A stretch of DNA of 64,000 bases from Candidatus Phaeomarinobacter ectocarpi (GTDB lineage: Bacteria; Pseudomonadota; Alphaproteobacteria; CGMCC-115125). This document shows, in pieces, positions 1 to 64,000 of the stretch. The position numbers were made by a program, and so were the translations under genes. Where the stretch lies: NCBI RefSeq assembly GCF_000689395.1, contig NZ_HG966617.1, forward strand, positions 2,230,221-2,294,220, read 5' to 3'. The notes beneath the pieces are model-generated. The model was not told the origin of the DNA, ran no database searches, and saw only the letters and a list, made by a program, of their open reading frames with translations. Position 1 is the first letter of the stretch, and each line of letters begins with the position of its first letter.

Positions 1-2076
1 GTGCAGGCACCGCTTGTTGCCACGGACGTCACCCTTGATGTCACTGGCATCATCGCGCGCGGCACTGTCACCCAGCGCTTCCTCAATCCCAGCGATGGCT
101 GGGTTGAAGGTATCTATGTTTTCCCCCTGCCCGATGACGCCGCCGTCGACAGCCTGCGCATGCAGATCGGTGATCGCTTCATCGAAGGTCAGGTGAAGGA
201 AAAGCGCGAAGCCCGCGAAATCTACGAAGAAGCCAAGGAACAGGGCTTCAAGGCCTCCCTCGTTGAACAGGAACGCCCCAACATCTTTACAAACTCTGTC
301 GCCAATATCGGCCCGGGTGAATTGATCGTCGTGCAGATTGCCTATCAGCAAACGGTGACGGTCGACGCCGGCGACTACTCGATCCGCTTCCCCATGGTGG
401 TTGCGCCGCGCTACATGCCCGCACCGACAGTTCACATGGTGGACTTCCAGACTGGCCCTGATGGCGAGACCACAGGCTTTGCAGCCATCTCCGATCCGGT
501 CCCTGATCGCGAGCGCATTTCACCGCCGGTTCTGAACCCCGAGACCGAAGGCAAGACAAATCCTGTAACGCTGACCGTCAATCTGGATGCGGGCTTTGAG
601 CTTGGTGAGGTGACAAGCCACCACCACGCAGTGAAGCTTGATCAGGACGACATGAAAGCGACGCTGACACTGGATGCCCCCAAGGGTCAGGTGCCAGCCG
701 ACAGGGATTTTGAACTGACATGGACGGCGCAGGACGGCACCGGCCCGAACGCAGCCCTGTTCATTGAGACCACCACCGATGAGGACGGCAACGAGACGCC
801 ATACCTGCTGATGATGCTGACGCCGCCAACAGGTGCGTCCCTTCCGGATGCCGGCCCCCGCGAAGTGGTGTTCGTCATCGACAACTCAGGCTCCATGTCC
901 GGTCCATCCATGGATCAGGCCAAGGCCAGTCTGCTCCTGGCGCTTGATCGTCTGGACAATGACGACACGTTCAATGTCATCCGCTTTGACCACGAGTTTG
1001 ATCAGGTCTTCCCCACCGCCGTCCGCGCGGACAAGGAGAACCTCGACATTGCCCGTGCGTTCGTCGGCAGTCTGTCTGCCGATGGCGGCACAGAAATGCT
1101 GGCCCCGTTGCAGGCCTCGCTTCGGGACGCCAACCCGACCGATACAGACCGCCTGCGTCAGGTCATCTTCCTGACTGACGGTGCCATCGGCAACGAAGTG
1201 GAGCTGTTTGAAACGATCTCGCAGGGCCTTGGACGCTCGCGTCTGTTCACCGTGGGCATCGGCTCGGCCCCCAACTCATTCTTCATGACGCGGGCCGCTG
1301 AAGTTGGCCGTGGTGCTTTCACCCATATCGGGTCTGCGGACCAGATTGTTCCGCGCATGGCGCAGCTCTTTGAAAAGCTGGAGACACCGGTCATCACCGG
1401 TCTTGAAATGGACTGGCCAGCACAGGTGCTCAACGAAGTGTGGCCCAATCCGCTGCCTGACCTCTACAAGGGCGAGCTCATTGTGCTGACCGCACGGCTG
1501 GCCCGCGCGCCCAAAGCCGGCGAGCTGCTGGAAGTCGGTGGCACCTTTGCCGGTGATCCGTGGCTTGTGCAACTGCCGCTGGCCAAGGCACAGGATGGCG
1601 AAGGCATTGCCAAGCTGTGGGCCCGCCGCAAGATCGCGTCACTCGAAGGCTTCCGCTATTCCGGCGGTGACTGGGAGAAGATCGACGCGGACATTCTTGC
1701 CGTTGCTCTCGACCACCATCTGGTGAGCCGTCTGACGAGCCTTGTTGCTGTGGACGTGACGCCCTCACGGCCCGACGATGAAAACCTCGGCACGGCACAG
1801 ATGCCGGTCAACCTGCCCGACGGCTGGGACTTTGAAAAAGTCTTCGGTGGTGATCCCTCGCCCATGCAGACCAACGCGTCAGTGGCTCCAGACCCCGCGT
1901 GGCAGGTGTTGAAAGTGGCCGCAGCACCTCCCGCTCCCGTAGCCGGTGCCAAGAGCGTGCCCCTGCCGCAGGGATCAACACCGGCACCCCTGTTGATGCT
2001 GATGGGCCTCATCGGCCTCGCCCTTGGCCTTGCCCTCCTCGCGCTTTATCGGCGCGAGGACAAGGCGGCGGCGTAG
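1..2076 (+). CDS. Marine proteobacterial sortase target protein (VIT + von Willebrand A domains), 5' end outside window
   Basis: This is a large cell-envelope protein, substrate of the sortase encoded next to it. The visible 691 residues start directly in a VIT domain (about 1-130), so the signal peptide lies left of the window and the GTG at base 1 is probably not the start. A vWA domain follows from about residue 285 with a MIDAS motif (DNSGS, 293-297). The C-terminus is a sorting signal: LPQGSTP, a hydrophobic segment, then a basic RRED tail. The family (TIGR03788-like) is known to travel with class GN sortases, and the sortase ATG begins 7 bases after this stop. Surface or periplasmic display is inferred; the ligand is unknown. 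Confidence 0.9.
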   Translation: MQAPLVATDVTLDVTGIIARGTVTQRFLNPSDGWVEGIYVFPLPDDAAVDSLRMQIGDRFIEGQVKEKREAREIYEEAKEQGFKASLVEQERPNIFTNSVANIGPGELIVVQIAYQQTVTVDAGDYSIRFPMVVAPRYMPAPTVHMVDFQTGPDGETTGFAAISDPVPDRERISPPVLNPETEGKTNPVTLTVNLDAGFELGEVTSHHHAVKLDQDDMKATLTLDAPKGQVPADRDFELTWTAQDGTGPNAALFIETTTDEDGNETPYLLMMLTPPTGASLPDAGPREVVFVIDNSGSMSGPSMDQAKASLLLALDRLDNDDTFNVIRFDHEFDQVFPTAVRADKENLDIARAFVGSLSADGGTEMLAPLQASLRDANPTDTDRLRQVIFLTDGAIGNEVELFETISQGLGRSRLFTVGIGSAPNSFFMTRAAEVGRGAFTHIGSADQIVPRMAQLFEKLETPVITGLEMDWPAQVLNEVWPNPLPDLYKGELIVLTARLARAPKAGELLEVGGTFAGDPWLVQLPLAKAQDGEGIAKLWARRKIASLEGFRYSGGDWEKIDADILAVALDHHLVSRLTSLVAVDVTPSRPDDENLGTAQMPVNLPDGWDFEKVFGGDPSPMQTNASVAPDPAWQVLKVAAAPPAPVAGAKSVPLPQGSTPAPLLMLMGLIGLALGLALLALYRREDKAAA

Positions 2077-2083
2077 CAGGCAA

Positions 2084-2749
2084 ATGGACATGGGGCTGAC
2101 ACGCAAACACATGATCGGACTGGCGGCAGGCGCCCTGCTGCTGAGCGGCAGCGCGGCACTCGCCAGCAGTCTGTACATCGAAGCCAAGGCACTTGTCGGC
2201 CAGGTCCTGCTGGAACGCGCCTTTGCGCAGACCCTGGAGACCGGCCAACCGGCCAAGCCATGGGACTGGGCCGATACCTGGCCTGTCGCGCGTGTGTCAG
2301 CGCCTGCGCACAGTGAAAGCGCCATCGTACTTGCGGGCGCCAGCGGCGAAGCCATGGCCTGGGGGCCAGGACACATGGCAGGTACGCCAGCGCCCGGAGA
2401 CAATGGCATCTCCATTATCGCGGCTCATCGCGACACGCACTTTGCGTTTCTCGAGCACGTTGCGCCGGGGGATCAGATCGACGTCACCAACGCGGACGGC
2501 TCGGAGCACGCCTTCCGCGTGACGGGCACGAAGATCGTCCGCTGGGATCAGTCGGGCATTGACCCCGTCGCACCCGGCAAAGGGTTGGCGCTGGTGACCT
2601 GCTACCCGTTCGATGCGCGGACACAGGGGCCGCTGCGCTACGTGGTGATGACAGAAAAAATTGAAGAACAGATCGACCAACAAAGCGAGAAACCTGCGAT
2701 ACACGCGGCTCTCGACAGGCTTTCGCCGGAGGTGGAAATAGTGCGCTGA
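2084..2749 (+). CDS. Class GN sortase
   Basis: A sortase-family transpeptidase of 221 residues. An N-terminal membrane anchor or signal segment (about 10-30) precedes the sortase barrel. The catalytic triad is visible: His115 (AAHRDTHF), Cys173 (ALVTCYPF) and Arg185 (GPLRYVV). I chose the ATG at 2084, not the upstream in-frame ATG at 2024, because 2024 lies inside the target gene and 2084 follows its stop directly; a second ATG at 2090 is also possible. Gram-negative sortases of this class act on one dedicated substrate, which fits the neighbouring vWA protein. The two form an operon. Confidence 0.92.
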   Translation: MDMGLTRKHMIGLAAGALLLSGSAALASSLYIEAKALVGQVLLERAFAQTLETGQPAKPWDWADTWPVARVSAPAHSESAIVLAGASGEAMAWGPGHMAGTPAPGDNGISIIAAHRDTHFAFLEHVAPGDQIDVTNADGSEHAFRVTGTKIVRWDQSGIDPVAPGKGLALVTCYPFDARTQGPLRYVVMTEKIEEQIDQQSEKPAIHAALDRLSPEVEIVR

Positions 2750-3128
2750 GGACATAACCGGTTGGCCCGCCCGATCCTTTCCCGGATCCCCTTCGCAAGG
2801 TGACGGCAAACCATTTCCGGGACCCGCCCTCAGATCAACGCACTGCGTCTTCCACCAAAAGCGAAAGCCCGGCGGCGACCCCCAACAGGTCGCCGCCGGT
2901 GCCCATTCTCGTATCGGGCTGGCGACCCCAAACCGGTCGCCAGGACGCTACTATGGGCCCTCTCTCCCGCGAGAGGAGGGCAGGCAGTGATGCTTCGATA
3001 AGGGGTATCTACGCGCTGACCCCGTCTGTGGAATACAGGGTGTCCATTTGGGAGCCTCACACAACCTCATCAACATAAGTATAGATAGTTTTTTCGACGC
3101 CTTGAACAATAATGCAAGGGACTACAAC
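2750..3128. other. Intergenic stretch with three hairpins
   Basis: I see no convincing gene in these 379 bases between the sortase and the next minus-strand ORF. The first two thirds are GC-rich and hold three consecutive inverted repeats (separate entry). From about 3060 the base composition drops abruptly to AT-rich and stays so to about 3540. None of the hairpins has a clean T-tract on the plus strand, so a simple terminator for the sortase operon is not obvious. Confidence 0.5.
2869..2981. repeat. Three consecutive inverted repeats, two sharing one core
   Basis: Hairpin 1 has perfect 12-bp arms (2869-2880 and 2888-2899) and a 7-base loop. Hairpin 2 has perfect 9-bp arms (2919-2927 and 2935-2943), also with a 7-base loop. 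Both contain the same core, GGCGACC-N7-GGTCGCC, 47-50 bases apart, so they look like two diverged copies of one unit. Hairpin 3 (2957-2981) pairs GCCCTCTCTC with GAGAGGAGGGC with one bulge around a CCGC loop. Together they could be a small-RNA or mRNA 3' structure, or REP-type elements. No function can be read from the sequence. Confidence 0.6.
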
Positions 3129-3395
3129 TCAAACCATATATGTTAGGTATATGACAGTGGTAATATTAACAAATACAAACCAAATAAAGTATGGTATCCA
3201 AGGCGTTCTTTGACCGATCTTCTTATTGAGAAGAGGGCTGTTATTTGGGTCCGTAATGATAAGAAAATAGAAATCGAAAAAACCCCGTTTCTCAGGCTCT
3301 CCTTCTGTCTTCCAAATGCGATATTTATAAATAACAAATAAAATTCCAGGGAGTATAGACAATATCTGCAGTGATATAAGAACTGCCTCGATCAT
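3129..3395 (-). CDS. Hypothetical small membrane protein in AT-rich island
   Basis: An 88-residue ORF that I do not recognise. It has two clear hydrophobic segments (about 5-24 and 68-86) with a charged and polar middle (KTEGEPEKRG), as expected of a two-pass inner-membrane protein. Codons are AT-rich and unlike the rest of the window, which suggests acquisition from elsewhere. There is no strong ribosome binding site. A second ORF in another frame (3325-3549, minus) overlaps its start, and only one of them can be the main product. Membrane topology is the only thing that supports this as a gene. Confidence 0.4.
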   Translation of the reverse strand: MIEAVLISLQILSILPGILFVIYKYRIWKTEGEPEKRGFFDFYFLIITDPNNSPLLNKKIGQRTPWIPYFIWFVFVNITTVIYLTYMV

Positions 3396-3624
3396 GTATT
3401 TGCGTTTTCCAATTTGTATTGATCTTCCAGATCAGAATTAGTGCGCTATAAACTGCATCATATTCAGAAGTCTCAACCGCTAGCAAGATTCCGGCGCGCG
3501 CCTGTTTGGGTATGATTGAACTTTCCAAATCATAAGGGTCCGATATCAAGTTGCTCCGCGCCGAACTCCCCGTTTCGGAAGAGATTGACGCGGAGCACTA
3601 GGTACAGGGGCGGTCGCTCACAGA

Positions 3625-4293
3625 CTATTCAGCCGCCTGCGTCGCGCTGCCAGGCACACCATCCGGCACGGTCGCCTTGTAGCTTTCAAGCGCTGAGACC
3701 GCCTCCCACCAGCGATACAGATTCTGACAGCCGTCAAAGGCCTCCATGCCGTCAGGCATCTGCCCCACATAGGTCAGCACCGGGGCGAACAAGAGGTCGG
3801 CAATGGAAACATCGTCGCCTGCAAGCCAGGTACGCCCGTCCAGCTCCTTGTCCATGACAAGCATGGCCTCGCGAATTTTCGGCTTGGCCTCGTTGATCTT
3901 CGCCATGTCCGGCTGGCCATCAGGACCGGACGGGAAGACATATTGCTGCGCAAAGTTGCGGATGGCCTGCGGGATCACATAATCGAGCCCGGCAGAAATC
4001 CACTGCTCCATGCGCGCGCGTTCCAGCACATCGGCGGGCTGCAGGGCCTTACCCTCATAGGCTTCATCGATATAGCGGCAGATCGCCATGCTTTCCCACA
4101 GCGTCACCTTGCCGTCGGTGAACACTGGGATCTTGCCGAACGGATGCAGCTTGCGATGGTCAGGGGAGCCCAACGCCCCCACCGTTCCATCACCGACCTG
4201 ACCCAGCTCATAGTCCAGACCCTTCTCATGCGCCGCCATACGAACCGTCCGGACAAAAGACGATGCCGCCGCTCCATATATGATGATCGTCAT
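3625..4293 (-). CDS. Glutathione S-transferase family protein
   Basis: A 222-residue cytosolic GST. The N-terminal thioredoxin-like domain starts MTIIIYGAAASSF and carries the glutathione-site pattern FGKIPVF and ESMAICRYID. The C-terminal all-helical domain contains the WLAGDDVSIADL motif typical of GSTs. The start at 4293 is preceded by AGGAG at proper spacing; the 19 upstream in-frame residues are rejected. GSTs conjugate glutathione to electrophiles or act as peroxidases or isomerases; the substrate cannot be deduced. It stands alone, reading away from the SRPBCC/ArsR pair, with the AT-rich island downstream. Confidence 0.88.
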   Translation of the reverse strand: MTIIIYGAAASSFVRTVRMAAHEKGLDYELGQVGDGTVGALGSPDHRKLHPFGKIPVFTDGKVTLWESMAICRYIDEAYEGKALQPADVLERARMEQWISAGLDYVIPQAIRNFAQQYVFPSGPDGQPDMAKINEAKPKIREAMLVMDKELDGRTWLAGDDVSIADLLFAPVLTYVGQMPDGMEAFDGCQNLYRWWEAVSALESYKATVPDGVPGSATQAAE

Positions 4294-4350
4294 ATTATAA
4301 CTCCTGCTTCTACCATGTGCATGCCCCGCTTTGCGTTTGCCAAGACACAC

Positions 4351-4394
4351 CTCTCCCGTTAGCAGCCGGGCACCCCGACCGCTCCGCCACCGGT
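4351..4394 (-). other. tRNA-Ser(GCU)-like fragment, probably a relic or chance match
   Basis: Read on the minus strand, this stretch resembles the D arm (TGGCGGAGCGGTC) and anticodon arm of a serine tRNA. The would-be anticodon loop CTGCTAA (GCT at 4363-4361) is flanked by CCCG and CGGG pairing arms. There is no T arm, no acceptor stem partner and no CCA in the expected distance, so a functional tRNA is excluded. It lies in the leader of the GST gene. It may be a tRNA fragment left by integration or recombination, or chance similarity. Confidence 0.25.
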
Positions 4395-4448
4395 TTGACC
4401 AAAGATCAACCGGCGATCAGCTCTTGAATTGTCGTCTCACGTCGCAGC

Positions 4449-4940
4449 TCAGGCAGCCAGCAGGTCTGCCAGATGCTGCAGGCTGTGGGCCCAGCCGCCA
4501 TTGAAGCCGTCGCGCAGCTCCAGATTGGCAAAGCCCGTGTGCAACAGGTGAAGGCGCGTGCCCTCGCCCTGTTCCGTCAAAGTCAGTGTCAGCACCGTGG
4601 AGCGGCTTGAGCCGTCATCGAAGGTGCGGGTGAACTCAATGACCAGTTTTTCAGGCGGCGACAGCTCGATGATCTTGCCGCGCATGGAAAAGTCTTCGCC
4701 GTTTTCGCCCGACATATGGACGATGTAGCGGCCACCGACTTTTGCATCGACTTCCGCACCGTCCACCATGTTGACCGCAGGGCCCCACCACTGGGCCACC
4801 TGCTCAGGGACCGTCAGCGCTTCAAAGACGCGTGCGCGCGGCGCATCAAGGTCGCGATGCATGTCGATCTTGAGGATTTCGTCGAGGTCTTCGCGGTCGG
4901 CAGATGCCATATCAACTTGTGCGCCGGTATTTTTAGACAT
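4449..4940 (-). CDS. SRPBCC / AHSA1-type protein
   Basis: A 163-residue protein of the START-like SRPBCC superfamily (activator of Hsp90 ATPase homologue 1-like, PF08327). Family marks are the N-terminal RDLDAPRARVFEALT, the WWGP motif, GGRY, and the C-terminal GFNGGWAHSLQHLADLL. Such proteins bind hydrophobic ligands in a deep pocket; the ligand here is unknown. It follows the ArsR gene by 24 bases on the same strand. ArsR/AHSA1 pairs are a common arrangement in proteobacteria and actinobacteria, so the regulator probably controls this gene. Confidence 0.9.
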   Translation of the reverse strand: MSKNTGAQVDMASADREDLDEILKIDMHRDLDAPRARVFEALTVPEQVAQWWGPAVNMVDGAEVDAKVGGRYIVHMSGENGEDFSMRGKIIELSPPEKLVIEFTRTFDDGSSRSTVLTLTLTEQGEGTRLHLLHTGFANLELRDGFNGGWAHSLQHLADLLAA

Positions 4941-4964
4941 GCGAGTGCTCCTGAAAATCCGCTG

Positions 4965-5369
4965 CTATTTCTTTGTGGTCTTGGGACGCTTGCCACCGGG
5001 CCGCGGGGGCGTCCCTTTCGAAGGCGATGACTTGAGAAAGGCTTCCAGCGCATCCAGCTTCTCGTCCCAGAACTGCCGGTACCGGTCGACCCAGTCCGAG
5101 GCCCGCTTGAGCGCCGCCGGGTCCAGATGACAGATGCGCTGCTGCGCCTTCTTCTCACGCCGGATCATGCCAGCATCTTCCAGCACCTTGAGGTGCCGCG
5201 AGATGGCCGGGCCGGAAATATCAAACCCGTCACCCAACTCACCGGCGGGCGCAGGTCCGTCCGCCAGACGCTCGAGGATCGCCCGGCGCGTCGGGTCTGC
5301 CAGCGCCTGGAAGGCAGCAGAAAGATGATCAGGACCCGACGGGTCGGAAGGGAAGGCAGGCGGGGTCAT
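4965..5369 (-). CDS. ArsR/SmtB-family transcriptional regulator
   Basis: A 134-residue winged-helix repressor. The HTH core runs from about residue 15 to 95, with ALADPTRRAILERLADG and the recognition helix region DISGPAISRHLKVLEDAGMI. The metal-binding ELCVCDL motif of classical ArsR is absent, which is usual for ArsR proteins paired with SRPBCC genes. It is first gene of a two-gene operon. A palindrome 16 bases upstream of the start (5385-5406) is a likely operator for autoregulation. The C-terminus is basic and lysine-rich. Confidence 0.9.
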   Translation of the reverse strand: MTPPAFPSDPSGPDHLSAAFQALADPTRRAILERLADGPAPAGELGDGFDISGPAISRHLKVLEDAGMIRREKKAQQRICHLDPAALKRASDWVDRYRQFWDEKLDALEAFLKSSPSKGTPPRPGGKRPKTTKK

Positions 5370-5384
5370 ATTTAGCCAATCCGT

Positions 5385-5406
5385 TATTTAACGTGATTGT
5401 TAAATA
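5385..5406. promoter_or_regulatory. Candidate ArsR operator
   Basis: Perfect 8-bp inverted repeat TATTTAAC-GTGATT-GTTAAATA immediately upstream of the ArsR start. The AT-rich dyad with six central bases has the size expected for a winged-helix dimer. Binding by the adjacent ArsR is inferred from position only. Confidence 0.6.
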
Positions 5407-5445
5407 GCACCACTGCCGCGGACCGTCAAGAGGCCAAAGCTGTAA

Positions 5446-6231
5446 TCAGGTTTTAACCGCCACAAAAAGATAGCGATTGAGCGAAAAGAAATACTGCCCG
5501 TTGGCACCCATCGCCCTGAGGTCATCGGCCCAGGCCTGTGCCTCGTCTTCACTGACGCCATCGCGCCCGGACACGAACCCCTGAATGCCCTTCATGATGC
5601 CCACAGAATAGCTGTGCGGGTTCCAGTCCGGATTGAACATGGGGATCAACTCGCGACGGGTGACCTTCAGGCCGGCCTGATGGAGAAGATGCGGCAGCTT
5701 GCGCGGCAGATGCGGGTCCACCAGATGCGCGTCCCACACCTTGAGTATCCTGTCCATCCGCTCCCGGTTGGAGGAATTCCAGACGATCGAATCCCAGTCC
5801 GTATCCAGAATGACAATGCGGCCACCGGGCTTGAGCACCCGCTTCGCCTCATGCAATGCCGCCCCCATGTCGGAGACGTATTCATAGACCTGCGTCGACA
5901 CGACCACGTCGACGCTCTCATTGGCCATGGGGATTTGTTCAGCCTCCCCATGCTCCACGGCTACCCACGGCATGTCCGCGCAGCGCCTGGCGGACATTTC
6001 CACCATGGGCCGCGACATGTCGATGCCGGTGACGCTGCCGTCCTTGGTCACAGCCTTGCCCATGTCATGCAGGAGAAGGCCAGGGCCGACACCAATGTCG
6101 AGCGCGTCCATGCCCGGTCGCAAAGCCATGGCCGCCATCACATGGGTCCGCTGCCCCACAACATCCGGCGTCAGATACATCTCTTCAATGGCTTTCGCCG
6201 CGCGCTCATCAAAATCGATCATGTCGGACAT
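5446..6231 (-). CDS. Class I SAM-dependent methyltransferase
   Basis: A 261-residue methyltransferase of the Methyltransf_11/UbiE-like type. Motif I is DIGVGPG (45-51). It is followed by an acidic strand end (GIDMS), motif II-like DVVVSTQVYEYV, and LKPGGRIVILDTDWDSI. The C-terminal part (HSYSVGIMKGIQGFVSGR) may form the substrate lid. The acceptor is not evident; similar proteins act on small molecules or quinone precursors. It reads in the same direction as the TetR-headed operon that ends 93 bases upstream and could be its distal gene. The start at 6231 is preceded by GGGAGAG. Confidence 0.85.
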   Translation of the reverse strand: MSDMIDFDERAAKAIEEMYLTPDVVGQRTHVMAAMALRPGMDALDIGVGPGLLLHDMGKAVTKDGSVTGIDMSRPMVEMSARRCADMPWVAVEHGEAEQIPMANESVDVVVSTQVYEYVSDMGAALHEAKRVLKPGGRIVILDTDWDSIVWNSSNRERMDRILKVWDAHLVDPHLPRKLPHLLHQAGLKVTRRELIPMFNPDWNPHSYSVGIMKGIQGFVSGRDGVSEDEAQAWADDLRAMGANGQYFFSLNRYLFVAVKT

Positions 6232-6324
6232 GCAGTTTCTCTCCCGGTATCGCTCTCAGTCACACTCTGCAGTGAAGCGAGTTGTTTGCGGAATGATACA
6301 GGTCAGGCAGCTTCAGGTCTGCCC

Positions 6325-6546
6325 TTAGCCATCCAGCTGCCGCATGCTGACAATATGCATGGCCGCAAATCCGATGGCGGATGCGACAAAGACAAGCACT
6401 GCGGACATGCCAAACGCCCACGCTTCGCCAGTAAAGACAAACTTCGCAACATTGAAGCCCGCAAAGAGGTAGAGGGCCAATACCGACGCGATGACAGCGG
6501 CATATCGGGGATAGCTCCCATGACGACCAAGCACAAAATCAAGCAT
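6325..6546 (-). CDS. Small two-pass membrane protein
   Basis: A 73-residue protein with two hydrophobic helices (about 13-34 and 42-62). I do not recognise the family. The start at 6546 was chosen because GGGGAG lies just upstream; the longer frame would overlap the preceding gene heavily. It follows the four-helix membrane protein by 11 bases and is the last gene of the compact TetR-CMD-VOC-membrane-membrane operon. Its position suggests it is a small partner subunit of the neighbouring membrane protein; that is inference. Confidence 0.7.
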   Translation of the reverse strand: MLDFVLGRHGSYPRYAAVIASVLALYLFAGFNVAKFVFTGEAWAFGMSAVLVFVASAIGFAAMHIVSMRQLDG

Positions 6547-6557
6547 TGCTTCTCCCC

Positions 6558-7085
6558 TTAGAACTGCGGCTTGAGCACGGCAAGCACCACCGCAAGAACA
6601 CCAAAGAAGACGATCGGCCAGGTGACGCTGACCAGAAACCGCCAATGCATCTCGACGTCACGCTCATAGGCTTCCATGTCACCAGCATGACGGTGGCGCG
6701 CCTTGTTGCCACCAAAGTGCGACAGGTAGTAGTCCATGATTTCAATCGGCAGGAAGATGCCGAACACGATCAGCATCTTGAAAACAAACCAGTCGCTTTC
6801 AGCGCCATAGCCCGTGACAAGCCACAGCACCGGCCCGGTAATCATGATGACGGGGAAAGCCACGTGCTCAAGCACCACGCCTTTATCAAACCGCTCAATC
6901 GCCAGATTGCGCATGGCAATGGCCTGGGCATCATTGGGACTTGCGCGCCACGCCTGAAAGGCAGGAACCAGATAATTCTGATAAGCCACCGCCGTGCTGA
7001 ACAGCCACACCATGACCGCAAGTAGATGGATCAGCTTGATCTGCATGTAGAAGGGCGCTGCCAGTTCGGTGAAGGCTTCAACCAT
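6558..7085 (-). CDS. Four-helix integral membrane protein of uncertain family
   Basis: A 175-residue inner-membrane protein with about four helices (near 18-38, 77-95, 102-118 and 150-170). The first helix carries a conserved-looking His (IKLIHLLAVMVWL), and a second His-containing helix follows (EHVAFPVIMITG). This topology and His placement recall haem-binding HemJ, CopD and DUF2269-type proteins, but I cannot assign it to one. A histidine-rich cytoplasmic or periplasmic loop (ARHRHAGD) lies between helices 3 and 4. It sits in a five-gene operon, 12 bases after the VOC gene. Confidence 0.75.
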   Translation of the reverse strand: MVEAFTELAAPFYMQIKLIHLLAVMVWLFSTAVAYQNYLVPAFQAWRASPNDAQAIAMRNLAIERFDKGVVLEHVAFPVIMITGPVLWLVTGYGAESDWFVFKMLIVFGIFLPIEIMDYYLSHFGGNKARHRHAGDMEAYERDVEMHWRFLVSVTWPIVFFGVLAVVLAVLKPQF

Positions 7086-7097
7086 GACTGGGCCTCG

Positions 7098-7637
7098 CTA
7101 AGCTGACTTGGCGTTGGCCGCTTCCCATACCTGCATGCTGGCCGGCGCAGGCGATGGTGCAAATTCCGTTTCGTCGAGCGCCGCCAGAGCACGTTCGCGA
7201 TCTGCGCCGGTAAAGGCGCCCGTCGTCAGGCAGAACTCAACCATGTTCCCATTGGGGTCGCGCGTGTAGACCGAGTGACACCAGTTGTGATCAATCTCCA
7301 GCACATCGAGACCGGCATCGTTCCATTTGGCGCGCCACGTTTCGAGTTCTTCCGCGCTGTGCACATCAAACGAGTAGTGATTGGTACCGGTCGGCAGATT
7401 GCCCGCTTCATTGAGGTCAAAGACGTGGGTCTCCTGCCCGGGAACATCATGCAGTTCCCAAAAGGCAATAAACCGGCTGTCATCTCCATCCATACGATAG
7501 AAGAAATGCTTGCCCCAGCCGCCCTCGGCAATCGGCGCGATTTCCACCTTCACAAGCTCAAACCCCATGACGCCTTCATAGAAGGCGTGCATGGCTTTCA
7601 TGTCTTTGGCCGCCAAGGCCAGATGATGATATCCCAT
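7098..7637 (-). CDS. VOC-family (glyoxalase/dioxygenase-fold) protein
   Basis: A 179-residue vicinal-oxygen-chelate protein built of two beta-alpha-beta-beta-beta modules. It starts MGYHHLALAAKDM with the first metal-ligand His, and ends the fold with YTRDPNGNMVEFCL, whose Glu is the usual last metal ligand. NHYSFDV supplies a further candidate His. Members include glyoxalases, ring-cleaving dioxygenases and epimerases; the reaction here is open. Spacings of 11-12 bases to both neighbours show an operon with a CMD-family protein, pointing to detoxification or degradation of a small organic compound. Confidence 0.87.
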   Translation of the reverse strand: MGYHHLALAAKDMKAMHAFYEGVMGFELVKVEIAPIAEGGWGKHFFYRMDGDDSRFIAFWELHDVPGQETHVFDLNEAGNLPTGTNHYSFDVHSAEELETWRAKWNDAGLDVLEIDHNWCHSVYTRDPNGNMVEFCLTTGAFTGADRERALAALDETEFAPSPAPASMQVWEAANAKSA

Positions 7638-7648
7638 GTGTCTCTCCC

Positions 7649-8290
7649 CTAATCGTCTTTTGTATCTACCATCGACATCACGTCAGCGCTGCTGCCTTCC
7701 GGTGCTGCGATTTCAACAATGCGATCATCCACATCGTCATATTCAAGCCGCAGTGCTCGGCTCATGATGGCGTGCATCATGTAGGTGCAGGTGATGTAGG
7801 TCAGTTCCAGTATCTCTTCGTCAGAGAGATGCTTTTTCAATGTCTCGAAAACGCCGTCAGGCACGCGTCCGCGCTGCAGCACCAGACCATCCGTATACGC
7901 CAGAACCGCCCGTTCAACCTCGCTGTAGCAATCAGCGACGTTCCAATGGGGAATGGCTTCTATCTGAGCTTCCGTCAGACCGACATCCCGCGACGCCTTG
8001 CAATGCTGTGAGAAGACGAACTGTGAGCCGACGGTATAACCCGCCCGTATCTGGCCCAGCTCGCGCAGTTTGGGATCAATGACCCGCGCTTCATCCCGGT
8101 AGAACCGAAATCCGTCCGTCGTATGCGCAAAAGCATCGGGCACAATGTTGAAGACGGTCCACCAGTTGCCTGGCGTGCCGGTTGCAGTGCCCGGCTCCTT
8201 GATCGGATCGCGATCGCCGAACAGAAGGTCAAAGATCGCATTTGCATAATCGTTTCCGGCTTCACGGCCAGCCTGCTTAAGTCTGGGCAT
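7649..8290 (-). CDS. Carboxymuconolactone decarboxylase-family protein
   Basis: A 213-residue protein of the CMD/AhpD superfamily (PF02627). The signature segment is LGQIRAGYTVGSQFVFSQHCKASRDVGL, shown here only in outline: positions about 97-122 with the QHCKAS turn. The redox CxxC motif of AhpD is missing, so a peroxiredoxin-reductase role is unlikely and a decarboxylase, hydrolase or unknown role is more plausible. It directly follows the TetR gene (6-base gap) and precedes the VOC gene. The pairing of CMD with VOC suggests a shared small-molecule substrate. Confidence 0.85.
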   Translation of the reverse strand: MPRLKQAGREAGNDYANAIFDLLFGDRDPIKEPGTATGTPGNWWTVFNIVPDAFAHTTDGFRFYRDEARVIDPKLRELGQIRAGYTVGSQFVFSQHCKASRDVGLTEAQIEAIPHWNVADCYSEVERAVLAYTDGLVLQRGRVPDGVFETLKKHLSDEEILELTYITCTYMMHAIMSRALRLEYDDVDDRIVEIAAPEGSSADVMSMVDTKDD

Positions 8291-8296
8291 TGGTCC

Positions 8297-8959
8297 CTAG
8301 TCCCTGGCTTTTCCTGATTTGGCTTTTTTCGGTTTTGATGCGGGCAACGCCAGCCCTGCAAAAATCACGTCGAGATACATTGTCCGATAGGCGGCAACAT
8401 TGGCCTCTGACTGCGGGTCCTCGCCGAACACGGCACTGACCATGGGTGCGACATTGAAGTTGGTGACCGCAGCCCCATGCAGCAGCATGAGTATTTGGTA
8501 TGGCGGATAGGGTTTTATGTGCCCCTCGTCGACACACTTCTCGACCAGTTCCAGAAACTCGTAATACATGCCGGAAAATACATTGCGCATGAGCCAGTCG
8601 AGACGATCACCGCCCGCTTGACCCTCAGCGAGAATGACCCGGCCAAGCTCCGGGGTATCGGCCGCGCGATCAATCAGCACCGAGCATGCCGCCTTGAGCG
8701 CCGAGAGACAGTCAATCGCAGCCACCATGCTGCGCACCGGCGCGCTCGCCCGCTCAAGCCGGCCAGCAAGCTCAAACATGGCGGCTTCCCAAAGGGCCCG
8801 CTTGGTCTTGAAGTAGTAGTGGATGCTTGGCTGGGCGACATCCGCATGCCGGGCAATCTCAGTGACGCTTACTGCATCAAACCCGCGCTCGGTAAAAAGC
8901 GTCAGAGCCGCCGCGGCAATTCTCACCTTCGGGTCCTGCAGGGCTGCGCTTTCGGCCAC
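8297..8959 (-). CDS. TetR/AcrR-family regulator heading the CMD-VOC operon
   Basis: A 220-residue repressor with GTG start. The N-terminal HTH covers about residues 10-60 (AALTLFTERGFDAVSVTEIARHADVAQPSIHYYFKTK), quoted as two blocks: AALTLFTERGFDAVSV and PSIHYYFKTK. The ligand domain ends in a lysine-rich tail (PKKAKSGKARD). It is the promoter-proximal gene of the five-gene minus-strand operon and very likely its regulator. Two short palindromes overlap its own promoter (8981-9016). Effector unknown. Confidence 0.88.
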   Translation of the reverse strand: MAESAALQDPKVRIAAAALTLFTERGFDAVSVTEIARHADVAQPSIHYYFKTKRALWEAAMFELAGRLERASAPVRSMVAAIDCLSALKAACSVLIDRAADTPELGRVILAEGQAGGDRLDWLMRNVFSGMYYEFLELVEKCVDEGHIKPYPPYQILMLLHGAAVTNFNVAPMVSAVFGEDPQSEANVAAYRTMYLDVIFAGLALPASKPKKAKSGKARD

Positions 8960-8980
8960 GAGTCACTCTCTATCGGTTTA

Positions 8981-9016
8981 TTATGGAGTCATAACGAAAC
9001 TTGATAGACTTATCAA
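8981..9016 (-). promoter_or_regulatory. Promoter with two dyads upstream of the TetR operon
   Basis: Two perfect dyads sit here: TTATG-GAGT-CATAA (8981-8994) and TTGATA-GACT-TATCAA (9001-9016). On the minus strand TTGATA can serve as -35 and TATGAC as -10 with a 17-base spacer. Both dyads have a four-base centre, and they overlap the proposed promoter, as expected for TetR autoregulation. Binding is inferred. Confidence 0.55.
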
Positions 9017-9054
9017 ACTCAATCATCGCGATCCCTTCCGAAAAGACATGACCT

Positions 9055-9558
9055 TTACGGAACTACTGCGATATCGTAGTGCGAACCGTGGCAAGGGCAG
9101 AACCAGCCACCAAAGTCGCCCTGGTCAGATAGCGGCACACAACCAAGGTGCGTGCACACACCGATCAGCACCAGCCACTTTTCAGTGTCGGATGCAGCGC
9201 GGTTGATGTCTTCGGCATCGGCCGCAGGATCGATATTGGCGTTGCGGGCAATGGGGTCTGGCAGCTCATCCATGGAGACCGACTTGGCCTCTTCAATCTC
9301 TGCAGCCGTCCGGTGACGGATGAAGACGGGCTTGCCGCGCCACATGATGGTAACGCCCTGACCCTCGGCAACACCGCTGATGTCCACTTCCGTGGAGGCG
9401 AGCGCCCGCGTTGAAGCGTCCGGATTCATCTGGTCAACCAACGGCCAGACGGCAAATGCGCCGCCGACAGCGGCAAAGGCGCCTGTGGCCACATACAAGA
9501 AGTCGCGACGGGTGGGCTCTTCGCCTGCCTCGGTCACTGCTGAATTAGCGTCTGCCAA
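9055..9558 (-). pseudogene. petA: Truncated Rieske iron-sulfur subunit of cytochrome bc1
   Basis: The 167-residue product has a normal start: Tat-type RR signal-anchor (PTRRDFLYVATGAFAAVGG), linker, and both cluster loops. Ligands Cys135 and His137 (CTHLGC) and Cys154 and His157 (CPCHGSHYD) are present. Normal proteins continue about 25 residues past HYD, through the Pro loop (GPAP) and last strands. Here codon 162 is followed by five unrelated residues and a stop at 9055. Cytochrome b and c1 genes, which normally follow petA, are absent; a TetR operon follows instead. The start is TTG with GGAGG upstream. It is a broken copy, an unusual variant, or an assembly joint near 9072. Confidence 0.8.
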
Positions 9559-9871
9559 CGGATGTGTCCTCCGGACTTGGATATTCGGTCTTGTCGCCCT
9601 GGCAAGGACGACATGATGGTCTAAACCAGCAACGAAAACGACGCAGGATTGTTGGTAGGACTCAGATTACGCTTACTAAAAAGCTGGCGCGTCGCTTCGT
9701 TCTTTTGCCACCCGCAAAGCTAAATTGTCCACCCCCGCGGGGTTATGTGGCACGATGACGCAAGTTTTTGCCGCCAAGTGACTGATATGTCTGGAAAAAG
9801 GTCGCGTCAGGCCTGGCCCCGCAACGCCCTTCCACCCCTCAGTTCCCTGACTTTATGAGCGAGTCACGACA
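9559..9871. other. Divergent promoter region between petA and trmL
   Basis: These 313 bases separate two divergent genes. Only the petA ribosome binding site (GGAGG on the minus strand, about 9 bases before TTG) is clear. I see no ORF with coding character and no strong dyad. trmL has no obvious Shine-Dalgarno sequence. Confidence 0.5.
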
Positions 9872-10393
9872 ATGCGCCTTGCGCTCTATGAGCCGGACAT
9901 TCCCCAAAACGCAGGCACAATCATGCGAATGGCGGCCTGTATGGGCGTATCTGTGGACATCATAGAGCCGTGTGGCTTCACCCTCTCAGACCGCCGGTTT
10001 CGCCGTGCCGGTATGGATTACCTCGACCATCTGGACCTGACCGTCCACGCCTCCTATGAGGCCTTCACGTCAGCCCCGGCGCGAACCGCCAGCCGCACCA
10101 TCCTGCTGACCACCCGCGCGGACACTTTCCACCACGAAATCACCTATCAGCCCGGCGACACCCTTATGCTGGGCCGCGAAAGCGCTGGTGTGCCGGATGA
10201 AGTACACAATGCCGCAGACCTGCGCGTGAAAATTCCCATGGCGCCGGTGCCAACTTTGCGCTCGCTCAATGTTGCCATGGCCGCGTCCATGGTACTCGGC
10301 GAGGCGCTGCGTCAGACGGGTCAGTTTCCTGATTCCGTCCAACAAAGTGCAACTGACATAACAACGCCTGCCACAACTGGAGTATCCTCGTGA
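9872..10393 (+). CDS. trmL: tRNA (cytidine(34)-2'-O)-methyltransferase TrmL
   Basis: A 173-residue SPOUT-class (SpoU) enzyme that 2'-O-methylates the wobble base of leucine tRNAs. The first strand and [18 protein letters not shown] match the family start. The trefoil-knot SAM site is formed by [14 protein letters not shown] and [19 protein letters not shown], here referenced at about residues 105-140. The length is slightly above the usual 155-160 because of a polar C-terminal tail. Its end overlaps the hemF GTG by four bases, giving translational coupling. Confidence 0.95.
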
Positions 10394-11301
10394 GTGACGC
10401 CGCCCTCTCTGCCCCATCCAGCGCTGACTATGTAAGCGAGGACCACAAGGCCACCGCCGCAGCCTGGTTCCGCCAGCTACGTGATGACATCTGCGCCAGC
10501 TACGAAAAGATTGAAGAAGAGCTGACCGGCACCAATGCTGACATGCCCGCCGGTCGCTTTGAGCGCACCCCTTGGCAGCGCGGTGATGAAAACGATGATA
10601 AAGGCGGCGGCGAAATGTCCGTCATGAAAGGCCGCGTCTTTGAAAAAGTCGGCGTGCACATCTCGACGGTGTATGGCGAATTCTCGGAAGAGTTCCGCAA
10701 GCAGATCCCCGGTGCGGAAGAAGACCCGCGCTTTTGGGCCGGCGGCATCTCCCTCATCGCCCATATGTGGAACCCCCATGTCCCGGCCGTTCACATGAAC
10801 ACCCGCCACGTGGTCACCACAAAAGGCTGGTTCGGCGGTGGCGCCGACCTGACGCCCGTTCTCAACCGCTACCGCAATCAGGACTTTGAGGACTCAGTCG
10901 AGTTCCATGCCGCCATGAAAGCGTCGTGTGACGCCCATGGCGCCGACTACTATGACCGCTTCAAGAAATGGTGTGACGAATACTTTTACCTGCCCCACCG
11001 CGACGAACCGCGCGGGATCGGCGGCATCTTCTATGACCGCCACAACACCGGCGACTGGGACAAGGACTTTGCGTTCACCCAGGATGTCGGTCGCGCCTTC
11101 CGCAACGTCTATCCAGCTCTGGTGCGCAAGCGCATGAATGATCCGTGGACGCAAGAAGAGCGCGAAGAACAACTCGTTCGCCGTGGCCGTTATGTGGAGT
11201 TCAACCTGCTCTACGACCGCGGCACGACGTTTGGCCTCAAGACCGGCGGCAATGTGAACTCAATTCTGTCTTCCATGCCACCTGAGGTGAGATGGCCCTA
11301 G
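10390..11301 (+). CDS. hemF: Oxygen-dependent coproporphyrinogen III oxidase
   Basis: A 303-residue cytosolic enzyme of haem synthesis that oxidatively decarboxylates coproporphyrinogen III to protoporphyrinogen IX. Family marks include [10 protein letters not shown] (about 152-161), the His of [21 protein letters not shown] region, and the C-terminal [18 protein letters not shown]. The protein is full length and ends in the expected RWP. The start is GTG, overlapping the trmL stop (GTGA). A strong terminator follows 29 bases after the stop. Confidence 0.96.
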
Positions 11302-11329
11302 CCGTCGCCCGCAGAGGCTCAGACATAAC

Positions 11330-11362
11330 AAAGGGGACGGCCGGTGTGGCCGTCCCCTTTTT
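11330..11362 (+). terminator. Intrinsic terminator of trmL-hemF
   Basis: A 13-bp perfect stem, AAAGGGGACGGCC with GGCCGTCCCCTTT, encloses a GGTGT loop and ends in a run of five T residues. It is placed 29 bases after the hemF stop. Confidence 0.9.
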
Positions 11363-11478
11363 GCATCGATCGCCTGATCGGGGGTGTGCGCGTTGCCTTG
11401 GAGGAGGTCTCCAACGGGGTGCAACGTGCGCGGTCAGACAATCAATTGGATACCTCCGCGCGGGAGGCCGAGACGGAC

Positions 11479-11661
11479 CTAATCCTTGTAGTCCGCACCG
11501 CGATATTTGAGATCACGGCCATGCTTGGCGTCTTCATGGTGCGCCTTGTACGAGGACCCGCGATAGTTGACCTTCTCGCCTTCCTTGTACTCGTGGTGGG
11601 CATCAACGTCCTTGTTGCCACCTTTGTTTTCCATGCCGCGATAGATTTTTTTCTCAGACAT
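11479..11661 (-). CDS. Small basic protein with three YRG repeats
   Basis: A 60-residue, highly charged protein with no membrane segment and no cysteine. The YRG motif recurs three times, as IYRGMENK, NYRGSSYK and KYRGADYKD. The motif recalls the YRG(x)xY signature of the short DUF4278 proteins of cyanobacteria, but I cannot claim homology. The start at 11661 is supported by GGAG eight bases upstream; the longer frame has no such site. It is a monocistronic minus-strand gene facing the hemF terminator. Function unknown. Confidence 0.65.
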   Translation of the reverse strand: MSEKKIYRGMENKGGNKDVDAHHEYKEGEKVNYRGSSYKAHHEDAKHGRDLKYRGADYKD

Positions 11662-12118
11662 ATTTTCCACTCCGAAGTCGCGAAGAAACGACAAACGTCC
11701 CTGCGTCGCGAGTTGCGAAACTGAGTGGCGATCCGTTTTGAAGTTGGAGCTGATCCACATCTGTCGTGGAAGGCACCAGGTCACGCCACCGTTGCTAAAA
11801 ATCGGCCGCGCGGAAACCAAATTCCCGCCCAACCGGCTCAAGCTTTTGACGCATGCCTAATGCGACGAAGACCAACACAAGTGTTGAACTCCGCAACCTC
11901 AATCTTGTCAGCATTAACCATGATAGCAACAGAAAAATGCAGGTTTTCTGCGGTTTTTATTGCTCATTTTGCTGTCAATTTCATCATCTGCTTAAGCATT
12001 GGACACATGTGCGTTGCAGCAACAGCCGGTTTTGCCGGTTTTGACTAGAAACCGGGCGGGTTACTCATGCGCCCAATCATTGAGCACAAAACTTTTACAG
12101 GCTGCCGGCACGTCAGAT
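11662..12118. other. Gene-free region between YRG protein and cca
   Basis: This 457-base stretch must hold the promoter of the minus-strand YRG gene. From about 11870 to 12020 it is AT-rich. Open frames on the plus strand here lack ribosome binding sites and have cysteine- and histidine-rich, non-protein-like content. I see no terminator for cca and no tRNA. Confidence 0.4.
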
Positions 12119-13363
12119 TTAGTAAATCGTCGCCTGAACAACAGCCTTCAGTCGCTCGATGATGGAGAACTCGTCGTCGGTGAAATCGGAGTCGATCCAC
12201 CATTCTTCGACTTCAGCGCGCACGCGGCCGATCTCAGGACCTTCAGGCACACCGGCAGCTTTGATCATGGAGCCCGAGAGCGGTATTTCGGGGCGTTCCC
12301 ATGTGTCGGCCATCGCAAGCAGCGCGCGCCACTGGAAGGCATTGGTGGTCTTGCCATCGTCTGCCCAGCCGAGCATGACACGGTCCTTGAACAGTTGAAG
12401 ACCCATGCCATAGAGCGCCCGGCGCACTTCGCGCATGGACAGGTAGCAAACGATCTTGGTGGTGTCCGTATGCATAGCCGCAAGCCGGTCGCGATCAGCG
12501 TTGGAGAGCCGAAGGCGCTTGGCAGCACTTGCGGCAGCCTCTTCACCGTCCACGATGGCGCCAAGGCGCAGCATCGGATCGCTTGAGAACAGCTGCGTCA
12601 CTTCAATGTCGAGCACACGCTCGAACCGGTCGAGGCGCGAGGCCTCCGGCAACACGTCCCCCATGATGCCTGCCGCTGCCATGGCGCGCACGACGGGGGC
12701 TGCATTGTCCGCACCCAGCAGTTTCAGCAATTCAACCTGAATGCGTTCCGCCGACAGCTGCGCCAGCCCATCGCGGTTGGCTGCACAGGCCTGCAGGCTC
12801 GGCGCATCAAGGTCACCTTCACCATAAGCCGCGTGAAAACGGAAGAACCGCAGAATGCGCAGATAGTCTTCCTTGATGCGTGTGTCGGCGTCGCCAATGA
12901 AACGCACGCGGCGCGCCTTGAGGTCGTCATAACCACCCAGCGGATCATGCACGGTGCCGTCCGCATCCGCGTAAAGCGCATTCATGGTGAAGTCGCGGCG
13001 TTCCGCGTCCCCCTGCCAGTCCTGCGTAAAGGCGACGTCGGCATGGCGGCCGTCGGTCTCCACATCCACCCGCAACGTCGTGACTTCATAGTTCCGCTCA
13101 GCCCCAACAGCCATCACCGTGCCGTGGTCTGCACCAATAGGCACGACTTTGAATCCAGCAGCTTCGAGCTTCGCCGTTGATCCGGCCGGATCATCACTGG
13201 TGGCAATATCAACATCAGATACGGGAACTGCCAGCAGTGCATTGCGCACGCAGCCACCAACGAAGCGCGCCGTCGCACCATCATTGAGGGCGGACATCAC
13301 CTTTTGCGTTTCTGCGTCGCGCAGCCAGATCTGGTGTTGGATCGAAGGAATGTCGGCAGCCAT
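12119..13363 (-). CDS. cca: CCA tRNA nucleotidyltransferase / poly(A) polymerase family
   Basis: A 414-residue class II nucleotidyltransferase that adds or repairs the 3'-CCA of tRNAs. The head domain has GGCVRN (36-41) and the catalytic acidic pair Asp50/Asp52 (SDVDIAT). RRDFTMNAL and LRILRFFRFHAAYGEG follow in the neck, and a helical body completes it. The length suits bacterial enzymes of this type in alphaproteobacteria, which carry only the CCA activity as far as known. It is the last gene of a minus-strand run with DUF6111-like, CoA pyrophosphatase and DUF1285 genes, a conserved alphaproteobacterial order. Confidence 0.93.
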   Translation of the reverse strand: MAADIPSIQHQIWLRDAETQKVMSALNDGATARFVGGCVRNALLAVPVSDVDIATSDDPAGSTAKLEAAGFKVVPIGADHGTVMAVGAERNYEVTTLRVDVETDGRHADVAFTQDWQGDAERRDFTMNALYADADGTVHDPLGGYDDLKARRVRFIGDADTRIKEDYLRILRFFRFHAAYGEGDLDAPSLQACAANRDGLAQLSAERIQVELLKLLGADNAAPVVRAMAAAGIMGDVLPEASRLDRFERVLDIEVTQLFSSDPMLRLGAIVDGEEAAASAAKRLRLSNADRDRLAAMHTDTTKIVCYLSMREVRRALYGMGLQLFKDRVMLGWADDGKTTNAFQWRALLAMADTWERPEIPLSGSMIKAAGVPEGPEIGRVRAEVEEWWIDSDFTDDEFSIIERLKAVVQATIY

Positions 13364-13398
13364 AAATCGGGTACTCCGGAAAATCAGTCTTGAAAAAT

Positions 13399-13698
13399 CT
13401 ACTCGGCCTCAATGGGCGCGGTGCCTGTGGGCTCAATATGCCCGGGAATAATACGGCCATCCTCAAGGCGCGGCGGCACATACTGCCCCTCACCGGCCGG
13501 CGTCCCGCTGAAGACCGCCAGATACACCAACCCGGCGGCCACCATGGCCGTGCCCGCGCCCAGCAGCCAGACAATGGGTGCATCGTTAAACGCCCCGCCG
13601 GCGGCAAGGCTGCGCCGCTGCACCATCAGCACGTAAAGCGCCCACACGATGAAGGGAATGGCGAACAGCAGAAGCTGGATCAGAACAATTCTCAGCAT
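13399..13698 (-). CDS. DUF6111-like small membrane protein
   Basis: A 99-residue protein with two transmembrane helices (about 3-24 and 43-65), a basic loop QRRS between them, and a proline-rich C-terminal tail (GQYVPPRLEDGRIIPGHIEP). Size, topology and the position between CoA pyrophosphatase and cca match DUF6111 proteins of alphaproteobacteria; the assignment rests on recall, not on a search. Function unknown. It lies 18 bases after the Nudix gene in the same operon. Confidence 0.75.
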   Translation of the reverse strand: MLRIVLIQLLLFAIPFIVWALYVLMVQRRSLAAGGAFNDAPIVWLLGAGTAMVAAGLVYLAVFSGTPAGEGQYVPPRLEDGRIIPGHIEPTGTAPIEAE

Positions 13699-13716
13699 GA
13701 TAAAGCGTCCTTGCGC

Positions 13717-14373
13717 TTAAGCGCCCTGCGTTAGATCAAGAGAACGGGCAAACGCACGCTCGTACAGATTGACAATCATACCTGCCGTCGCGCCCCATAT
13801 GTAATGACCATCATGGGGCATGGCATAAAAAGTACGTTTCTTGCCCTTCCACGTGGCCGAATGCCGCTCGTGGTTTTCAGGGTCCATCAGGAAAGCCAAG
13901 GGTACCTCAAAGGCTTCATCCACTTCGCCGGGATTAAGCGTCAATTCAAAGCCCGGCTTCACAAAGCCAACGACCGGCACCACACGAAACCGCGTGCCGG
14001 TTTCATACGCGTCCAGAAACCCGACAACATCCACAAAGCTGCGATCGAGCCCGACTTCTTCCTCGGCCTCCCGCAAGGCAGCATCCACAGGTCCGTCATC
14101 TTCCGGGTCAATGCGCCCACCGGGAAACGCCACCTGCCCTGCATGACTGGACAGATCACCCGACCGCTCCGTCAGCAGCACATGAATGCCGTCTGCGTGT
14201 TCAATCAGCAGTACCAGCACAGCCGCCTCGCGAATGGCCGTGCTCTCATCAATATCGTCCGGGTCATTCAGCTTGAAGTCGCCATTGAGCGCGCCGTCAG
14301 GGTCCACAAGACCCGGAGGGTCCTTGCGAAGCCCGGCCATCAAGCGGGAGCGAAATTCATCAGAGGGACGCAT
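13717..14373 (-). CDS. CoA pyrophosphatase (Nudix hydrolase)
   Basis: A 218-residue Nudix enzyme of the NudL/CoA-diphosphatase type. The Nudix box is complete: GGRIDPEDDGPVDAALREAEEEVG, at about residues 98-121, with REAEEEVG supplying the metal-binding glutamates. The preceding LTERSGDLSSHAGQ corresponds to the LLTxRxxxLxxHxGQ extension that marks CoA pyrophosphatases. It likely hydrolyses CoA or derivatives to phosphopantetheine and 3',5'-ADP. It overlaps no neighbour and is 14 bases after the DUF1285 gene. Confidence 0.9.
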   Translation of the reverse strand: MRPSDEFRSRLMAGLRKDPPGLVDPDGALNGDFKLNDPDDIDESTAIREAAVLVLLIEHADGIHVLLTERSGDLSSHAGQVAFPGGRIDPEDDGPVDAALREAEEEVGLDRSFVDVVGFLDAYETGTRFRVVPVVGFVKPGFELTLNPGEVDEAFEVPLAFLMDPENHERHSATWKGKKRTFYAMPHDGHYIWGATAGMIVNLYERAFARSLDLTQGA

Positions 14374-14387
14374 CAGCCAGAGTTATC

Positions 14388-15002
14388 CTATTCAACACCA
14401 AGTTCAGCAGCACGCTGCATCTTGAAGAACACATTGCCACTCCAAACGCCAAACCAGTCTTCGCCATCGACACTGTACGTCGTGCCAAGGTCCACGAGGT
14501 CATAATAGACCGCCCGGTTGATACGCGCCTCCAGGGCACGGCCCCCGTCACCACGGATGTGCACATAGGGGGCCGGTTCATCCGTCTGCGGATCAAGTTC
14601 AAACCGCAACGCATGATCAAGCCCCGCCACCACCACATCACCAATCGACGTGGTGAACGCCAGCGTCTGTTGCGTCCCCTCGCCTGCCTTCTGCATGGCC
14701 ACAATGACAAAGGGGACATCTTCGACGGTGATCTGCGCCTGCTCGACCGGCGTCACCAGATGATAGCTGCCATCTTCTTCGCGAATGAGAATGGACGCGA
14801 AGAGTTTCACCAGCTTGGCACGTGAAATCTCGCTGCCCTGATAGTGCCAGGAACCGTCGCGGGCGATTCGCATATCGATGCTGTGTTTTCGCTCCGGATG
14901 CCACTTGTCCACAGGCGGCAAGCCCGACTTGGAGGCCAATTCGGCTTCTTTGAGGCCCATCACGGCCTTTTCAACAAGATCCTGGTCAGTCGTGTCACTC
15001 AT
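14388..15002 (-). CDS. DUF1285 domain-containing protein
   Basis: A 204-residue cytosolic protein. The family is recognised by the N-terminal PPVDKWHPERKHSIDMRI, then RDGSWHYQGSEISRAKLVKLFASIL, given here as landmarks around residues 30-70, and LVTPVEQAQITVEDVPF. I start at the ATG at 15002, since the longer frame has an unlikely basic N-terminus. Structures of the family exist but no function is known. The gene is divergent from the MoxR operon, and DUF1285 next to MoxR/DUF58 is a recurrent alphaproteobacterial neighbourhood. Confidence 0.88.
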   Translation of the reverse strand: MSDTTDQDLVEKAVMGLKEAELASKSGLPPVDKWHPERKHSIDMRIARDGSWHYQGSEISRAKLVKLFASILIREEDGSYHLVTPVEQAQITVEDVPFVIVAMQKAGEGTQQTLAFTTSIGDVVVAGLDHALRFELDPQTDEPAPYVHIRGDGGRALEARINRAVYYDLVDLGTTYSVDGEDWFGVWSGNVFFKMQRAAELGVE

Positions 15003-15133
15003 GGTGCCTGCTTTTAGGGTAGGGTCATATTCTGAACACAGGCGTTTTCGACAACTCGCCGTTGCTGCCCGCAGCAATCATCTTACCGTTCCTTAAGATG
15101 GGAATGGGTGCCTATGAGGATATATGTAGGGTC

Positions 15134-16132
15134 ATGACCTCTCTGAGTGAAGCCAACGACGACGTAATCCGTGCGGTTGAACAGACCGGCGAACAGATCA
15201 CCCGCGTCAAGGACGCCATCGGGCGGCTGGTTTTCGGCCAGGACCAGGTGATTGAGCGGGTTCTGGTAACCATCCTTGCAGGCGGCCATGGCCTGCTGGT
15301 CGGCGTGCCGGGCCTCGCCAAGACACGCCTGGTCCACACCACCGGCATCGTGCTTGGCCTCGATGACCGCCGCATCCAGTTCACACCGGACCTGATGCCC
15401 GGCGACATTGTCGGCTCCGAAGTGCTGGAAGAGGGCGACGGAGGCCGTCGCGCCTTCCGGTTCATTCAGGGGCCTGTGTTTTGCCAATTGCTGATGGCGG
15501 ACGAAATCAACCGCGCCAGCCCGCGCACTCAGTCAGCTTTGCTGCAGGCCATGCAGGAGCGCCACGTGACGGTCGCAGGCCAGCGCCACGAACTCCCCCG
15601 CCCGTTCCACGTGCTCGCAACCCAAAACCCGCTGGAGCAGGAAGGCACCTATCCGCTGCCAGAAGCGCAGCTCGACCGTTTCTTGATGCAGATCGACGTC
15701 AACTATCCTGACCTCGAAGCCGAGCGCCGCATGTTGCTGGAAACAACCGGCGATGCCGAAGCGAGCGCGGCTGCCGTGATGCGTCATGAAGATGTGGAAG
15801 CAGCCCAGCGCCTCGTCCGCCGCATGCCGGTGGGCGAAAGCGTGGTCGATGCCATTCTTCAGCTCGTGCGCAGCGCCCGGCCGGAAGAAACCGACCTTGA
15901 AGAAGTGCGCGAGACGGTTGCCTGGGGTCCAGGCCCCCGCGCCAGTCAGGCGCTCATGCTCGCCGTGCGCGCCAAGGCCCTGATGGACGGACGCTACGCC
16001 CCAAGTGTTGACGATGTGGTTGAACTGGCTGATCCGATCCTGCGCCATCGCATGGCGCTGTCGTTTGCCGCACGGGCAGAAGGCACGACCGTCTCCGGCG
16101 TCATTGACAGGCTGTGCCGACCGTTTCGCTAG
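15134..16132 (+). CDS. MoxR-family AAA+ ATPase
   Basis: A 332-residue AAA+ chaperone-like ATPase. Walker A is GVPGLAKT (57-64), Walker B ends in ADEINRA (122-128), and sensor-type ATQNPLEQEGTYPLPEAQLDRF follows around residue 160-180. MoxR proteins act with von Willebrand A-type or DUF58 partners to mature or fold target complexes. The three following genes encode such partners. I chose the ATG at 15134 (MTSLSEAND); ATGs at 15098 and 15104 are possible. First gene of a four-gene operon. Confidence 0.92.
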   Translation: MTSLSEANDDVIRAVEQTGEQITRVKDAIGRLVFGQDQVIERVLVTILAGGHGLLVGVPGLAKTRLVHTTGIVLGLDDRRIQFTPDLMPGDIVGSEVLEEGDGGRRAFRFIQGPVFCQLLMADEINRASPRTQSALLQAMQERHVTVAGQRHELPRPFHVLATQNPLEQEGTYPLPEAQLDRFLMQIDVNYPDLEAERRMLLETTGDAEASAAAVMRHEDVEAAQRLVRRMPVGESVVDAILQLVRSARPEETDLEEVRETVAWGPGPRASQALMLAVRAKALMDGRYAPSVDDVVELADPILRHRMALSFAARAEGTTVSGVIDRLCRPFR

Positions 16133-16173
16133 ATCATCCACGAGACCAAACACGGGTCAGGAGTAACGCGTAG

Positions 16174-17127
16174 ATGGCCAAAGCTTCGGCCGACAGAGAT
16201 ACATCTGCTCTCGCCGGACGCCCCGCCGGTGATGGCTCCGCCTATGGCCGCACACCTCAACGCCGCGAAGCAGAAGAGCTGGCCGATGCCTTGCCGCCTC
16301 TGCTTGTGGAAGCCGAACGCATCGCAGCCACCGTTGCGCCGGGCATGCATGGCCGCAAACGAACCGGCCCCGGCGAAACCTTCTGGCAGTTCCGGCGCTA
16401 TCAGCAGGGAGACAGCGCTCACCTGGTTGACTGGCGCCAGTCCGCCCGCTCCGACCGTCTCTATGTACGCGAACACGAATGGGAAGCAGCCGAGACCGTG
16501 TGGCTATGGTGCGACCGGTCAGCGTCTATGGATTTCTCGTCGACCAAACGCGCCCCCAGCAAGCTCGACCGCGCCATGGTGATCACCCTTGCCACCGCAA
16601 CACTGCTGACGCGCGCAGGCGAACGTATTGCAGGCCTTGGCGAAGCACTTCCTCCGGCGTCAGGTCGCACTGCGCTGCGTCGCATGGCCCAGCGGCTGGG
16701 CACACCGGACCCACAGGCCCAAAGCGACATCCCTGCTGATGCATTGCCGCGCTTTTCACGGGCCGTGCTGGTGAGCGATTTCCTGTCCGACCCCGAAGAT
16801 ATTGCCGCTCGCATTCAAAGCCATGCCACCGCCGGGACACGCGGACACCTTCTGCAGATACTTGATCCGGCAGAAGAAGACCTGCCCTTCAGCGGCCGCA
16901 CGGAATTTGAAGGCATCGAAGAAGGTCAAAAACTGACATTCGGCCGCGCGGAAACCATCCGCAGCGCCTATCAGAAAAAACTGTTCAGCCATCGCGAAGC
17001 GCTGCGTGCCGCCACCCGCCGGTTTGGCTGGACGTTCACGACCCACCGCACCGACCGCCCTCCCCAGACTGCCGTGCTTGCCTTGCATGCCGCCCTGTCC
17101 GGCGCACCTCTTCCAAGCGAGGGCTAG
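16174..17127 (+). CDS. DUF58 domain-containing protein
   Basis: A 317-residue soluble protein with the DUF58 core around residues 65-125, seen in RRYQQGDSAHLVDWRQSAR and LYVREHEWEAAETVWLWCD, followed by a vWA-like fold with RSASM in place of DxSxS. Such proteins are the usual partner encoded just after MoxR. A TCAGGAG ribosome binding site lies about 10 bases before the ATG. The gene abuts the next one without a gap. Role in envelope assembly or stress response is inferred from the family. Confidence 0.9.
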   Translation: MAKASADRDTSALAGRPAGDGSAYGRTPQRREAEELADALPPLLVEAERIAATVAPGMHGRKRTGPGETFWQFRRYQQGDSAHLVDWRQSARSDRLYVREHEWEAAETVWLWCDRSASMDFSSTKRAPSKLDRAMVITLATATLLTRAGERIAGLGEALPPASGRTALRRMAQRLGTPDPQAQSDIPADALPRFSRAVLVSDFLSDPEDIAARIQSHATAGTRGHLLQILDPAEEDLPFSGRTEFEGIEEGQKLTFGRAETIRSAYQKKLFSHREALRAATRRFGWTFTTHRTDRPPQTAVLALHAALSGAPLPSEG

Positions 17128-19938
17128 GTGATGCTGACACTTGGTCCGATCGGCTTCGCCGCACCGCTCGCCCTCATTGGCCTTGCTGCCCTGCCAGTCA
17201 TCTGGTGGCTGTTGCGTGTGACGCCGCCTGCACCCAACCGTGTGCGCTTCCCGGCCATTCAACTGCTGCTGGGTCTTAACGATGAAGACGAAACACCGGC
17301 CCAGACCCCGTGGTGGCTGATGGCCCTCCGGCTGCTCGCTGCCACCCTGCTGGTTCTCGCATTCGCAGAACCTGTGGCTAATCCGACAGCTGCTGAGGAA
17401 GGCTCAGGCCCACTTTTGCTGGTTGTGGATGACAGCTGGGCCGCCGCCCCGGACTGGAACCGCCGCACCGCAACGCTGGATGGCCTGCTAGCCAATGCCC
17501 GACGCGCCGACCGCGATGTGGTCATCCTGCCAACCACGCCGCGCGCCAATGCTACCACCCTCAATGTCATGACCGCCGACGATGCGTCCGCGTTTGCAGC
17601 CGCGCTGGCACCACGGGCACTGGGAACAGACTTTGCCGCAGCCGCGACCAGATTGACGCAGGCAGCCCTGCCGAATCAGGGCGACTGGCAAGTCATCTGG
17701 CTGAGTGATGGTATGGGTGACACAAATGGCAGCCCAATGGCTCAGGCCTTTGCCGATGACCTCGCCCGCCATGGCGACATTACGCTTGTGTCGCCAGCGC
17801 CCGGCGACCTGGCCCTGGCCATTCGCCCCCCCTCACAGATTGGCCAGACACTTGATGTGACGATTATCCGCCCTGCCGGCGATGGTCAGCGTGGTGGCAG
17901 GATTGCTGCCTTTGGGTCCGGCGACCGGCGCCTTTCAGAAGCTGATTTTGCCTTTGCCGATGGCGAGACCCAACGCACCGTCACCATCGACATGCCGCTG
18001 GAACTCCGCAACGCGATCACCCGCATTGCCATTGTTGGCGAACAGTCCGCTGGTGCTGTGACCTTGCTGGATGATCGTTGGCAGCGGCGTACTGTCGGCC
18101 TTGTTGCCGGTGGTGGCAAAGCAGATGACGCGCAGCCGCTCCTCTCTGACCTTTATTACCTGCGCCGCGCCACCAGCCCGTTTGCTGAAATCCGTGAAGC
18201 ACGGACCGGGGATGACACATCTGAAGTTGAAGACCTCCTGTCGCGTCCCCTGTCCATGCTCATCACCGCCGATGTCGGCCAACTTGTGGGCAACGATGCG
18301 GATCTCGTGCGCAATTGGGTGGAGACCGGCGGCACGCTCGTGCGCTTTGCCGGACCGCGCCTTGCTGCCAATACGGATGATTTGATGCCGGTTGATCTAC
18401 GCGGCGGCGGCCGGGCGCTTGGCGGTGCACTCACATGGGCAGCACCTCAGGGACTGGCTCCTTTTGAAGAGTCGAGCCCCTTCGCGGGCCTGCCTATTCC
18501 TGACGACGTTGAGATCAATCGTCAGGTTCTGGCTGAACCCTCAAGTGACCTCACCGACAACACATGGGCACGACTGACCGACGGCACACCGCTCGTCACC
18601 GCTGCCCAGCGTGGCGAGGGCTGGGTCGTGCTTTTCCATGTGTCAGCAGATACGGACTGGTCGAACCTGCCGCTCTCAGGTCTGTATGTTGAGATGCTCC
18701 GTCGCCTGCTTGATCTGAGCCGCGGCACGGGCGCGAACGACACCGACACGGCGCAACTCCTGCCACCCTATCAATCCCTTGATGGCAATGGGCGCCTGGT
18801 CGCGCCCGCCCCGCTGGCACAGCCCGTCGCCCAAAAGGAAATTGATGCATTGCAGCCCTCACCGGCCCACCCCCCCGGTCTGTACGGCACTCCGGATGGT
18901 TTCCGCGCATTGAATGTGATCGCCGCCAACACGGTGCTCACGCCACTGGACACCTCATTTGCCGCAACCAGGACCGCATATGCAGGCACCAGTGAAACAG
19001 AACTCAAGCCATGGCTTTTGACCCTGGCACTGGCACTGCTGCTCTTCGATGGGCTGGTCGCGCTCGTTTTGTCCGGCCGCCTGAGAGTCCCGCCCTCACT
19101 GGCAGCCCGACTGGGTACCGGCACTTCCGTGTTGCTTGTGGCTGCATTGCTTGTGCCCCTGCCTGATCAGGCCAACGCTCAGGAGGAGGCCAAGGCAGGT
19201 GACAATGTGGCTCTTCTGGCGACCCTTGATACGCGGCTGGCCTACGTCATTACCGGCGACGCCACGGTGGATGAGATGAGCCGCGCCGGTCTGTCAGGTC
19301 TCAGCCAGGTTCTGCGCAGCCGCACCGCCATTGAGCCTGCCGAGCCACTGGGCGTGAACGTGGAACGCGACGAACTGGCCTTTTACCCCATGCTCTACTG
19401 GCCGGTGCTGTCAAACCAGTCGCCGCTTTCAGCCGAAGCATTGGCAAGCGTCGACAACTACATGAAGCGCGGCGGCACAATCCTGTTTGACACTATGGAC
19501 CACCAGCGCATTGAAGCCATCGGGACGTCACCGGGCAACGATGCCCTGCGTGCACTGCTTGCCAATCTCGATGTGCCACCGCTTGAACCTGTGGGAGAAG
19601 GTCACGTCCTCACAAAGGCGTTTTATCTGCTGCGCACATTCCCTGGACGATGGGCAGGAGGAGACCTTTGGGTGCAGGCAAGCGGTGACGCCACGTCGAG
19701 CCCCGGCACGCTCAATCAGGACGGCGTGACGCCCCTGCTTATCGGCTCCAACGACTTTGCTGCAGCCTGGGCGATTGACGCCCGTGGCCTGCCCATGGCG
19801 CAGCCCGTGCCCGGCGGCGAACGCCAGCGTGAAATGGCCCGCCGCTTCGGCGTCAATCTCGTGATGTATGCCCTGACTGGAAACTACAAGGCGGATCAGG
19901 TGCATGTGCCCGCCCTGCTTGAAAGGCTGGGCCAGTAA
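17128..19938 (+). CDS. BatA-like / DUF4159 membrane protein
   Basis: A 936-residue protein. The N-terminus has two transmembrane segments with the BatA-type pattern (ALPVIWWLLRVTPPAPNRVRFPA, then WWLMALRLLAATLLVLAFAEP, around residues 22-88 in all). A vWA-like region follows (LLVVDDSWAAAPDW). Two more helices lie near 628-690. The last 230 residues form DUF4159 (LYWPVLSNQSPLSAEALASVDNYMKRGG at about 755, cited as a landmark). Start GTG 17128 or ATG 17131. Stop and next start overlap by one base. Probably a membrane scaffold for the MoxR ATPase; function not established. Confidence 0.88.
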   Translation: MMLTLGPIGFAAPLALIGLAALPVIWWLLRVTPPAPNRVRFPAIQLLLGLNDEDETPAQTPWWLMALRLLAATLLVLAFAEPVANPTAAEEGSGPLLLVVDDSWAAAPDWNRRTATLDGLLANARRADRDVVILPTTPRANATTLNVMTADDASAFAAALAPRALGTDFAAAATRLTQAALPNQGDWQVIWLSDGMGDTNGSPMAQAFADDLARHGDITLVSPAPGDLALAIRPPSQIGQTLDVTIIRPAGDGQRGGRIAAFGSGDRRLSEADFAFADGETQRTVTIDMPLELRNAITRIAIVGEQSAGAVTLLDDRWQRRTVGLVAGGGKADDAQPLLSDLYYLRRATSPFAEIREARTGDDTSEVEDLLSRPLSMLITADVGQLVGNDADLVRNWVETGGTLVRFAGPRLAANTDDLMPVDLRGGGRALGGALTWAAPQGLAPFEESSPFAGLPIPDDVEINRQVLAEPSSDLTDNTWARLTDGTPLVTAAQRGEGWVVLFHVSADTDWSNLPLSGLYVEMLRRLLDLSRGTGANDTDTAQLLPPYQSLDGNGRLVAPAPLAQPVAQKEIDALQPSPAHPPGLYGTPDGFRALNVIAANTVLTPLDTSFAATRTAYAGTSETELKPWLLTLALALLLFDGLVALVLSGRLRVPPSLAARLGTGTSVLLVAALLVPLPDQANAQEEAKAGDNVALLATLDTRLAYVITGDATVDEMSRAGLSGLSQVLRSRTAIEPAEPLGVNVERDELAFYPMLYWPVLSNQSPLSAEALASVDNYMKRGGTILFDTMDHQRIEAIGTSPGNDALRALLANLDVPPLEPVGEGHVLTKAFYLLRTFPGRWAGGDLWVQASGDATSSPGTLNQDGVTPLLIGSNDFAAAWAIDARGLPMAQPVPGGERQREMARRFGVNLVMYALTGNYKADQVHVPALLERLGQ

Positions 19939-22019
19939 TGGACGTCACCTGGCAGATCAGTTTTTCACCGCTGGTATCCAATGGCCTGCTGACCGTCGCC
20001 ATCGTGCTGGCTGTCACGCTCATCATTGTCAGCCTTTGGCGACGCGGTGCGGGGGCGTGGTGGCGCATCATTGCCTATGCCGCATTGGTCATTGCCCTGC
20101 TCAATCCCGCAGCTCTGCGCGAAGACCGTGAGCCGGTCACCGATGTTGCTGTGCTTGTGGTCGATCGGTCGCAATCAAACACGCTCAAGGACCGCACATC
20201 GCTGACGGATGCAACCGCCGATGCCCTGCGCACCAGCCTTGAAGCGGAAACCGGACTAGACGTCCGCGAAGTCGACGTGACTGACGCCTTGAGCATGACG
20301 CAAACCAGCGACAGCGGCGGGACGCAGCTCTTCTCTGCCATCGAAAACGCCATCGGCGATGTGCCGCCCGAACGTCTTGCCGGCATCATTGCCGTTACCG
20401 ATGGTCAGATACACGACCTCGCACCGCGAGCTCTGGCCACCACCGGCGCTCCCTTTCACGCGCTGCTGACCGGCAGCCCGGACGAAGCGGACCGCATCCT
20501 GACCATTGAAGACGCGCCCCGCTTTGCGATCGTCGGCGAAAGCATCACGCTCAAACTGCGGGTGGATGATCGCGGGTCCACGGCAGGCCCTGTTCCCGCA
20601 GACATCATCCTGCACGTTGACGGCGAACCGCTGCCGCCAGTGACCGTCACCACCGGCATCACCCAGGAAATTGAAATTGAGCTGGAGCATGGTGGCGAAA
20701 ACGTCATCGAGATCGAAGCCGCAGCCGGTCCATCCGAAATCACCCTTGAAAACAACCGCGCCGTCGCCATCGCCAATGGCATTCGCGACCGGTTGCGGGT
20801 GCTGCTGGTCTCCGGCGAGCCACATGCAGGCGAGCGCACTTGGCGCAACCTGCTGAAGGCCGACCCTGCGGTTGACCTCGTGCACTTCACCATTTTGCGC
20901 CCGCCTGAAAAACAGGACGGCACACCCATTAACGAGCTGTCGCTGATTGCCTTTCCGACCCGGGAACTGTTCTCGGTGAAGTTGCAGGAATTTGATCTGG
21001 TGATTTTCGACCGCTACCGCCGCCGCGGTGTGTTGCCGGTCTCCTATCTTCAGAACGTCGCCAACTATGTGGATAATGGCGGTGCCTTGCTGATGGCTGC
21101 CGGGCCGGACTTTGCATCCCCCTTCTCCATCTTCCGCACTCCGCTGGCAGGCGTGCTTCCAGCCGCTCCCACCGGCGAAGTTATTGCCCAAGGATACTAC
21201 CCTCTCGTCACGGACATCGGGCAGCGCCACCCTGTGACATCAGGTCTGCCCGGTGCAGAACAGTCGCCGCCCAACTGGGGCCGGTGGTTCCGCCTGATTG
21301 ATTCCGAACAGGCCTCCGGCAACACCTTGATGGAAGGCCCCGGCGAAAAACCGCTGATGGTGCTGGACCGTGTCGGCGAAGGCCGCGTGGCCCAACTCCT
21401 GTCGGATCATGCATGGCTGTGGACGCGCGGCTATGAAGGCGGCGGCCCCCAGGCTGAAATGCTGCGCCGTCTGGCCCACTGGCTCATGAAGGAGCCGGAC
21501 CTGGAAGAAGAAAAGCTGCAGGCCCGCGCACAGGGCAACACGCTCTCCATAGCGCGGCAGACCATGGGCGAGGATGTGCCCCCCGTTACTGTCACCAAAC
21601 CTGACGGAACAACGCAAGAGGTCCGGCTTGCGGAAGAAGGCCCCGGCCTCTTTACCGCGCGTATGGAGATCGACCAGATGGGTCTCTACCGGCTGGACGA
21701 TGGCACCCAGACAGCCATCACCGCAGCCGGGCCGCTCAACCCCAAAGAGTTTGCAGATGTGCGCGTCACAGACACCCAGGTCGCAGAGCTTGTGGCTGAA
21801 ACAAAAGGCAGCACGCGCTACCTTGCCGATACCGACATCCCAACAATCCGCCGCATCCGCCCCGGACGCAATGCATCAGGCTCAGACTGGATTGGCCTGA
21901 ATGCCAACAGCGAATATGCGGTGCGGGCGGTGAGCGAGCACACGCTGATCCGTCCCGAATTCGCTTTGCTGATTGCGCTGGGTGCCTTCATGCTGGCGTG
22001 GCGACGCGAAGGCCGCTAG
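19938..22019 (+). CDS. Large membrane protein with glutamine-amidotransferase-like domain
   Basis: A 693-residue protein. Two helices at the N-terminus (about 12-58), a short vWA-like segment starting VAVLVVDRSQSNTL, a beta-rich middle, and a GATase1/ThuA-like fold around 280-450 (LRVLLVSGEPHAGERTWRNLL; NVANYVDNGGALLMAAGP). A single C-terminal helix (about 668-688) precedes the basic RREGR tail. The catalytic Cys of true amidotransferases is not visible. Proteins of this kind close MoxR-DUF58-DUF4159 operons in alphaproteobacteria. The ATG overlaps the preceding stop (TAATG), implying coupled translation. Confidence 0.82.
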   Translation: MDVTWQISFSPLVSNGLLTVAIVLAVTLIIVSLWRRGAGAWWRIIAYAALVIALLNPAALREDREPVTDVAVLVVDRSQSNTLKDRTSLTDATADALRTSLEAETGLDVREVDVTDALSMTQTSDSGGTQLFSAIENAIGDVPPERLAGIIAVTDGQIHDLAPRALATTGAPFHALLTGSPDEADRILTIEDAPRFAIVGESITLKLRVDDRGSTAGPVPADIILHVDGEPLPPVTVTTGITQEIEIELEHGGENVIEIEAAAGPSEITLENNRAVAIANGIRDRLRVLLVSGEPHAGERTWRNLLKADPAVDLVHFTILRPPEKQDGTPINELSLIAFPTRELFSVKLQEFDLVIFDRYRRRGVLPVSYLQNVANYVDNGGALLMAAGPDFASPFSIFRTPLAGVLPAAPTGEVIAQGYYPLVTDIGQRHPVTSGLPGAEQSPPNWGRWFRLIDSEQASGNTLMEGPGEKPLMVLDRVGEGRVAQLLSDHAWLWTRGYEGGGPQAEMLRRLAHWLMKEPDLEEEKLQARAQGNTLSIARQTMGEDVPPVTVTKPDGTTQEVRLAEEGPGLFTARMEIDQMGLYRLDDGTQTAITAAGPLNPKEFADVRVTDTQVAELVAETKGSTRYLADTDIPTIRRIRPGRNASGSDWIGLNANSEYAVRAVSEHTLIRPEFALLIALGAFMLAWRREGR

Positions 22020-22022
22020 GGG

Positions 22023-22604
22023 CTAAAGCCCGCGCGGGCGCATCATGTCACCCGCAATACCCTCGTCTGCACCCGGTTCAAGGGCGATCCACAACAGGCG
22101 TTCCGGGTCATAGGGCTGCGGCATCACGACCTGACCGGCAGGTACTTTTGAAAATCCGGCCCGCTGGTAGTAGGGCAAATCCCCAACGAGAAACACCAGC
22201 CCGTGACCCTGCTCTTTTGCAGCTGCCAGACTTGCCGCCATCAAAGCCAACCCTGCCCCTTTGCTTTGCAGGTCCGGGGCAACCGCGAGCGGTCCAAGCA
22301 ACAGCGCATCGGTAACCGCGCCTTCCGCATTCGGCCCGATCTGAACGGGCCAGTAGCGGATACTGCCGGCCAGCTTTTCTTCAGTGTCGCCTCTTGGTCC
22401 GGCAACATTGGTGTACTCGGCAACAAACGACAGGGTGTCGATGGGATCCACGCCTTCGCGCAGCCGGTAGGAGGCTTTGGCAAAGCGACCCGGTCCAAAG
22501 GCCAGGTCCAAAAGAGCATCAACGGCCTTGGCATGGCCTTGTGTCTGAGGCCGCACGACAAAAGGCGCTAGGGATGCGGGCGCGGAGGAAGAATGAGACG
22601 GCAT
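22023..22604 (-). CDS. GNAT-family N-acetyltransferase
   Basis: A 193-residue acetyltransferase of the YhbS type (COG3153). Motif A with the acetyl-CoA loop is LGPLAVAPDLQSKGAG, around residues 107-122, followed by FLVGDLPYYQRAGF. The start at 22604 gives a normal N-terminus; the longer frame to 22838 has a cysteine-rich, improbable extension. Substrate unknown. It converges on the MoxR operon, with stops four bases apart. Confidence 0.88.
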   Translation of the reverse strand: MPSHSSSAPASLAPFVVRPQTQGHAKAVDALLDLAFGPGRFAKASYRLREGVDPIDTLSFVAEYTNVAGPRGDTEEKLAGSIRYWPVQIGPNAEGAVTDALLLGPLAVAPDLQSKGAGLALMAASLAAAKEQGHGLVFLVGDLPYYQRAGFSKVPAGQVVMPQPYDPERLLWIALEPGADEGIAGDMMRPRGL

Positions 22605-22905
22605 GGAACAAGATATCCTGATCAACCGGTTTTTTGACAGCGAAACGAAACGTGCTGCCGCCCGATTGAGCCGCTTACCGGTTACGCGGCGGCTGCAGGG
22701 CGCACGAAGCACGATGCGCGCATGGATCGGCTGGCAAATGCCACAGCCGACGCAAGGCGCGTCATGGGTCGTCGTCGCTGGCAGCGCAAAATCATTGCGT
22801 GTGTTGATCCCGGTTGGTCCCGCAAAGGAACAGGACATCTGAAAAGCGCAAGTCTGGTATCACGCCAATACGACCCTCGTAAAGCCTCATCAGACGGCCA
22901 CCGCG
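22605..22905. other. Gene-free stretch
   Basis: The 301 bases between the acetyltransferase start and the TetR stop show no supported gene. Short plus-strand frames here have no ribosome binding site or recognisable content. The promoter of the acetyltransferase must lie in it. Confidence 0.4.
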
Positions 22906-23505
22906 CTAGGGCGCCAGAATGGATCGTGAAACGCCATGCTTAACGGCCCGGCAGGCACGCTTGTGTGTCCAGCCACGATCAGATGTCAGCAAGTCATAGG
23001 TCTGCACCGAAGAAGAGGTCCAGATGTAGTCCGCTGCTTCCGCCTGCGTCCACCCCTCCGCAAGTGCCTTGTCTCGCGCCAGTGATCGTGCGACCTGGCG
23101 CCAGACGCCAAGCAACTCGTCCATCCGATCCTTCCACGCAGCTGCGACATCATCGTCAGTTGACCGCAATCTGACGAGATCACGCGCGACCGGCATAATA
23201 CCGGGAACAAACGCAAGCCAGGCATCAAGTGCCGCCTCAAGCCGACGTGCTGGATCCTTGTGGCTCAGCGCCACGGTAAATCTCTCGAAAATCTGCCCCC
23301 GCTCATCCGCGCGCTTGAGCAATGCCATGAGCAGCCCCCCACGCGAGCCAAAATGCACATAGACGCTCTGCCGCGTGATACCGGCAGCCGCGGCAATTTC
23401 GGCAATACTTGCCGACGCACCCTGCTCCGCGACCAGGTCCCAGGCAGCATCAAGAATGCCCAGCCGGGTGCGGGTCGTACGATCAATATTTGACACGTGT
23501 AACAT
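22906..23505 (-). CDS. TetR/AcrR-family regulator
   Basis: A 199-residue repressor. The HTH is at about residues 12-58, with ASIAEIAAAAGITRQSVYVHFGSRGG referenced by its end, SVYVHFGSRGG. The start is uncertain: ATG 23505 has AGGAG only three bases away, while GTG at codon 4 would give MSNIDRTTRTR, a typical TetR N-terminus. A 16-bp operator-like repeat lies inside codons 2-7 and again 26 bases upstream. It is divergent from the DUF1330-like gene, its likely target. Confidence 0.87.
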   Translation of the reverse strand: MLHVSNIDRTTRTRLGILDAAWDLVAEQGASASIAEIAAAAGITRQSVYVHFGSRGGLLMALLKRADERGQIFERFTVALSHKDPARRLEAALDAWLAFVPGIMPVARDLVRLRSTDDDVAAAWKDRMDELLGVWRQVARSLARDKALAEGWTQAEAADYIWTSSSVQTYDLLTSDRGWTHKRACRAVKHGVSRSILAP

Positions 23506-23528
23506 TCGCTCCTATTTGACACGTGTAA
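23487..23528. promoter_or_regulatory. Tandem operator-like repeats between TetR and divergent gene
   Basis: The 16-base sequence TATTTGACACGTGTAA occurs twice without change, at 23487-23502 and 23513-23528, a 26-base period. Each copy centres on the palindrome ACACGTGT. The first overlaps the 5' codons of the TetR gene; the second is between the two divergent starts. The arrangement fits two TetR dimers bound to one face of the helix. Confidence 0.7.
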
Positions 23529-23548
23529 ATTATCCAGGAGCCACTCTC

Positions 23549-24010
23549 ATGCCAAGCCAAATCACACACCCAGTCGAAGACCGGATTGCCCGCATCATGA
23601 CCGCCTATGCGGAACACCCTGAAGGATCAGTGCCGACAAAAGCGCAATGGGACATGCTTGCAGGCCTGCCGGACACCGCTACCGTTGCTCTCATCAACCA
23701 CTTCCGGTTTCGCGAGCGTGCAGTCTATCCAGATGGGCGAGCCACCGAACTGAACGGCCACGAGGCCTTTGGCCTGTACACAGCCGTCAGCGGCGACGCT
23801 CTTACACGCGCCGGAGGACACTTTTTGATGATGAGCCTGCCGGCGGGCACTTTGATTGGAGACGATGCGCAGTGGGATCTGGTGGCCATCGGCCAGTATC
23901 AAAATCCGCAGGGTATTTTTGCAATTTTTGAAGACCCGGAATATCGCGACTGCTTCATCCACAGGACCGCCGCTCTCGCCGCTCAGCGCGTCTCTCTTTG
24001 CACGATGTAG
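23549..24010 (+). CDS. DUF1330-like protein
   Basis: A 153-residue cytosolic protein. The pattern of an alpha/beta ferredoxin-like fold with VALINHFRFRERAVYPDG, then VAIGQYQNPQGIFAIFEDPEYRD near the C-terminus, resembles DUF1330 dimeric barrel proteins. The ATG at 23549 has CAGGAG eight bases upstream. It is divergent from the TetR gene and shares its operator region, so it is probably repressed by that protein. Function unknown. Confidence 0.75.
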   Translation: MPSQITHPVEDRIARIMTAYAEHPEGSVPTKAQWDMLAGLPDTATVALINHFRFRERAVYPDGRATELNGHEAFGLYTAVSGDALTRAGGHFLMMSLPAGTLIGDDAQWDLVAIGQYQNPQGIFAIFEDPEYRDCFIHRTAALAAQRVSLCTM

Positions 24011-24105
24011 GGACCCCACGCCTAAACACCCTTTGATCCTGACCCAGTTCCCGCTAGCTTGCCCGTCAAATACGCTCTTCAAAACACGTAAGGGAGAAAA
24101 CGCAG

Positions 24106-25017
24106 ATGGGTGTTCTTGACGGAAAAGTGGTTCTGGTCACAGGCGCGGCACGCGGCATTGGCAAGGAATGCGCGGTGCTGGCAGCACGCGAAGGCGCAAA
24201 GGTCGTGATCAACGATCTGGGCGGCAGCGTTGCTGGTGGTGACGCAGGGGATTCCAGCCCGGCGCAGGATGTGGCAGACGAAATCAAGGCAGCCGGCGGT
24301 GAAGCCGTCGCCAACTCAGATAGCGTCAGCGACCGCAAAGGTGCCGACCACATGTTCCAGCAGGCCATGGACGAGTTCGGCGGCCTCAACGTGGTGATCA
24401 ACCCGGCCGGCATTCTGCGCGACAAGATGTTCCACAAGATGGACGATGAAGACTGGGATGCGGTCATCAATGTGCATCTCAATGGCGCGTACAATGTCAC
24501 CCGTGCGACCATCAATCACTTCCGCGAGCAGCAGGACGGCGCCTATGTGCTGTTCACATCCACCTCCGGCATCATCGGCAATGTAGGACAAGCCAACTAC
24601 GCCGCCGCCAAGATGGGCGTCGCCGGTCTGTCGCGCATCATCGCCATGGAAGGCGCCATGAAGAATGTGCGTTCCAACATCATCGCGCCTTTTGCATGGA
24701 CACGGATGATTGCCACCATCCCGGTGAAGGACGAAGAAAGCCAGAAGCGCGTCGAGCGCATGAAGAATGCCATGCGCGCAGATCAGGTCGCCCAGCTTGC
24801 CATTGGCCTGTCTGCACCGTCTGACGTATCCGGTCAGATCTTTGTTGCCCGCGGCAATGAAGTCTTCCTCATGAGCCAGTCGCGCCCATTGCGCGGCATG
24901 ACTCGCATGGAAGGCTGGTCACCGGAAACACTGCTCGAGCATGGCTTCCCCGCCATGAAGGCGGACATGCTGGACCTGGGCAACACAGGCAGCGTGTTTA
25001 CGTGGGAACCGGTCTAG
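24106..25017 (+). CDS. Short-chain dehydrogenase/reductase
   Basis: A 303-residue NAD(P)-dependent oxidoreductase of the classical SDR type. Cofactor site TGAARGIG (12-19), active site Ser-Tyr-Lys in STSGIIGNVGQANYAAAK (about 150-167). NPAG replaces the usual NNAG. The length and the roughly 60-residue C-terminal extension are like the 3-hydroxyacyl-CoA dehydrogenase domain of multifunctional beta-oxidation enzymes, so an acyl-CoA substrate is plausible. Single gene with its own terminator. Confidence 0.9.
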   Translation: MGVLDGKVVLVTGAARGIGKECAVLAAREGAKVVINDLGGSVAGGDAGDSSPAQDVADEIKAAGGEAVANSDSVSDRKGADHMFQQAMDEFGGLNVVINPAGILRDKMFHKMDDEDWDAVINVHLNGAYNVTRATINHFREQQDGAYVLFTSTSGIIGNVGQANYAAAKMGVAGLSRIIAMEGAMKNVRSNIIAPFAWTRMIATIPVKDEESQKRVERMKNAMRADQVAQLAIGLSAPSDVSGQIFVARGNEVFLMSQSRPLRGMTRMEGWSPETLLEHGFPAMKADMLDLGNTGSVFTWEPV

Positions 25018-25040
25018 ACCAACCACAACGCACCAAACAA

Positions 25041-25067
25041 AAAGGGCGGCTCACTGAGCCGCCCTTT
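25041..25067 (+). terminator. Terminator after the SDR gene
   Basis: Near-perfect hairpin: AAAGGGCGGCTCA pairs with TGAGCCGCCCTTT across one central C. It sits between the convergent SDR and secreted-protein genes and may serve both strands, since the minus-strand side also ends in T residues. Confidence 0.85.
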
Positions 25068-25085
25068 GTCGTGAAAAGTCTAATG

Positions 25086-25526
25086 CTATTCTTCAACGAC
25101 GATCACATCAGCTGTGTCATCGTCCTGGCCAATACGCCAGACGCTTGTCGGACGGTCGCCGTCATACCGCACGGACATCGGCAGGGCTTCATGGAAAGCC
25201 TTGAGCAGAGGATCGTCTGAAATTTCCACGCCGGTTTCAACGCCACTGATGACACAAGGATCGCGGTCATTGCGGTTGATGCCGCCAAGCGACGTGGTGC
25301 ACTGGCGCTGGGCTGTATTGATGATACGGCGATGCTTCACTTCAAGCGCGCGCAGGCTCTCTTCGTCTTCTGGCAGAACAACAATCACCTGCTCCTCGGC
25401 GCCATCAGCGCCCGGCGCCATGATCACCTTGTCATCTTCAGCCTGAGCTGCGGACGCCATCAGCATCGCAACGGCTCCTGCTGTCGCCACACACACATTC
25501 TTTTTCCAATTATGCACGCCCATCAT
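25086..25526 (-). CDS. Secreted hypothetical protein
   Basis: A 146-residue protein with a clear Sec signal peptide (positively charged WKKN, hydrophobic 11-25, AQA cleavage near residue 29). The mature part is acidic, with two cysteines (TTSLGG... CVISG region) that could form a disulfide. The C-terminus is DDTADVIVVEE. I recognise no family. It converges on the SDR gene. Upstream (25571-25647) is a long inverted repeat in the divergent promoter region shared with the pirin gene. Confidence 0.75.
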   Translation of the reverse strand: MMGVHNWKKNVCVATAGAVAMLMASAAQAEDDKVIMAPGADGAEEQVIVVLPEDEESLRALEVKHRRIINTAQRQCTTSLGGINRNDRDPCVISGVETGVEISDDPLLKAFHEALPMSVRYDGDRPTSVWRIGQDDDTADVIVVEE

Positions 25527-25570
25527 TCGCCTCCTGAGATGCCAAAGGCACCCGTTTTTTGATTGAAAAG

Positions 25571-25647
25571 AAGCGGCACGCAGTAAGCAGCAAAGAGGGG
25601 ACGCCCATGAGGGGGAAATCGGGCGGGGCCGCTGCTGCGTGCCGCTT
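25571..25647. repeat. 13-bp perfect inverted repeat with 51-base loop
   Basis: AAGCGGCACGCAG at 25571-25583 is exactly complementary to 25635-25647. The loop is G-rich, with GAGGGG, GAGGGGG and GGGCGGGG runs. It is in the 309-base gap (25527-25835) between the divergent secreted-protein and pirin genes, where I see no gene. It could be a leader structure or small RNA, or a pair of sites for a looping regulator. Confidence 0.6.
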
Positions 25648-25835
25648 GACTATAGAACGCGCCAACGGCCTGACGGTTCCCGCGGACGGTCAGTTTTATT
25701 GTTTCCCCCACGCAAAAAGTTTCATTCCTGAACACCTGTTTATCCAGCAGCCCCGAGACCCAATGTTTCAGCCAACACACGTGAACACGCCAATTCCGCT
25801 GCAAACTGGAAATTGGCACCTTTATGGAGGCTGAC

Positions 25836-26540
25836 ATGGTTGATATTCGCAAGTTTGACGACCACCCCCACACCCGTCTTCCCTGGCTGGATGCCTATCA
25901 TCACTTTAATTTCGGCCCCCACCGTCACGTGGGCCGCAATGGATGGGGCAGCCTGCTGGTCTGGAACGATGACACCATTGATCCCCACACCGGCTTTGAT
26001 CTGCATGGCCATCGCGACATGGAAATCATCACCTATGTGCGAGAGGGTGCCATCACCCACAAGGACCATCTGGGCAATGAAGGCCGCACGGACGCAGGCG
26101 ACGTTCAGGTGATGTCTGCCGGAAGTGGCATTCAGCACGCGGAACACAACCGCGAAAACGAAGCGACCCGTATCTTCCAGATCTGGATCGCGCCCTCTGA
26201 AGCAGGCGGCACGCCGCAATGGGATCAGGCCCGCTTCCCCCGAGAGGACAGGTCCGGCGATCTCGTCGCGCTTGCCTCCGGACAGGGACACGACGGTGCT
26301 CTGCCCATTCGCGCCGATGCAGCTGTGTACGGAGCGACACTCAAAGCGGGTGACAGCATCACCCACACCCTGGGTGAGGGACGCTATGCGTATCTCGTGC
26401 CCGCCAAGGGTGACGTTCTGGTCAACGGAGAGCGTATCAGCGCTCGCGAAGGGGCTGCGTTGAAAGATGTCTCTGACATCCGGGTCGAAGTCGCAGGTGA
26501 CGCCGCTGCCGAAATCCTGCTGGCCGACGTTCCTGCCTAA
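25836..26540 (+). CDS. Pirin-family protein
   Basis: A 234-residue bicupin of the pirin/YhhW type. Metal ligands are visible in the N-terminal cupin: FDLHGHRDMEIITYV and the later SGIQHAEHNRE. The second cupin is short, ending in VLVNGERISAREGAALK. Some pirins are quercetin 2,3-dioxygenases, others redox sensors; which applies here is unknown. Start ATG 25836 has GGAGG five bases upstream, preferred over ATG 25824. Confidence 0.92.
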   Translation: MVDIRKFDDHPHTRLPWLDAYHHFNFGPHRHVGRNGWGSLLVWNDDTIDPHTGFDLHGHRDMEIITYVREGAITHKDHLGNEGRTDAGDVQVMSAGSGIQHAEHNRENEATRIFQIWIAPSEAGGTPQWDQARFPREDRSGDLVALASGQGHDGALPIRADAAVYGATLKAGDSITHTLGEGRYAYLVPAKGDVLVNGERISAREGAALKDVSDIRVEVAGDAAAEILLADVPA

Positions 26541-26560
26541 GGACCAAGAGACAACAACAA

Positions 26561-26593
26561 GCAGGCCCCGCCATGTTGAGTGGCGGGGCCTGC
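26561..26593. terminator. Bidirectional terminator between pirin and acidic protein genes
   Basis: A perfect 12-bp stem (GCAGGCCCCGCC with its complement) closes a 9-base loop. It lies midway between two convergent genes. No long T-tract follows on either side, so termination may be weak. Confidence 0.7.
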
Positions 26594-26619
26594 ACTCGTT
26601 TCAGATGGACGTGTTGGGC

Positions 26620-26985
26620 CTATTCAAGACGAGTATCATCGTTGAGCAGAACGTCGTCGTCTGACCTGTCATCGTCCAACCCTTCCGCTTCGCCGCTACT
26701 GCTGTGGGGATCATCATAGGTTTCAGGATCAACATCACCCTGCGCACCGGGCTCACCGACGTCCGGCAACGTTTCGGTGGCATCATCCGTGGCGTCAGTC
26801 TCAGCCTCGTCGTCGCCCCAGATGCTGGCGATTGTTTCCGGTGACGCAAATTCATGTTTGCCAGACGCACCCTCGTCGCCGTCCGGAGAGGCCGCATAGG
26901 CAGCGCCTCCAAGAGCCAGTCCACCGATGATGGCAACTGAAGCGATGATTGATGTGTGCGTGGCACCCTTGCTGCACAAACTCAT
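26620..26985 (-). CDS. Acidic exported hypothetical protein
   Basis: A 121-residue protein with an N-terminal signal or anchor segment (12-30, AYA cleavage site) followed by a strongly acidic low-complexity tail: Asp and Glu make up roughly a third of the mature part (DDEAETDATDDATETLPD; EGLDDDRSDDDVLLNDD). Such tails occur in calcium-binding or intrinsically disordered periplasmic proteins. AGGAG precedes the chosen ATG. The Ca/Na antiporter gene lies just upstream on the same strand, which makes calcium binding tempting but unproved. Confidence 0.65.
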   Translation of the reverse strand: MSLCSKGATHTSIIASVAIIGGLALGGAAYAASPDGDEGASGKHEFASPETIASIWGDDEAETDATDDATETLPDVGEPGAQGDVDPETYDDPHSSSGEAEGLDDDRSDDDVLLNDDTRLE

Positions 26986-27110
26986 TACTGTGTCTCCTAC
27001 TAGGTAGGATCCCCTTCGCAGCGAGAGAACTCTCCCATCGCTTCCGGGCAGAAATGCGGCGTGCACTTGGTCTTTTGAGGGCGGTTGCAGTGCAGGCGCT
27101 GAGGTCACCC

Positions 27111-28100
27111 TCAGCCGTAAAGCACGCTCATGATCATGGCCGGTACGCCGGTGAACAACGACACGATGTAAAGGACATAGGCACCAAGGAACGCCATGCC
27201 CTCACCCCGGCTGATCCGCATCCCGCTGACCATCACCGGCACCATGATGGCCGTGGCCGCGACCATAATCCAGACGTCATAGCGGCCGATCTGCTCCGCC
27301 ACCGGCGCGCCGCCCAGCACAGCTGTTGTGCCCAGAATGAGCAGCAGGTTGGAGATGTTGGACCCGATGACATTGCCAACAGCAACGCCCGCATGACCAC
27401 GAAAGGCAGCCAGCGCAGACACGGCCAACTCCGGCAGGGACGTCCCCACCGCCACCAGCGACAGGCCGATCACGGCCTCTGAAACGCCCGCCGCACGGGC
27501 AATGTCTGACGCACCTTCCACCAGAAAGTCCGCTCCGAAAATCACGCCAACAAGACCCGCGAGGATCGCGGGGATGGCAAAAATGAATTTGGGCGGGATG
27601 CCGTCATATTCCTGCACCTCCGCCTGGCGACGTTCCGCCGAGGGCGCCTTGCGCACGACTTCCGACCAGTAGCTATAGGCGAGATACAGCACCAGAAGCA
27701 CCAGCATGGCCCCGCCCTGCCCGGCTGTGATGACGCCCGTAAGCGCCACCATCGCAATGCCGAAGCTGACGGCCAGCAGGAACATGCCATCGCGAAACAC
27801 CATGCGCGGTTCACAGACGATCGGCTGAATAAGCGCCGTCACAGCAAGCACGAGAAATATGTTGGAAATGTTGGAGCCGATGACACTGCCCACAGCAATG
27901 TCCGGCGTGCCAGCCAGTGACGCATTGATGGCCACGGTCAGTTCCGGCGCAGAGGTGCCAAGGGCCACCACCGTAAGGCCAACGAAAACAGGTGAGATGG
28001 ACAGACGTTCCGCCAGGGCCACGGCCCCTCGGATCAAGGCTTCACCGCCGACCGCCAGCAACGTCAGTCCGCCGAGAACCAGCACATAACTCATCAACAT
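27111..28100 (-). CDS. Calcium/sodium antiporter (YrbG/CaCA family)
   Basis: A 329-residue inner-membrane exchanger with ten or so helices in two inverted halves. Both alpha repeats are visible: GTSAPELTVAINA with GSNISNIFLVL in the first half, and VGTSLPELAVSALAAFRG with GSNISNLLLILG in the second. The family exchanges Na+ or K+ for Ca2+. A short hairpin (27098-27115) overlaps the stop codon. It is upstream of the acidic exported protein on the same strand. Confidence 0.94.
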   Translation of the reverse strand: MLMSYVLVLGGLTLLAVGGEALIRGAVALAERLSISPVFVGLTVVALGTSAPELTVAINASLAGTPDIAVGSVIGSNISNIFLVLAVTALIQPIVCEPRMVFRDGMFLLAVSFGIAMVALTGVITAGQGGAMLVLLVLYLAYSYWSEVVRKAPSAERRQAEVQEYDGIPPKFIFAIPAILAGLVGVIFGADFLVEGASDIARAAGVSEAVIGLSLVAVGTSLPELAVSALAAFRGHAGVAVGNVIGSNISNLLLILGTTAVLGGAPVAEQIGRYDVWIMVAATAIMVPVMVSGMRISRGEGMAFLGAYVLYIVSLFTGVPAMIMSVLYG

Positions 28101-28245
28101 ATTCTACCCAGCCCGCCGTCTTTTTTCTGACCGATCGCCATTCTGCCCATGGAGGCATTGAAGCGTGGTTACCGTGACTCATACCAAAATGTCCCGGTAA
28201 GATGCGCCCAAGCAGCAATTCATAGCAATGCAGGGAGAGAATTTT

Positions 28246-29685
28246 ATGACGGGCTTCAAGGAATATGACGACTACGACGCTTTGGGCCTGGCAGAGCTTG
28301 TCGCCAAAAAGGAAGTGACGCCCACAGAATTGCTGGATGAAGCCATCTCACGACTGGAAAAAGTCGACGGCACACTCAACTCCGTGCCCCTGAAACATTA
28401 TGACGAAGCACGCTCCGCCATTGATTCAGGTCTGCCGGACGGTCCCTTCAAGGGCGTGCCGTTTTTGCTTAAGGATCTGCACCTGCTGATGAAGGGCACG
28501 GTGACGAGTTTTGGCTCCGGCGCCTTCAAGGACAATGTGGCGGACCATGATTCAACCCTGACCGAACGCTACAAGGAAGCAGGCCTTGTCATCTTCGGCA
28601 AAACCAACTCGCCTGAGTTCGGCCTGGCCGGAACAACAGAACCCCGCCTGTACGGGCCAACGCACAATCCCTGGAACACGGACCATTCTCCCGGCGGCTC
28701 GTCGGGTGGTGCAGCAGCAGCCGTTGCCGCCGGTGTGCTACCTCTCGCCAACGCATCAGACGGTGGCGGGTCGATCCGCATTCCTGCATCTGCCTGCGGT
28801 CTCTTCGGCATGAAACCCTCACGCGCCCGCACACCGCTGGGACCGGATCGCGGCGAAGGCTGGGGCGGCATGTCCGCAAGCCATGCGGTCAGCCGCACCG
28901 TGCGTGACAACGCAGCGCTTCTGGATGCCACGGCAGGCCCTGCACCCGGCGACCCCTATTCCTGCCCGGAGCCAAAGCGGCCCTTCCTGGATGAAGTCAG
29001 CATCGAACCGCGCCCGCTGCGCATTGCGGTGACGGACACAGGCCCCAATGGCAACAGCGCGGATGCCGCCGTCAGTGCCGGTCTTGAAGCAACCGTAAAA
29101 CTGCTTGAGTCTCTCGGCCACACCGTGACGCAGGCCGCACCCGCCATAGACCCCAATGACATGACCGTCGCGCAGATTGGCCTGATCGCCAGCAGCACGG
29201 CCCTGGCACTGGACATGCGCGGCGAGGCACTCGGGCGTCCGGTCGCTCAGCAGGAGGTTGAAAACATCACCTGGGCCATCGCTGAAAACGGGCGCAGCCT
29301 GAGCGGCACGGATGTCGCGCGCGGCACCCTGCTCATCCACCAGTTCAGCCGTCAGGTCGCAGCCTTCATGAACGACTATGATGTGCTGCTGTCGCCGACC
29401 CTCGCCCTGCCGCCGGTCCCTCTCGGCACCGTCAACATGGATGGGGACGACATTGGCGCATACATCGACATCAACGCCCGCTACATGCCGTTCGCCGGTC
29501 TGTTCAACATGACGGGCCAGCCGTCCATGTCGGTTCCGATGCACTGGACCGATGACGGACTGCCGGTCGGCATGATGTTCACCGGTCCCTTCGGGAATGA
29601 AGCGACACTGTTCCAGCTCGCAGGCCAGCTTGAACGCGCGCAGCCATGGGCACATCGCCGTCCGCCAGTGCATGCCGCCAATTAG
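28246..29685 (+). CDS. Amidase (amidase signature family)
   Basis: A 479-residue Ser-Ser-Lys hydrolase. The catalytic Lys is in FLLKDLHLL (about 83), the cis-Ser and nucleophile Ser in PGGSSGGAAAAVAAG and DGGGSIRIPAS (about 150-185). Members hydrolyse diverse amides; the closest type here is the general amidase/6-aminohexanoate-cyclic-dimer-like group, substrate open. The start at 28246 is preceded by GGGAGAG; ATG 28228 lies upstream of that site. Converges on a Nudix gene, stops seven bases apart. Confidence 0.92.
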   Translation: MTGFKEYDDYDALGLAELVAKKEVTPTELLDEAISRLEKVDGTLNSVPLKHYDEARSAIDSGLPDGPFKGVPFLLKDLHLLMKGTVTSFGSGAFKDNVADHDSTLTERYKEAGLVIFGKTNSPEFGLAGTTEPRLYGPTHNPWNTDHSPGGSSGGAAAAVAAGVLPLANASDGGGSIRIPASACGLFGMKPSRARTPLGPDRGEGWGGMSASHAVSRTVRDNAALLDATAGPAPGDPYSCPEPKRPFLDEVSIEPRPLRIAVTDTGPNGNSADAAVSAGLEATVKLLESLGHTVTQAAPAIDPNDMTVAQIGLIASSTALALDMRGEALGRPVAQQEVENITWAIAENGRSLSGTDVARGTLLIHQFSRQVAAFMNDYDVLLSPTLALPPVPLGTVNMDGDDIGAYIDINARYMPFAGLFNMTGQPSMSVPMHWTDDGLPVGMMFTGPFGNEATLFQLAGQLERAQPWAHRRPPVHAAN

Positions 29686-29691
29686 GGTGAA

Positions 29692-30186
29692 CTACCAATA
29701 GGTCGTGGGTCGGCGGTTGGAGAAATACTCGTCCAGCCGCTGACGCGTGCCCGGCGTCGTGCCCTCCGGCAGGGCATCCGGCGGAAAGAAACCTGCTTCG
29801 GCAATTTCGAAATCCGCATGGGGGGCATCCCCCGCCTCTTCCCACTTGGGAACCTCATAGACAATCACGTGGTCAGACTTGAGCTGCAGGAAGTTCGCAT
29901 AGGCACCCACAAGGTTCATGTCGCCGATCGCGCGGATGCCGGCTTCTTCGTAGAGTTCTCGGGCGGTTGCCGCCTCCAGCGTTTCATCGCGCCCCACGCC
30001 GCCGCCGGGCATGAACCAGCCCGGTGCATAGGTGTGACGGATCAACAGCACATGGCCCTGATCGTTCAGCACCAGCGCCCGTACCCCAAGGGTCACCGGC
30101 CGAAAAATGGCGGCGTAGGCCTTCCAGGCGGCATAGGCCAGCTTCAACGCGAAATGGACGACAGGCCGTACAAACCGGTTCTTCAT
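29692..30186 (-). CDS. Nudix hydrolase
   Basis: A 164-residue Nudix protein. The box GGGVGRDETLEAATARELYEEAG spans about residues 60-82; catalytic glutamates are in RELYEEAG. An amphipathic N-terminal helix (VVHFALKLAYAAWKAYAAIF) precedes it. PGWFMPGGG and RHTYAPG resemble MutT/ADP-ribose-type enzymes but the substrate cannot be read. Start 30186 is preferred; the upstream ATG at 30255 has no ribosome binding site. Confidence 0.88.
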   Translation of the reverse strand: MKNRFVRPVVHFALKLAYAAWKAYAAIFRPVTLGVRALVLNDQGHVLLIRHTYAPGWFMPGGGVGRDETLEAATARELYEEAGIRAIGDMNLVGAYANFLQLKSDHVIVYEVPKWEEAGDAPHADFEIAEAGFFPPDALPEGTTPGTRQRLDEYFSNRRPTTYW

Positions 30187-30331
30187 GACGCCCGCCAAAG
30201 CTCTACCCCGCTGCCATCGGGCCCCTTCATGGGAATAGCGCCCGACATGATTCAAATATGATCGATAATTCGATCGAATGTAGGCAAGCAGCTTAGCAGG
30301 GCCCTAACAGGGCAGTCATAGGCTAATCCGT

Positions 30332-31039
30332 ATGATTGCTCTTGAACGATCCCCGTCCGGCCTCGCCCGAACCGCCTTCGAGGCGCTGGAGGAGTTCGCC
30401 AATCCCAAGGCGGCTCACAGGCGGCGCAAGGCGGATCGCCATCTTGCCCTGGCTAAGGGGCGCAAGGCCCTCATACGTCTCAAGTCCACACCCCACGACC
30501 AAAAGGTCCGTGCCCCTCATCTGGCTGCCGCCATTGCAGCCATTGAGACCCTGGAAGCTGCCGTCCTGTCGCTGGATGCCATCACCCACAGACTGACAGA
30601 TGCCCAGGAACTCCTTGACGCCGCCGACACGCCTGCTGCCGGGGAGGTAGGTGGCCGGCCCGACGAGGACAATGGAACGCGGGCCCTGCTGGCGGAACGC
30701 TATGACGAGCTGCGTGACGACATCACCCGCATCGCCAGCACCGCTTATGCCGGGCGGACCAATTTGCTCGATGGGCTGGGCGGACAACTGGAAGTGCCCC
30801 TTGATGGAACGGGCCGCGCCAAGGCCATCATCCCAGGTGTCAACGCCTCAGTGTCCTCAACCGATAATCCCAGTGGCATAGATCTGCCGCCGCCGGAGAT
30901 GGCGTTTGCAACGGCGCAGGAACGCGAGACCATTGCCCGCGCCTTGTCAGCAGCTATCCAGCAGACCAGCGCCTTTGCCGCCCGCTTCGAGGTCGATGCG
31001 GCCCTTATGGCCGCCAGAGTACAACCCCCAAGACGCTAG
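30332..31039 (+). CDS. Flagellin-like D1-type coiled-coil protein
   Basis: A 235-residue protein that starts in the first Met after a quiet promoter region. Two segments look like the flagellin D1 domain: LSLDAITHRLTDAQELLDAAD (70-100 region) and YDELRDDITRIASTAYAG with NLLDGLGG right after it, matching flagellin's RIASTAxFNGxNLLDG. A C-terminal helix (ERETIARALSAAIQQ) could pair like flagellin's C-terminal D1 helix. The conserved flagellin D0 ends are missing. No other flagellar gene is nearby. It may be an export-linked cap-like or signalling protein; the next genes are a response regulator and an Hpt-like protein. Confidence 0.65.
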   Translation: MIALERSPSGLARTAFEALEEFANPKAAHRRRKADRHLALAKGRKALIRLKSTPHDQKVRAPHLAAAIAAIETLEAAVLSLDAITHRLTDAQELLDAADTPAAGEVGGRPDEDNGTRALLAERYDELRDDITRIASTAYAGRTNLLDGLGGQLEVPLDGTGRAKAIIPGVNASVSSTDNPSGIDLPPPEMAFATAQERETIARALSAAIQQTSAFAARFEVDAALMAARVQPPRR

Positions 31040-31165
31040 AAGTGCGGTTTTCAGCCACTCTGCGGCAGGAAAATCTGTCTATTCTACCTAATACACTTTT
31101 AACGTGTGTTTCGTAGGCTGAACGCAACTGGACCTGAAACTGCTCGCCCTGGGGGGTCGACACAC

Positions 31166-31810
31166 ATGTCTGAATTGCGTTTTGACCGAATTCATCTCCT
31201 CATCGTCGAGGACAATCTGTTCATGCGCAATCTCTACAGCGCCATCCTGCGCGCCATGGAGTTTGAGCAAATACAAATGGCGGCGGACGGCTCGGAAGCC
31301 TTTGAGCTCATGCGTGACTTTCCCCCCGACATCATCATCACCGATGCGGCGATGCAGCCCCTCGACGGTTTTGACTTTGTACACCTGGTTCGCACGGCAG
31401 CGGACAGTCCCAATCCACTGGTCCCCATCATCATGGTCACCGGTTACCACAACCGGGCAAGTGTTGAGCGCGCCCGCGACGTAGGCGTGAACGAGTATCT
31501 GGCAAAGCCGGTGACGCCCGCAGGTCTGTATTCCCGGATCAACCAGGTCATTTCAAAGCCGCGCCCCTTTGTCCGTACACCAACCTATTTCGGACCCAAT
31601 CGCAGACGCCGTGTCAGCCCGAATTTCACAGGCCCCTACCGCCGCGAATCCGATCAGCGCATCGGCCCGCCGACCCTCGTTGAATCAGGGAGCATGGGCC
31701 AGCAACGCAAAGCCCAGCGACATTCCCTGGCTGACTATCAACAGTCGGCAGGTGTTCTGAGTATTCCCGGCAGCGGCACACGCAACACCCACCAGATCGG
31801 GAGCATCTGA
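31166..31810 (+). CDS. CheY-like response regulator with GPxRR tail
   Basis: A 214-residue protein. The receiver domain fills residues 1-125: acidic pocket Glu15-Asp16, phosphoacceptor Asp60 (IIITDAAM), Thr92, Lys114 (YLAKP). There is no DNA-binding domain. The tail has two GPxRR motifs (FGPNRRRRVSP, GPYRRESDQR), a feature I associate with stand-alone alphaproteobacterial receivers. GGGG lies upstream of the chosen ATG. It is coupled to the Hpt-like gene by a TGATG overlap. Confidence 0.88.
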   Translation: MSELRFDRIHLLIVEDNLFMRNLYSAILRAMEFEQIQMAADGSEAFELMRDFPPDIIITDAAMQPLDGFDFVHLVRTAADSPNPLVPIIMVTGYHNRASVERARDVGVNEYLAKPVTPAGLYSRINQVISKPRPFVRTPTYFGPNRRRRVSPNFTGPYRRESDQRIGPPTLVESGSMGQQRKAQRHSLADYQQSAGVLSIPGSGTRNTHQIGSI

Positions 31811-32316
31811 TGCCAGTCGAATTCATCAAACCGAGCACCCGCCTTGCCCGTCTCGTCGGCGGGAAAATGCCGAACCACCTACCCGCAGACATGGCAAGCA
31901 GAGCGGCAAACGCGTCAGTCGCAGCCGTGGATGAGGCTTTGATCGGCATCCGCGAAGCCGTTGATCAACTGTGGATCATGGTGGATGGCCAGGGCGAGTA
32001 CGCCGCTGATCATATCGATGACATCTATTTCAGAGCCCATGACCTGCGCGGCCTGTGCGGCACATGCGGCAAAACCGTCCTCGCCGGTGTTGCCGACGCA
32101 CTTTGCAGCTACATCGAGGACGTCCGCGCAGCCGGACTGACACCCAGGGCAAACATCGTCTGGCTCCACGCCTCATCCCTAAGACGGGCGTCTCAGGACG
32201 ACGGTGCCAGCTCAGCCCTTGGGCAATATCTGATTGAAAGCCTGTGTGCTCTACGCAAGAAGGAACTCGACGCTGCATGCCCCAAGAATTGCTCCTGTGA
32301 CCTCATGACCAAGTAA
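31810..32316 (+). CDS. Hpt-like phosphotransfer protein
   Basis: A 168-residue helical protein. The segment IYFRAHDLRGLCGTCGKTVL has the Hpt pattern AHxLxGxxxxxG, with His77 as presumed phosphorylation site. The helices before and after (IGIREAVDQLWIMVD; LAGVADALCSYIEDVRAAG) fit a four-helix bundle. Four cysteines cluster in the last 15 residues (CPKNCSCDL), an oddity for this family. Start overlaps the stop of the response-regulator gene, so they are probably partners. Confidence 0.75.
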   Translation: MPVEFIKPSTRLARLVGGKMPNHLPADMASRAANASVAAVDEALIGIREAVDQLWIMVDGQGEYAADHIDDIYFRAHDLRGLCGTCGKTVLAGVADALCSYIEDVRAAGLTPRANIVWLHASSLRRASQDDGASSALGQYLIESLCALRKKELDAACPKNCSCDLMTK

Positions 32317-32488
32317 GGCAGCTACCAATGGCAAGCGTTTCCGCCATTTATGACGCTGCGTCATCTTCTTCACAAAACTCTCGTAGCTGCGTAAGCTCAT
32401 ACCTATGTGAAAAAGTGGGACTGGACGAACGGTCCCCGTGACGCTGCGCTGGCGCAGTCCGCCAGCATTGCCCTTGGAGGACACGAGA

Positions 32489-33625
32489 GTGAGCAATTCT
32501 GCCAACGACCAGACGAAATTTACCGTTGATGCGGCCTATGAAGCAGTCGCGCCGGATGATTTCGCAGCCATGATTGAAGTCGATCGGTATGGCAGCCGGT
32601 CTGATGCTTTCGACAAGATCATTTCAGCAACTCATGACCATTTCTGGGACCCGATGGACACCCGTTACATCGACTTCTCAGCACCGTTCGATATGGAAAA
32701 GGAATTCCTGTTCGATCCGGAACAAAGCTTTGAGTTGCGCACCGCGATTGGCGACAAGCTGGACGAAAAGCAGAAGATCAAACTGGTCAACCTCGACACC
32801 CAGTGGAGCCTGTCGTCCATTCTGCATGGTGAAGCAGGTGCACTCTCTCTGTCAGCATCGCTCTGCCACATCCTCAAGGACCCTGGCGCGCAGGAATACG
32901 CTGCCAACCAGACCCGTGAAGAAGCCCGTCACGTCACCGGCTTTTCCAACTACATCAAGGCCCGCTGGGGCAAGCCGGTAGCCTGTGGCCCGGCGTTGCA
33001 GAACCTGCTGGTAGAACTCGTGAACTCGCCCTTGGTCTGGAAGAAGATCGTCGGCATGCAGATGATGGTTGAAGGCCTCGCCATGGGCGCCTTTGCCTCC
33101 TTCTACCGCTGGGGCCGTGACCCTCTGCTGGTGAAACTCATGCAGCTCACCATGACGGACGAAGCGTTCCACCATAAGTTCGGCAAGATCTGGGCAGATC
33201 GCACAGTACCAAACGTACCCGCAGCAGAACGCGACCAGATTGAAGACTGGGCATGGGAAGTGTTCCAGGTCCTGCTCTACAATCTGGGATCACCCGAGCA
33301 GAAGAAGCACATCTACGCCGAAGTCGGCCTCGACTGGGAGTGGGTACAGGGCGCTTTCATGGAAGCCCTGACCGACGAAAACATTCAGGAAGACATGAAA
33401 GAGCAGGAAAACATTTTCCGTGTTCTGATCAAGACACTTCTCAACGCAGGCATCATCACGGATCGTACGGCATCAAACTATGCAGCCTTTGTGAATATCA
33501 AGGAATTGCAGCAGGAGGGCGACCGTATGGTTGGCGACGAAATCGCTGAAGACGGCATCAAATTCCTGCTCGGCATCAATGGCGGCAAGTTTGTGTCACC
33601 AAATTCGACGGTGGCCGCTGAATAG
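32489..33625 (+). CDS. Ferritin-like diiron-carboxylate protein of unknown substrate
   Basis: A 378-residue helical protein. The full diiron ligand set can be read: Glu115 (HGEAGAL), Glu145 and His148 (EEARH), Glu195 (MMVEGLAMG), Glu225 and His228 (DEAFHH), the E-ExxH-E-ExxH order of R2-like oxygenases and oxidases. Overall it resembles ribonucleotide-reductase-like ferritin-fold proteins, but it lacks features of true NrdB that I can recognise. Start is GTG 32489 with GGAGG eight bases upstream; the longer frame starts inside the leader. Monocistronic, with its own terminator. Confidence 0.85.
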   Translation: MSNSANDQTKFTVDAAYEAVAPDDFAAMIEVDRYGSRSDAFDKIISATHDHFWDPMDTRYIDFSAPFDMEKEFLFDPEQSFELRTAIGDKLDEKQKIKLVNLDTQWSLSSILHGEAGALSLSASLCHILKDPGAQEYAANQTREEARHVTGFSNYIKARWGKPVACGPALQNLLVELVNSPLVWKKIVGMQMMVEGLAMGAFASFYRWGRDPLLVKLMQLTMTDEAFHHKFGKIWADRTVPNVPAAERDQIEDWAWEVFQVLLYNLGSPEQKKHIYAEVGLDWEWVQGAFMEALTDENIQEDMKEQENIFRVLIKTLLNAGIITDRTASNYAAFVNIKELQQEGDRMVGDEIAEDGIKFLLGINGGKFVSPNSTVAAE

Positions 33626-33666
33626 CACCAGCCTGGGATGCGTTGAGTCTCATGCAGAAGTTATTG

Positions 33667-33696
33667 AAAGGCGGCACCTTGAATGTGCCGCCTTTT
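33667..33696 (+). terminator. Terminator of the diiron gene
   Basis: 11-bp perfect stem (AAAGGCGGCAC with its complement), 7-base loop, four T residues. It begins 41 bases after the stop codon. Confidence 0.9.
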
Positions 33697-33933
33697 AGCG
33701 TGTGTCAGTCCAAATTCAAAACTGTGCCCATACCGTAAAAAAAGTGCCGACGTGTCCTTTTAAACGACATCAAACGGTGTAGCCTTCGACACACCTATTA
33801 ATTGAAACCCGTTTTTACTTTTAACCTTTGATTGCAATTTCGGAATTCAGTATCGACCACCAATAAGCGGGAACGGCGCTGCGCCAGTATTGATGCAGTC
33901 CGATCTCAAAATTGATTTTAAACGGACCACAGG
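33697..33933. other. AT-rich promoter region
   Basis: Between the diiron terminator and the next small ORF lies an AT-rich stretch with several A and T runs and no ORF. It is probably the promoter of the small gene at 33934. I see no dyad worth naming. Confidence 0.4.
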
Positions 33934-34161
33934 ATGAGTTGTCCCAGTATGCCTGAGAAAAATACTTCAAAAGCGTCCAGAAAGGACGCTACAAAGCTCA
34001 AGCGAAATTTTGAAGACTGCGAAGCTGGCCTGCGTCACATTTGTGTTCAGCTGGCCGCAGTTCAACATTTGTTCAACGACGCGGAATTCGCCGACCTGAT
34101 GCACCATGTGGATGCACTCGAAACGGCGATGCGCGACAAAAAGAAGTTGATTGGCGCCTAA
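33934..34161 (+). CDS. Small hypothetical helical protein
   Basis: A 75-residue basic protein. After a polar lysine-rich start, residues 22-70 look like two amphipathic helices (LKRNFEDCEAGLRHICVQLAAVQHLF; FADLMHHVDALETAMRDKKK, cited in part). No signal or membrane segment. The start is unsure: ATG at 33934 has no spaced ribosome binding site, ATG at 33949 could use AGGATGAG. Composition is protein-like, so I keep it, with caution. Confidence 0.45.
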   Translation: MSCPSMPEKNTSKASRKDATKLKRNFEDCEAGLRHICVQLAAVQHLFNDAEFADLMHHVDALETAMRDKKKLIGA

Positions 34162-34345
34162 AGTATTCCATTGCCCCTTCGGGTAGCGCCAATTTCTGCT
34201 CCGCTATGCAAGTTGCGGGTCCGGCAACTCCATGCCAGACTCATCGACCATGCATGCGCAGACGCAAGCAGACATGATCTGATTGGGCACAGGGCAGCGA
34301 ATGAAACGGCAGCACGGCGTGTTTGCGGTTTTTTGTCAGGGCTGG

Positions 34346-35350
34346 ATGAGCGAGACGCTCACCGGCTACGTATTCCCACGATCTAAGCATCGATCCATCA
34401 CCAGGTTTTTCTCGACTGCCCTTCTGGTCAGCATGTTCGTCACGCCAGGCGCCTACGCAAATGTGTTCGATCACGACGACCGCCGTCCATTGACGGCAGA
34501 AGATGGATTTGACGCGGTCGGGCAAATTGCCTGCGCCAATTCAACCCGCCTGCCAATCGGCACCATCATTTCCCACGACGCCCTGCCCGATGACCGGGAC
34601 TATGAGTTGGTGGTAACCGTGGCCCACACCTTCAGAGGGCGCGGCGGTGTCATGGAAACCCGCTGTGATTTCCTGCCGGGCGGCGACCGCGAGGCGGCAA
34701 CACCCTTGCTGCATGTGGCCCTTGGCACTCTGGCACCAGGTCGCGCCTTTCATCATGACTGGGCCGTCGCAATCGTCTCCGGTCGCCTGTCGGATACCCA
34801 CGGCGCCTTGCCGCTGGCAACCCTGACGGAAGATGACCTCCTGTCCCTTGAAGAGGCCGGTGCCCGCTATTCTCTGGTTGGCAAAAACGGTGAGCGCCCC
34901 CGCATGCTCATCTCGGAAAATTGCGCGCCGGTCCCAAAACTGCATTGGCATCACGGTTTCTTTTCGCAAGGCGAGCTGAACCACAATTGCGACATGATCC
35001 CCGGCTGGTCCGGTGGCCCCCTGGTGATGACCCTCGACGGCAAACGCCAGATCGTTGGGATCAATGCCACGGAACTCAACGGCATCATCCACAAGGTCGG
35101 AGATGCCTATCACCCACGCATGTTTGCCAACACGGCGATCCGCTATACCGGAGACTTCAAGGCCACCGTTGCCCGCATGGCGGCAACACCGTTCAACACG
35201 GATGATCTTTCTGCCAACCTGCACGAACAGGTGGCGTTCTCCGTCCTGCCTGAATCCTGCAAGGGCGAAGCGGACATGACCTCCAACATTCTGGATTTGG
35301 CCGTGGAGATTGCTCTGGTGCCGGCCGCAGAAGCCAGGTCATTTTGCTGA
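34346..35350 (+). CDS. Secreted trypsin-like serine protease
   Basis: A 334-residue S1-family protein. Signal peptide: basic SKHRSITR, hydrophobic core to about 37, AYA cleavage. The triad is His94 (TVAHTF), Asp138 (HHDWAVAIV) and Ser222 (GWSGGPLV). Five or six cysteines in the mature part suggest disulfides and periplasmic or extracellular location. It lacks PDZ domains, so it is not DegP-like. Start ATG 34346 is preceded by AGGG. Its stop overlaps the end of the convergent TetR gene by 12 bases. Confidence 0.85.
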   Translation: MSETLTGYVFPRSKHRSITRFFSTALLVSMFVTPGAYANVFDHDDRRPLTAEDGFDAVGQIACANSTRLPIGTIISHDALPDDRDYELVVTVAHTFRGRGGVMETRCDFLPGGDREAATPLLHVALGTLAPGRAFHHDWAVAIVSGRLSDTHGALPLATLTEDDLLSLEEAGARYSLVGKNGERPRMLISENCAPVPKLHWHHGFFSQGELNHNCDMIPGWSGGPLVMTLDGKRQIVGINATELNGIIHKVGDAYHPRMFANTAIRYTGDFKATVARMAATPFNTDDLSANLHEQVAFSVLPESCKGEADMTSNILDLAVEIALVPAAEARSFC

Positions 35351-35962
35351 CGCCGCAGCACTCCCGGACATGATACCTGCCACCATTGTGGAGAGCGCCT
35401 GACCGTAGGCCTCGCGTGCAGCCTTGGGGTCCGGCGACGAAGCAATCGCCTGCCCGGCCTGGATCATCGCACCGGACATCACCACCGCAATCGGCTCCAG
35501 CGGTTGGGGGGCCAGCGTGCCGTCATCGAGCAGATGCTGAAGAGCATGCTCCACCAGCACACGATTGACCGGTTCAACCAGACCTTTCCAGGTATCGAAG
35601 CCCAGCACGGCAGGCCCGTCTCGCAACAGCAGCCGCTGAATATCCGGTTCCAGAAACGCGTCCAGCATCATTTCAAGGCCAACGGCCAGGTCTTCGCGGT
35701 CATTGGTGATCCGCGCCATGGTTTCTTCAAACACACGCAGGCCAAGCGCCTCAGCCAGCTCCCGGCACAGGGCCAGAAACAGATCCTGCTTGTCAGCGAA
35801 TTGATAATAGAGCGCACCGCGGGTGACACCGGCGCGAGCCACAATCTCTTCGGTGCCGGTTTCAGCGTAGCCCTTAGCCGTCATGATCTCGCGCGCTGCA
35901 TCGAGCAGCTTGCGACGATTGTCCGATGGTTTCTGGGCAGGTGCTTTTTTGGGAGAACTCAT
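35339..35962 (-). CDS. TetR/AcrR-family regulator
   Basis: A 207-residue repressor. HTH at about residues 15-62, ending GVTRGALYYQFADKQDL, the standard recognition helix and turn. The N-terminus is lysine- and proline-rich. It is divergent from the ferric-reductase-like gene, with a set of TCATACA palindromes in the 116 bases between the two starts, so autoregulation plus control of the neighbour is the natural reading. The ligand domain gives no clue to the inducer. Confidence 0.9.
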   Translation of the reverse strand: MSSPKKAPAQKPSDNRRKLLDAAREIMTAKGYAETGTEEIVARAGVTRGALYYQFADKQDLFLALCRELAEALGLRVFEETMARITNDREDLAVGLEMMLDAFLEPDIQRLLLRDGPAVLGFDTWKGLVEPVNRVLVEHALQHLLDDGTLAPQPLEPIAVVMSGAMIQAGQAIASSPDPKAAREAYGQALSTMVAGIMSGSAAASAK

Positions 35963-35973
35963 GGAGCCTGTCT

Positions 35974-36061
35974 TATCATACAGTCAGTATCATACACCTT
36001 GTATGATTTTGGGTTTTGCGCTACCAGTTTCATACAGCCTGTATGAAACTGGTAGCGCAAA
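35974..36061. promoter_or_regulatory. Cluster of TCATACA operators, one with 23-bp perfect arms
   Basis: TATCATACA occurs as a direct repeat at 35974 and 35988. The second copy is also the left arm of ATCATACA-CCT-TGTATGAT (35989-36007). A second palindrome runs from 36015 to 36061: arms of 23 bases, perfectly complementary, with one central base (36038); its core is TTTCATACAG-C-CTGTATGAAA. The core matches the first dyad and is a likely TetR site. The outer parts of the arms go well beyond an operator and could form an RNA hairpin in the leader of the plus-strand gene. Confidence 0.8.
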
Positions 36062-36078
36062 CCGCGAAAGTGCTCTCC

Positions 36079-36735
36079 ATGTCTGACATCCAGCCAGCAG
36101 TCCAACCGGTTGCCACCGCCCGGTCGCAACGCGCACGCCTGCCATTCGCCGCACGGCCTGTGGTGCCCCTTCTGTTGGCCGGCTTTGCAGCCTTGTCAGC
36201 CGTGGCCTTCGGCCTCTCAACCGGTGACACAGCGCTGGATGGTTGGCGGCTCGCCACGCGCTATACGGCACGTGTCGCGGCGGTGGTCTTCTTGCTGGTG
36301 TTTGTGACCGGCCCCATCTGGCGCGGTTTCAGGGCCGGCTGGATCGCGCCCTTCATGCGCAACAGGCGCTATTGGGGGCTCGGCTTTGCCCTCGCCCACA
36401 TCATTCACCTGGGGGCCCTGACAACCTTTTTTATTGTCAGTCCTGAAGACCCCTCCCTCATCACCATCCTGGGGGGCGGCCTGGCCTATGTGCTGATCGT
36501 GGCGATGGCGGCGACGTCCAACAACTGGTCGCAGCGCACCCTTGGTCCGTGGTGGCACCGCCTGCATATGGTCGGCATGATCTACATCTGGATCATTTTT
36601 GCCCAAAGCTATGCGGGCCGTCTGGAAGACCCCGAAAGCATCTGGACCGGTATTTTCGGGTCCAGCCTGTTTGCGGCCGCCATGCTGCTCCGCATCGGCG
36701 TGCGCCTGACCGCCCAAATGCGGTCACAAAGCTGA
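36079..36735 (+). CDS. Ferric-reductase-like transmembrane protein
   Basis: A 218-residue inner-membrane protein with about six helices. Histidines sit within helices as in the ferric reductase-like domain (PF01794): FALAHIIHLGALTTFF and WWHRLHMVGMIYIW, consistent with b-type haem ligation as in MsrQ/YedZ. No flavin or NADPH domain and no adjacent MsrP. Start ATG 36079 (MSDIQPAVQ); an alternative TTG at 36016 would place the palindrome in the coding sequence. Regulated probably by the divergent TetR. Confidence 0.82.
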   Translation: MSDIQPAVQPVATARSQRARLPFAARPVVPLLLAGFAALSAVAFGLSTGDTALDGWRLATRYTARVAAVVFLLVFVTGPIWRGFRAGWIAPFMRNRRYWGLGFALAHIIHLGALTTFFIVSPEDPSLITILGGGLAYVLIVAMAATSNNWSQRTLGPWWHRLHMVGMIYIWIIFAQSYAGRLEDPESIWTGIFGSSLFAAAMLLRIGVRLTAQMRSQS

Positions 36736-36907
36736 CCCCCAAGGCCACACAAGAGGCCAAACCAGAGATGACGCAGGAGATTCCAGCGGTATAGTAGCTC
36801 CCGAAAAGACCATTATCTCCCGCACAGCAAGAGAGGCACCCGCTCAACGAGGTGCGCCTTTTCCATACACAGGGTGATGCGGGCTAAACATATTCAGGGA
36901 GACGACC

Positions 36908-38539
36908 ATGGCCTGGAATTTCGGCGACATTCTCGACACCATTGCCCCGGTACTGCCGGGCGACAAACCGGCCCTCATCCATATTGCAAAAGACGGCACG
37001 GCCCAGATCAAGTCCTGGGCAGAGTTTGACGCCCGCTCGAACAACCTTGCCCGCCAGCTGATCGAGCGCGGCGCCAAGCCCGGGGACAAAGTCGCGTTCT
37101 ACATGCGCAACCGCTCCGAATATGCCGAGCTGCTGGCCGCCTGCTTCAAGGCGCGCCTCACCCACGTCAACGTCAACTACCGCTACCAGCCCGACGAGCT
37201 GCATTACATCTTCGACAACTCCGACGCCCAGACCATCGTCTATGGCGAAGAGTTTGCCGACAATATTGCAGAACTTAAACAGCGCCTCGGCAAGGTCGGC
37301 ACCTTCCTCGAAGTAACGGCAGGCACACCGGCCAATGATTTCGCAGACCGCTACGAAGACCTCACCAAGATCGGCAATGGCGGCGCCCTGGGCATCGAAC
37401 GCTCCGGCGACGATCAGCTGTTCCTGTACACCGGCGGCACCACCGGCATGCCCAAAGGCGTGATGTGGCCCGCAGATGATCTGCGCGAAGCCCAGCTCTA
37501 TGCCCTGCGGGCCTTGGGAGAAGTACCCGAAACCCTTGAGGCGCTTGCTGCGGCCATCAAGGAAACCGGCACCGGCGCCGGCCCGTTCATTCCCGCCTGC
37601 CCCATGATGCACGGCACCGGCCTCTTTACTGCCATCGGCAACATGATGAATGGCGGCTGCATCGTCACGCTCGACAACGAGAACCTTGATCCCCACGCCA
37701 TCTGGAAGGCCGTGAACGATTACAAGGTCGAGCAGATCGCCATCGTCGGTGACACCTTCGCCAAGCCCATGCTCAAGGCGTTGGAAGATGAACCCGGCAA
37801 ATACGATCTGTCGTCGCTGGTCAGCATCATTTCCTCCGGCGTCATGTGGTCCCTCGAAGTAAAGCGCGACATGATTCCGCACATGCCTCAAGCCATGTTG
37901 ATGGACAGCTTTGGCTCCTCGGAAGGCATCGGTTTTGGTAGCTCGATCTTTACCGCCGACGGCGAAGTCAAAACCGCCAAGTTCCAGATCGGCGAACGCT
38001 GCAAGGTGTTTGATGAAAACGATCAGGAAGTGCAGCCCGGCTCCGGCAAATCCGGTGTCATCGCCGTCGCCCAGCCCATTCCCCTTGGCTACTACAAGGA
38101 CGAGGAAAAGACGGCCAAAACCTTCCGCACCATCAACGGCATGCGCTACTCGATCCCCGGCGATTTCTGCACCGTGGAAGAAGACGGCACCCTGACCCTG
38201 CTGGGACGTGGCTCGGTCTGCATCAACACCGGCGGCGAAAAGGTCTACCCCGAAGAAGTCGAAGAAGCGCTCAAGACGCACCCCGCCGTCGAAGACGCAC
38301 TTGTGGTTGGCCTGCCGGATGATAAATGGGGTCAGGCCATCACCGGCGTCATCACCATGGCCTCAGGCGAGTCCGCTGACGAAGCAGCACTGATTGCCCA
38401 TGTGAAGGACAACCTGGCCCACTACAAGGCACCCAAGCGCGTGCTCGTGGCAGCCGATGCCTTCCGTGCACCAAACGGCAAAGCGGACTACAAGGGCGCA
38501 ACAAGTTTCGCCAAACAGGAGCTAGGCATTGCCAGCTGA
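36908..38539 (+). CDS. Acyl-CoA synthetase (AMP-dependent ligase)
   Basis: A 543-residue ANL-superfamily enzyme that activates a carboxylic acid as its CoA thioester via the acyl-adenylate. P-loop LYTGGTTGMPKGV (about 177-189), the GSSEGIG adenine-site motif, LLGRGSVCINTGGEKVYPEEVE hinge, and the catalytic Lys in PNGKADYKG near the end. Sequence character is that of FadD3/FadD17-like ligases for bulky or ring-derived acids rather than long-chain fatty acids; that is an impression. Its end overlaps the TTG start of the next gene. Confidence 0.93.
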   Translation: MAWNFGDILDTIAPVLPGDKPALIHIAKDGTAQIKSWAEFDARSNNLARQLIERGAKPGDKVAFYMRNRSEYAELLAACFKARLTHVNVNYRYQPDELHYIFDNSDAQTIVYGEEFADNIAELKQRLGKVGTFLEVTAGTPANDFADRYEDLTKIGNGGALGIERSGDDQLFLYTGGTTGMPKGVMWPADDLREAQLYALRALGEVPETLEALAAAIKETGTGAGPFIPACPMMHGTGLFTAIGNMMNGGCIVTLDNENLDPHAIWKAVNDYKVEQIAIVGDTFAKPMLKALEDEPGKYDLSSLVSIISSGVMWSLEVKRDMIPHMPQAMLMDSFGSSEGIGFGSSIFTADGEVKTAKFQIGERCKVFDENDQEVQPGSGKSGVIAVAQPIPLGYYKDEEKTAKTFRTINGMRYSIPGDFCTVEEDGTLTLLGRGSVCINTGGEKVYPEEVEEALKTHPAVEDALVVGLPDDKWGQAITGVITMASGESADEAALIAHVKDNLAHYKAPKRVLVAADAFRAPNGKADYKGATSFAKQELGIAS

Positions 38540-39605
38540 CAAAAAGCCGATCCTCGCCCTCACCGGGTCCATGGCAACAACCAGACCCGGTGAGGTGCGC
38601 GACCAGATTGAAAACCGACTGACCACCGACTGGGACATCCGCACCTGGACCGCCGACGACGGCGAGCCAGCTCTGGCAGCATTGCTGGCAGAGGCGGATG
38701 TGGTTGTCCCCGGCGTGGACACGCTTTTTGTTGGCGCCTTCTTCTCCAGCCTCAAGGCCAGCCCCAATCTGCGCATGCTGCAAATTCCCTTTGCCGGCAC
38801 AGACTGGCTCTCGCCGGAACTGCTTCCGCCACAGGCCGTCGCGGCGGGCTGCAGCGGCCATGAAATCACCATGGCCGAGTACACCATCGGCGCGATGCTG
38901 GAGTGGGAAATCCGCTTCCGTGTAATGGATCCGGACTTCCGGTCCGGCAGTTGGCATTTTTCCGGCTCGTCCAAAGACCCGACCTCCAAACACGGCGAAA
39001 TCTGGAACAAGACCGTTGGCATTGTCGGCTATGGCGGCATCGGAGAAGAGACGGCCAGACGCGCCAAGGCCTTCAGCATGCGAACCATGGGTCTGAAACG
39101 TTCCGCCATGCCCTGCCCGCCGGAACTCGACTGGCTCGGATCAACGGCTGATGATCCAGACGCCCTCATGACGCTGCTCAGGGAAAGCGACTATGTCGTC
39201 CTTGCCTGCGACCTCAACGATGCCACCCGTGGCATGATCGGCCCCGATGAGTTGGCCGCCATGAAGGACACAGCTGTCGTCATCAACGTGGCCCGCGGCG
39301 AAGTCATTCAGGAAGAACCGTTTTACCAGGCGCTGAAAAAGAAACAGATTGCCGGTGCCATCATCGATACCTGGTACCGCTATCCCGCCCGCGGCCTTGC
39401 GCCCGGCGAGACACCCGAAGACCCATCGCCTTCCGCCTACCCGTTTACGGACCTTGAGAATGTGATGGTGACGCCGCACTGCTCCGCTCATTCCGACAAT
39501 GCGGACTACCGCCGGATGATCTCCATCGCCTCCAATCTGGACAAGCTTGCCAAGGGCGAGACGCCTGATCGGGTGATGATACGCGGCAACGGTGTTGCAG
39601 CTTAA
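38529..39605 (+). CDS. D-isomer-specific 2-hydroxyacid dehydrogenase
   Basis: A 358-residue NAD-dependent enzyme. Rossmann motif GIVGYGGIGEETARRA (around 163-178), the catalytic Arg region NVARGEVIQEEPFYQALKK, and the catalytic His in TPHCSAHS. The start is TTG 38529, inside the last codons of the ligase gene, supported by AGGAG seven bases before; ATG 38571 is an alternative. Substrate is unknown; the overlap with the acyl-CoA ligase suggests a common pathway, or simply shared transcription. Confidence 0.88.
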   Translation: MPADKKPILALTGSMATTRPGEVRDQIENRLTTDWDIRTWTADDGEPALAALLAEADVVVPGVDTLFVGAFFSSLKASPNLRMLQIPFAGTDWLSPELLPPQAVAAGCSGHEITMAEYTIGAMLEWEIRFRVMDPDFRSGSWHFSGSSKDPTSKHGEIWNKTVGIVGYGGIGEETARRAKAFSMRTMGLKRSAMPCPPELDWLGSTADDPDALMTLLRESDYVVLACDLNDATRGMIGPDELAAMKDTAVVINVARGEVIQEEPFYQALKKKQIAGAIIDTWYRYPARGLAPGETPEDPSPSAYPFTDLENVMVTPHCSAHSDNADYRRMISIASNLDKLAKGETPDRVMIRGNGVAA

Positions 39606-39668
39606 GGCAGCGGCCTTGCGCAAATGAGGGATGTTGTTCCGCACACCACCGTGTAGCGTCCCTGCACC

Positions 39669-40508
39669 ATGAGTGACACGACCATCATCGCGATCCTGTT
39701 GCTGACAGCGATCATGCACGCCACATGGAACGCCGCCCTCAAGACCGGTGCTGACCGGGTGCTGGATATGGCGGCCATGCGCATGTCGGGCATCGTATTC
39801 GCGGCGATTGTCATTCCACTTGCGCCCATGCCTGCACCGGAAGCCTGGCCCTTCCTTATCGCCAGTGCCGTGGCGCACATGTTTTATTATGCATGCCTCA
39901 TCTCGTCCTATCAGCGCGGTGACCTCAGTCAGGTCTATCCGATCGCCCGAGGGTCCGCCCCCCTGCTTGTGGCTCTCGCCGCCTATCTCACCATCAGCGA
40001 AACACCAACACCTGTCGGCCTTGCCGGTGTCATCGTTATCTCCATCGGCATCATCGTGGCGGGGACCGGCGCCTTTCGTGAAAACCTGCACGCCATTGGC
40101 TTTGCCCTTCTGACCGGCCTGTCGATTGCGTCCTACTCCCTGCTCGGTGGCCTCGGCGTCCGCGAGTCCGGCACGGTGCTCGGCTATGCGGCGTGGCTGG
40201 AGCTGCTCTCCTGCGCGCCGTTTATTGCCTTTGCCCTTGTCCGCAGGAGGCACTTCGTTGTGCCCTACGTGTCCAGCAAGGTGGCCTACCGCAATCTCGT
40301 GCTCGGCTTTGGCAGCGTCCTGTCCTACCTCATTGTCCTGTGGGCCATGACCCTGCTCCCTCTCGCAACCGTGACAGCCACCCGCGAAACCAGTGCCATT
40401 TTTGCGGCCCTCGCCGGAACGATCCTGATGAAAGAACCTTTTGCCGGCCGCCGCATCATCGCCGCGGGCTTCGTGACGATTGGCATCACGCTGCTGGTGC
40501 TTGGCTAA
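39669..40508 (+). CDS. EamA/DMT-superfamily transporter, copy 1
   Basis: A 279-residue inner-membrane protein of about ten helices in two EamA halves. The first half has MHATWNAALKTGADRVLDM and SSYQRGDLSQVYPIARG; the second ends ATRETSAIFAALAGTILMKEPFAGR, partly quoted. It aligns without gaps to the next gene's product over its full length, at about two thirds to three quarters identity by eye. These transporters usually export metabolites or amino acids. Likely arose by tandem duplication. Confidence 0.9.
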   Translation: MSDTTIIAILLLTAIMHATWNAALKTGADRVLDMAAMRMSGIVFAAIVIPLAPMPAPEAWPFLIASAVAHMFYYACLISSYQRGDLSQVYPIARGSAPLLVALAAYLTISETPTPVGLAGVIVISIGIIVAGTGAFRENLHAIGFALLTGLSIASYSLLGGLGVRESGTVLGYAAWLELLSCAPFIAFALVRRRHFVVPYVSSKVAYRNLVLGFGSVLSYLIVLWAMTLLPLATVTATRETSAIFAALAGTILMKEPFAGRRIIAAGFVTIGITLLVLG

Positions 40509-40569
40509 CACCTGCCCTGCTCAATTTGCAGATGTCAGTCCGCACACGGATGTGTAACGTCGCGCCACC

Positions 40570-41409
40570 ATGGCCGACACAACCATCATCATAATCCTGC
40601 TGCTGACCGCGCTCCTCCACGCCACATGGAACGTCGCCCTCAAAACCGGCACGGACCGGGTACTGGACATGGCGGCGATCCGGGTGTCCGGCGTCCTGTT
40701 CGCAGCGGTTGTAATTCCGCTGACCCCAATGCCTGCCGCAGCCTCATGGCCGCCATTGATCGCCAGCGCAATCGTGTACATGGCCTATTACGGCTTCCTC
40801 ATTTCATCCTACAAGCACGGCGATATCTCTCAGGTCTACCCGATCGCCAGAGGATCTGCCCCTTTGCTGGTGGCACTCGCAGCCTTTCTGTTTATCAACG
40901 AGACCCCCGGCTCCATTGGTCTGGCAGGAGTCGTTGTTGTGTCCCTTGGCATCGTGATTGCCGGGTCCGGCGCGTTTCAGCAAAACCTGCGCGCTGTCGC
41001 CTATGCGCTCATCACCGGACTTACGATTGCAGCAAACTCGTTTCTGGGCGGCATTGGCGTGCGCGATGCGGGAACCATTCTGGGATATTCAGCCTGGCTT
41101 GAATTGCTCACCTGTGTGCCCTTCATTGCCTTTGCCTGTGTGCGCAGGCGTGGATTTATCGCCGCCTACGCCGCCAACCCTGTGGCCAGGCGAAACGTAC
41201 TGCTTGGCTTTGGCAGCGTCTTTTCATTCCTCATCGCCCTCTGGGCCATGACGCACCTGCCCATCGCGACCGTGGCAGCAACCCGCGAAACCAGTGCAAT
41301 TTTCGCAGCACTGGCCGGGGCTGTGTTGATGAAGGAACCCTTTGCAGGCCGCCGTATTCTGGCAGCCATTCTGGTAGCCATCGGCATCACGCTTCTGGTT
41401 GTTGGCTAG
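40570..41409 (+). CDS. EamA/DMT-superfamily transporter, copy 2
   Basis: A 279-residue paralogue of the preceding protein, same length, gap-free alignment. Strictly kept blocks include ATRETSAIFAALAG, MKEPFAGRRI and QVYPIARGSAPLLVALAA. Differences cluster in helices near the middle of each half (for example AHMFYYACL versus VYMAYYGFL), which may change substrate or allow a heterodimer. About 40 bases before each start are also similar (TCCGCACAC ... TGTGTA...CG...CACCATG), so the duplication included the leader. Confidence 0.9.
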   Translation: MADTTIIIILLLTALLHATWNVALKTGTDRVLDMAAIRVSGVLFAAVVIPLTPMPAAASWPPLIASAIVYMAYYGFLISSYKHGDISQVYPIARGSAPLLVALAAFLFINETPGSIGLAGVVVVSLGIVIAGSGAFQQNLRAVAYALITGLTIAANSFLGGIGVRDAGTILGYSAWLELLTCVPFIAFACVRRRGFIAAYAANPVARRNVLLGFGSVFSFLIALWAMTHLPIATVAATRETSAIFAALAGAVLMKEPFAGRRILAAILVAIGITLLVVG

Positions 41410-41492
41410 TCGCTGACAAATTGCGACGGAATGACCCGCCCGCTGACGTTGAATAGCGGTAAACTGCGAACTCACGGTCAAAGGCACTCAAG

Positions 41493-42572
41493 ATGAAAAG
41501 CGTATTGCGGCCCTCCACCAGCCTCGTTCCAGCAGTCACAGCCATTCTGGTTCTCGGCATTGCCGCAACCGCCATGGCACAGATGCGCCCTCAGGCACGC
41601 TCCCACACCATTCTTCAGTCGGACGGCACCCTGGACCGGCAGCCCGCCACAGCCATCCCCCCCGGCACAAGCAGTTTTTCCATGCAGGTTGTGGGCGACG
41701 AGCGGATCATCAGTGCCAACGGCATTCCTGACCATCACGTCGGTGACTTCCCGAATTCCGGTAACCCTCACCGCATCAGCGCCCAGCGCTATGAGTTCGT
41801 GCTGGACGCAACCCCGACAAAAGCCGGTCGCACAACGTCTGCACAGGGCATCCCCTTCGGCATTGCTGTCAGTGGTGTGGTTTTCGATCCGGGGGCAGCT
41901 GAATGGTACAAAGGTCAACGCGGGCCATGGCAGTACGAGCCCTTGTCCGGTGCAATCAGGCTGGGTGTGGATGCCAACAACGCGCACGTTCAACCGACCG
42001 GTGCCTATCACTATCACGGTCTTCCAACTGGCCTGATGACCCGGCTCGCCGTGGGCAGCGCCAGTCACTCCGCCATTGTTGGCTGGGCAGCAGACGGGTT
42101 TCCTATCTACGCCAAATATGGCTACGGCAATCCCAAAGACCCGACCTCCCCCATCATTGAGCACCGCTCCAGCTACACGCTGAAGGACGGCGTGCGCCAA
42201 CCCGTGGAAGGCAATCGGCAGGGTCCAGGTGGCGGGCGGCAGGGAACCATTGAAACGCCCGGCGGCTACTACGACGGCACCTTTGTGGCGGACTATGCAT
42301 ATATGGAAGGCCACGGGACCCTCGATGAATGCAACGGCACGTTTGCCGTGACCCCGGACTTCCCCAACGGCACATATGCGTATTTTCTGACCGCCGATTG
42401 GCCGGTCATCCCGCGATGCTTTGCGGGCACCCCGTCCAGCAGCTTCACCAGCATGCGCCCTGGCCCCCAATCGGGCCCCGGCGACCGAGGCGGACCCGGC
42501 GGAAACCGCGGGTCACGGCCGGACGGCCCGCCAAATGGTGACCGCTTCGGACGGCCTCCACCACGCTTCTGA
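41493..42572 (+). CDS. Secreted YHYH-domain protein
   Basis: A 359-residue exported protein. Signal peptide 1-29 (AMA cleavage). The name-giving YHYH is at 172-175 (GAYHYHGLPTGL), within a fold with many His, Asp and Tyr (HSAIVGWAADGFPIYAKYGYG). The last 40 residues are a Gly/Pro/Arg-rich low-complexity tail (PGPQSGPGDRGGPGGNRGS). Proteins of this family occur in marine bacteria and plankton; metal binding is likely, function not established. Single gene between the transporters and acyl-CoA dehydrogenases. Confidence 0.88.
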   Translation: MKSVLRPSTSLVPAVTAILVLGIAATAMAQMRPQARSHTILQSDGTLDRQPATAIPPGTSSFSMQVVGDERIISANGIPDHHVGDFPNSGNPHRISAQRYEFVLDATPTKAGRTTSAQGIPFGIAVSGVVFDPGAAEWYKGQRGPWQYEPLSGAIRLGVDANNAHVQPTGAYHYHGLPTGLMTRLAVGSASHSAIVGWAADGFPIYAKYGYGNPKDPTSPIIEHRSSYTLKDGVRQPVEGNRQGPGGGRQGTIETPGGYYDGTFVADYAYMEGHGTLDECNGTFAVTPDFPNGTYAYFLTADWPVIPRCFAGTPSSSFTSMRPGPQSGPGDRGGPGGNRGSRPDGPPNGDRFGRPPPRF

Positions 42573-42688
42573 TTTTGGCCCTTTAAGGCAAAACAAAGTT
42601 GCGGATTCAGGACTCGCCTTGTCGCGCCATCCCTTTATATTCCCTGACAGAAAATCACACATAAGTTGACCCTGTCAGGGAGAGACCC

Positions 42689-43885
42689 ATGGCCGATCTC
42701 GAAGCCTTCCGTAAAGACGTTCAAGCCTGGCTTGAAGAAAACTGCCCCCCTTCCATGCGCACACCGATGCCGGATGATGAAGTGGTCTGGGGCGGACGCA
42801 ATGAGACCTACAAGAACCCGGAGTCCAAACAGTGGCTCGATGCCATGGGCGCCAAGGGCTGGACAGCCCCCACATGGCCCGCAGCCTATGGCGGCGGCGG
42901 TCTCTCCAAAGAAGAAAACATGGTGCTGCAGCAGGAACTGCGCCGCATCAAGGCACGCTCGCCACTGAGCTCTTTCGGCCTCTGGATGCTTGGGCCGGCA
43001 CTCCTTGAGTTTGCCAGCGAAGAGCAGAAGCAGCGCTTCATCCCTGAAATCGTCCGCGGTGAAATCCGCTGGTGTCAGGGCTACTCCGAACCCGGTGCCG
43101 GTTCAGACCTTGCAGGCCTTCAGACGAGTGCCGTCCTTGATGGCGAAACCTATACGGTGAACGGCCAGAAGGTGTGGACCTCCTACGCGGACAAAGCCGA
43201 CTGGATTTTCTGCCTCGTGCGCACAGACAAGACCGTAAAGCATGACGGCATCTCCTTCCTGCTGTTCGACATGACAACGCCGGGCGTATCCACCAAGCCG
43301 ATCAAGCTGATCTCCGGCTACTCGCCCTTCTGCGAAACCTTCTTTGATGACGTAAAGGTGCCCGCGGAGCAGCTCGTTGGCGAACTCAACAAGGGCTGGA
43401 CCATCGCCAAGCGTCTGCTTCAGCACGAGCGGGCCATGATTTCAGGCATGGGGCTGGGCGGCGCGCTCTCCGGCGCCACCGGTCAGACACTTGCTGGTGC
43501 TGCCAAGGAATATCTCGGCGAGGACAACGGCAAGGTCGCAGACCCCGTCGTCCGTCAGCACATCACCCAGCACAACATGGACTCGAAGGCCTTTGCCCTG
43601 ACCATGCGCCGCGTACAGGAAGAAGCGAAAGCCGCCAACGATGTGAGCGCCACATCTTCCGTGTTCAAATATTTCGGCACGGAACTCAACAAGCGGAAAT
43701 ATGAGCTGCTGATCGAAAGCATGGGCACAAAGATGCTCGGCTGGGAAACAGACGACACCTATGCCGCTGACGAGATCGACAACACCCGCTCATGGCTTCG
43801 CTCGAAAGCCAACTCCATTGAGGGCGGCACGTCGGAAGTACAGCTCAACATCATTGCAAAGCGCGTACTGGGCCTTCCTGATTAA
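42689..43885 (+). CDS. Acyl-CoA dehydrogenase, subunit-like copy 1
   Basis: A 398-residue FAD-dependent enzyme of beta-oxidation. Flavin-site motif CQGYSEPGAGSDLAGLQT (about 128-146), WTSYADKADWIFCLVRT, and the C-terminal SIEGGTSEVQLNIIAKRVLGL with the usual GGTSE signature. A GGGAGAG ribosome binding site precedes the ATG. Fifty bases downstream is a second acyl-CoA dehydrogenase gene. Such pairs often form alpha2beta2 enzymes for steroid or other bulky acyl-CoAs. Confidence 0.94.
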   Translation: MADLEAFRKDVQAWLEENCPPSMRTPMPDDEVVWGGRNETYKNPESKQWLDAMGAKGWTAPTWPAAYGGGGLSKEENMVLQQELRRIKARSPLSSFGLWMLGPALLEFASEEQKQRFIPEIVRGEIRWCQGYSEPGAGSDLAGLQTSAVLDGETYTVNGQKVWTSYADKADWIFCLVRTDKTVKHDGISFLLFDMTTPGVSTKPIKLISGYSPFCETFFDDVKVPAEQLVGELNKGWTIAKRLLQHERAMISGMGLGGALSGATGQTLAGAAKEYLGEDNGKVADPVVRQHITQHNMDSKAFALTMRRVQEEAKAANDVSATSSVFKYFGTELNKRKYELLIESMGTKMLGWETDDTYAADEIDNTRSWLRSKANSIEGGTSEVQLNIIAKRVLGLPD

Positions 43886-43936
43886 TCAGGGTCCGGATTT
43901 TTCAAGCGCCACGATACATATTAAGGAGACAGGCTC

Positions 43937-45076
43937 ATGAGCTTTGTACTCAACGAAGAACAGCAGATCCTGCGCGACAGCGCCAAAGGCTTCATCGCCG
44001 AAAAATCACCGGTCACCGAGCTGCGCCGTCTGCGCGACAGCAAGGATGACAATGGCTTCGATACCAATCTCTGGTCACAGATGGCCGAGATGGGTTTTGC
44101 CGGCATCGTGATCCCGGAAGAATATGGCGGCGTCGGCTTTGGCTATCGCGGTCTTGGCCTCGTACTTGAAGAAGCGGGCCGGTCGCTGACCGCGTCCCCG
44201 CTGGTCTCAACGTCCCTCCTGTGCACGTCGGCGCTGCTGATCGGCGGCTCTGAAGAACAGAAGAAGACGCTTCTTCCTGAAATCGCTGCAGGCTCGCTCG
44301 TCATGGCCATGGCCATGGACGAAGGAGCGCATCATGCGCCTGCCAAGATCGCCACAACCGCCGCCAAGGACGGTGACGGCTTCACCATCAACGGCACCAA
44401 GTCCTTCGTGCTTGATGGCCATGTGGCCGGCAAGCTGATCGTGGCGGCCCGCACCCATTCAGAGCCCGGTGACAAGACCGGCATCACGCTCTTCATCGTG
44501 GAAGCTGATGCTGCCGGCATTTCCCGCAGCCGCCACACCATGGTGGACAGCCGCAACGCTGCTGAAATCACCTTCAACGACGTGAAGGTTGGCCACGACC
44601 ACGTGCTGGGCAATGTGGATGGTGGCTTTGCCATTCTCGACGAAGCGCTTGACCGCTCCCGCATCGGCCTGTCCGCAGAAATGCTCGGCAGTGCGCAGGA
44701 AGCCTATGAGCGCACCATGGACTATCTCAAGGAGCGCAAGCAGTTCGGCGTTGTCATCGGGTCCTTCCAGGGCCTGAAGCACCGTGCTGCCAAAATGTTC
44801 TGCGAGCTTGAGCTTTGCAAATCCGTAGTCGCGGATGCGCTCAACGCCATCGATGAACGCCGCAATGACGTGCCCCAGTCAGCATCCCTGACCAAGGCCC
44901 GCGTCGGCGCCACCTTCAACGAAGTCTCATCAGAAGCCGTTCAGATGCATGGCGGCATTGGTGTGACGGACGAATATGAGATCGGCTTCTTTCTGAAGCG
45001 CGCCCGAGTCGCGGACGCCACCTTCGGCAACGTCGCCTTCCACAGCCAGCGCTACGCGGAGCTGGAAGGCTACTAG
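43937..45076 (+). CDS. Acyl-CoA dehydrogenase, subunit-like copy 2
   Basis: A 379-residue acyl-CoA dehydrogenase-fold protein. It has the N-terminal helical domain, a beta domain with weaker flavin-site signature (AMAMDEGAHHAPAKIAT instead of the usual SEPxAGSD), and the C-terminal MHGGIGVTDEYEIGFFLKRA. The GGTSE-type end of copy 1 is missing. In known heteromeric enzymes one subunit carries degenerate catalytic elements, and this one fits that role. AGGAG precedes the start; a strong terminator closes the operon. Confidence 0.92.
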   Translation: MSFVLNEEQQILRDSAKGFIAEKSPVTELRRLRDSKDDNGFDTNLWSQMAEMGFAGIVIPEEYGGVGFGYRGLGLVLEEAGRSLTASPLVSTSLLCTSALLIGGSEEQKKTLLPEIAAGSLVMAMAMDEGAHHAPAKIATTAAKDGDGFTINGTKSFVLDGHVAGKLIVAARTHSEPGDKTGITLFIVEADAAGISRSRHTMVDSRNAAEITFNDVKVGHDHVLGNVDGGFAILDEALDRSRIGLSAEMLGSAQEAYERTMDYLKERKQFGVVIGSFQGLKHRAAKMFCELELCKSVVADALNAIDERRNDVPQSASLTKARVGATFNEVSSEAVQMHGGIGVTDEYEIGFFLKRARVADATFGNVAFHSQRYAELEGY

Positions 45077-45109
45077 GCCAAAGCCGACACACATTGATCG
45101 AAACAAAAG

Positions 45110-45140
45110 AAGCCCCGGAGAGGCATCTCCGGGGCTTTTT
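45110..45140 (+). terminator. Terminator of the acyl-CoA dehydrogenase operon
   Basis: 12-bp perfect stem AAGCCCCGGAGA with its complement, GGCA tetraloop, then TTT. Thirty-three bases after the stop. Confidence 0.92.
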
Positions 45141-45150
45141 GTTGCCGTCA

Positions 45151-45235
45151 CTCTGGGCTCGACCCGGAGCCTACTCGCCTCACCCCCAGCCCGCAGCAAC
45201 TGCGAGTGGACCCCGGGTCAAGCCCGGGGATACGG
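45151..45235. repeat. REP-like element, copy A (two units head to head)
   Basis: Left unit 45151-45179 is the inverse of the right unit 45202-45235. Each is a hairpin plus a short flank: right unit GAGTGGACCCCGGGTCAAGC continues with CCGGGGATACGG. The stem is CCCCGGG-TCAAG-CCCGGGG. Between the units is a spacer containing CCGCAGCAA, also seen in copy C. It lies between the terminator of the acyl-CoA dehydrogenase operon and the convergent ScfR-type gene. Confidence 0.8.
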
Positions 45236-45258
45236 TGAATGGCAACGCCAGGCCTCCA

Positions 45259-46773
45259 CTACACATTCTGAAACGTGAAACTCGACAGGCCGCGCGCCTG
45301 CTCATCCACGATGAGTTTGCGGTTGATCGGCGGGAACGCCCGCTCTGCGCAATCAGGCCGCTCGCACAGCCGGCAGTTGACGCCGATCGGCGTCACGCCC
45401 TCTGACGCCTGCAGGTCATAGGCGCGCGCATATTTGAGCCGCGACGCTTCGCTGATCTCACACCCAAGCCCAACAGCCAATTCCTGCTCCGGCGCCAGCA
45501 CACCTGCCCCCGGGCGCCGCACCGTGCGGGCAATGGAGAAATACGTCGTGTCGTCGGGCAGCTGAACGATCTGTGTGATGATCTTGCCCGGCGTGCGAAA
45601 CGCATCATGCAGGTTCCAGCGAGGACACGTGCCGCCATAACGCGAGAAGTGAAAGCCCGCCGCTGCAAAGCGCTTGGATACATTCCCCGCCCCATCCACA
45701 CGAATGAGAAAGAACGGAATGCCGCGCTCACCGGCGCGCTGCAGCGTGGTCAGCCGGTGGCAGGTCTGTTCAAACGATGTCCCGAAGCGCCGCGCCAGCA
45801 GTTCGATGTCATAGCCGCTGTCTTCAGCTGCCGCATGAAACCGCGAATAGGGCATGATCAATGCCGCCGCGAAATAGTTGGCGAGGCTGATCCGCGCCAG
45901 CCGCAACGTCTCCTCGCCCTGAAGCGACGAAGCCTTGACCGTCCGCTCGATCAGGTCCGCCTGCTCCAGATAGGCAATCTGATAGGCGAGCTGAAATGTC
46001 CGTGCCGGGCCGTCGAGCACTTCGGAGAGAAGGATGCGTCGGCTGTGCCGGTCAAACCGGCGCGTCGTCGCCCCCAGCACCTCCACCGGCATCACCTTGA
46101 CGCTCAGCCCATGAGCTTCATCCAGATGCCGCCGCAACCCGATATAGAGTTCGTCCTGTGCAAATTCGCGGTAGTCGTAGAGCGCTTCGGCGGCGTCATC
46201 CAACTCACCAAAATGGTTGCGGTTGGCGTGAATGTAGTCGCGCACTTCCTCCACCGGGAACTTCATCACATCCAGATGGTCGCTCTTGTCCCGGTCGGCG
46301 ATGATGTCCGTCGGCGCCACCGGCCCAAGCCCAAGACCCTGCCCGGCCAGCTGTTCCCGGTAGGCCTGATACAGCGACCGGATGGCATCCGCCACGCTCG
46401 GACTGGCCGCCGCCACATCTTGCACGTCCTGCCGCGACAGACCGGCATTCTGGAACAATGGGTCCGCAAAGACTTCATTGAGTTCGGCAAAGGCCCGCGC
46501 CTCGTCGTCGCCGGACAGTTCGCGGATATCCAGGTCAAAACCGTCCGCCAACTTCAAAAGCAGCTGTGCGCTCACTGGGCGTTGGTTGCGTTCCACCAGA
46601 TTGAGGTAGCTGGCAGAGATGCCCAGTTGCTCTGCCATGGCCGCCTGAGTCAGCCCCTGTTCGCGCCGAAGCCGCCGAACCCGGGGGCCCGCAAAGACCT
46701 TCTGAGCCCGTTTTCCCGAGGGATTTCCAGCGCTTTTCGGGTTGCCCGCATCGAATGTGGATTTTGTGGCCAT
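45259..46773 (-). CDS. ScfR/RamB-type regulator of acyl-CoA or acetate metabolism
   Basis: A 504-residue regulator. XRE-type HTH at about 29-82 (RVRRLRREQGLTQAAMAEQLG and ISASYLNLVERNQRP), an IrrE/ImmA-like middle, and a C-terminal DUF2083 domain with a cysteine cluster (CRLCERPDC). The zinc-protease HExxH of active ImmA is absent. The family includes short-chain fatty acyl regulators and RamB, which control acetate and propionate genes. It is divergent from aceA, its presumed target. Start ATG 46773 is chosen over the upstream in-frame ATG, which would lie in the promoter. Confidence 0.92.
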   Translation of the reverse strand: MATKSTFDAGNPKSAGNPSGKRAQKVFAGPRVRRLRREQGLTQAAMAEQLGISASYLNLVERNQRPVSAQLLLKLADGFDLDIRELSGDDEARAFAELNEVFADPLFQNAGLSRQDVQDVAAASPSVADAIRSLYQAYREQLAGQGLGLGPVAPTDIIADRDKSDHLDVMKFPVEEVRDYIHANRNHFGELDDAAEALYDYREFAQDELYIGLRRHLDEAHGLSVKVMPVEVLGATTRRFDRHSRRILLSEVLDGPARTFQLAYQIAYLEQADLIERTVKASSLQGEETLRLARISLANYFAAALIMPYSRFHAAAEDSGYDIELLARRFGTSFEQTCHRLTTLQRAGERGIPFFLIRVDGAGNVSKRFAAAGFHFSRYGGTCPRWNLHDAFRTPGKIITQIVQLPDDTTYFSIARTVRRPGAGVLAPEQELAVGLGCEISEASRLKYARAYDLQASEGVTPIGVNCRLCERPDCAERAFPPINRKLIVDEQARGLSSFTFQNV

Positions 46774-46786
46774 GGGGACCTCATAC

Positions 46787-46813
46787 TTTACAAACTTAAC
46801 AGATTTACAAACT
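46787..46813. promoter_or_regulatory. Direct repeat upstream of the regulator, candidate operator
   Basis: TTTACAAACT occurs at 46787-46796 and 46804-46813, a 17-base period, 14 bases upstream of the regulator's start. Read on the other strand, AGTTTGTAAA resembles the AAxTTTGCAAA-type sites described for RamB. It is suited for autoregulation; whether aceA, 230 bases away, is controlled from here cannot be read. A second direct repeat, AAACCGGCTCT, occurs twice near 46908-46932. Confidence 0.55.
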
Positions 46814-47039
46814 ATCCCCACACATCTGTCAACACGTTCACCCGAATGTTTCCCTCAGCTTGTGGACTCTTGGGGCCCCTTTGTCATTTATGTGCGCACG
46901 AAACCGGCTCTTAAAACCGGCTCTGGGGCGATCACGCCCTGAGCGACTGCCGGACGATGAATTCCAACCGCGCATGTATCCGCTCCCGCGAGGGGCTTGG
47001 CGCCTGCGCACAACTCGAAGAAACCGAAGGATCAGTCTT

Positions 47040-48323
47040 ATGAGCAAGACCTTCTCTGACATCATCCCATCAGCCCCCAAGGGCCGCTTTGACAACGTCA
47101 AGCGCAACTACTCAGTCGAAGACGTGGAAAAGCTGCGCGGCTCGTTCCCCATCGAGCACACACTCGCCACACGTGGCGCCAACAAGCTGTGGGACCTGAT
47201 CCACACTGAAGAGCGTGTGCACTCACTGGGCGCCCTTTCCGGCAACCAGGCCATGCAGATGGCCCGTGCTGGCCTCAAGGCCATTTACCTGTCCGGTTGG
47301 CAGGTTGCAGCCGACAACAACACCGCCGGCACGACCTACCCTGACCAGTCGCTGTACCCAGCCAACTCAGGCCCGGAACTTGCTCGCAAGATCAACCGCA
47401 CCCTGAAGCGTGCTGACGAAATCGAACACTCAGAGGGTGGCGCAAAGCGCGACTGGTTCCTGCCAATCGTGGCTGACGCGGAAGCCGGCTTCGGCGGCCC
47501 GCTCAACTGCTTTGAAATCATGAAGGCCTACATCGAAGCGGGCGCTGCTGGCGTCCACTACGAAGACCAGCTTGCATCTGAAAAGAAGTGCGGCCACCTG
47601 GGCGGCAAGGTGCTGATCCCGACAAAGGCGCACGAACGTAACCTCAACGCAGCCCGCCTCGGCGCTGACGTCATGGGCGTTCCGACCCTGATCATGGCCC
47701 GTACGGACGCTGAATCAGCCAACCTGATCACATCCGACATCGACGAACGCGATCACGAGTTCATCGACTTCGATGCCGGCCGTACACCAGAAGGCTTCTT
47801 CCGCATCAAGGAAGGCATGGGCGTTGACCACTGCATCAAGCGTGGCCTGGCATTTGCTCCTTATGCTGATCTGTTGTGGTGGGAAACTTCCAAGCCAAAC
47901 CTCGACGATGCGCGCCGCTTTGCCGAAGCCATCAAGAAGGAATACCCGGACCAGCTTCTGGCCTACAACTGCTCACCTTCCTTCAACTGGGAAGCCAATC
48001 TCGACAAAGACACCATCGAGACCTTCCAGCAGGAAATCGCAGCGATGGGTTACAAGTACCAGTTCGTTACGCTCGCTGGCTTCCACCAGCTCAACCACGG
48101 CATGTTCCAGCTTGCGTCCGGTTACCGGGATCGCGGCATGGGCGCCTACTCCGAGCTGCAGCAGGCTGAATTCGCCTCTGAAAAGGATGGCTACACAGCC
48201 ACCCGTCACCAGCGCGAAGTTGGTACTGGCTACTTCGACATGGTCTCCATTGCAGCTGGTGGCGGCGAAAGCTCCACAACAGCTCTTGGCGACTCAACAG
48301 AAGCTGCTCAGTTCAAGAAGTAA
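47040..48323 (+). CDS. aceA: Isocitrate lyase
   Basis: A 427-residue enzyme that splits isocitrate into succinate and glyoxylate, first step of the glyoxylate shunt. The catalytic signature KKCGHL is at 182-187 with Cys184. [18 protein letters not shown] and NCSPSFNWE are typical of the short (alphaproteobacterial and enterobacterial) form. AAGGA precedes the ATG at 47040; the longer frame runs through the promoter. Divergent from an ScfR/RamB-type regulator. Malate synthase is not in the window. Confidence 0.97.
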
Positions 48324-48350
48324 GCTCTGCTTACAGCTGACAACGACATC

Positions 48351-48382
48351 AAAGGCCGCGGGTTTATCCCCGCGGCCTTTTT
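48351..48382 (+). terminator. Terminator of aceA
   Basis: 12-bp perfect stem AAAGGCCGCGGG with its complement, 6-base loop TTTATC, followed by T residues. Twenty-seven bases after the stop codon. Confidence 0.92.
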
Positions 48383-48453
48383 CTTTGACCGCACCTCTGT
48401 GGCCCCATAGCCTTCTTGCAAAAGCAATCGCAAAAACCTCTGGGAACCACACC

Positions 48454-49587
48454 ATGTCCATGACCATGACCGAGATCCACGGCACCTGCGCAAAGGCCTT
48501 CGAGCCGGTGCGCGAGCACTTTGCTGCCAACTTCAAAAACGATCTCGAAATCGGCGCCTCCTTTTCCGTCATTCACAAAGGCGAACTGGTGGTCGATCTA
48601 TGGGCAGGCGACGCCGACGAAACCGGTGCCACGCCCTGGGCCCACGACACGCTGGCCAATGTCTGGTCCACCACCAAGGGTGTCGCTGCCATCTGCGTCG
48701 CGCTCCTGGTCGACCGCGGCCAGCTCTCCTATGACGACGCCGTCTCCACCCACTGGCCGGAGTTCGCCGTCCACGGCAAGGGCGGCATTACCGTCGCCCA
48801 GATGCTGTCTCACCAGGCCGGCCTGTCGGGACTGCGCGAGCCAACAACCCTTGAGGACTGCTACAATCACGACCTGATGGCGCAGCGCCTTGCCGCTCAG
48901 GAACCGCTGTGGGAACCAACGACGCGCTCCGGCTACCATGCCTTTACCTACGGCTACCTCGCCGGCGAACTGGTCAAACGCATCACCGGCAAGACCATCG
49001 GCACCTTCCTGCAGGACGAAATCGGCAAGCCCCACGGCATCGACTTTTTCATCGGCCTGCCCTTGAGCGAAGAGCCACGTGTCGCACCCTTGACCGAAGC
49101 CAAGGACATGCAGCCGCTGGCCGACACAACCGAAGTTCAGGCGCTTACCTTCACCAATCCGGCCATCGCCCAGACCGCGCCCAATGACCGCGCCTGGCGC
49201 GCCGCGGAAATTCCCGCAGCCGGCGGCTTTGGCAGCGCCTCAGCCCTCGCCAAACTCTATGCCCTGCTCGATGACAGCACCGCGCCGGGCGGCAAGGCCA
49301 TCATCAAGCGCGAAACCATGGAAGCGCTGCGCACGGTCCGCATCGAGAACGAAGACCTCATTCTGGGCGTCCCGGCTCGCTGGGCCTCAGGCATGGCCAT
49401 GAACGGCTTTGAAATGTACGGCCCAAATCCGCAGACCTTCGGCCACACCGGCTGGGGAGGCTCCTTTGGCTGTCTCGACCCTGAAGCCGGTGTCTCCATC
49501 GGCTACGTCCTCAACAAGATGGGCGCCGCCGTGGTGGGCGACCCCCGCTCGATGGGTCTTGTCGCTGCTACTTTTGCCTGCCTCTAG
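48454..49587 (+). CDS. Beta-lactamase-fold serine hydrolase (EstB / family VIII esterase-like)
   Basis: A 377-residue protein of the class C beta-lactamase superfamily. Nucleophile motif STTK (Ser72, Lys75), a Tyr motif in SGYHAFTYGYLAGEL, and HTGWGG in place of KTG. No signal peptide, which argues for a cytosolic esterase rather than a beta-lactamase. The long frame extending upstream into aceA is an artefact of a missing stop. Convergent with DUF1028; the stops overlap. Confidence 0.9.
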   Translation: MSMTMTEIHGTCAKAFEPVREHFAANFKNDLEIGASFSVIHKGELVVDLWAGDADETGATPWAHDTLANVWSTTKGVAAICVALLVDRGQLSYDDAVSTHWPEFAVHGKGGITVAQMLSHQAGLSGLREPTTLEDCYNHDLMAQRLAAQEPLWEPTTRSGYHAFTYGYLAGELVKRITGKTIGTFLQDEIGKPHGIDFFIGLPLSEEPRVAPLTEAKDMQPLADTTEVQALTFTNPAIAQTAPNDRAWRAAEIPAAGGFGSASALAKLYALLDDSTAPGGKAIIKRETMEALRTVRIENEDLILGVPARWASGMAMNGFEMYGPNPQTFGHTGWGGSFGCLDPEAGVSIGYVLNKMGAAVVGDPRSMGLVAATFACL

Positions 49588-50432
49588 GGCACCGCACACA
49601 TATCCTCCGGGGTCATCGCGTCCGCCTGCGTCATGGCGTCATACCGCGCACGCAATTCCGCCACCGGCTCTGGTTTGTCCGGGTCCGGATAATATGGCAC
49701 GACCAGATGCACGGCCTCGCGCACAACGGAGAACGTCTGTGGCGCAATCTCGTTGATCGTCGGTGCGTCCGGGTCATCACCGGGACGCGCCACCATCAAG
49801 ATCGCTGCCAGCGCCGGGGCTTCCACCGGACACCGCACATCCCCGCCCGCGTCCCGTCCCGCCTCAAGTGCCAGCAGCAGCCGCTGCGCCAACGGTACGG
49901 GACACGACTTGTCTTGCGTCGCTAGGTCAAACGCCCTGGCCGTGGCATCAATGACCGCAGCGGAGCGCAACGTGTTGCCCTGGGCGGCATAGGTGTCACC
50001 GGCCACACCGCCGGACCAGTCAGGAGTGCTGCCTCCGGTCACAAAGCCTGTGGCGACAGGACTGTCTTCTCCCGCCGCCAGGGTCGCGACGCCATATTGC
50101 AGATAGGGAAAATCAATTGTCAGCCAGCCGGCATACAGCTCCGGGTCCTCCAGCACCGCCAGAACGCGTGTGGCATCCACCCCCTGCATCACAAGCTCGC
50201 GCGCTTTTTCTCGGCCCGTGAAGCTGGTAGCCGCCTGTGAGACAATGGCCCCCTTGCCGGGAACAAGCGCTGCGATATGCGGCACACCAATCGAACAACT
50301 GGCCGCCGCAAGACCAACCTCACCCGTTTGCGGATCCACCGCCACGATGGACCACGTCGCGTGCGCCGCAGGTGCACCCAGACAGAATACGGATGCTGCC
50401 AGCAACGCCACCTGTCGCAGACAAGACATCAT
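49584..50432 (-). CDS. Secreted DUF1028 protein
   Basis: A 282-residue exported protein. Signal peptide 1-24 (AHA cleavage). The DUF1028 (Ntn-hydrolase-like) domain begins right after: ATWSIVAVDPQTGEVGLAAASCS, with GAIVSQAATSF and STPDWSGGVAGDTYAAQGN further in. The C-terminal third is less conserved (PYYPDPDKPEPVAELR). Function not known; the fold suggests amide hydrolysis. GGGAGAG lies upstream of two adjacent ATGs (50432, 50429). The GFA-protein gene lies 41 bases upstream on the same strand. Confidence 0.9.
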   Translation of the reverse strand: MMSCLRQVALLAASVFCLGAPAAHATWSIVAVDPQTGEVGLAAASCSIGVPHIAALVPGKGAIVSQAATSFTGREKARELVMQGVDATRVLAVLEDPELYAGWLTIDFPYLQYGVATLAAGEDSPVATGFVTGGSTPDWSGGVAGDTYAAQGNTLRSAAVIDATARAFDLATQDKSCPVPLAQRLLLALEAGRDAGGDVRCPVEAPALAAILMVARPGDDPDAPTINEIAPQTFSVVREAVHLVVPYYPDPDKPEPVAELRARYDAMTQADAMTPEDMCAVP

Positions 50433-50473
50433 CAAACTCTCCCCAGTGACGCATCCACATCCGCCTCTATGGC

Positions 50474-50938
50474 TCACCCAAGTTTCATGCGCGCCGCATA
50501 GCGCTCCATGATGGGGCCGTAATCCTCAGGCTGGCCGTCATAGTGCAGGGCATCTTTGGGCGGCTCAAACCAGTCCAGCGCGCTTGCAAGCCAGGAATGC
50601 GCCATGGGCTCTGCCCACTTCTGGTCATCCAGCGTGCCGCCGCGCACCGAATAAACGCCCATCTCCGGCACACTGCCATGGCGGATGCGGGTGCCGCAGG
50701 CAGAACAGAACTCACCATAGCGATGGGCACCGCTCTCAACGGTCCACTCCACCCGCGCCAGCTCCCCCTGGGTGATCTCCATGGTGTCCTGCAAAGCAGC
50801 ACAGGAGACCGCAAAGGCACTGCCGGAAATGCGGCGGCACTCGGAGCAATGGCAGGCATAGGCCATGAGCGGCGGCGCGGTCAGCACATAGCGCAGCGCG
50901 CCACACTGGCACCCACCTTCAAGCTTGATGTCGGACAT
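50474..50938 (-). CDS. GFA-family zinc protein
   Basis: A 154-residue protein of the glutathione-dependent formaldehyde-activating (GFA/CENP-V) fold. Zinc ligands are visible in CQCGALRY, CHCSECRR and CSACGTRIRHG. GGGAGAG supports the ATG at 50938. Most members are not true formaldehyde-glutathione enzymes and the substrate remains open. First gene of a two-gene minus-strand unit with DUF1028. Confidence 0.9.
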   Translation of the reverse strand: MSDIKLEGGCQCGALRYVLTAPPLMAYACHCSECRRISGSAFAVSCAALQDTMEITQGELARVEWTVESGAHRYGEFCSACGTRIRHGSVPEMGVYSVRGGTLDDQKWAEPMAHSWLASALDWFEPPKDALHYDGQPEDYGPIMERYAARMKLG

Positions 50939-51629
50939 GATGGTCTCTCCCTTTGATGCAGCAAACATGGGAAGGCTCAGCCAAAGCAACAACTACTTTG
51001 TGGGTAATGGACAGGCGCACGGGCTCCGTCAGCTCGCTGGCTGCGGAGGGTCCGTGTCGTCACCTCCCTGGCCAAGGGGAGTGGGAGCGCCTCAAGCCCG
51101 CCGGGCATGAAAGGCGTGATATCAAACGTCAGTCAGGTGGCAGCCTCAAAGGCGCTCCACACCGGATGGTCTTCGGCACCTGCCCGTCCCCATGCGCGCT
51201 AGCTATTACCCCGCAACGCAATGAGGCAACCCCGACGTCCGCGCGCCGCACTTTGGAACTGCGCGGAGGGCGCGGGGCCCGCTGTCTTACGGCGTGACCA
51301 GGGTCGTGGCACGTGCCGCCCTTGTGGTGTGCGCCCGTTACTCGCGCACCGCACCGGCGGGGTCCCCCTCCACGTTCCCAAGGAGGCATCGTCCGCCAGC
51401 TTCCAGGCATCCGCCCTCCCGCTCAAGACCGGACGGCCCGGTTTGCCCTTCAGCAGGAGGTGACACCCAGTATGCGGGCGGTTGGGAGACCGGGGATAAG
51501 TTTTTGAAAAAAGTCAAAAACGAGTATGTGCAGCGCATCTACACGCACACTCTCCTTGTACGTGTTTTAGATTGCATTACCTGATAACCGCTGCAAACTG
51601 GAGAAACGCCGCCTCTCAGGAGAACCCTC
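50939..51629. other. GC-rich gene-free region dense in inverted repeats
   Basis: 691 bases without a supportable gene. From about 51005 to 51480 the sequence is very GC-rich and open in several frames on both strands at once, but none has a ribosome binding site, codon bias or recognisable product. Hairpins include CACGG...CCGTG enclosing CTCCG/CGGAG and CAGC/GCTG (51018-51056), GTGCGC-N9-GCGCAC (near 51332-51352), and the palindrome GGCACGTGCC near 51308. A separate AT-rich dyad, GTTTTTGA-AAAAAG-TCAAAAAC, is at 51500-51521. A structured RNA or a decayed repeat mosaic are both possible. Confidence 0.45.
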
Positions 51630-52268
51630 ATGCGCCTGCTTTTCTTTGTGCCCCCTGCCGCCGTTCTTATGTCCTTGTCCGCCTGCGCTACCATGACGGC
51701 CGAACAATGCGTCGCTGCCGACTGGCAAAGCATCGGCTTCGAAGACGCCATGAAGGGCCGGGCAGCAAACCACCTGACCCAGCATGTCTCAGCCTGTGCC
51801 GACCACAGTGTCGTGCCCGACATTGCCGCCTACACTGCTGGTCATCAGCAAGGCGCCTTAGCGTTCTGCACACCGGACAACGGGTTCAAACACGGGCTGT
51901 CCGGCGGTACCAATAACAACATCTGCCCGGATGATCTAAGCAACGCCTTCAGTGTCACCTACGAGGCCGGTCGCGGCCTGCGCACTCGCAAACAGGCCGT
52001 CGCGACAGCACAGAATGACCTCGCCTCCATCGAGCGGCGCATGCAACGGCTGGAAAACGACTTCGTCCACAACGAAAAAGTCCTGGCGACGCTCAGCCTC
52101 AAACCCGCTGACCGCGCCCAGGTGCAGGCAAACATCAACGCCGCCCGCAACGAGCACCAACGGCTAAGCAAACAACGCAAACGCGCCCAGGAAAAAGTAA
52201 TCCGCACCGAACGCGACTACAAAAAATACCGTGCCGAAGTAGAGGACCGGTTTTTCACCGGTTCATGA
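51630..52268 (+). CDS. DUF2799 lipoprotein
   Basis: A 212-residue lipoprotein. Signal peptide with lipobox LSAC (Cys19). The DUF2799 part starts directly after (CVAADWQSIGFEDAMKGR) and includes the CxPDNGFKHGLSGG-type repeat motif. The last 100 residues are a long coiled coil (LASIERRMQRLENDF; RNEHQRLSKQRKRAQEKV) rich in charged residues. Probably outer-membrane anchored, facing the periplasm. CAGGAG precedes the ATG. Function unknown. Confidence 0.88.
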   Translation: MRLLFFVPPAAVLMSLSACATMTAEQCVAADWQSIGFEDAMKGRAANHLTQHVSACADHSVVPDIAAYTAGHQQGALAFCTPDNGFKHGLSGGTNNNICPDDLSNAFSVTYEAGRGLRTRKQAVATAQNDLASIERRMQRLENDFVHNEKVLATLSLKPADRAQVQANINAARNEHQRLSKQRKRAQEKVIRTERDYKKYRAEVEDRFFTGS

Positions 52269-52334
52269 GTTGGCGTCACCCTGAACTTACAAACCCTTTT
52301 CAACAAGCAACTAGAAGCCGTGCAAGTCGGGAAT

Positions 52335-52426
52335 GCGAGTGGACCCCGGATCAAGTCCGGGGATGCGGACATAACGACGGCCTTACCAGAAGCCGTGTCC
52401 CCGGACTTGATCCGGGGCCTACTCGC
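52335..52426. repeat. REP-like element, copy B (units tail to tail)
   Basis: Unit 52335-52368 (GCGAGTGGACCCCGGATCAA, then GTCCGGGGATGCGG) is followed by an inverted unit at 52393-52426. Stem CCCCGGA-TCAAG-TCCGGGG. The unit order is opposite to copies A and C: the GAGTGG sides face outward and the ATGCGG/CCGTGT sides face the spacer. It is between the lipoprotein gene and the convergent monooxygenase gene. Confidence 0.8.
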
Positions 52427-52505
52427 AGTTCAGCGGGCGCAGCAACGGCAATTACGAACCGAACCGATCCACAAACACACACGAAACCAACACGGTTTGC
52501 AGCCC

Positions 52506-54032
52506 CTACTCCGCCGCCGCCTGCGCATGTCCCGCACCGCGCGCGACAACTGCATAGTCGTCCCAGTTCACGCGCTTGGTCATGCGCTTGTAGGTCAGCG
52601 TTGAGTTGGGCCAGTTATTGGTGATGCGGCCATCGGCGGTTTTGTACCAACTGGTGCAGCCTGACGCGAAAACGCTCTTGGCGTTGTCAGCCTGCACGCC
52701 CCTGTCCCATTCAGCCTGAGCGGTCGCGCGCACATCCGCATAGGCCAGGTTGTCATCGCGCAGCTTGCGCGCGATCTGCGTCACGTAAGCCGCCTGGCAT
52801 TCAATCATGTAAATGATCGAGTTATGCCCAAGGTTCGTGTTGGGGCCATACAGCAGATAGAAATTGGGATAGCCCGACACGCCGATACCCAGATGCGCGT
52901 CTGCGCCGTCTTTCCATTCTTCGCGCAGGTCACGACCACCAAGACCCTTGACGTCCACCGGCCCGAGGAAGTGGTTTGTATCAAAGCCCGTGCCATAGAC
53001 GATGACATCAAACGCGTGGTTGGTGCCGTCCGTCGTCCGAATGCCGGTCTCGGTAATACGCTCAATGCCGGTGGTTTCAATCTCCACATTCGAGCGCCCC
53101 ATGGCGGGCCACCAATCATTGGAAAACAGCACCCGCTTGCAGCCCGGGTCATAGTCCGGCAGCAGCTTGGCGCGTTTCTCCGGGTCCGGCACATATTCTT
53201 CGGATTCCTTGACGTGCCCCTTCTTCAGCGCCCAGCCCAGATGGCGGAAGCTCAGCAGCAGCTGCTCACCATTGAGCCACATGCGCGTGCGCTGGATCCA
53301 CATCAGCCACGGGAAGCGGCGATAGAGGTTCTTTTCCCATTCCTTGAATACCCGCTCCGGGCGCGGCAGCACCCAGCTGGCCGAGCGCTGGAAGATGGTG
53401 ACATTGCCCGCTTCCTTGGCAATCTCCGGCACAAACTGAATGGCGCTGGCCCCGTTGCCGATCACGGCAATGCGTTTGCCGCTGAGATCAACATCATGGT
53501 TCCACCGCGCTGAGTGCCACGCGTCGCCCTTGAAGTCCTCCGTCCCCGGAATATTGGGCAACTGCGGGCGGTTGAGCTGGCCGGTCCCGGCCACAAGCAC
53601 ATTGGCGTCAACCTGTTCACCATGCTCCGTCGTCAGCCGCCACGTGCCTGTGGCTTCATCAAAAACGGCACTGTCCACCGCACAGTTGAGTTTGATGAAG
53701 GGGCGCAGCCCGTACTTCTCAACCACGCGATCCAGATACGCCTTGATCTGCGCGTGGTCGGCAAACTTGTTGCGCCACTCAGGGCTCATTTCGAACGAAT
53801 ATTGATACAGATGCAGCGGCACATCGCACGAGCAGCCGGGATAGGTATTGTCCCGCCACGTCCCGCCGATGTCTGAGGCCTTCTCATAGATCGTGAACTC
53901 GATGCCTGCTTCTTGCAGCTTGATGGCCTGGCAGATGCCCGCCACCCCGGCGCCGATAATCGCAACCCGCATGGGCCCCGCATTGGCGCCTGCCGTTTCG
54001 CGATAAGTCGCAAGATCATGAACTGCCGCCAT
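52506..54032 (-). CDS. Baeyer-Villiger-type flavin monooxygenase
   Basis: A 508-residue NAD(P)H- and FAD-dependent monooxygenase. FAD fold GAGVAG (27-32), the Baeyer-Villiger fingerprint FxGxxxHxxxW read as F167-G169-H173-W177, and the second nucleotide fold VIGNGASAIQFVPEIA. It would insert oxygen next to a ketone in cyclic or linear substrates; steroid and terpenoid ketones are typical. Start ATG 54032 is preceded by GGGAGA. Monocistronic; a REP-like element lies downstream. Confidence 0.93.
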   Translation of the reverse strand: MAAVHDLATYRETAGANAGPMRVAIIGAGVAGICQAIKLQEAGIEFTIYEKASDIGGTWRDNTYPGCSCDVPLHLYQYSFEMSPEWRNKFADHAQIKAYLDRVVEKYGLRPFIKLNCAVDSAVFDEATGTWRLTTEHGEQVDANVLVAGTGQLNRPQLPNIPGTEDFKGDAWHSARWNHDVDLSGKRIAVIGNGASAIQFVPEIAKEAGNVTIFQRSASWVLPRPERVFKEWEKNLYRRFPWLMWIQRTRMWLNGEQLLLSFRHLGWALKKGHVKESEEYVPDPEKRAKLLPDYDPGCKRVLFSNDWWPAMGRSNVEIETTGIERITETGIRTTDGTNHAFDVIVYGTGFDTNHFLGPVDVKGLGGRDLREEWKDGADAHLGIGVSGYPNFYLLYGPNTNLGHNSIIYMIECQAAYVTQIARKLRDDNLAYADVRATAQAEWDRGVQADNAKSVFASGCTSWYKTADGRITNNWPNSTLTYKRMTKRVNWDDYAVVARGAGHAQAAAE

Positions 54033-54245
54033 GATGGTCTCCCGGTGTTTCCCTATCCGCGATGCAGCAGCCTCATTTGGCGGGCCGTCCGTCGTCGCGA
54101 AAATCCCATGTGTTTTCAAAAGTTAGAATAACGCGGATTTTGGATACGCATAGACTCTTCTGCCGCCAGCCCACATCCAGGTCTTCTGCGCGCCCCGGTG
54201 GCCGTGCTACCAAGGACAAAACCAACCTTTCACGGGAGCAATTCC

Positions 54246-54728
54246 ATGGCCAAGAGCCCCGCCACCACCGACCTCTCAGACGATCACGGCGATGCCGTCC
54301 GTGTGCTTGATTCAATCTTTGCTGATTTCGGCAGCCGAGAGGCCTTCCACGGCCCGGTCAAAACGCTCAAGTGTTTTGAGGACAATGCCAAGGTGCGCGA
54401 AGCGGTGGAGAGCCCCGGCAATGGTCAGGTGCTGGTCGTGGATGGCGGCGGATCAGAACGCTGCGCGCTGTTTGGTGGCAACCTCGCAGAGCTCGCCGAA
54501 AAGAACGGCTGGTCCGGGGTCGTCGTCTATGGCTGCATCCGCGACATCGGCGAGATCGAAACATTCGATATCGGCATGAAGGCCCTCGCCCTGCATCCCA
54601 AAAAGTCCGTCAAGGCTGATGGCGGCAAATACGACGTCCCCGTCACATTCGCCGGCCACACCATCACCCCCGGCGACTGGCTCTACGCCGACCGCGACGG
54701 CATCGTCGTGTCAGACAAAGAGCTGTAG
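54246..54728 (+). CDS. RraA-family protein
   Basis: A 160-residue protein of the RraA/HMG aldolase fold. GGGSERCALFGGNLAELA and WSGVVVYGCIRDIGEI are the family marks. Members regulate RNase E in enterobacteria or act as 4-hydroxy-4-methyl-2-oxoglutarate aldolases; the Asp and Arg in GCIRD fit either. The isolated position does not decide. ATG 54246 has CGGGAG upstream. A REP-like element starts 13 bases after the stop. Confidence 0.88.
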   Translation: MAKSPATTDLSDDHGDAVRVLDSIFADFGSREAFHGPVKTLKCFEDNAKVREAVESPGNGQVLVVDGGGSERCALFGGNLAELAEKNGWSGVVVYGCIRDIGEIETFDIGMKALALHPKKSVKADGGKYDVPVTFAGHTITPGDWLYADRDGIVVSDKEL

Positions 54729-54740
54729 GCAAGCATCCCG

Positions 54741-54831
54741 CCATGTCTCCGGACTTGATCCGGAGCCTACTCGCATCACCCACACACCGCAGCAAATGAG
54801 AGTGGACCCCGGATCAAGTCCGGGGATGCGG
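54741..54831. repeat. REP-like element, copy C (two units head to head)
   Basis: Inverted unit 54741-54774 and direct unit 54798-54831. The left stem is CTCCGGA-CTTGA-TCCGGAG, the right CCCCGGA-TCAAG-TCCGGGG. Compared with copy B, the left stem has a C-to-T change matched by G-to-A on the other arm, which keeps pairing. The spacer shares CCGCAGCAA with copy A. It lies between the convergent RraA-like and histidine phosphatase genes. Confidence 0.8.
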
Positions 54832-54840
54832 ATCTTTTGG

Positions 54841-55407
54841 CTAGATGAAGGTAACCCGCCATAGCGCGGGGTCCTTTTCATGCGGGGTGTGCTTCAGCAA
54901 TGTGCCATTTGGCAGGTGGCTGAACCCATCGCGGCCCAATGCCTGCTCTATGGCCCAGTAGGCGCCCCCGTGGCCGACAATCAGCGGTGTGCCCTCTTGC
55001 GCCAGCGCCCGCGTAACGCCGCGCACCATGCGGTGAGCAAAATCCGAAAATGGTTCCGCGCCAAACAGGGTCTTGCCCGCACACCATGCAGGGCGCCAGC
55101 TGGTATCCGCCTTGCCCTCCGCGTCGCCCCAGAACGCTTCCTTGAGGTCATCATCCAGCTCGACCGGCAATCCCAGCCTGTCAGATGCGTGCCGCGCAGA
55201 TTGCTGCGTTCTTGTCAGGGGACTGGCGATGATGCGGGCAATCTCGCCCATCGGCAGGCGTGCAACCGACGCAGCCACTTCCACCTCGCCAGCCGCATTC
55301 ATCGGAATGTCCGTCTGCCCCTGACAGCGCCCTTCAACATTCCAGTCCGTCTGGCCATGCCGCAGATAGAAAAACGGCTCACGCGGCAACAAAGCGACGT
55401 CAGACAT
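54841..55407 (-). CDS. Histidine phosphatase family protein
   Basis: A 188-residue phosphoglycerate-mutase-like phosphatase. The RHG motif with the catalytic His is FYLRHGQTDWN, the second Arg is in ASPLTRTQQSA, and the second His in IVGHGGAYW. Members dephosphorylate sugars or nucleotides; substrate unknown. The ATG (55407) overlaps the stop of the upstream symporter gene by 8 bases, so translation is coupled and the phosphatase may act on something derived from the transported sugar. Confidence 0.88.
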   Translation of the reverse strand: MSDVALLPREPFFYLRHGQTDWNVEGRCQGQTDIPMNAAGEVEVAASVARLPMGEIARIIASPLTRTQQSARHASDRLGLPVELDDDLKEAFWGDAEGKADTSWRPAWCAGKTLFGAEPFSDFAHRMVRGVTRALAQEGTPLIVGHGGAYWAIEQALGRDGFSHLPNGTLLKHTPHEKDPALWRVTFI

Positions 55408-56782
55408 CCAGCCGCGCAGCCCGCTGCTCAGCCAGGGCCGTTGAGACCTCGCTGAACTTTTCATCCGTCAGTGTGTAGAACAGCATCGCAATGGCCCCCA
55501 GCACGAACAGCACCACCGGCCCCAGCGCCACCATGAAGAGAATGCCGCCCAGCGCCTCAGGTGCCTGCGCAACATTTGGCACATAGCCCGTGAACGACAG
55601 GATGAGCGCCGCGCCAGCGCCGCCGACCGCCATCGCCATCTTCTGGAAAAAACTCGTGGCGGCGTAGATCGCACCATCCGCCCGCACGCCGGAGCGCAGT
55701 TCAGCGTAGTCAACCGCATCCGGCAGCATCGACCAGGCCATGACTGTTGGCCCGGCAAACATGATCGCGCCGATGCAGGAGACAATGAAAATCATCGCGA
55801 TCTGATCCGTCGGCGTAAAGTACAGCGCGACGCCCGACAGACACCCGCCAAACGCCCCCAGCAGATAGGTCGCGCGCTTGCCTAACCGCTTGCCGAACGC
55901 CGGCACGATGATGATCCCAATGAAATTAAATACGGCGACACTGACCATGAAGACCGGCACCAGATCTTCCTGACCCACATTGTAGATAAAGTAGTAGATG
56001 ATCGCCGCCGAGCGCACAGTGAACGCCATCATGCCCATCCAGAAGGCAAAGATGAGCAACGCAAGCGGCCAGCCACCAGCCTTCAGGGCACGGACGATCT
56101 GCGCGACGCCGGGTACATCCTCATGGGCGAACTTGCGTTCGCGGGTGGTAAAAAACGTGATCGCCAGCAAGAGGCAGGCCAGCAGGCCATAGACCACCAT
56201 GGTCATCTGGAAACCATCGGCCCCGCCGCCAAACGCTGCCACAAGCGGTGTCGTCATGGCGGCAACCAGCAACCCACCCAGCATGGCAAACGCCATGCGG
56301 TATGTAGAAAGCACAGTGCGCTCATGTGAGTCCTCCGTCAGCGCCGAGGTGAGCGACGAGTACGGAATGCTCACCACCGTGTAGGCAATGCCGAACAGAA
56401 TGTACGTCACATAGGCATAGAGCACCTTGCCTTCGGGACTGAGGTCGGGAGACGTGAATGTCGCCACCCCCATGACCGCCAGCAACGGCCCTCCCGCCAG
56501 CACGTAAGGACGAAACCGCCCCCACCGCGTGCGGGTCCTGTCGGCAATCACCCCCATCACCGGGTCGGTCACCGCATCCACGACGCGGGCAACCAGAAAG
56601 ATCGACGCCGCTGTCGCCGCCGCGATGCCCGCAACGTCCGTATAGAAGAACAGCAGGAACAACAGCGCCGACTGAAAGAACAGGTTCACGGCAAAGTCGC
56701 CGACGCCATATCCCGCCCGTGTCGAAACGGGCAAGGCCCCGGCCGCAATCCCCGCACGGGATTGAGTTGCGTCAGCTGTCAT
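55400..56782 (-). CDS. GPH-family sugar:cation symporter (MFS)
   Basis: A 460-residue inner-membrane transporter with twelve helices. GYGVGDFAVNLFFQ at the N-terminus and DAVTDPVMGVIADRTRTRWGRFRPY after helix 2 (about 67-91) identify the glycoside-pentoside-hexuronide:cation symporter family. The substrate is probably a sugar or uronide. It precedes the histidine phosphatase gene in the same operon. Confidence 0.92.
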   Translation of the reverse strand: MTADATQSRAGIAAGALPVSTRAGYGVGDFAVNLFFQSALLFLLFFYTDVAGIAAATAASIFLVARVVDAVTDPVMGVIADRTRTRWGRFRPYVLAGGPLLAVMGVATFTSPDLSPEGKVLYAYVTYILFGIAYTVVSIPYSSLTSALTEDSHERTVLSTYRMAFAMLGGLLVAAMTTPLVAAFGGGADGFQMTMVVYGLLACLLLAITFFTTRERKFAHEDVPGVAQIVRALKAGGWPLALLIFAFWMGMMAFTVRSAAIIYYFIYNVGQEDLVPVFMVSVAVFNFIGIIIVPAFGKRLGKRATYLLGAFGGCLSGVALYFTPTDQIAMIFIVSCIGAIMFAGPTVMAWSMLPDAVDYAELRSGVRADGAIYAATSFFQKMAMAVGGAGAALILSFTGYVPNVAQAPEALGGILFMVALGPVVLFVLGAIAMLFYTLTDEKFSEVSTALAEQRAARLDV

Positions 56783-56864
56783 CAGGTTCCCCTAGCACTC
56801 TGCCGCATCTGCAAGACCCGTAAATGCGAAGCAGTCCGGGACCTTAGCAGCCCCACAGCCCCAG

Positions 56865-56894
56865 GAAACGCCAAGAAACGCCAAGAAACGCCAC
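56865..56894. repeat. Three tandem copies of a 10-bp unit
   Basis: GAAACGCCAA repeats at 56865, 56875 and 56885, the last with a final C. It lies between the symporter gene and the next plus-strand gene. Short tandem repeats of helical period can be regulator sites or slippage products. Confidence 0.7.
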
Positions 56895-56976
56895 AAACCG
56901 CAATTCTCACTTGCGAATGCCTCGCAATAACTATTAAGTGAGCCTTCCTTTCACCTCCTCTCATTCGCGAGTCGCC

Positions 56977-57459
56977 ATGCGCCAGTTCCCGTCCCCGCCC
57001 GCCTCCAGCACATCCGCCACTTGCCCCACGGCCGCGGACCTTGAACCCGCCTGCATGGACACCCTGTCCTTCGCGCCCCGGCTCATCATCTGGGCGGCGC
57101 GCCAGTGGTGGGACGATCGCGGCGCAGTCACCGGCAGCCGCGCGATGATTGCCCAGGCCTTTGCTCTTGCCCGGTGCGGCGGCACCGATGACGCCTTTGA
57201 CGAACTGATGCTCATGGCTCTGCACGGGGCTTGCCGCCACCTCAATTTCGGCAGTCATCATCGCCATCTGGGCACCGATGAACTGGCCTTGTTGCGGGTG
57301 ATCTCAGCCTTTCAGGACGATGCCGTGATCGGCGGTGAAACCGCGCTGGAAAGCTGGCTTCCCCCGGCAACTGCCAGATTGGCCTGCGACTCCGCCCTCA
57401 CCCTGGCCCGCCGGCTCGGCCGGGCAGGCCTCTATATGCGCCCCGAGCGCCAGAACTAG
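56977..57459 (+). CDS. Hypothetical cytosolic protein
   Basis: A 160-residue protein that I do not recognise. After a Ser/Pro/Thr-rich start it continues with a protein-like helical body: IIWAARQWWDDRGAV, MIAQAFALARCGGTDDAF, and a His-rich stretch GSHHRHLGTDELALLRVI. Tryptophans and histidines could bind metal or haem. No signal peptide. The start is unsure (GTG 56938, ATG 56977 or ATG 57058). It stands alone upstream of metE. Confidence 0.6.
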   Translation: MRQFPSPPASSTSATCPTAADLEPACMDTLSFAPRLIIWAARQWWDDRGAVTGSRAMIAQAFALARCGGTDDAFDELMLMALHGACRHLNFGSHHRHLGTDELALLRVISAFQDDAVIGGETALESWLPPATARLACDSALTLARRLGRAGLYMRPERQN

Positions 57460-57514
57460 GACACCGGCTGAGTGAAAAATCGCGGAAAACAGCCCGACAT
57501 CCACACTTGAAGAT

Positions 57515-57534
57515 TCTTTATATAAAGATATCTT
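57515..57534. promoter_or_regulatory. Two overlapping palindromes upstream of metE
   Basis: TCTTTATATAAAGA (57515-57528) is a 14-base perfect palindrome; AAGATATCTT (57525-57534) is a second, sharing its last four bases. They lie in an AT-rich region about 110 bases before the metE start. Methionine genes in proteobacteria are controlled by MetR or by ArsR-type SahR; neither consensus can be confirmed from memory. Confidence 0.5.
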
Positions 57535-57643
57535 GATATTGTTATTCGACTCATCTTAGGCTGCGCGGCGTCACCAACCGCCCCGCCTGATGTCCGTGTG
57601 CACGGTCAGCCAAGGCGCGAGGCTTTTCAGGGAGCCGCCTGCC

Positions 57644-59965
57644 ATGACCGAATCCACGTCGCCCGCCTCACCAAGGTCCAAAGATCAAAAATCCGTCCGC
57701 GCCGCCGTGCTCGGCTTTCCGCGCATCGGCGCCCGCCGGGAACTCAAATTCGCCACAGAGGCCTTCTGGCGCGGCGAGAGCGATGCCGAAGCGCTGGACG
57801 AAACAGCCGCCCAGCTGCGCACCCGACACTGGCTTGCCCAGCGCCAGCGCGGCATCGACGTCATCCCATCCAATGACTTTTCGTTCTACGACCAGATGCT
57901 CGACATGATCGCCCTTGTCGGCGCCATTCCCCAACGCTTCGGCTGGCAGCCTGGTACGCCCGTTGACCACAGCACCTACTTCGCCTGCGCCCGCGGTACC
58001 GACACCGCCCCGGCCATGGAGATGACCAAGTGGTTTGACACCAACTACCACTACATCGTGCCAGAGTTTGACGACGCGACCCACTTCTCCCTCGCCCGCA
58101 CAACACCGCTGGATGCCTGGCAGGAAGCACGCACCCTCGACATCACAACCCGCCCGGTCCTCGTCGGACCGCTGACATTCCTGCTGCTCGGCAAGTCCAA
58201 GAGCGACGGGCTTGATCCCCTCTCCCTGCTGCCGCAGCTACTTAAGGTCTATGCAGACCTCCTCAACGCGATGAAGAAAGCAGGCGTTGAGTGGGTGCAG
58301 ATCGACGAGCCGGTGCTGGTAACAGACCTTCCAGCCGATGCGGCCGATGCGTTCGAACAGGCCTATGCCGCCCTCGCCACGGTCGCACCGAAGATCATGC
58401 TCACCACCTATTTTGGGAGTCTCGGCGACAACCAGGAGTTGGCCACCAGCCTGCCCGTCGCAGGCCTGCACCTGGACTGCCTGCGCGGCGATGACGACGT
58501 CAAAGCGGTTGCGTCCAGCCTCTCCCCAGATCAGACCCTGTCACTGGGGCTGGTGGATGGCCGCAACATCTGGCGCACCAATCTGTCGCCGACCCTTGCG
58601 CGGGCAAAAGAGCTCGCGTGCCACCATGAAGGCGACATCGAAATTGCATCCAGCTGCTCTCTCCTGCACACACCGGTGGATGTGAGCCTTGAAAGCAAAC
58701 TCGACCTGGAACTCAAAAGCTGGCTCGCCTTCGCCACACAAAAGCTGGATGAGATTTCAACCCTGGCCCGTGGCCTGTGGGACGGCGAAGAAACGGTTGC
58801 AGCCACCCTGCGCGCCAGCACGGAAGCCGCCACCACCCGCGCCAACTCCAAGCACACCTACAACCCGCTGGTACGCGGCCGCATCGCCTCTCTGGATGCG
58901 TCAGCCACGGACCGCAAGAGCCCGTTCGCGGACCGGCAAAAAGCACAGGCTGACCTGGGCCTGCCGCCCCTGCCCACCACGACCATCGGTTCCTTCCCGC
59001 AAACCGTCGAAGTCAGAAAGGCCCGTGTCGCTAACAAGCGCGGCGAGCTGAGCGACGCTGACTACCGTGCGTTTCTTGAGCGCGAAACCGAAGCCACCAT
59101 CCGCAAACAGGAAGAACTCGACATCGATGTGCTGGTCCATGGCGAATTCGAGCGCACGGACATGGTGGAATATTTCGGCGAACAGCTCGACGGCTTTGCC
59201 TTCACCTCCAATGGCTGGGTGCAGAGCTACGGCTCACGCTGCGTCCGCCCCCCGGTCATCTTTGGCGACGTGTCACGCCCCGGCCCCATGACCGTGGACT
59301 GGACGAAATACGCCCAGAGCCTCACTGATCGCCCGGTCAAGGGCATGCTCACCGGCCCGGTCACGATCCTGCAATGGTCCTTTGTGCGCGATGATCAGAG
59401 CCGCGAAGACACCTGCCGCCAGATCGGCCTCGCCATCCGCGATGAAGTCGCCGACCTCGAAAAAGCCGGCATCCGCATCATCCAGATCGATGAGCCGGCC
59501 CTCCGCGAGGGATTGCCCCTGCGCAAAGCAGATCAGGCGGCGTATCTTGAGTGGGCGGTCAACTGCTTCCGCCTGTCAGGCTCACCGGTAGAGGACGCCA
59601 CCCAGATCCACACCCATATGTGCTACTCGGAATTCAACGACATCATGGACGCCATCGCCGCTTTCGACGCGGACGTCATCTCCATCGAAACGTCACGATC
59701 CGATATGGAACTGCTGGGCGCCTTCGGCGACTTCCACTACCCCAACGACATCGGCCCCGGCATCTGGGACATTCATGCCCCACGCGTGCCCGATGCAGAC
59801 GAGATCGAACGCCTGATCTCTAAAGCAGCCAATGTAATTGACCCCAAACAACTGTGGATCAATCCCGACTGCGGCCTCAAGACCCGCGGCTGGCCGGAAG
59901 TGGAAACATCCCTCACCAACATGGTGACCGCCGCCAAGGCAGCACGTCACAAGCTGTCTGCCTAA
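57644..59965 (+). CDS. metE: Cobalamin-independent methionine synthase
   Basis: A 773-residue zinc enzyme that moves a methyl group from 5-methyltetrahydropteroyl-triglutamate to homocysteine. Two-barrel structure: an N-terminal half (VLGFPRIGARRELKFA) and a catalytic C-terminal half beginning near TTTIGSFPQTVEVRKAR. Zinc ligands are in IHTHMCYSEFND (His, Cys) and NPDCGLKTRGW (Cys). Length is normal. CAGGGAG precedes the ATG 57644. Regulation probably through the AT-rich palindromes upstream. Confidence 0.97.
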   Translation: MTESTSPASPRSKDQKSVRAAVLGFPRIGARRELKFATEAFWRGESDAEALDETAAQLRTRHWLAQRQRGIDVIPSNDFSFYDQMLDMIALVGAIPQRFGWQPGTPVDHSTYFACARGTDTAPAMEMTKWFDTNYHYIVPEFDDATHFSLARTTPLDAWQEARTLDITTRPVLVGPLTFLLLGKSKSDGLDPLSLLPQLLKVYADLLNAMKKAGVEWVQIDEPVLVTDLPADAADAFEQAYAALATVAPKIMLTTYFGSLGDNQELATSLPVAGLHLDCLRGDDDVKAVASSLSPDQTLSLGLVDGRNIWRTNLSPTLARAKELACHHEGDIEIASSCSLLHTPVDVSLESKLDLELKSWLAFATQKLDEISTLARGLWDGEETVAATLRASTEAATTRANSKHTYNPLVRGRIASLDASATDRKSPFADRQKAQADLGLPPLPTTTIGSFPQTVEVRKARVANKRGELSDADYRAFLERETEATIRKQEELDIDVLVHGEFERTDMVEYFGEQLDGFAFTSNGWVQSYGSRCVRPPVIFGDVSRPGPMTVDWTKYAQSLTDRPVKGMLTGPVTILQWSFVRDDQSREDTCRQIGLAIRDEVADLEKAGIRIIQIDEPALREGLPLRKADQAAYLEWAVNCFRLSGSPVEDATQIHTHMCYSEFNDIMDAIAAFDADVISIETSRSDMELLGAFGDFHYPNDIGPGIWDIHAPRVPDADEIERLISKAANVIDPKQLWINPDCGLKTRGWPEVETSLTNMVTAAKAARHKLSA

Positions 59966-59978
59966 ACCGCTATTGCCG

Positions 59979-60005
59979 GAGGGGACAACGCGGAGTTGTC
60001 CCCTC
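59979..60005. terminator. Hairpin between metE and amine oxidase genes
   Basis: Perfect 11-bp arms GAGGGGACAAC and GTTGTCCCCTC around a GCGGA loop, 13 bases after the metE stop and 13 before the end of the convergent gene. No T-tract follows on the plus side. Confidence 0.75.
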
Positions 60006-60018
60006 TGAGCATCAACGC

Positions 60019-61407
60019 CTACTCAGCCGCCATCGCAAGGCCGCGTCGGTCGGCGATCTCTGCCGCCACGCGGATGCCGGACTGCAGCGCCCCATCCATG
60101 TAGCCCTGCCACTGTGTTGCGGTTTCCGTCCCCGCCCAGTGGATGCGACCGCACGGTTCACGTAGCGCCGCGCCGAATGTGGTCATGACGCCCGGCGCCA
60201 TATGCGCCACATAGCAGCCCTTGCTCCACTCCTCGGACGTCCAGTCATTATCCACATAGTCGATAGGATTTTTGGCTTCCGGTCCGAAGAACTGGGTCGC
60301 AGAGTCAATCACCGCCTGACGGCGTGCGTTGTCACCGGCAGTCGAGTATTCGGCAGCCGCATCAGCATCAATGAAGCCGACAAGAATGCCGCAGGAGGCA
60401 TCCTCCGGAGACTGATCAAAGAACACGTTGCAGGGCATCAGGTCGCTCACGCCCATGCCGGACAGACCCTTGTCACGCCAGAACGGTTTGTCATAGGCGA
60501 CATGAACCTTGATTACGGTTCCCATCGGCATGCGCTGCATCAGATGATCCCGCCTGACCGGAAGCGAATTGGCAAAATTGATCCGGCTCGCCAGTGTCGG
60601 CGGAATGGCGATCACCGCTCTTTCGGCTGTCACGGTCCCGCGGTCAGTCACAATCTCCACATGCGTATCATGCTGGGTGATCGCCCGGGCGGGGGCCTCA
60701 TAGATGACCGGTGATTTCAGCTTCGCCGCCATCTTTTCTGTGATCTGATGGGCGCCGCCACGAAACTTGGCTTCCTGCGCGCCACCTTTGACGCCGAGCA
60801 GGATGTCCAGCCCTTCGCCGCCGCGGACATATTCGAGGAAATAGAGGAACGAGACATGCTTGGGCTCGCAGCACAAGAGTGACCGCGTGACCATGCGCAG
60901 GAACTCGCGCGTGTACTCGGTCCAGCAATTGGCTTGAATCCATGTTTCAAAGGTCTGACCGTCGAGACCAGCCGCGTTCCTGACACTCCACGGTGCGTCC
61001 GACGGCAAGGAGAATGCCAGCGCGTCAAGCTTCGACACGGTGCGCTGCAGGTCGAGAAGCGATACGAACGGCATCTTCGGCACATCACTGCTGGACAGCG
61101 ACTGCTTGCCTTTGAAGTCGAGCACCGACTTGCCCTGGCGGTATTGGTCAAACTTCTCAACACCATGGGTTTCAGCTTCCGCCAATAGAAGCTTCTGCTG
61201 CGGCCCCACCCACTGGCCACCATTATCGATCTTGTGACCGGCAATGTGTCCAGGCTTCAAACGACCACCGACACGGTCGCGGGCTTCCAGCACGCAGACA
61301 TTCAGCCCGCGCGCTTCCAGCTCAAGCGCCGCCTTGATGCCGGCCATGCCCGCACCCACCACCGCCACATCCACGGTGCGGTCGATTGTTCCTTGTTGCT
61401 CACTCAT
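60019..61407 (-). CDS. Flavin-containing amine oxidase
   Basis: A 462-residue FAD enzyme of the monoamine oxidase/polyamine oxidase type. FAD-binding GAGMAGI (17-23) and ARDRVGGRLKPG, the typical substrate-cage stretch, and C-terminal GRIHWAGTETATQWQGYMDGAL, whose WAGTE binds FAD. It would oxidise a primary or secondary amine to the aldehyde or imine with release of H2O2. Divergent from a TetR gene with a palindrome in between. Confidence 0.92.
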   Translation of the reverse strand: MSEQQGTIDRTVDVAVVGAGMAGIKAALELEARGLNVCVLEARDRVGGRLKPGHIAGHKIDNGGQWVGPQQKLLLAEAETHGVEKFDQYRQGKSVLDFKGKQSLSSSDVPKMPFVSLLDLQRTVSKLDALAFSLPSDAPWSVRNAAGLDGQTFETWIQANCWTEYTREFLRMVTRSLLCCEPKHVSFLYFLEYVRGGEGLDILLGVKGGAQEAKFRGGAHQITEKMAAKLKSPVIYEAPARAITQHDTHVEIVTDRGTVTAERAVIAIPPTLASRINFANSLPVRRDHLMQRMPMGTVIKVHVAYDKPFWRDKGLSGMGVSDLMPCNVFFDQSPEDASCGILVGFIDADAAAEYSTAGDNARRQAVIDSATQFFGPEAKNPIDYVDNDWTSEEWSKGCYVAHMAPGVMTTFGAALREPCGRIHWAGTETATQWQGYMDGALQSGIRVAAEIADRRGLAMAAE

Positions 61408-61476
61408 CAGCGAACCCTCCCACGAGATCCCGGCAGCCGGAATTAGCTTGCCCTCGGTTGACTGAGGATAATTTAG

Positions 61477-61488
61477 TAAACGCGTTTA
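61477..61488. promoter_or_regulatory. Candidate TetR operator
   Basis: TAAACGCGTTTA is a perfect 12-base palindrome in the AT-rich gap between the divergent amine oxidase and TetR genes, 36 bases before the TetR start. Likely site for the adjacent TetR. Confidence 0.65.
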
Positions 61489-61523
61489 TTTTAATCAAGT
61501 GGTTTTTGTGGTATCAGCACTCC

Positions 61524-62168
61524 ATGACCGATATCCGCCAGAAAACAGTGGCCCGCGGGCGTCCTCGCCGCACCCCATCTGACACAGCGCAGATGCGCGA
61601 CCGCATCAAGCGCGCCGCAAGAGACCTGTTCGCCCGGGACGGATATGAGGGCGTGTCCATGCGAAAGCTGGCCGCTGCTGCGGGCTGCGCCCCGGCAGCG
61701 CTCTATGCCTATTTCCCCAACAAGCGGGCCGTGCTGCGTGTTCTGTGGGAAGACATTTTTGGCGAGCTTGGCAACGAGCTGCGCCAGGCAATCGCAACGC
61801 ATCACGATCCTTTGGCTCAATTGCATACGCTGATGACCACCACGATCCGCTTCTGGCTGGAGCGGCCGGACGACTTTCGCGCCATCTTTCTGATCCAGGA
61901 CGAGCCCCAGGGGCCCGACGGCACTTACTTTGCCGATGAGGCCGGAGCGATGAGCAGCCTTGGACTTATCCGCGAAGTCGCCGGGACAGCCGTTGACGCG
62001 GGTCTGTTACGCATCCATGACCCGGATCGCATCACCAGCATTTGTATCGCCAGCATCAATGGCACGGCCCTGAACCTGATCACCATTCCCGAGTACGATT
62101 GGGGCGAAACACAAGCCGTCATTGATGACATCACGAACACAATCATCGATGGTCTTAAATCGGTCTGA
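61524..62168 (+). CDS. TetR/AcrR-family regulator
   Basis: A 214-residue repressor. HTH at about 22-68 (RDLFARDGYEGVSMRKLAA and APAALYAYFPNKRAVL). The ligand domain has TTIRFWLERPDDFRAIFLIQDEP, as in the TetR_C_33-like group (WHG-type). Divergent from the amine oxidase gene with the palindrome TAAACGCGTTTA between them, so it probably represses it. ATG 61524 is selected; the longer frame covers the operator. Confidence 0.9.
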   Translation: MTDIRQKTVARGRPRRTPSDTAQMRDRIKRAARDLFARDGYEGVSMRKLAAAAGCAPAALYAYFPNKRAVLRVLWEDIFGELGNELRQAIATHHDPLAQLHTLMTTTIRFWLERPDDFRAIFLIQDEPQGPDGTYFADEAGAMSSLGLIREVAGTAVDAGLLRIHDPDRITSICIASINGTALNLITIPEYDWGETQAVIDDITNTIIDGLKSV

Positions 62169-62266
62169 AACACCCGACCCATCGACATTGCAGGTGGTTT
62201 TCGCCATACTCCGCCCGCATTCAAACCCGGATTCTGACCCGGAATTTCAAGAAGGCTTTTGACCAG

Positions 62267-62494
62267 ATGTCCGACGAAAACCTGCCCGACCGCATCACTG
62301 TTCTGGCCAAGGAATTCACCCCTGCCGCGATGGAGTTTCACCGTCGCCACATGGCTGAAAAGGGATACCGTCTCGACGGCGGCATCACCCCGCGCCAGTT
62401 TCAGGTGACAGACGGTCTCGGCGATCCGGACATCCTGTTCGACGGCGACATGTATTACGCCGCGACCTTCGTCAAAAGCACTGTGGACGACTAA
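62267..62494 (+). CDS. Small hypothetical protein
   Basis: A 75-residue cytosolic protein that I do not assign. AGAAGG precedes the ATG at good spacing. Sequence is compact and protein-like (FTPAAMEFHRRHMAEKGYRLDGG; DILFDGDMYYAATFVK), with aromatic residues near the C-terminus. No signal peptide or helix. It has its own promoter gap and a strong terminator, so I consider it real. Confidence 0.7.
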   Translation: MSDENLPDRITVLAKEFTPAAMEFHRRHMAEKGYRLDGGITPRQFQVTDGLGDPDILFDGDMYYAATFVKSTVDD

Positions 62495-62553
62495 GCCGAC
62501 GACTGGGTCCACACCCTCCCGGTCCCTGATTTGACCGGATCAGTCACCTATCC

Positions 62554-62590
62554 AAAAAGGCAGCGACCGGAACCCGGCGCTGCCTTTTTT
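62554..62590 (+). terminator. Terminator of the small hypothetical gene
   Basis: 12-bp perfect stem AAAAAGGCAGCG with its complement, 12-base loop, six T residues. Sixty bases after the stop codon. Confidence 0.9.
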
Positions 62591-62729
62591 CGTTCTGACA
62601 GGCGAAAACCGCCGATTTCAGCCGGTCTGGATGATGCGGCAGATTAACCGTCATCGTCAGAAGCACTTGAAAATGCGAATAGCTCTCATTATTGTCTAAA
62701 CATCAACCGAGACTCGAGGGTTTCCGACG

Positions 62730-62936
62730 ATGTTTGTCTGCAGCTGCAATGCCTACCGCGATACCCAGATCGCCGACGCCGCCCGCAAGGGCGCCCGCAC
62801 GGCGTGTGAAGCCTATGAAGCGTTGGGCAACGGTCCCAATTGCGGCGGCTGCCTCGACACGGCGACCAAGATTGTTGACCAGGTACACGCGGCACGTACC
62901 GCGTCCCACGCCGCTTTCAGCAACGCGGCGGACTGA
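62730..62936 (+). CDS. bfd: Bacterioferritin-associated ferredoxin
   Basis: A 68-residue [2Fe-2S] protein of the BFD-like type. Cluster ligands Cys4, Cys6, Cys38 and Cys41 (CSC; CGGC). It delivers electrons to bacterioferritin to release stored iron. bfr is convergent, 114 bases away. The leader has an inverted repeat, ATGCGA-N5-TCTCAT, near 62671-62687, which resembles a weak Fur-type site; iron control is expected but not shown. Confidence 0.92.
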   Translation: MFVCSCNAYRDTQIADAARKGARTACEAYEALGNGPNCGGCLDTATKIVDQVHAARTASHAAFSNAAD

Positions 62937-63050
62937 CACCCATGTTTCTCTGGCGCGCCCAGCTTGAGCGAGACACCTGCGCAATAACGCGCCGCCGGGT
63001 TTCCGACGACGCGCTTAAGATCTCGCAAACCGATATGCCGGAAAAGAAGC

Positions 63051-63536
63051 CTACGCTTCTGGCCCTTTTGACTCGGTATGTAGCTGGACATAATTCTGCA
63101 GGCCCATCTTCTCGATAAGGCTCTGCTGGGTCTCGATCCAGTCCACATGTTCTTCTTCGCTCTCCAGAATGGATGCAAACAGGTCGCGGCTGACGTAGTC
63201 GCGCAGGTTTTCGCAATCCGCCAGCGCGTTTTTCAGGTCGCCAATGGCCTCCACTTCAAGCGCAAGATCGCTGGCAATCACCTCTTCCACATTTTCACCG
63301 ATGCGCAGCTGCCCGAGCGACTGAAGATTGGGCAGGCCTTCCAGAAACAGGATGCGCTTGATGAGTTCATCCGCGTGCTTCATCTCATCGATGGACGCGT
63401 CGTACTCATGTTCCCCAAGTTTCGACAGACCCCAGTCCTCCAGCATCCGCGAATGCAGGAAGTATTGGTTGATCGCGGTCAGCTCGTTTTTGAGAATCTT
63501 GTTGAGGTGGTCGATGACGACCTTTTCGCCCTTCAT
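63051..63536 (-). CDS. bfr: Bacterioferritin
   Basis: A 161-residue haem-containing ferritin. All ferroxidase ligands are present: Glu18, Glu51, His54, Glu94, Glu127, His130; haem ligand is Met52. Forms a 24-subunit cage storing ferric iron in the cytosol. Works with the ferredoxin encoded convergently. Start ATG 63536 with [15 protein letters not shown] is standard. Confidence 0.97.
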
Positions 63537-63604
63537 TGCGGCTTATCCCTACGCATACTTTGGTGAATCGGGTTCCTAGCTTCGCGGCACCCTAGCACGC
63601 ACCA

Positions 63605-64000
63605 TCAGGCAAGTCCGGCGCGCTTTGCAAACACCTCGATCACCTCGTCGCCGGCTTCTTCCTGCACGAAGTGGCCCGCATTGGGGATCGTGTCGAAGGT
63701 CGCGCCGTCGATCATCGACGCCCACTGCTTGCCCCATTCCGGCGTGAACACACCATCCGCGTCGCCGAAGATCACATGCACCGGCTTGCCCGGTGTCTTG
63801 AGAGCTTCAAAGCAACGCTCCTGATCCTTGCCGTTGCCGGCCTCATATTCCCAGTTGGGAATGCACCACGGGAACCGTCGTGTCCCGGCCCGGCTCTCGC
63901 CACCGGCTGTAAAGGGCGCCTCATATGCCGCCCTGATTGCCGCATGATCAGTCTCCGGCCGGCGGGATGAGAGGGCCACAATGCCGCCGGATGGGAAGTA
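63605..64000 (-). CDS. Alpha/beta hydrolase, haloalkane dehalogenase-like, N-terminus outside window
   Basis: The visible 131 residues are the C-terminal part of an alpha/beta-hydrolase. FGDADGVFTPEWGKQW holds the acid region and PNAGHFVQEEAGDEV the catalytic His, both in haloalkane dehalogenase style. The nucleophile elbow lies beyond base 64000. The GTG at 63979 is internal, since upstream codons continue in frame to the edge. The closest type by eye is the HLD/DhmA group; ordinary esterase not excluded. Confidence 0.8.
   Translation of the reverse strand, partial: YFPSGGIVALSSRRPETDHAAIRAAYEAPFTAGGESRAGTRRFPWCIPNWEYEAGNGKDQERCFEALKTPGKPVHVIFGDADGVFTPEWGKQWASMIDGATFDTIPNAGHFVQEEAGDEVIEVFAKRAGLA

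Follow-up and report, generated by a model that had tools for sequence, protein, structure and literature searches.

The window analysed here, a 64-kb stretch of the Candidatus Phaeomarinobacter ectocarpi genome, contains a 116-bp gap between two divergent genes. The minus-strand gene (35339..35962) encodes a TetR-family repressor of 207 residues, in which the TetR_N helix-turn-helix domain (PF00440, 2.7e-17) is matched above its cut-off, together with the C-terminal ligand domain TetR_C_41 (PF21351, 3.7e-23). Its nearest solved homologue is Rv0078, or EthR2 (profile E-value 1.6e-39; best structures 5wm9 and 5icj), and the similarity spans the full length, ligand domain included, as expected of the EthR2/Rv0078-like subgroup. 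The plus-strand gene (36079..36735, ATG at 36079) encodes an MsrQ/ferric-reductase-like haem membrane protein of 218 residues. Its match to the MsrQ model NF003831 is weak (2.4e-7, under that model's cut-off), that to PF01794 stands at 0.078, and its histidines H107, H110 and H163 are conserved in relatives; a protein search of the genome contigs with this protein returned no match.

The pair of tetR and MsrQ-like genes was found in 23 genomes from two families. Its carriers among the relatives are one congener (G002) and 21 members of family f10, which among public records correspond to Parvibaculum, Tepidicaulis and Rhodobiaceae. One gene order, namely AurF-like diiron protein, trypsin-like protein, TetR, MsrQ-like protein and acyl-CoA synthetase, is common to positions 32438-38539 of the window and to a genome of the other family (G012; locus L039, 499-5685), and its conservation across families suggests that the regulated gene and its neighbours share a pathway. 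Further along the window, two adjacent and similar EamA-type transporter genes (39669-40508 and 40570-41409) apparently represent a tandem duplication.

A palindrome of two layers

Within the gap, perfect arms of 23 bp each, at 36015-36037 and 36039-36061, flank the single base C36038. The next-longest perfect arm pairs recovered by an exhaustive scan of the window measure 13 bp. Ten simulations of the window by a first-order Markov model produced maximum arms of 9-13 bp; chance is thus excluded as an explanation. When a one-base bulge (TTTT versus TTT) is allowed, pairing reaches GG/CC, extending over 31 nt at 90%. The resulting 47-bp palindrome comprises an inner operator core of 17-21 bp and an outer 13 bp per arm. 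The right outer arm, CTGGTAGCGCAAA (36049..36061), repeats the left one, TTTGCGCTACCAG (36015..36027), in inverted orientation, and the left arm is the sole perfect reverse-complement match of the right-arm 13-mer in the window. A mobile or REP-like origin was ruled out, as the 3.4-Mb genome holds no second copy of the outer-arm 16-mer at up to two mismatches.

The inner layer belongs to a wider array of sites. The op2 core, TTTCATACAGCCTGTATGAAA (36028..36048), has 10-bp arms around 1 nt, while op1, ATCATACACCTTGTATGAT (35989..36007), has 8-bp arms around a 3-nt centre, and a degenerate third half-operator, TCATACAGTCAGTATCA, lies at 35976..35992. Op1 and the half-degenerate third site share a TCATACA...TGTATGA theme. 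The motif TTTCATACANNNTGTATGAAA, with up to three mismatches, occurs in the whole 3.4-Mb genome only at op1 and op2. The op2 core and the half-site are identical in the congener, op1 has a counterpart in all 23 genomes, and the inner 17-bp motif of op2 is kept in the other 21 relatives; a 21-bp core with 10-bp arms is seen in the window genome and G002, perfect arms being mostly shorter elsewhere. In every gap of G002 and the 21 f10 genomes, op1 sits on the tetR side and op2 on the side of the reductase gene, at a separation of 38-49 bp, and both conform to TCATACA-NNN-TGTATGA or come close to it. When 385 alphaproteobacterial genomes were searched by pattern, the exact motif TCATACANNNTGTATGA turned up in just five, all of which carry the tetR/reductase pair, and eight of its nine sites fall inside the gap between these genes. 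Upstream of TetR genes from other phyla that are 36-45% identical to this one, ATACAG-N-CTGTAT palindromes are present.

The conservation of op1 and op2 with the gene pair, the restricted distribution of the exact motif and the upstream palindromes in other phyla together identify the inner 17-21 bp as op2 of a conserved two-operator array, to which the divergently encoded repressor is predicted to bind. A palindromic intergenic site conserved together with its TetR regulator is characteristic of TetR/AcrR operator switches. In the literature we found no direct precedent for a CATACA-type TetR operator, subscription papers being largely outside the scope of this search. Two observations from genus g10 may be recorded here. 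In one genome (G145) the operator motif recurs at a distant second site beyond the tetR/reductase gap (contig 1, 368474-368490; L161), a possible extra regulon member. At L005 and other loci of the genus, op1 comes within a few bases of the start codon of tetR, leaving little space for the usual ribosome-binding site, and tetR may be translated there from a leaderless RNA.

The closest characterised parallel is the Rv0078 - Rv0077c pair of Mycobacterium tuberculosis, likewise a divergent regulator and target, in which two Rv0078 dimers bind a 21-bp operator composed of two 10-bp inverted repeats and overlapping both transcription starts (PMC6016246). The op2 core of the window genome and of G002 has this operator and repeat length, and would lie over the deduced plus-strand start. 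The systems differ in their targets, Rv0077c as against an MsrQ-like membrane protein, and in their layout, since M. tuberculosis has one operator whereas the window has two and a half-site, with mirrored outer arms. This comparison also qualifies the original prediction, made from the sequence alone. It had described two exactly complementary 23-bp arms around one base, a TetR operator array beside them built on TCATACA sites, and an inner part that repeats the second palindrome at 35989-36007, all of which agree with the scan and with the conservation of op1, op2 and the half-degenerate third site. It had also contrasted the 47 bp of this palindrome with TetR sites that rarely exceed 20 bp; the palindrome does measure 47 bp, but the conserved operator within it, at 17-21 bp, is of the size seen in the nearest characterised homologue.

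The outer arms in relatives and the deduced promoter

In contrast to the core, the outer arms of 13 bp each are not conserved among relatives. The congener, whose TetR is 98% identical to that of the window, retains the left outer arm with one substitution, but has a single A where the window has CTGGTAGCGCAAACC (1 nt versus 15). The distance from the op2 core to the start codon is accordingly 30 nt in the window and 16 in G002, compared with mostly 16-21 (range 9-26) in relatives with a readable start codon. The right flank begins with AAA in most outgroups, as it does in G002, and the distant relatives, like G002, lack the right outer arm. Given this absence, the left arm appears to be the older sequence, and the right arm a recent copy, in inverted orientation, of the -10 segment of the promoter. 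The simplest reading is a lineage-specific gain, although its polarity is set by one congener and distant outgroups and the right arm is known from one strain's assembly, so that an assembly error keeps a small probability.

The promoter itself can be deduced from the spacing of conserved elements. In each of the 21 f10 genomes, a spacer of exactly 17 nt separates the op1 TTGTAT from a downstream hexamer beginning with TA, mostly TATACA or TATAGA. The corresponding elements of the window are a putative -35 TTGTAT within op1 (35999-36004, plus strand) and, exactly 17 nt beyond it, a putative -10 TACCAG within the left outer arm (36022..36027, plus strand). The latter is a poor hexamer, and a strict consensus promoter scan of the region found none. 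The conserved geometry would nonetheless put the plus-strand start near 36034, inside the palindrome, so that most of the left arm would not enter the RNA. An intrinsic terminator at the palindrome was ruled out, the one terminator-like site of the region lying at 35919-35940, inside tetR.

Origin of the right arm and competing explanations

Taken together, the intergenic region probably represents ordinary gene control by a TetR-family auto- and cross-regulatory switch, with the extra arms as passengers. TetR dimers would cover the -35 element of the reductase-like gene by binding op1 and its transcription start by binding op2, and would block the plus-strand gene, and probably tetR as well, until a ligand frees the protein. 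The operator, which is itself a perfect inverted repeat, may have folded on the nascent strand during replication; the polymerase would then have copied the left flank, with its -10 region, as a reverse complement before rejoining the normal template, so that in the window's lineage an operator of 21 bp grew into a palindrome of 47 bp. We have good confidence in this overall model, in which op2 was recently mirrored outward by a template switch and the outer arms stand outside the regulatory switch, being likely neutral or slightly modulating. Hairpin-templated switching best explains a derived arm that is the reverse complement of a pre-existing flank, the left arm being present and the right absent in G002. 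The return point is not clean: the copy has three A and the source four, and G002 lacks the CC that precedes GCG.

Template switching at quasi-palindromes is documented in Escherichia coli (PMC7202029) and can make perfect stems in one event (PMC8794818). As in those cases, a short inverted repeat would here have become longer and more perfect through a reverse-complement copy of one flank. Those cases concern a reporter and an RNA gene; the present one is seen by species comparison at a repressor operator. We found no direct precedent for operator evolution by template switching in the literature, with subscription papers again largely beyond the search.

The comparison with relatives bears on two readings in which the long palindrome is not a recent accident. 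Were it ancestral in the genus, G002 would have lost the right arm by deletion; the locus is available from a single congener, long palindromes are deletion-prone, and deletion at palindromes is common in general. However, the right flank of G002 (TGTATGAAAA...) and its op2-to-start distance agree with the outgroups, a clean deletion finds no short direct repeat to account for it and would call for an additional A, so we regard this history as improbable. The original prediction had held that perfect arms of this length are unstable if neither selected nor young, which was right insofar as the right outer arm is lineage-specific and so young; the alignment of relatives that it proposed found that arm missing elsewhere, but the left one present in G002. 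It had further suggested that a single element may work at two levels, selection having retained the outer arms because the leader RNA of the reductase-like gene forms a hairpin from them; this reading fared worse. The complete repeat, if transcribed, would form a highly stable fold (-35.1 kcal/mol, z -11.9), and extended arms also occur in a different genus. Yet a start at about 36034 would leave out nearly all of the left arm, RNA from this position folds no better than shuffles (z +0.7), no T-run follows the palindrome, and neither the sequence nor the presence of the arms is conserved. No Rfam family reached its gathering score, the sub-threshold matches being microRNA hairpins only, as expected of any perfect hairpin. 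With the right arm missing in relatives and the deduced start inside the palindrome, there is no conserved or co-varying stem in the transcript of the kind that marks a structured leader RNA or attenuator. An RNA role is disfavoured, and we consider it very unlikely.

Symmetric arms might also be under selection at the DNA level, for instance by seating further TetR dimers or by extruding a cruciform to adjust repression; we hold this to be unlikely. The loading of two Rv0078 dimers on one operator (PMC6016246) speaks for it, as do extended, co-varying arms in genus g10. There, G390, G012 and G145 carry a different and shorter extension outside the core (GATCAAAA, GATCAAAT and GATCCAAT), each with a perfectly matching right arm. 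On the other hand, this extension and that of the window have no sequence in common, and two mismatches are tolerated in that of G389, while G391 and G387 lack an extension. Across the op2 flanks of the 18 other relatives, 54 of 234 pairs match (23%), where reshuffling of partners gives 46 +/- 5.5, an excess of symmetry past the core that is not significant. On the TetR tree, where G389 groups with G145 with modest support, the small number of g10 cases fits a gain of the extension within the genus, followed by mismatch and later re-pairing in G145.

Implications for operator evolution

Since the g10 extension differs from that of the window, lengthening occurred at least twice. The two lineages, together with the co-varying arms in g10, raise the tentative idea that repressor operators are hot spots of template switching which repeatedly lengthen and re-symmetrise their flanks. 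The locus provides a well-supported operator motif for a tetR/MsrQ-like pair widespread in Parvibaculum and related bacteria. It is also a natural example, with a congener to set the polarity, in which a palindromic bacterial operator has grown in apparently one step, and it cautions that a very long perfect palindrome beside a TetR gene need not signify a larger operator or an RNA switch. If the idea of recurrent switching is true, palindromic operators may grow and stay symmetric through mutation bias, and not through selection alone.
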